Positions 1 through 13,808 of a stretch of DNA of 13,808 nucleotides are shown piece by piece. Where the stretch lies: contig CAMWQY010000035.1 in NCBI GenBank assembly GCA_947176355.1, positions 1 through 13,808 on the forward strand, given 5' to 3'. Positions within the stretch are counted from its first letter, which is position 1, and each line of letters begins with the position of its first letter. Below the pieces are notes generated by a model. That model was not told the DNA's origin. It ran no database searches and saw only the letters and a list, made by a program, of their open reading frames with translations. This DNA comes from an uncultured Porphyromonadaceae bacterium (GTDB lineage Bacteria; Bacteroidota; Bacteroidia; Bacteroidales; Muribaculaceae). The position numbers were made by a program, and so were the translations under genes.

Positions 1-71
1 CGGCTATGACTGACGTCTATGCGCTCGACCTCTTCAGGACGCTCAACGGACATACGTTGCCGGCGGTGTGA
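1..71 (+). CDS. C-terminal end of an unidentified protein (5' truncated)
   Basis: An open frame enters from the left edge (frame 3) and encodes about 22 residues ending in NGHTLPAV before a TGA at 69-71. No family can be recognised from so short a tail. It lies on the same strand as the TPM-domain gene that follows, separated by the heptamer array, so the two may share a transcript. The tail could also be a chance open frame. Confidence 0.4.
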   Translation, partial: AMTDVYALDLFRTLNGHTLPAV

Positions 72-78
72 TGAATAT

Positions 79-127
79 GAGTATTAAGTATTAAGTATTA
101 AGTATTAAGTATTGAGTATTAAGTATA
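79..127. repeat. Tandem heptamer array, unit AAGTATT (7 copies)
   Basis: Seven contiguous 7-nt units fill this stretch: GAGTATT, four AAGTATT, GAGTATT and AAGTATA. A diverged eighth unit (TGAATAT) precedes them at 72-78. The array begins right after the stop of the left-edge frame and ends 14 nt before the probable ATG of the TPM-domain gene. Copy-number change would alter the spacing of any upstream signal to that gene, and a TTG inside the array (112) is in frame with it. Similar heptamer arrays occur at three other gene boundaries in the window. Confidence 0.9.
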
Positions 128-141
128 AAAGAGAATTATTA

Positions 142-1461
142 ATGATAAATATAAAACCTAAGTGGAGCAGAAACTCATTCGGAATTTGCTTACTACTAAT
201 ACTAAGTCTCTTAAATTATATTCCGGCGTTTGGACGGGATTATGAGCCGGAGGAGATAGTCAATCCTAATTTGGCTAACAGATATGAGTATGTGGCTGAT
301 CCGGAGGGACTGATGAGCGCTTCTGCTAAAAGCCAAGTCAACGCACGGCTTCAACAGCTTCGAGAAACCACTTCAGCTGAAGTGGCTGTGGCTGTAGTGC
401 CTTCGATCGGCGACTATGACATCGCTGATTTTTCGGAAAAAGTCTTTACGAAATGGGGACTCGGCAAAAAAGACAATGACAATGGAGTGCTTTTGCTAAT
501 ATCGCCTGACAGCCGACAGGTGAGGATTCAGACAGGATATGGGGTGGAGGGCGTGTTGCCGGACATCACTTGCAGTCATATTATCCGCGAGACCGTAGTA
601 CCCAACATGAGGAATGATTGCCTTGATTGCGCCGTAGATGAAGCCACCTCAATGATTTCCAAGATTATGTCTGATCCGGAATATGCCGAGGAATTGCGTT
701 CGGAGCTTTCTGACAATTATTCCGGTATGGATGTAGCCCCCATAAGCAAAGAGACATGGATGGGATTCTTAGGAGCCGTAGCTGCAATTTTATGGGTGTT
801 GGCTGCCGGAAGCTATATCTCACATCGGATCAAGACACGAAAGATGAAATCCGCCTCTGAAAAGGCTTTTGACTGGAGATCAAGCCTCACTCTGCTTGCA
901 TTTCTTTCGATCGGCACTCTCCTTACTGCTCTACCTTTCTATTTGCTTGCTCTATATCATTACCGTAAAGCCCGATACGGGACTCGCAAATGTGATGTAT
1001 GCGGAGGGAAGATGCATCTTCTGAAAGGTAACGAGGCATTGGGATCATTGACTCCAAGCCAGCAATTTGAAGAGAAGATAGGATCGGTGCATTATGATGT
1101 ACACAAGTGTGACAAGTGCGGAAATACAGAAGTAAATGCTTTCATTTCCAACAATTCTCCATATACACAATGCCCTCATTGCGGCACCCGAGCTTACCAC
1201 TTCGTAGGAAACAGGACTATGCGCCAGCCTACCTACCATTCAGATGGAGAAGGAGTGTCGCAATATCGGTGCGAATATTGCGGAAAGCAAGACGACAAGT
1301 GGCATAAGATTCCAAAGAAAGACATGGCAGCTGCAATGGCAACCGCAGCAGCTCTTGGAGCAGCCACACGCCGACGTGGTGGCGGCGGATTCGGTGGCGG
1401 ATTCGGCGGTGGATTCGGTGGTGGACGCACCGGTGGCGGTGGAGCTTCCGGAGGCTGGTAA
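142..1461 (+). CDS. TPM-domain membrane protein with zinc-ribbon motifs and Gly-rich tail
   Basis: The ATG at 142 gives 439 residues. An in-frame TTG at 112 lies inside the heptamer array and would only put a charged extension before the signal peptide, so I reject it. Residues 10-32 are a hydrophobic signal segment. Residues about 48-178 form a TPM domain (YgcG/TPM_phosphatase family), seen in the EVAVAVVPSIG strand, the NDNGVLLLI segment and the GYGVEGVLPD loop. Two membrane segments follow (about 207-226 and 248-272). Then come CxxC pairs at 284/287, 323/326, 344/347 and 377/380, which suggest two zinc ribbons on the far side of the membrane, and a low-complexity tail rich in FGGG units ending SGGW. 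The Gly-rich tail is typical of YgcG-like proteins. The family role is poorly defined (envelope or photosystem-repair-like phosphatase activity in plants), so I assign no reaction. The family is confident, the function is not. Confidence 0.85.
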   Translation: MINIKPKWSRNSFGICLLLILSLLNYIPAFGRDYEPEEIVNPNLANRYEYVADPEGLMSASAKSQVNARLQQLRETTSAEVAVAVVPSIGDYDIADFSEKVFTKWGLGKKDNDNGVLLLISPDSRQVRIQTGYGVEGVLPDITCSHIIRETVVPNMRNDCLDCAVDEATSMISKIMSDPEYAEELRSELSDNYSGMDVAPISKETWMGFLGAVAAILWVLAAGSYISHRIKTRKMKSASEKAFDWRSSLTLLAFLSIGTLLTALPFYLLALYHYRKARYGTRKCDVCGGKMHLLKGNEALGSLTPSQQFEEKIGSVHYDVHKCDKCGNTEVNAFISNNSPYTQCPHCGTRAYHFVGNRTMRQPTYHSDGEGVSQYRCEYCGKQDDKWHKIPKKDMAAAMATAAALGAATRRRGGGGFGGGFGGGFGGGRTGGGGASGGW

Positions 1462-1502
1462 TGTCTACTTTGCCATCAAATTCTCATGCCGGAGTTTCGG
1501 AT

Positions 1503-2990
1503 TCATTCTTTGCGAAACCGCATTGAGCTATTCTGATAAGGAAACTTGATAGTCAAGGAAGACGCGAGAGCATCAAACTCACCTTGAACGTCATTATTCA
1601 TCAAAGCCCCTTCTGCATCAATCCACTCTACATTATACACATTTCCAAACGCTGTAGGCATTAGCCGTGCTTTCTTCATTCCTGGCTGCCACATAGCGGC
1701 ATTGACCTTTGCTCCACCTAAATAAAAGACGTCAAATGCTCCGGACTCTTCATCAGGCAAGATTGCTATGCGATACATACCTCCGGACTTGGCGTATGCC
1801 TCGTCAAACTCAAAGTCGAGGAGCGAATAAATGCCGGACAGATCTGTGCGGCTGACCTTCAACGTATCTAATGATAAAAAAATATCCGTCTCAGAGGAGC
1901 CGGACAATTCATCAGCTGACATATCGAAGTGTCGATCGGTAACCGATATTCCTCCCGGACGCAGGGAAAGGATGTCGGGGGCTGCTGTTGGAATTAGTTC
2001 TGAATTGAAACTTAGCTGATGTTTATATTCCCTGTTGCCGGCAAAAAGAGTCCATAGAGTACCTGCGCGTATTATTCTCCATGCATTCTTACCTCGATAT
2101 GCATCAATTCCATCTTTCACAACAGCTGAAGCCAATACCTTGCCATTATCTTCAGATACTTTAATTCGGAGGGCATCTACACTCGAATCACCAAATGGAT
2201 CAGATTCTGACGCAGGGGTGACATTTATCTGCAATTCTTTTCCTCCTTTACAAGGGAAGATGGCTTTCCAGCCTTTCATTGAAGTGTCTGCCACTCGAAA
2301 AGATGCTGACATTGAGCCTTCCATCCGGCTAATTGGCAATGTCCGGGCTGAAAGCATTGATGTGGCTGAGGAGAATATACCTACCGAAGCAAAGATAAGT
2401 ATTATGATACCAATGGCTATATTTATCCCTTTCATGGTGCGCTGATTGAAATGCCCACGAAGTTTATCGACAAAATGGGTTACGAGCCACCACCATCCCA
2501 AGGCTCCTGCTATAATACCTATAAAACCGAGGATGTAATGATAGAATTTAATACCTTCTATGACAAAATTGAACTGAGCAAACAGACCAATGATCAAGAA
2601 AAGAATCAATGGATTGGAGAAAGTTAGCGCGAAGCCCTTCAGGATGTCGCCTTCCCGGGATGGAGCGCCATGATCAGCGTCAACAGCTACCGAGTCGTCG
2701 GGTTTCTTGCGTATAAGCCAGATGCCAAAGAATATCAGGACAATGGATCCAAGCAACTGTATAGGATCACGGTGATTGCTTATAAAGTCTTCTATAAAAG
2801 AGAGACCAAAACCTGTCAGCAGGCAATATATGAGATCGGAAATGGCTGCACCGACACCGGTATAGAATCCGGACAAGCGCCCTTTGTCGAGTGTACGCTG
2901 TATGCAATAGATGCCGACCGGACCCATCGGGGCTGAGACCACCACGCCTATCACGAGACCGCGTAATATCATCAACATTAGTTCTTCCAT
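1503..2990 (-). CDS. LysE-family transporter with extra C-terminal domain
   Basis: A 495-residue protein. Residues 1-208 are a LysE/RhtB-type amino-acid exporter module, with hydrophobic segments at about 5-30, 44-62, 78-94, 118-136, 150-172 and 189-207, and a characteristic N-terminal APMGPVG motif (20-26) and SNPLILF segment (125-131). Residues about 209-495 are a soluble extension with beta-strand-like stretches, no Cys-rich site and no recognised family. Typical LysE proteins are about 200-220 residues, so the extension more than doubles the length. After the sixth hydrophobic segment the tail could lie on either face of the membrane. The ATG at 2990 starts 18 nt after the stop of the lipoprotein gene, so the two are probably cotranscribed from the pyrE promoter. 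The exported substrate is unknown. The gene converges with the TPM-domain gene, with only 41 nt between stops and no strong terminator there. Confidence 0.8.
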   Translation of the reverse strand: MEELMLMILRGLVIGVVVSAPMGPVGIYCIQRTLDKGRLSGFYTGVGAAISDLIYCLLTGFGLSFIEDFISNHRDPIQLLGSIVLIFFGIWLIRKKPDDSVAVDADHGAPSREGDILKGFALTFSNPLILFLIIGLFAQFNFVIEGIKFYHYILGFIGIIAGALGWWWLVTHFVDKLRGHFNQRTMKGINIAIGIIILIFASVGIFSSATSMLSARTLPISRMEGSMSASFRVADTSMKGWKAIFPCKGGKELQINVTPASESDPFGDSSVDALRIKVSEDNGKVLASAVVKDGIDAYRGKNAWRIIRAGTLWTLFAGNREYKHQLSFNSELIPTAAPDILSLRPGGISVTDRHFDMSADELSGSSETDIFLSLDTLKVSRTDLSGIYSLLDFEFDEAYAKSGGMYRIAILPDEESGAFDVFYLGGAKVNAAMWQPGMKKARLMPTAFGNVYNVEWIDAEGALMNNDVQGEFDALASSLTIKFPYQNSSMRFRKE

Positions 2991-3006
2991 CTCTTCTATC
3001 GAACGC

Positions 3007-3027
3007 TATCAATTATGAATTATGTAT
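3007..3027. repeat. Heptamer repeats (3 units) covering a gene's stop codon
   Basis: Three 7-nt units, TATCAAT, TATGAAT and TATGTAT, match the family seen at 5610-5630. The array encodes the last residues (YIIHN) and the TGA stop (3009-3011) of the minus-strand lipoprotein gene. Because 7 is not a multiple of 3, gain or loss of a unit would change the C-terminus and possibly run the frame towards the next gene. Confidence 0.7.
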
Positions 3028-3554
3028 CCGCCATCTTGAACCGGATCGCACACATATCTACGCAGCCCGTATTTATACTTAGCGGTAAGTGCCGGTCCGG
3101 CTACGGGAGCCCCGCCGGCTGTCAGGACATTATAGTGTGACCCGCATACGGGGCAGACTGCCTCCAAATTATCTTGGTCGATGACTACTCTGACAGTCTG
3201 GCTGCATTCTACAGGACAAGCCAAGTCGTAGGCAAGCGGCACGTTGGTTTCGGATGTAAACGGATCTATCCCGCCGATCAAAAGCACTCCCCCAAATCCT
3301 ACGTAGGTATTGGCAGTGAAAGGGAATCCGGCAGGACTAAGCACACCTTGCCAGTTGATGAAATCCCTACTTATTCCAACCCCGGAAACTCCATAGGAGT
3401 TCCACATTCCCGCCCCTGAGAGGTTGATATATACAGGGAGGGAAGGGATACGGTCGTCATCGACTTGATTGCACGACGCAGTCGCCGACAGCACAGCTAT
3501 CAGCGACACGAAAAGGCGCACCTTCACTTTATTAATGCATAATGCATTATGCAT
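3009..3554 (-). CDS. Putative lipoprotein with degenerate Rieske-like C-terminal domain
   Basis: I choose the ATG at 3554 (181 residues). A GTG two codons upstream (3560) is also in frame, and the first codons lie inside a heptamer array, so the true start is uncertain and later GTG codons are possible. A lipoprotein-type signal follows: KVKVRLF, a hydrophobic core, and Cys28 in TASC. The mature part has a CPVEC pair (Cys113, Cys117) and then CPVCGSHYN (Cys134, Cys137) followed by a GAPVAGPA turn. That order recalls a Rieske [2Fe-2S] fold, where box 2 normally reads CxxHGSxY and ends near GPA. Here the histidine ligands are missing or replaced by cysteine, so a classical Rieske cluster is unlikely. 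A four-Cys metal site, or a relic fold, is possible. It probably sits on an envelope membrane. It is 10 nt downstream of the SRPBCC gene and 18 nt upstream of the LysE-family gene. Confidence 0.75.
   Translation of the reverse strand: MHNALCINKVKVRLFVSLIAVLSATASCNQVDDDRIPSLPVYINLSGAGMWNSYGVSGVGISRDFINWQGVLSPAGFPFTANTYVGFGGVLLIGGIDPFTSETNVPLAYDLACPVECSQTVRVVIDQDNLEAVCPVCGSHYNVLTAGGAPVAGPALTAKYKYGLRRYVCDPVQDGGYIIHN
3533..3553. repeat. Heptamer repeats (3 units) at a gene start, with NsiI-like palindromes
   Basis: Three units, TAATGCA, TAATGCA and TTATGCA, lie across the 5' end of the minus-strand lipoprotein gene. The repeated ATGCAT core also makes short palindromes. The first residues of the longest reading frame are encoded by this array, so unit gain or loss would change which start codon is in frame. 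Confidence 0.7.
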
Positions 3555-3564
3555 TGCCACTTAA

Positions 3565-3999
3565 TTAGAATGGAATTGAACGCAGAACACTTGCAAATTG
3601 CTCTGTCATCTTCTGCATTGGACCCGATATCATGGGACGAAGCATGGCAGGAATCTCAAGATCTATCTTTGCCTGAGCGCGACACGCAGAGTCATCTACG
3701 GGATGGATGTCGAGCTGAAGCTGAAGCGGCACCGGAGTTCCTTCCCCTTTCAATGTGATGCGGGAAGGGGCTGTGCGTTCCACTACTTTAAGGCGTATAG
3801 CACCGACAGGTCCACCCGGAAGCTCAATGCTGTCTTGAGTGAGACGTATGCTATCGAACATTTCTTTTTTGTCGGCAGGTATCTGGTCGGCAGGGACTTG
3901 CTCCAATAGATTCTTTAGCGACTCGAAATTGCTAAGACGATCGTAGACGTTTTGAGCTGACGCCTTCAAAGTGACTTCGTCGCTTTTATATGTAGCCAT
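3565..3999 (-). CDS. SRPBCC-family (START-like fold) protein
   Basis: A 144-residue protein of normal length for a single SRPBCC (polyketide cyclase/START-like) domain. The N-terminus MATYKSDEVTLKASAQNVYD leads into the first strand and helix with the usual VYDRLSNFESL pattern. Central antiparallel strands follow, and a long C-terminal helix spans about residues 118-141 (MLRPMISGPMQKMTEQF). The family folds around a hydrophobic pocket, but the ligand here is unknown. It starts 28 nt after the pyrE stop and ends just before the lipoprotein gene. I recall a pyrE-SRPBCC pairing in many Bacteroidales genomes. The link to pyrimidine synthesis may be positional only. Confidence 0.85.
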   Translation of the reverse strand: MATYKSDEVTLKASAQNVYDRLSNFESLKNLLEQVPADQIPADKKEMFDSIRLTQDSIELPGGPVGAIRLKVVERTAPSRITLKGEGTPVPLQLQLDIHPVDDSACRAQAKIDLEIPAMLRPMISGPMQKMTEQFASVLRSIPF

Positions 4000-4027
4000 T
4001 TTTAGTTTTATCGTTAAGTGTTTTCAA

Positions 4028-4678
4028 TTAAAACGGATCCGGGAGATTCGGCACCCAAGACCCAGGATTCTTGCGCCATTCACGCAGCGTCTCAGCCTCT
4101 TCATTATTGATGAAGTGGATCTTTTCCGCTACTTCAAGCATTGTGGTATATGTGCATAGAGCCACTGCATTCAGATTTGCCTCACGGAAGCGTTTCAAGG
4201 CTATCGGGAACTCATAATTGAAGAGCGCTGCCATACCAATCACCTCGCAACCTGCATTATTGACGGCTTCAACTGCACGAAGACTATTACCACCTGTGGA
4301 GATCAAGTCTTCAATCACCACTACCTTCCAACCGGGCTTAAGATTACCTTCAATTGTATTCTCAAGGCCATGGTCTTTAGGGGTATCTCTTACGTATGCA
4401 AACGGCAATCCAATGGCGTCGGCAGCCAAGAGTCCAAATGCGATGGCTCCATTCGCCACAGATGCTATAGCATCAACGTCGGGGAAATTTTCCATTATGA
4501 GACGCGCCATCTCGATCTTTATGAAGTTGCGCACATCGGGATACGACAATGCTTTGCGATTGTCGTTATAAATCGGAGAGTTCCAGCCGGAGCTCCAAAC
4601 GAAAGGAATTGAAGGCTGAAGCTTTATTGCACTGATTTGCAGAAGTTTTTCTGCAAGCATTTTGTCAGGAGTATTCAT
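4028..4678 (-). CDS. pyrE: Orotate phosphoribosyltransferase
   Basis: A 216-residue protein of full family length. It catalyses transfer of the phosphoribosyl group from PRPP to orotate, giving orotidine 5'-monophosphate in de novo UMP synthesis in the cytosol. The PRPP-binding motif VVVIEDLISTGGNS is at residues 119-132. The catalytic loop YVRDTPKDHGLENTIEG at 95-111 carries the RxxxKxHG pattern (Arg97, Lys101, His103). The N-terminal FVWSSGWNSPIYND segment (26-39) matches the orotate-side region. The ATG at 4678 is followed by a good frame, and a promoter lies about 60 nt upstream. It heads a probable operon with the SRPBCC, lipoprotein and LysE-family genes. Confidence 0.96.
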   Translation of the reverse strand: MNTPDKMLAEKLLQISAIKLQPSIPFVWSSGWNSPIYNDNRKALSYPDVRNFIKIEMARLIMENFPDVDAIASVANGAIAFGLLAADAIGLPFAYVRDTPKDHGLENTIEGNLKPGWKVVVIEDLISTGGNSLRAVEAVNNAGCEVIGMAALFNYEFPIALKRFREANLNAVALCTYTTMLEVAEKIHFINNEEAETLREWRKNPGSWVPNLPDPF

Positions 4679-4739
4679 AATATCATATTTTAGAGGAGAA
4701 AGGGAAACACCAAATCAACATATTCTCCCAATTATAACG

Positions 4740-4770
4740 CAAATTTACGACAATCTTGACAAATCTGCAA
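4740..4770 (-). promoter_or_regulatory. Bacteroidota-type promoter for pyrE
   Basis: On the minus strand TTG (4770-4768) is followed by exactly 20 nt and then TAAATTTG (4747-4740), a perfect match to the TAnnTTTG -7 element. AT-rich tracts lie immediately upstream. Transcription would start near 4733, leaving a leader of about 55 nt before the pyrE ATG. No attenuator hairpin is obvious in that leader. Confidence 0.8.
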
Positions 4771-4876
4771 GTATTTTTTAATATTTTTTATTTTTATTGC
4801 ACGCCTCTTTCGGTTATATTTTCTTAGGCACTTTCACGCAAGTGGCTCGGGGAGGTGGTAGCGAAGTGAGATTATG

Positions 4877-5566
4877 TCAGACAGTGACGCAGAGTGAAAG
4901 GAGGTAGAGGCGACAGTCGGGGACGGCATTGGCTATTTCTTCGGCAAGGGAGCGGAGTGTGGAACCGGTGGTGCAGACATCATCTACCAGCACCACCCCC
5001 TTGCCATGCAATGAGTCGGGATCTTTGACATGAAAGGAGCCGGCGAGATTATCAAGGCGTTGCTGAAGAGTCATGGCAGTCTGGGTCTTGTGGCGACGTA
5101 TGGCTTCAAGCGGCTTTATTATCGGGAGACCTGTAGCCATGCCAAGCCCATCTGCAATATAGTCGGCTTGATTATACCCTCTCTTAGCTTTCTTCCACCA
5201 ATGCATCGGAACAGCGACTATGCAATCGGCTCCATCGAAGAAACCTGCCATATTCAGTTCTTCCCCTACAATTTCGCCAAGTCTTTTGCCTACGGAAGGG
5301 AATTGACGGTATTTCATGTCGTGGATGGCAGCGGCAAGTTCGGAGTTGCGGGAATAGATGAAATGCCCTGTTGCCCTTACGAATGGGACGAGGCCGGCAA
5401 AGCGACGTTCCATAGGATTCATCGGCATCAGATGATAAAGCGACCTTGGAAGCGTTTCTATGCATCTTACGCAGAAAATCCTTTCAGTCTCACGCAAGGT
5501 GCAACCGCATAAATGGCAGGTGCGCGGCATGAAAAAATCAGCTATGTCCGATAATAGGGAGGGCAT
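4877..5566 (-). CDS. comF: ComF-family phosphoribosyltransferase-like protein
   Basis: A 229-residue protein with the family's layout. An N-terminal four-Cys zinc site is formed by CxxC at 17/20 and 32/35. The RGYNQ motif is at 129-133, and a type I PRTase PRPP loop VVLVDDVCTTGST is at 191-203. In naturally competent bacteria ComF helps bring single-stranded DNA into the cytosol and interacts with replication-restart factors. In Bacteroidota its role is undefined, so competence should not be assumed. The ATG at 5566 is preceded by a heptamer array separating it from recX. A 198-nt gap follows before the pyrE gene, containing the pyrE promoter. Confidence 0.92.
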   Translation of the reverse strand: MPSLLSDIADFFMPRTCHLCGCTLRETERIFCVRCIETLPRSLYHLMPMNPMERRFAGLVPFVRATGHFIYSRNSELAAAIHDMKYRQFPSVGKRLGEIVGEELNMAGFFDGADCIVAVPMHWWKKAKRGYNQADYIADGLGMATGLPIIKPLEAIRRHKTQTAMTLQQRLDNLAGSFHVKDPDSLHGKGVVLVDDVCTTGSTLRSLAEEIANAVPDCRLYLLSLCVTV

Positions 5567-5574
5567 TTTAACGA

Positions 5575-5630
5575 TTAACTATCAACTATTAACTATCAAC
5601 TATCAACTATTAATTATGAATTATGAATTT
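5575..5630. repeat. Tandem heptamer array, eight units (TTAACTA/TCAACTA/TGAATTA)
   Basis: Eight contiguous 7-nt units fill the recX-comF gap: TTAACTA, TCAACTA, TTAACTA, TCAACTA, TCAACTA, TTAATTA, TGAATTA, TGAATTT. Phase is exact throughout. The array ends 4 nt from the recX stop and 8 nt from the comF start, so almost the whole intergenic spacer is repeat. Confidence 0.92.
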
Positions 5631-5634
5631 AGTG

Positions 5635-6123
5635 TTAGTCGGGATTGGCTTTTTCGCTTTTAAGGAAACTTCTTATTGCGGAGATGATGAGCCGGGATTC
5701 GAAGCCGCGCGATGCAAGATGCCGATAAAGTTTTTGGCGATCTTTTATCTCTTTAAGATCGAGAGAACGAGCTTTGGAAATCATGACTTTGCGGAGAGCC
5801 TCCAAATAATCATTTTCCGGAATGTGGTCTAAAGCTTGGGAGATAGCTGTATCAGACATTCCTTTGGCACGCAATCCCATCCCGATTTTCAATTTACCCC
5901 ACCCCGAGAAGCGCACTTTGTCGACTGAATATGCGCGTGCATAGCGAGAATCGTCGATATATTTGTTGGCACATAGATATGAAATCATCTTCTCTGCCTC
6001 ATCGACAGAGAATCCATGCTTCAGAATTTTTTGACGGATGTCGGCAGTGCATTGTTCGGCACCGGCACACAGGCCTGCCATCTTTATGAGCATTTCTTCG
6101 GCTGTGGGAGGACGACGTTTCAT
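5635..6123 (-). CDS. recX: Regulatory protein RecX
   Basis: A 162-residue protein from the ATG at 6123, which overlaps the prmC stop as ATGA. A longer frame upstream (to 6189) lies wholly inside prmC and adds a basic extension not expected in the family, so I reject it. RecX binds RecA and modulates filament formation and recombinase activity in the cytosol. The sequence shows the helical-repeat build of the family, with the diagnostic YIDDSRYARAYSVDKVR region (about residues 56-72), a KLKIGMGLRAKGMS repeat (about 77-90) and a C-terminal LASRGFESRLI segment. Gene order prmC-recX implies translational coupling. RecA itself is not in the window. Confidence 0.9.
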   Translation of the reverse strand: MKRRPPTAEEMLIKMAGLCAGAEQCTADIRQKILKHGFSVDEAEKMISYLCANKYIDDSRYARAYSVDKVRFSGWGKLKIGMGLRAKGMSDTAISQALDHIPENDYLEALRKVMISKARSLDLKEIKDRQKLYRHLASRGFESRLIISAIRSFLKSEKANPD

Positions 6124-6968
6124 TCTTTTGAGGCTTTTAGCATTCGTTTTTTGCCGTAGGAATCGAGTCGCAGCACAACGTCTTGCCACCCTTTTGATTC
6201 GTAGTAGGCTTTTACGTCTTCGGCAAAACGGGGATTAAGTTCAACGTATACGGAGCCTGATGGTTTCAGGGCTTTTGAAGCTATTTCCTCTATCCTTTTG
6301 TATGGCTTTATTGGATCTTTTTCGTCGACAAACAACGCTTCTTCCGGTTCGAAATCCTTTACCCTGACCTCCATATCAGATTTTTCATCCGGAGCGATGT
6401 AAGGGGGATTGCTTACGACTATGTCGAAAGACTCTGACGGAGAATCCCAATTATACATATCAGCTTCAATCAGCCTTATCTTTACTTTTTGGAGATCCGC
6501 ATTTTCTTTTGTCTGCTCAATGGCTATCTGACTAAAATCAAGAGCTGTCACCGAGGGAAAAGAGAGGTGCTTTGCGAGGGCTACTGCAATGCATCCGGAT
6601 CCTGTGCCGATATCGAGGACGGAGAGGTCAGATTTTCCAGCGGCATCGTCACAAATCCAATCGACAAGTTCTTCTGTTTCAGGACGCGGTATAAGGACTC
6701 CGGGACGAACCTTAAGATCCATTCCGTAGAAGCGGGCGTTTCCGGTGATATATTGTATCGGTTCGCCGAGGATGAGACGGTCAACAATGCCATCAATTTC
6801 GCGCTTTGCAAAGTCGGACAATTCTTTACCCTCATTAATAATGAGGTCTACCCTACTCCAACCTTTGACATGGGAGAAGATGAGAAGAATCACCGCTTCT
6901 CGCTCCCTACGGTCGAAGATACCCTCAAGCCTCGTCCTGACTTCCAATAATTCTTCTCGAACTGTCAT
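6120..6968 (-). CDS. prmC: Peptide chain release factor N5-glutamine methyltransferase
   Basis: A 282-residue protein of normal PrmC (HemK) length. It methylates the glutamine of the GGQ motif in release factors RF1 and RF2, using S-adenosylmethionine. The N-terminal helical domain (about 1-80) contains GEPIQYITG at 68-76. The Rossmann methyltransferase domain has IPRPETEELV at 93-102, the SAM-binding loop LDIGTGSGC at 118-126 and the catalytic NPPY at 187-190. The ATG at 6968 is the first gene of the minus-strand unit with recX. The 227 nt upstream contain no clean TAnnTTTG promoter, only a weak ATTATTTG-like box. Confidence 0.95.
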   Translation of the reverse strand: MTVREELLEVRTRLEGIFDRREREAVILLIFSHVKGWSRVDLIINEGKELSDFAKREIDGIVDRLILGEPIQYITGNARFYGMDLKVRPGVLIPRPETEELVDWICDDAAGKSDLSVLDIGTGSGCIAVALAKHLSFPSVTALDFSQIAIEQTKENADLQKVKIRLIEADMYNWDSPSESFDIVVSNPPYIAPDEKSDMEVRVKDFEPEEALFVDEKDPIKPYKRIEEIASKALKPSGSVYVELNPRFAEDVKAYYESKGWQDVVLRLDSYGKKRMLKASKE

Positions 6969-7143
6969 AACATAAACTCATTTAGTGACTGCAGTGACAA
7001 ATAATGAATGTGCCCCACACAACTCCATTGCGAATGTTTCGACATCCATTCCCGTAAGAGCGCGGAAGCGCGCCGGGTTTGTTCTTGATGTTGAATAACT
7101 CATGACAATATAACGGATTTTTCTTCATTTACGCGTATGCGCG

Positions 7144-7176
7144 AAAAAAAAAAATTCTAAATTATTATATATAATT
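7144..7176 (-). terminator. Weak AT-only hairpin with long T tract after the acyltransferase
   Basis: On the minus strand, 20 nt after the acyltransferase stop, a 12-nt AT palindrome (7176-7165) is followed closely by an unbroken run of 12 T (7155-7144). The hairpin has no G-C pairs, so its strength is doubtful, but the T tract is striking and the position fits a transcript end. Confidence 0.35.
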
Positions 7177-7195
7177 ACATAGTTGAGATAATATG

Positions 7196-8233
7196 CTATC
7201 TTATCCTGCCACCAGTCAACACCGGAAGTACACATGGCATAAGCCTTCTCAATACCAAATATACAAGCCATGAAGAAACCACAAGCACACACCATGTTAA
7301 GAAATATGCTGCGAGACAACCTGAAGTACTGCTCACTCCAATCATTTCAGCCAATAATTTTCTTACTACTGTAGGATAGAGCGAATGAACTCCATATATC
7401 ATAAATGTTGAATTCACGATCGACTTTCCGATCTTTCCGGAAAGTAAACCATATCTGGTGATAAAGCGCGAACAAGAAAGGAATACCAATGCACCTAACA
7501 CATTTCTAATCAAGATTATGCGATCTATTATCCACTCGGTGTTCATTGCCGACAGCATAAAGGCTGTCACGATAAGAAACAGCATCAGAACCATTCTGCC
7601 ACTGTAACGGTGTAATATCAAATTATGCCTGGCAAAAACAGCTCCCAACGCAAAATATTCAAGCCCATACATATCAACATTAAATGCCATCAAGACAACA
7701 AACAATACAAATATTATCCAGCGATTGACGGCTATAAGCCACGAAACAGGCGACAGAACAACTAACATCATCAATCGGCGGATAAACCAAAACGTAAAAT
7801 CGTAAGGATAACCGTTGTTCAAATCCCAAAAACCTCTCAAAAACGGGACAACCCTAATACAATCATCCACAATTACATCATATCCATCAAAGCCCAAAAG
7901 CCTGACCTTAAAAATAAACAATGCTGCTGCCAGCATATTCCATATTAAATAAGGTATCAACAAACTACGAACTCTACTCCTTAGTTTCGAAAAATAGACA
8001 GAGGCTGAAAAACCTTTTACATTTTTAAAGAAAAGGAAACCAGAAAGCATAAAGAATATCGGGACACAGCAACCGCCAACACATTTACTTCCCCACAACA
8101 TAACGATCTCCCCAATATATGATATATCATCGAAATCTGTACTGAAGTCGGAATGAATCAACACAACCCCCAAGATCAGTAATAACTTTTCTATATCAAT
8201 TACCTTCTTCCCACACCTGGTTATCTTCAACAT
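7196..8233 (-). CDS. Membrane acyltransferase, acyltransferase-3 (OatA/WecH-like) family
   Basis: A 345-residue integral membrane protein with about ten hydrophobic segments. The N-terminus IEKLLLILGVVLIHSDF puts a His (His27) in the first membrane segment, as in acyltransferase-3 enzymes that O-acylate sugars. CVPIFFMLSGFLFFK (56-70) and RSLLIPYLIWN (89-99) match the family's second and third conserved blocks. FWFIRRLMMLVVLSP (148-162) and TFMIYGVHSLYP (276-287) match later ones. The likely role is acyl or acetyl transfer to a cell-surface glycan. Substrate and donor cannot be told. It stands alone, with its own promoter at 8326-8356, and is more AT-rich than the housekeeping block to its left, which is compatible with acquisition. 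Confidence 0.87.
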   Translation of the reverse strand: MLKITRCGKKVIDIEKLLLILGVVLIHSDFSTDFDDISYIGEIVMLWGSKCVGGCCVPIFFMLSGFLFFKNVKGFSASVYFSKLRSRVRSLLIPYLIWNMLAAALFIFKVRLLGFDGYDVIVDDCIRVVPFLRGFWDLNNGYPYDFTFWFIRRLMMLVVLSPVSWLIAVNRWIIFVLFVVLMAFNVDMYGLEYFALGAVFARHNLILHRYSGRMVLMLFLIVTAFMLSAMNTEWIIDRIILIRNVLGALVFLSCSRFITRYGLLSGKIGKSIVNSTFMIYGVHSLYPTVVRKLLAEMIGVSSTSGCLAAYFLTWCVLVVSSWLVYLVLRRLMPCVLPVLTGGRIR

Positions 8234-8325
8234 AATATATTAAATCTTTTTAAGGATGATGGTTTTCAAATTTGAATGATTCACAACGCGATCAATATTT
8301 ATATCTTTAACGGTCATAAAGACTA

Positions 8326-8356
8326 CAAAATTATAGGAGGTCACTAAATCGGGCAA
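8326..8356 (-). promoter_or_regulatory. Bacteroidota-type promoter for the acyltransferase gene
   Basis: On the minus strand TTG (8356-8354) is followed by exactly 20 nt and TAATTTTG (8333-8326), matching the -33 and TAnnTTTG -7 elements. The start site would be near 8319, giving a leader of about 85 nt. The -33 element falls inside one arm of the dyad at 8352-8418, which could be an operator or an upstream terminator. Confidence 0.75.
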
Positions 8357-8418
8357 GGATAAAGGTGTGTTATTTAACAGTATTGCTTAAAATCGGAGAC
8401 ATCCCCGACACCCTTGCC
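8352..8418. other. Bipartite dyad upstream of the acyltransferase gene
   Basis: GGCAAGG (8352-8358) pairs perfectly with CCTTGCC (8412-8418). After a 6-nt bulge on the left arm GTGT (8365-8368) pairs with ACAC (8408-8411). An inner AT stem (TTTAA with TTAAA) sits in the loop. The structure overlaps the -33 promoter element. It could form a multi-branched RNA from a transcript arriving from the right, or be a protein-binding dyad. Confidence 0.5.
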
Positions 8419-8490
8419 GTTGGCTATGTGCTTCCTGCTATCGGCGCACTCGGGACTTGTACACGTTAGATTATCCCCATTTCGGACATA

Positions 8491-8524
8491 CAATAAAAAA
8501 AAGACACTGAAAATCAGTGTCTTT
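8491..8524 (-). terminator. Strong Rho-independent terminator
   Basis: On the minus strand AAAGACACTG (8524-8515), a 5-nt loop (8514-8510) and CAGTGTCTTT (8509-8500) form a perfect 10-bp stem running into eight T (8502-8495). It would end transcripts of the RT operon, or of a small RNA from the region just to its right. In the + direction it lacks a T tract of comparable length. Confidence 0.85.
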
Positions 8525-8528
8525 ACGG

Positions 8529-8544
8529 AGTGGTCCCACTTGGG
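8529..8544 (-). other. Block resembling a tRNA 3' end (possible attachment-site half)
   Basis: The minus strand reads CCCAAGTGGGACCACT just before the terminator. It has the layout of a tRNA 3' end: T-stem strand CCAAG, seven-base acceptor strand TGGGACC, then the discriminator A. From memory it resembles the end of an elongator tRNA-Met of Bacteroidota. No matching acceptor 5' strand or anticodon arm lies nearby, so it is not a complete tRNA. A tRNA 3' remnant followed by a terminator is what an integrative element leaves at its distal junction. The same bases also form a local hairpin, so the resemblance may be chance. Confidence 0.35.
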
Positions 8545-8791
8545 AAACTCCACTTTTATTATATCCTAAAAATCAATTCTTTATCAGAATGTCTTTCAGA
8601 ACCTCCAACATTTGCTCCTACGGCGCATTGCATCGCTTTTCATCGCTCTGCTCCGCCGAAGCCACCGGAATCATCTTACTCGTTGCTCGCAAGTTCTCTC
8701 ACTTGTCATTTACAAATATAACGAATAATTCTCTATTTAAGTATGTATTGCTAGAAATTATTGTTCTCAAAACTCAATTGCCGTCTATGCT

Positions 8792-11700
8792 TCAGGGATT
8801 GATGAAGGCACAAACTGCATCATATAGGTCTTTATCAAGCTGGTAATCATCTCGATAAATAATGTTGAATCTGATTTCTGTTTTAAACCATCTATCATTG
8901 ACGGCATTAAGATATGAATTTAGGGCAATCAGTTCATTAATGAACCATTCGTGTTTCTTCACGATCCATTTACAGAGTATTGGACAAATAGTCTCTTTGC
9001 TTGATTGTACAGGATTTCCAAACATAGCTAACATTAATCCCTCACAATCTGAATATTCAGGTGGAAGGGTTACTATCTTTGTATCTAAGTTACTTCTTAA
9101 TCTACATACGTCGCAACCTTTTTTTGTGGATTCTAGAAATTTAACATTAACAAATAGATTGAAGTTCAATCGTTCTATAATTTTCCTATTCTCAATTTGC
9201 TCGTCGGTTTTGTCGTCTATTTCAAAAGTTGGAGATATCTGAATCTCGTCCGTTATGAGATGCGAAATCCAATGGAATTGGGATAACGGATTCATATGGC
9301 TTACATTCTGTCTTAAGAGATTATAGTTGATTCTATCATTAGCAACATCCATAAGATCTGCTAATCTTATAAGAATCATAGAATATTTCTCGCTGATTAG
9401 CGAATCTTTCGCATCAGAAGATCTCCCATACACTTCATCAGCATCATATCCATGACTTTCGGAAATCCTTGCTACATGAGTTAGTAATAATGGTGTGAGA
9501 TGTTTGAGAACAGAAGTATGCCATTCTCTGATTTTTTTCGCGCTTTCTTTAGGATGAGTTTTGCGAATGTTATTAGAAAAATAATTATAAATTGCTTCAA
9601 ACTGAGAAACCATGAATTGTCCTACTTTCTTGAATTTTGCTTCTGTAGACATAGTTTCAGACATGCTCACATCTGTTGAACAACTACTAAATAGGTTATG
9701 AGCATTTACAATAAACTCTGATATTATAGCTAAGCTATCGTGATCGCCGTTACAAAAACTATTAATATTGGGATGAATAACCATACTAACATCATGGAGA
9801 TAGCATGCCAGAAATAGTATATAGTAATCGGCTTGCTTAATGTTAAGGTAATCAATTGCCTTTATTAGGCGCACAACAGCCTTAATTAAGGTTACAGCAT
9901 GTTCTTCATTGTGTAGGGTATATGAGTTCATGAATTTAGATCCATTATACCATAAACCCTTAACCACTCTATGAGTTAAAATGATATTGTCTATCCATTC
10001 AGGATCCTTGACTTTTGATATAAACACATGAATAACTTCAAGAAGCCCCATATCTATGGACATCTTGTTATCTAGATTGTTTGCATCTATATCTTGTAGG
10101 GCTCTTATAAATTCATCTAAGCAGAAGTTCTTATTGCGTAACCTTGATAATATTCTTAATTCTGTATAGTGAAGGCCACGAGATGTAGCTTTAGTAAAAG
10201 TATGTGCATTACTAGGTTCAATATCATTTTGAACTGAATAATAGGCATTCAATATTATTCTCACATACTCTTCTGAATTCTTGAATACGAAACTTGTGTA
10301 AGAGGGTAGAAATTGTTCGTTTTTATCAGTTATACTTTCAGTATTAATAGAGTTTCTCTCATTGCGCAGATTTTCTACAAATTTTTCAAAATTTTTCTTT
10401 TGTCGAATTGTCGAAAAAGAGCGTACTGGAGATATGAACTCTTTTACTCTTTGAGAGATCGAAGAGTATGCGTTGCATCCACATTTTTTTAGTTCATAGG
10501 ATGCATCAAAATCTTTTCCGAAGAAAAGATAATCAGGATTTCCACAAAATCCATCGACCAAATTCCTTTCGAAGCAAACCATGTAATCTTTTAGTCGTTC
10601 AGCATCCGTTAATCTCAATAAGGACAAAAACATTCGAGCTTCCGTTTGGAAGATTTCCTCGTCATATTTTTCAAACCAAGCTTCCTTTACATTATTCAGA
10701 CATTCTGAAAATTTACATTTACCCTGAAAACAGGAGATATTAAATCTTTGTATAAATGCCTCTACATCTGATTTTGAGATTTCATCAGATAAGCGTCGCT
10801 CTAAAAGACGTAATCTATACAAATAGAATCTATTATATCGCTTAATTAATTTCAGTCGTGATTCATAATTAGTATCAATAGTTGAATCTTGATTTTCTGT
10901 TTTGCTCTCTGAAATTTTGGACTTTAGACGCAAAATTTCTGCATCTATAAGTTCGCTAACTTTTTCAAGTTTATCTTTGGAGTATATATCCTCAATTTCA
11001 TCAACATTGCTGTATATAGAGGCAGCCATCGAGGCATTTCTCATCAAAGGCTCCAGACCCGCTATGCTCATTCCTGCTTCCTCAATTCTACAAAACTCAC
11101 TCTTTCCATTTGGATGGAACTTAATGGTGGTGTCTAATCCTTCTTGAAATGTCACATACTCTTCTCCCAGAATGGATTTTATGATTTGTCTAATTCCATG
11201 ATAGTTATTATCATCTCCAATGGTCTTTATTGCAGAATTTAAATCCTCTATGGTTCTGTTAAAACGGTCTAAATCATAGTCTTGGCCAATGTAGATGACG
11301 GAGTCATCCACGTAGAAGAATGAATCGCAGTCTTTAAAATCTTCATGATCAAGTATCTTCTTCCGAATCTCAATCATACAGAGATTTCCGAAGAAATACG
11401 ACTGGGGCAAACCTTGGGCTATACCGCGAGAATAGTGTTCAGAGATTGTCTTAGATATTTCTTTCCCATAATATTGGCTTTCCCATCCTTCTAAATTCTT
11501 TGCATTGATTTTAAAAATTAGAAGTTTGGTCAAAACCATCTTAAGAGTTTTCTTATCTTCTTCTGTTAATACAAACTGAAGCTTTTGAGTTATATATTCG
11601 AATATAAAATATGGTGAGATGGACGGAAAGAAATTTTTTAAATCAAAAGTTATTTCAGTTTTATACTTATGATCCTTTCGGTATTGTTTACAATGTTCAA

Positions 11701-12226
11701 TGATATGGTCTGTGTACTGTTTATACTGATTAATCCATGGCTTAAACAGAATTTCCACACTATCGCTTGGAATATTTCCATAGAAATCATGAGGAATCAT
11801 TTTTGTAAGTTCAGACCGTTTACGTTTTCCACTGCTATCATCAAACATAAGTGGAAGTAACATACAAACCATGCATATCTGATCCACCAGTTTTGCCGTG
11901 TGTATGGGACGATATTTAATTTGATCATCTTGACAGGTTTTTCCTTTTTCAAATTTTTTAATTTTAAAATAAACCTTCACATCGAATAATTCCTTAGGAT
12001 CGGAAAGAATCCTATCTAATTTTTCTCGGCACTCATCAATTACATTTTGGATTTTATAAAAGTTAAACTTATCATGAAGAATGGTATAGAGTTCAAGGTC
12101 TTTCCTATTTAAAAGACCTTTTTCAAACACATATGACTCCATACAATAAATTGCATTATATATATTCTCCTCAGAAAGGATGATGTCTCTAAGACCTTTC
12201 TTTATAGTATTCTCACTTTTCTTCAT
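8792..12226 (-). CDS. Reverse transcriptase fused to an HD-type phosphohydrolase-like domain
   Basis: A 1144-residue protein. The reverse transcriptase core spans about 85-400. An early KYRPIHTAKLVDQICM segment (104-119) is motif-1-like. Motif A is ITFDLKNFFPSIS (192-204, Asp195). Motif B is GIAQGLPQSYFFGNL (268-282). Motif C is FFYVDDSVIY (303-312, Asp307 and Asp308). All three catalytic aspartates are present. A charged helical linker follows (about 405-485), then a region of about 280 residues with no recognised family. An HD-type domain spans about 765-970: LHNEEHAVTLI (His772, His776), CYLHDVSMV (His811-Asp812), EWHTSVLKHL (His903), LTHVARISE (His917) and IRLADLMDVANDR (Asp957, Asp960). 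That is the metal-binding pattern of HD enzymes. It is far too long for a retron RT and lacks maturase or endonuclease motifs of group II intron proteins. I place it nearest the Abi/unknown-group (DRT-like) RTs. Its start overlaps the upstream gene by 14 nt, implying translational coupling. Activity is inferred, not shown. Confidence 0.85.
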   Translation of the reverse strand: MKKSENTIKKGLRDIILSEENIYNAIYCMESYVFEKGLLNRKDLELYTILHDKFNFYKIQNVIDECREKLDRILSDPKELFDVKVYFKIKKFEKGKTCQDDQIKYRPIHTAKLVDQICMVCMLLPLMFDDSSGKRKRSELTKMIPHDFYGNIPSDSVEILFKPWINQYKQYTDHIIEHCKQYRKDHKYKTEITFDLKNFFPSISPYFIFEYITQKLQFVLTEEDKKTLKMVLTKLLIFKINAKNLEGWESQYYGKEISKTISEHYSRGIAQGLPQSYFFGNLCMIEIRKKILDHEDFKDCDSFFYVDDSVIYIGQDYDLDRFNRTIEDLNSAIKTIGDDNNYHGIRQIIKSILGEEYVTFQEGLDTTIKFHPNGKSEFCRIEEAGMSIAGLEPLMRNASMAASIYSNVDEIEDIYSKDKLEKVSELIDAEILRLKSKISESKTENQDSTIDTNYESRLKLIKRYNRFYLYRLRLLERRLSDEISKSDVEAFIQRFNISCFQGKCKFSECLNNVKEAWFEKYDEEIFQTEARMFLSLLRLTDAERLKDYMVCFERNLVDGFCGNPDYLFFGKDFDASYELKKCGCNAYSSISQRVKEFISPVRSFSTIRQKKNFEKFVENLRNERNSINTESITDKNEQFLPSYTSFVFKNSEEYVRIILNAYYSVQNDIEPSNAHTFTKATSRGLHYTELRILSRLRNKNFCLDEFIRALQDIDANNLDNKMSIDMGLLEVIHVFISKVKDPEWIDNIILTHRVVKGLWYNGSKFMNSYTLHNEEHAVTLIKAVVRLIKAIDYLNIKQADYYILFLACYLHDVSMVIHPNINSFCNGDHDSLAIISEFIVNAHNLFSSCSTDVSMSETMSTEAKFKKVGQFMVSQFEAIYNYFSNNIRKTHPKESAKKIREWHTSVLKHLTPLLLTHVARISESHGYDADEVYGRSSDAKDSLISEKYSMILIRLADLMDVANDRINYNLLRQNVSHMNPLSQFHWISHLITDEIQISPTFEIDDKTDEQIENRKIIERLNFNLFVNVKFLESTKKGCDVCRLRSNLDTKIVTLPPEYSDCEGLMLAMFGNPVQSSKETICPILCKWIVKKHEWFINELIALNSYLNAVNDRWFKTEIRFNIIYRDDYQLDKDLYDAVCAFINP

Positions 12227-12923
12227 TATCGTCCTCTTTTGAATCGTTGTTATTGTGAATAACGGTCAACAATGTTTGAATTTTATCAGCAACAGACTTA
12301 ACATCCTCTTTTGTGGATCTGTCTAATGAAATGATTGTTTTTGATCCACAAATGATTTTTAATCTATATTGTCCTGCTTTGCAAGATAACATATTATTTA
12401 ATAAATCAAGCTTACATTGTGCTGTTATTGAGTTCTGAGTTGGGGAATAGACAACCTGTAGAAATTCATCAATTTGAAAGAACGTCAAATCGCTCAATTG
12501 AATTGACGTAATCATTGTATTTATATCAGAACAAACAAAGTTAATGTATTTATTGAATCTCTTTAAAAAGTCGGGAAGATTCCTGAGTTTAGAGAGCAGG
12601 TAGCTCCACTCAAAATTAAAATGTTCTGTCTGTGATAGAAAGAACGTGTATAATATAAGATTGTCTTCCTTATCTAAAGGAGCCTGGGAAAGTTGATCTT
12701 CAAGTTGATTTTTAGGAAGGTGTCCAATTCCATTAAAAAGATAGTTTATTAATTGCCGTTTGGGTTGGAATAATCTACTTCCTATAATATCTTCTTGTAA
12801 ATTATCAATGTACTCAATAAGCATTTCACCCAAACTTTTTATTGTTAGCTCAGGTTTCTTTCTGCTTTCAGAAAATTTATACATCCGTCTTTCTCTATTT
12901 CGTAGATTTATAGTATTCTCCAT
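12213..12923 (-). CDS. Unrecognised protein between primase and reverse transcriptase genes
   Basis: A 236-residue, mostly helical, charged protein of no family I recognise. The longest start (12923) overlaps the primase gene by 29 nt. An alternative ATG at 12884, preceded by purine-rich GAGAAAG, leaves a 10-nt gap and gives 223 residues, and it is equally plausible. There is no signal peptide or membrane segment. Residues about 120-158 contain a hydrophobic helix-rich stretch. The C-terminal part (about 186-222) reads as two short strands (YRLKIICG, KTIISLD) then a helix, faintly like the C-terminal dimerisation unit of ParB-like proteins, which I would not rely on. An acidic tail (NDSKEDDNEEK) ends it, and its last codons overlap the RT start. 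The strict packing suggests it acts with its neighbours, perhaps as an adaptor. Confidence 0.75.
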   Translation of the reverse strand: MENTINLRNRERRMYKFSESRKKPELTIKSLGEMLIEYIDNLQEDIIGSRLFQPKRQLINYLFNGIGHLPKNQLEDQLSQAPLDKEDNLILYTFFLSQTEHFNFEWSYLLSKLRNLPDFLKRFNKYINFVCSDINTMITSIQLSDLTFFQIDEFLQVVYSPTQNSITAQCKLDLLNNMLSCKAGQYRLKIICGSKTIISLDRSTKEDVKSVADKIQTLLTVIHNNNDSKEDDNEEK

Positions 12924-13808
12924 AATCTTTGAAGTTTTCAGGGTATTCCAATCGGTGAATTTTACCCCCCATTCTTATAACGTGATATCTTAAAGTTTCA
13001 TATGCTCTTTCTCCAGCTAAATCGTGATCTACACACATAATTAGATTGTATCTAATTAGTTTACAAACATCTTTTAAAGGAAGATTAGAGGCACTTGGAA
13101 TTGCAATAGCGTTATGACCTGTTGATAACAGAGCTAAGCAATCAGATACTCCCTCTGATATATATAGGTTTTCATTATCACTTAAATTATTCAAAATTTG
13201 CAGGTTATAAATATTAGGTTTAAATCCTGAGATAAATTGAAATCTTGGCGCATCAGTAATGTTTCCAATGTATCGAGTCTGAATACCTATTAATTCTCCC
13301 ATTGAGTCGTAATAGGGGAAGACTATGCAAGGTGTAAATATCCTTAGATAATAATTATTGTTACTAATCTTGATATACCCAGCTTCGGCTAACTCGATTG
13401 GTGTAAACATGGAGCAAAGAGCTTTAACTAGTTTTCCCGAATCAGAGATGGATTTTATATTGTTGGAACGGATTACGTCTAATGATAATTTTCGCTCATC
13501 AAAAAGAAAATGTTGAGCCTCAGTGGATAGGCTTGCATTTGAGATTATCCACGATCCTATTTCTTGATTAAATTTTGATTCAGTCTGATTGTCTATAACA
13601 TATTTTCGAAGCGGCATCGTAATTCTCTTAGGTTTGGGTGTATTAGGAATATATATTCCATATTGGTTGCATAGCCACATACATGCAGTTACAAAATCAG
13701 TCTTTAAGTAGTGCATAACAAGATTGATAGTATTTCCTCCGATATCACATACAAAGCATTTCCACATATGACCTTTTCGATGAAACTTTAGGCTGGGTTT
13801 CTTGTCAT
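12895..13808 (-). CDS. Compact DnaG-type primase, CHC2 zinc finger plus TOPRIM (5' truncated)
   Basis: The frame is open to the right edge, so the internal ATG at 13767 is not the true start. The 13 codons before it read DKKPSLKFHRKGH and continue into WKCFVC, the second half of a CHC2 zinc finger. The first Cys-x-x-His pair is off the window. After a linker, IFTPCIVFPYYDSMGELIGIQTRYIG matches the DnaG catalytic-core strand region. LYISEGVSDCLALL (Glu of the TOPRIM motif) and IMCVDHDLAGERAYETL (DxD motif) complete a TOPRIM fold. PENFKDYGEYY near the end is the usual primase basic/acidic turn. The protein stops straight after TOPRIM, with no helicase-binding C-terminal domain as in cellular DnaG. 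Such compact primases make RNA primers on plasmids, phages and conjugative elements. Here it is the first visible gene of the RT operon. Confidence 0.88.
   Translation of the reverse strand, partial: DKKPSLKFHRKGHMWKCFVCDIGGNTINLVMHYLKTDFVTACMWLCNQYGIYIPNTPKPKRITMPLRKYVIDNQTESKFNQEIGSWIISNASLSTEAQHFLFDERKLSLDVIRSNNIKSISDSGKLVKALCSMFTPIELAEAGYIKISNNNYYLRIFTPCIVFPYYDSMGELIGIQTRYIGNITDAPRFQFISGFKPNIYNLQILNNLSDNENLYISEGVSDCLALLSTGHNAIAIPSASNLPLKDVCKLIRYNLIMCVDHDLAGERAYETLRYHVIRMGGKIHRLEYPENFKDYGEYYKSTK

Follow-up and report, generated by a model that had tools for sequence, protein, structure and literature searches.

A UG24-Family Reverse Transcriptase Fused to an HD Domain and Encoded with a DnaG-Type Primase: a Probable Antiphage Operon of a Muribaculaceae Bacterium

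Among defense reverse transcriptases (RTs) with known products, the routes of DNA synthesis differ strikingly, according to PMC13213688. Class 3 of the UG/Abi RTs is defined in PMC13275509, and again in PMC12489045, by the combination of an RT with a nitrilase or a phosphohydrolase. A contig from an uncultured Porphyromonadaceae bacterium, a gut member of the Bacteroidales (GenBank assembly GCA_947176355.1, contig CAMWQY010000035.1) encodes a protein that appeared, from the DNA letters alone, to join an RT to an HD domain. This raises the questions of whether the fusion is genuine, to which RT lineage it belongs, whether it acts with partners, and what it may do for the cell. The window analyzed here is this whole contig (13,808 nucleotides), and its relevant features are listed in Table 1.

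Table 1. Features of the RT-HD locus and their positions in the window
Feature	Position	Strand	Description
Noncoding element 3' of RT-HD	8530..8726	minus	197 bp; end of the segment common to L002 and L049
RT-HD protein, UG24 family	8792..12226	minus	1,144 aa; ATG start; no internal stops
Putative zinc site (Cys pairs CxxC...CxxxC)	8972..9115	minus	Residues 1038, 1041, 1081, and 1085
HD-CE domain	9230..9925	minus	Residues 768 to 999; His772, His776, His811-Asp812, Asp957
Middle region, mostly helical	10007..10999	minus	Residues ~410 to 740; without Pfam family
RT core	11027..11974	minus	Residues ~85 to 400; motif A Asp195, QGLPQ 271 to 275, YVDD 305 to 308
ORF2	12213..12923	minus	236 aa; overlaps both neighbors (29 and 14 bp)
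DnaG-type primase gene	12895..13806	minus	Truncated at its 5' end by the contig boundary; 303 of 342 aa

Results

A conserved RT-HD fusion

The initial annotation had placed an RT and an HD metal-binding pattern in one 1,144-residue protein. Both domains are real, as revealed by Pfam matches and by catalytic residues that are invariant across relatives, and the residue numbers assigned to Asp195, Y305-V-D-D308, and the five HD positions were correct. The Pfam family HD-CE (PF24391) matched the C-terminal part with an E value of 2.1e-23 and 83.8 bits (cut-off, 27); together with the metal-ligand pattern, this places the domain in the HD-CE family. The RT family RVT_1 matched residues 172 to 328 with an E value of 3.4e-6 and 27.3 bits, slightly below its cut-off of 29.6. 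Among four relatives scanned, HD-CE was above the cut-off in all (L043, L044, L045, and L047), and RVT_1 was above it in L043 (33.8 bits) and L044 (35.6 bits), below it in L045 (27.6 bits), and unlisted in L047. A database search with the RT-HD protein returned 725 proteins at E values of ≤1e-3. Among the 120 matches listed, 116 covered at least 97% of the query, and precomputed Pfam annotation assigned HD-CE to 119 and RVT_1 to 105. Because there are 725 relatives, and nearly all of those listed are full length and carry HD-CE, the fusion is not due to chance. The genome to which the window belongs (74% complete) holds no second match.

An alignment of 48 rows (the window, 39 of the listed proteins, and 8 loci; 47 distinct sequences, P0119 and L046 being the same protein) revealed that Asp195, Asp307, and Asp308 are invariant in every row. 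The HD residues His772, His776, His811, Asp812, and Asp957 are likewise invariant in all 47 rows that reach the HD part, the row of L050 ending before it. Identity to the window's protein falls to 37% among full-length rows and to 32% for L050. Near the C terminus, the first Cys pair is kept in 39 and the second in 40 of 40 aligned rows, and these pairs possibly form a zinc site. AlphaFold2 modeled the protein with good overall confidence (pLDDT, 81.8; pTM, 0.80), and the stretch between the RT and HD domains is nearly all helical in this model; Pfam assigns no family there, in agreement with the annotation. Sequence comparison of the HD part with solved structures found no significant relative.

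Membership in the UG24 family

The PADLOC model RT_UG24 (PDLC03762) matched residues 11 to 1143 over positions 3 to 1035 of its 1,036, with an E value of 0 and 1,129.5 bits, and the next-best models were RT_UG6 (33.2 bits) and Drt1a (27.8 bits). At the level of sequence, membership in the UG24 family is therefore secure. The protein had been described as a UG/Abi (DRT)-type RT joined to an HD domain, which these data support, and as having no known counterpart among named RT systems, which gives way to the end-to-end RT_UG24 match. On the strength of the same match, the readings as a retron or diversity-generating (DGR) RT were rejected; the sole NCBIfam match was to the retron St85 RT, at 23.5 bits against a cut-off of 235.

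In an RT tree of 32 rows, nine UG24 proteins form one clade (support, 100/99) on a long branch, outside a separate clade of 11 RTs (99/98). Seven of the eight scanned members of the latter clade carry the group II maturase domain (GIIM) by Pfam; GIIM was not found in the five UG24 proteins scanned (that of the window and four relatives). The suggested placement against an intron lineage thus leaves RT-HD in its own clade, apart from the group II-type RTs, and with no intron RNA found by Rfam in seven sources, the reading as a group II intron RT was rejected. The tree shows UG24 solely as a clade of its own, without placement among UG classes, since its reference rows (UG5, UG19, UG26, group II-type, and unlabeled RTs) include few labeled RTs and its branches are long; the tool itself warned that UG5 and UG24 join by long branches. 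By domain content, the protein combines an RT (RVT_1, weak) and a phosphohydrolase-type domain (HD-CE, strong) in one chain, as in the class 3 definition, and we infer that HD-CE is the phosphohydrolase meant in the portion of PMC13275509 that gives this definition.

A three-gene operon with a DnaG-type primase

Three genes overlap at this locus: a DnaG-type primase gene comes first, then ORF2, and finally RT-HD. The initial annotation, right about the RT-HD protein itself, had missed the first two of these genes and the cassette setting described below. Twelve loci were examined for gene order, 11 of them distinct (L003 and L049 represent a single contig that breaks off within RT-HD), and the order primase, ORF of 224 to 294 aa, and RT-HD was found in all 10 distinct loci with upstream sequence, the window and L002 counting as near copies and L042 having a primase frame open over just 248 aa. 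Pairwise identities of the primase and of ORF2 track those of RT-HD (Mantel r of 0.87 and 0.93, respectively; none of 5,000 permutations as high) among eight loci, one with a partial RT-HD, and much of this signal is driven by the tight groups L044 to L046 and L047/L048/L050. The three genes thus co-diverge. A Schlafen AlbA_2 gene and a helicase gene also stand beside the trio in L002; they were rejected as core members, because tblastn did not find them in the fetched regions of eight distant UG24 loci.

The complete primase (342 aa) is encoded in the near-identical contig L002 (positions 8304 to 9332). The PADLOC model RTasDnaG-like (PDLC03800) matched the window's primase with an E value of 1.6e-80, and Pfam placed the CHC2 zinc ribbon and Toprim above their cut-offs and DNAG_N below. 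In all eight aligned proteins, the zinc ligands C35, H38, C56, and C59 and the Toprim residues E257, D299, and D301 are invariant. A profile of the primase matched the solved DNA primase 2au3 (E value, 1.2e-22) over positions 13 to 333 of 347. The gene therefore has the zinc ribbon, the Toprim domain with its E and D-x-D residues, and the polymerase core of a DnaG primase. Housekeeping DnaG has a C-terminal helicase-binding domain. The eight aligned proteins are 342 to 360 aa long and end shortly past Toprim; judged by this length, they appear to lack that domain and to represent stand-alone primase cores. The assignment of the primase as a UG24 partner is based on its PADLOC name and on the loci studied here.

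For ORF2, searches of Pfam, PADLOC, NCBIfam, and PHROG gave no family at E values of ≤1. Its structural model (pLDDT, 75.6) has a helical N-terminal part and an alpha/beta C-terminal part, for which no recognizable fold match was found. By BLAST (E value of ≤1e-3), ORF2 is similar to the window's copy in 6 of 10 loci, including the window, and similarity is undetectable in L043, L047, L048, and L050.

Search for a system RNA

The space around the trio varies among loci: 30 bp are available upstream in L002 and 2 bp downstream in L044, and the next ORF overlaps RT-HD in L047 and L048. Distant UG24 loci have no common flank sequence, and Rfam gave no hit in seven sources. The absence of a steady space for an adjacent RNA gene favors, without proving, untemplated or primase-assisted synthesis; a trans-encoded, distant, or intragenic RNA is possible. 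The 262 nucleotides past RT-HD fold somewhat better than shuffled sequences (z score, -2.08; 7 of 200 shuffles as good), which made the element within them a candidate. We nevertheless do not regard it as a cis RNA of the system, as it occurs mostly without RT-HD, is absent from the regions fetched for the eight distant loci, and shows little covariation (2 of 26 pairs).

An apparently exchangeable setting among defense genes

The window shares 5.3 kb with L002 at 98.4% DNA identity and 2.7 kb with L049 at 97.6%, the latter limited by the end of the L049 contig. Similarity to both ends at the same point (window positions 8528 to 8530), 262 bp past the RT-HD stop codon, and beyond it the neighbors differ among the three. 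The last stretch before this point is the 197-bp element, which 31 of the 111 genus genomes carry and which lies behind RT-HD in just 3 of the 31 (G000, G456, and G727); in G546, the element and RT-HD are both present, on different contigs. It was not found in the fetched regions of eight more distant UG24 loci. Twenty aligned copies have a mean column identity of 85%.

The window, L002, L049, and 19 fetched regions together contain 25 copies of the element. Eighteen have a match to the L002 Schlafen AlbA_2/HATPase gene upstream on the same strand, at a distance of 0 to 5.5 kb (for five of these copies, the closest matching piece is shorter than 130 residues). The other seven are the copies of the window, L049, L118, L119, and L126 (little upstream contig) and of L124 and L129, in which no such match was found in 8 kb upstream. 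Ten selected neighbor proteins were scanned. Two of them match Avs4 (1,162 bits) and, in L119, the Hachiman protein HamB (906 bits); the set also includes a GmrSD-type enzyme, a caspase-domain protein, and, by a weak match, a STAND-like NTPase. The protein from L130 is a homolog of the AlbA_2 gene product, and for four of the ten (L112, L114, L121, and L122) PADLOC gave no matching model. The L002 locus runs from the helicase through AlbA_2, primase, ORF2, and RT-HD to the element; in L047, an AbiGi-like gene overlaps RT-HD. RT-HD thus seems to be one cargo among several in an exchangeable defense locus, and its position as a cargo among defense genes supports, by association, a role in defense, as had been suggested from the protein alone. 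The element itself may be a site of recombination, a conserved 3' RNA, or plain common homology.

Distribution of UG24

UG24 proteins occur in 8 of 397 genomes of the family (E value of ≤1e-30; two of the eight partial), 6 of 111 genomes of the genus (two partial), and 2 of 393 genomes of the order (counting full-length matches alone). The phylum sample yielded 1 of 395, the window's own genome; these samples overlap, and each includes that genome. The protein is also encoded on two IMG/VR contigs and has no match among INPHARED phages or PLSDB plasmids. The module has a G+C content of 31 to 34%, versus 45 to 50% in the first 7 kb of the window. This patchy occurrence and AT-rich composition are the pattern of a transferred accessory system.

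Discussion

A probable role in defense, based on association with defense genes, can be assigned to the trio, the RT, HD, and primase catalytic residues of which are present and conserved and the genes of which co-occur. Our preferred reading, held tentatively and at slightly less than an even chance, is that they form a three-gene abortive antiphage system built on a UG24 RT, in which DNA made by the RT and primase would control the HD domain as effector. The RT would synthesize DNA without a cis-encoded RNA template, priming either on a residue of its own, as reported for the class 3 DRT1 and for DRT5, or with the help of the partner primase. RT-bound DNA would control the state of the fused HD domain until phage replication proteins or nucleotide changes upset this control; the HD phosphohydrolase would then cut an essential nucleotide or nucleic acid, and the infected cell would halt growth before phage maturation. 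The primase, with its zinc ribbon and Toprim core and no C-terminal tail, may supply a primer or second strand or may sense phage single-stranded DNA, and ORF2 may be an adaptor between the two enzymes. The roles given here to the HD domain as effector and to RT-made DNA as its control come from analogy with DRT1, for which PMC13275509 describes a protein-primed, template-free RT, a need for both the RT and effector sites, and abortive infection. The model offered with the initial annotation, in which the RT would make a cDNA or unfold and the HD part would degrade nucleotides, is plausible. Ser376 (48 of 48 rows) and Ser399 (44 of 48), both after the YVDD of RT-HD, could at a guess be priming residues comparable to DRT1 Ser402, which follows the DD of that protein; the DRT1 serine is reported to be nonconserved in other class 3 DRTs (PMC13275509). 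The literature searched yielded neither a phage challenge nor a biochemical assay of a UG24 protein, and no worked-out mechanism for the phosphohydrolase branch of class 3.

A more specific version, in which the DnaG-type primase makes primers or short RNA templates for the RT, ORF2 bridges the two, and the product gates the HD phosphohydrolase, is somewhat unlikely as it stands, and we know of no experiment in which a primase-coupled immune RT gating a fused HD domain has been demonstrated. It is unlikely that the DNA product is itself the antiviral agent, starving or poisoning phage replication, with HD as a brake that trims the product or limits nucleotide supply. Two polymerases in one operon do recall DRT3 and DRT7 (PMC13174585 and PMC13213688), and DRT4 and DRT9 are reported to act via their DNA (PMC13213688), but the HD residues, nearly invariant and in a domain fused to the RT, recall DRT1, the fused domain of which is the effector.

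HD proteins include dNTP triphosphohydrolases, and the HD domain might accordingly drain the nucleotide pool while the RT and primase together serve mainly as sensors of that pool or of the state of replication. For DRT1 and DRT9, PMC13275509 discusses the sensing of dNTP pools through DNA synthesis; however, HD-CE is the only Pfam HD family that matches RT-HD, with no dGTPase-type family among the matches, and we regard this explanation as quite unlikely. Least probable, and highly unlikely in our judgment, is a selfish or domesticated RT serving repair or its own mobility: RT-HD lies outside the group II clade, no Rfam intron was found in the seven sources, INPHARED phage and PLSDB plasmid records contain no match, and some cassette neighbors in relatives are known defense genes. 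By uniting an RT with a genuine DnaG-type primase and a fused HD hydrolase, this operon makes it testable whether an immune RT relies on a primase for priming or templating and whether the RT product switches a fused enzyme. The 3' element, found also behind known defense genes in the genus, offers a handle for finding more such systems.

Relation to known systems

UG24 and its DnaG-like partner were already catalogued in PADLOC 2.0.0 (2023), and the name UG24 occurs once in the available part of PMC8934634. The PADLOC entry, RT_UG24 plus RTasDnaG-like (listed as DRT), matches the window's RT-HD over its full length and has the same DnaG-like neighbor; we saw no difference from it, and the conserved ORF2 here is without a PADLOC model at E values of ≤1. 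For the constancy of ORF2, the co-divergence of the trio, and the cassette setting, no description was found in the literature searched, which lay outside Mestre et al. 2022, reportedly the source of the UG/Abi RT classes. The same HD-CE family, with the pattern H-x3-H...HD...D, occurs fused to an Hsp90-type ATPase in L075 (positions 1 to 2436; 812 aa, open at the locus end), where it scores 163.3 bits, versus 84 to 92 bits in the five UG24 proteins scanned; that protein differs in being without an RT and in having HD N-terminal to the HATPase.

DRT1 (RT-nitrilase) is likewise one large protein with an RT, a helical part, and a C-terminal hydrolase. It is reported to protect without a partner (PMC13275509), whereas the UG24 protein has HD in place of the nitrilase and is accompanied by a primase and a third protein at every locus with upstream sequence. 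In DRT3 (two RTs) and DRT7 (an RT and a primase-polymerase), two polymerase activities cooperate, as described in PMC13213688 and PMC13174585. The coupling of an RT to a primase is thus a likeness to DRT7/UG10 as far as these sources describe it; there, the primase-polymerase is fused to the RT, whereas here a separate gene encodes a DnaG/Toprim primase and the RT carries an HD domain.

Conserved element 3' of variable genes

The non-coding element located 3' of the UG24 reverse transcriptase-HD (RT-HD) gene is represented by 24 further copies elsewhere in the genus, displays 85% mean column identity in an alignment of 20 copies, and terminates in CCCAAGTGGGACCAC. No published description of this ~197-bp element was found in a limited literature search. 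Within the genus, the element is conserved and the genes 5' of it are variable. A Schlafen AlbA_2 gene match lies upstream of the element in 18 of 25 copies, and the genes preceding it also include, among others, Avs4, HamB of Hachiman, GmrSD, a caspase, and the UG24 trio (i.e., a DnaG-type primase gene, ORF2, and RT-HD). The element could serve as a search handle for new defense genes. Some contigs carry two same-strand copies at a spacing of 3 to 6 kb, which look as if cassettes had been stacked.

Coordinates of the element and of genes in related loci
Feature	Locus	Position	Strand
Element (~197 bp)	Window	8530-8726	-
Further copy, example	L112	6003-6196	
Paired copies	L116	1141-1335; 4239-4439	same
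Paired copies	L120	6918-7114; 12508-12626	same
Paired copies	L127	7658-7839; 10878-11058	same
Helicase protein (2261 aa)	L002	3-6788	
Gene overlapping RT-HD end	L047	13366-14085	
Gene overlapping RT-HD end	L048	14342-15067	
431-aa protein gene	L044	5656-6951	
UG24 frame (784 aa)	L050	126-2480	-
HD-CE/Hsp90-type ATPase	L075	1-2436	-

Genes associated with UG24 RT-HD in other loci

In L002, which carries a near copy of the window trio, the gene run holding AlbA_2 and the trio begins with a gene whose product carries a superfamily 1-type helicase at its C terminus and partially matches PADLOC MkoA (116.8 bits). In one UG24 sub-clade (L047 and L048), another gene overlaps the RT-HD end; the L047 gene, the one scanned, matches AbiGi (Pfam E value, 1.7e-11; PADLOC, 2.9e-18), and the start of the L048 gene is closely similar. 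The L044 gene starts 2 bp past RT-HD, and its product has no family in Pfam or PADLOC. The shortened L050 frame stops close to the contig end and represents either a broken gene or the assembly end.

HD-CE, the Pfam family of the RT-HD HD domain, is also fused to an Hsp90-type ATPase in another Bacteroidales genome (L075). This protein and the UG24 RT-HD have the HD family in common but differ in architecture.
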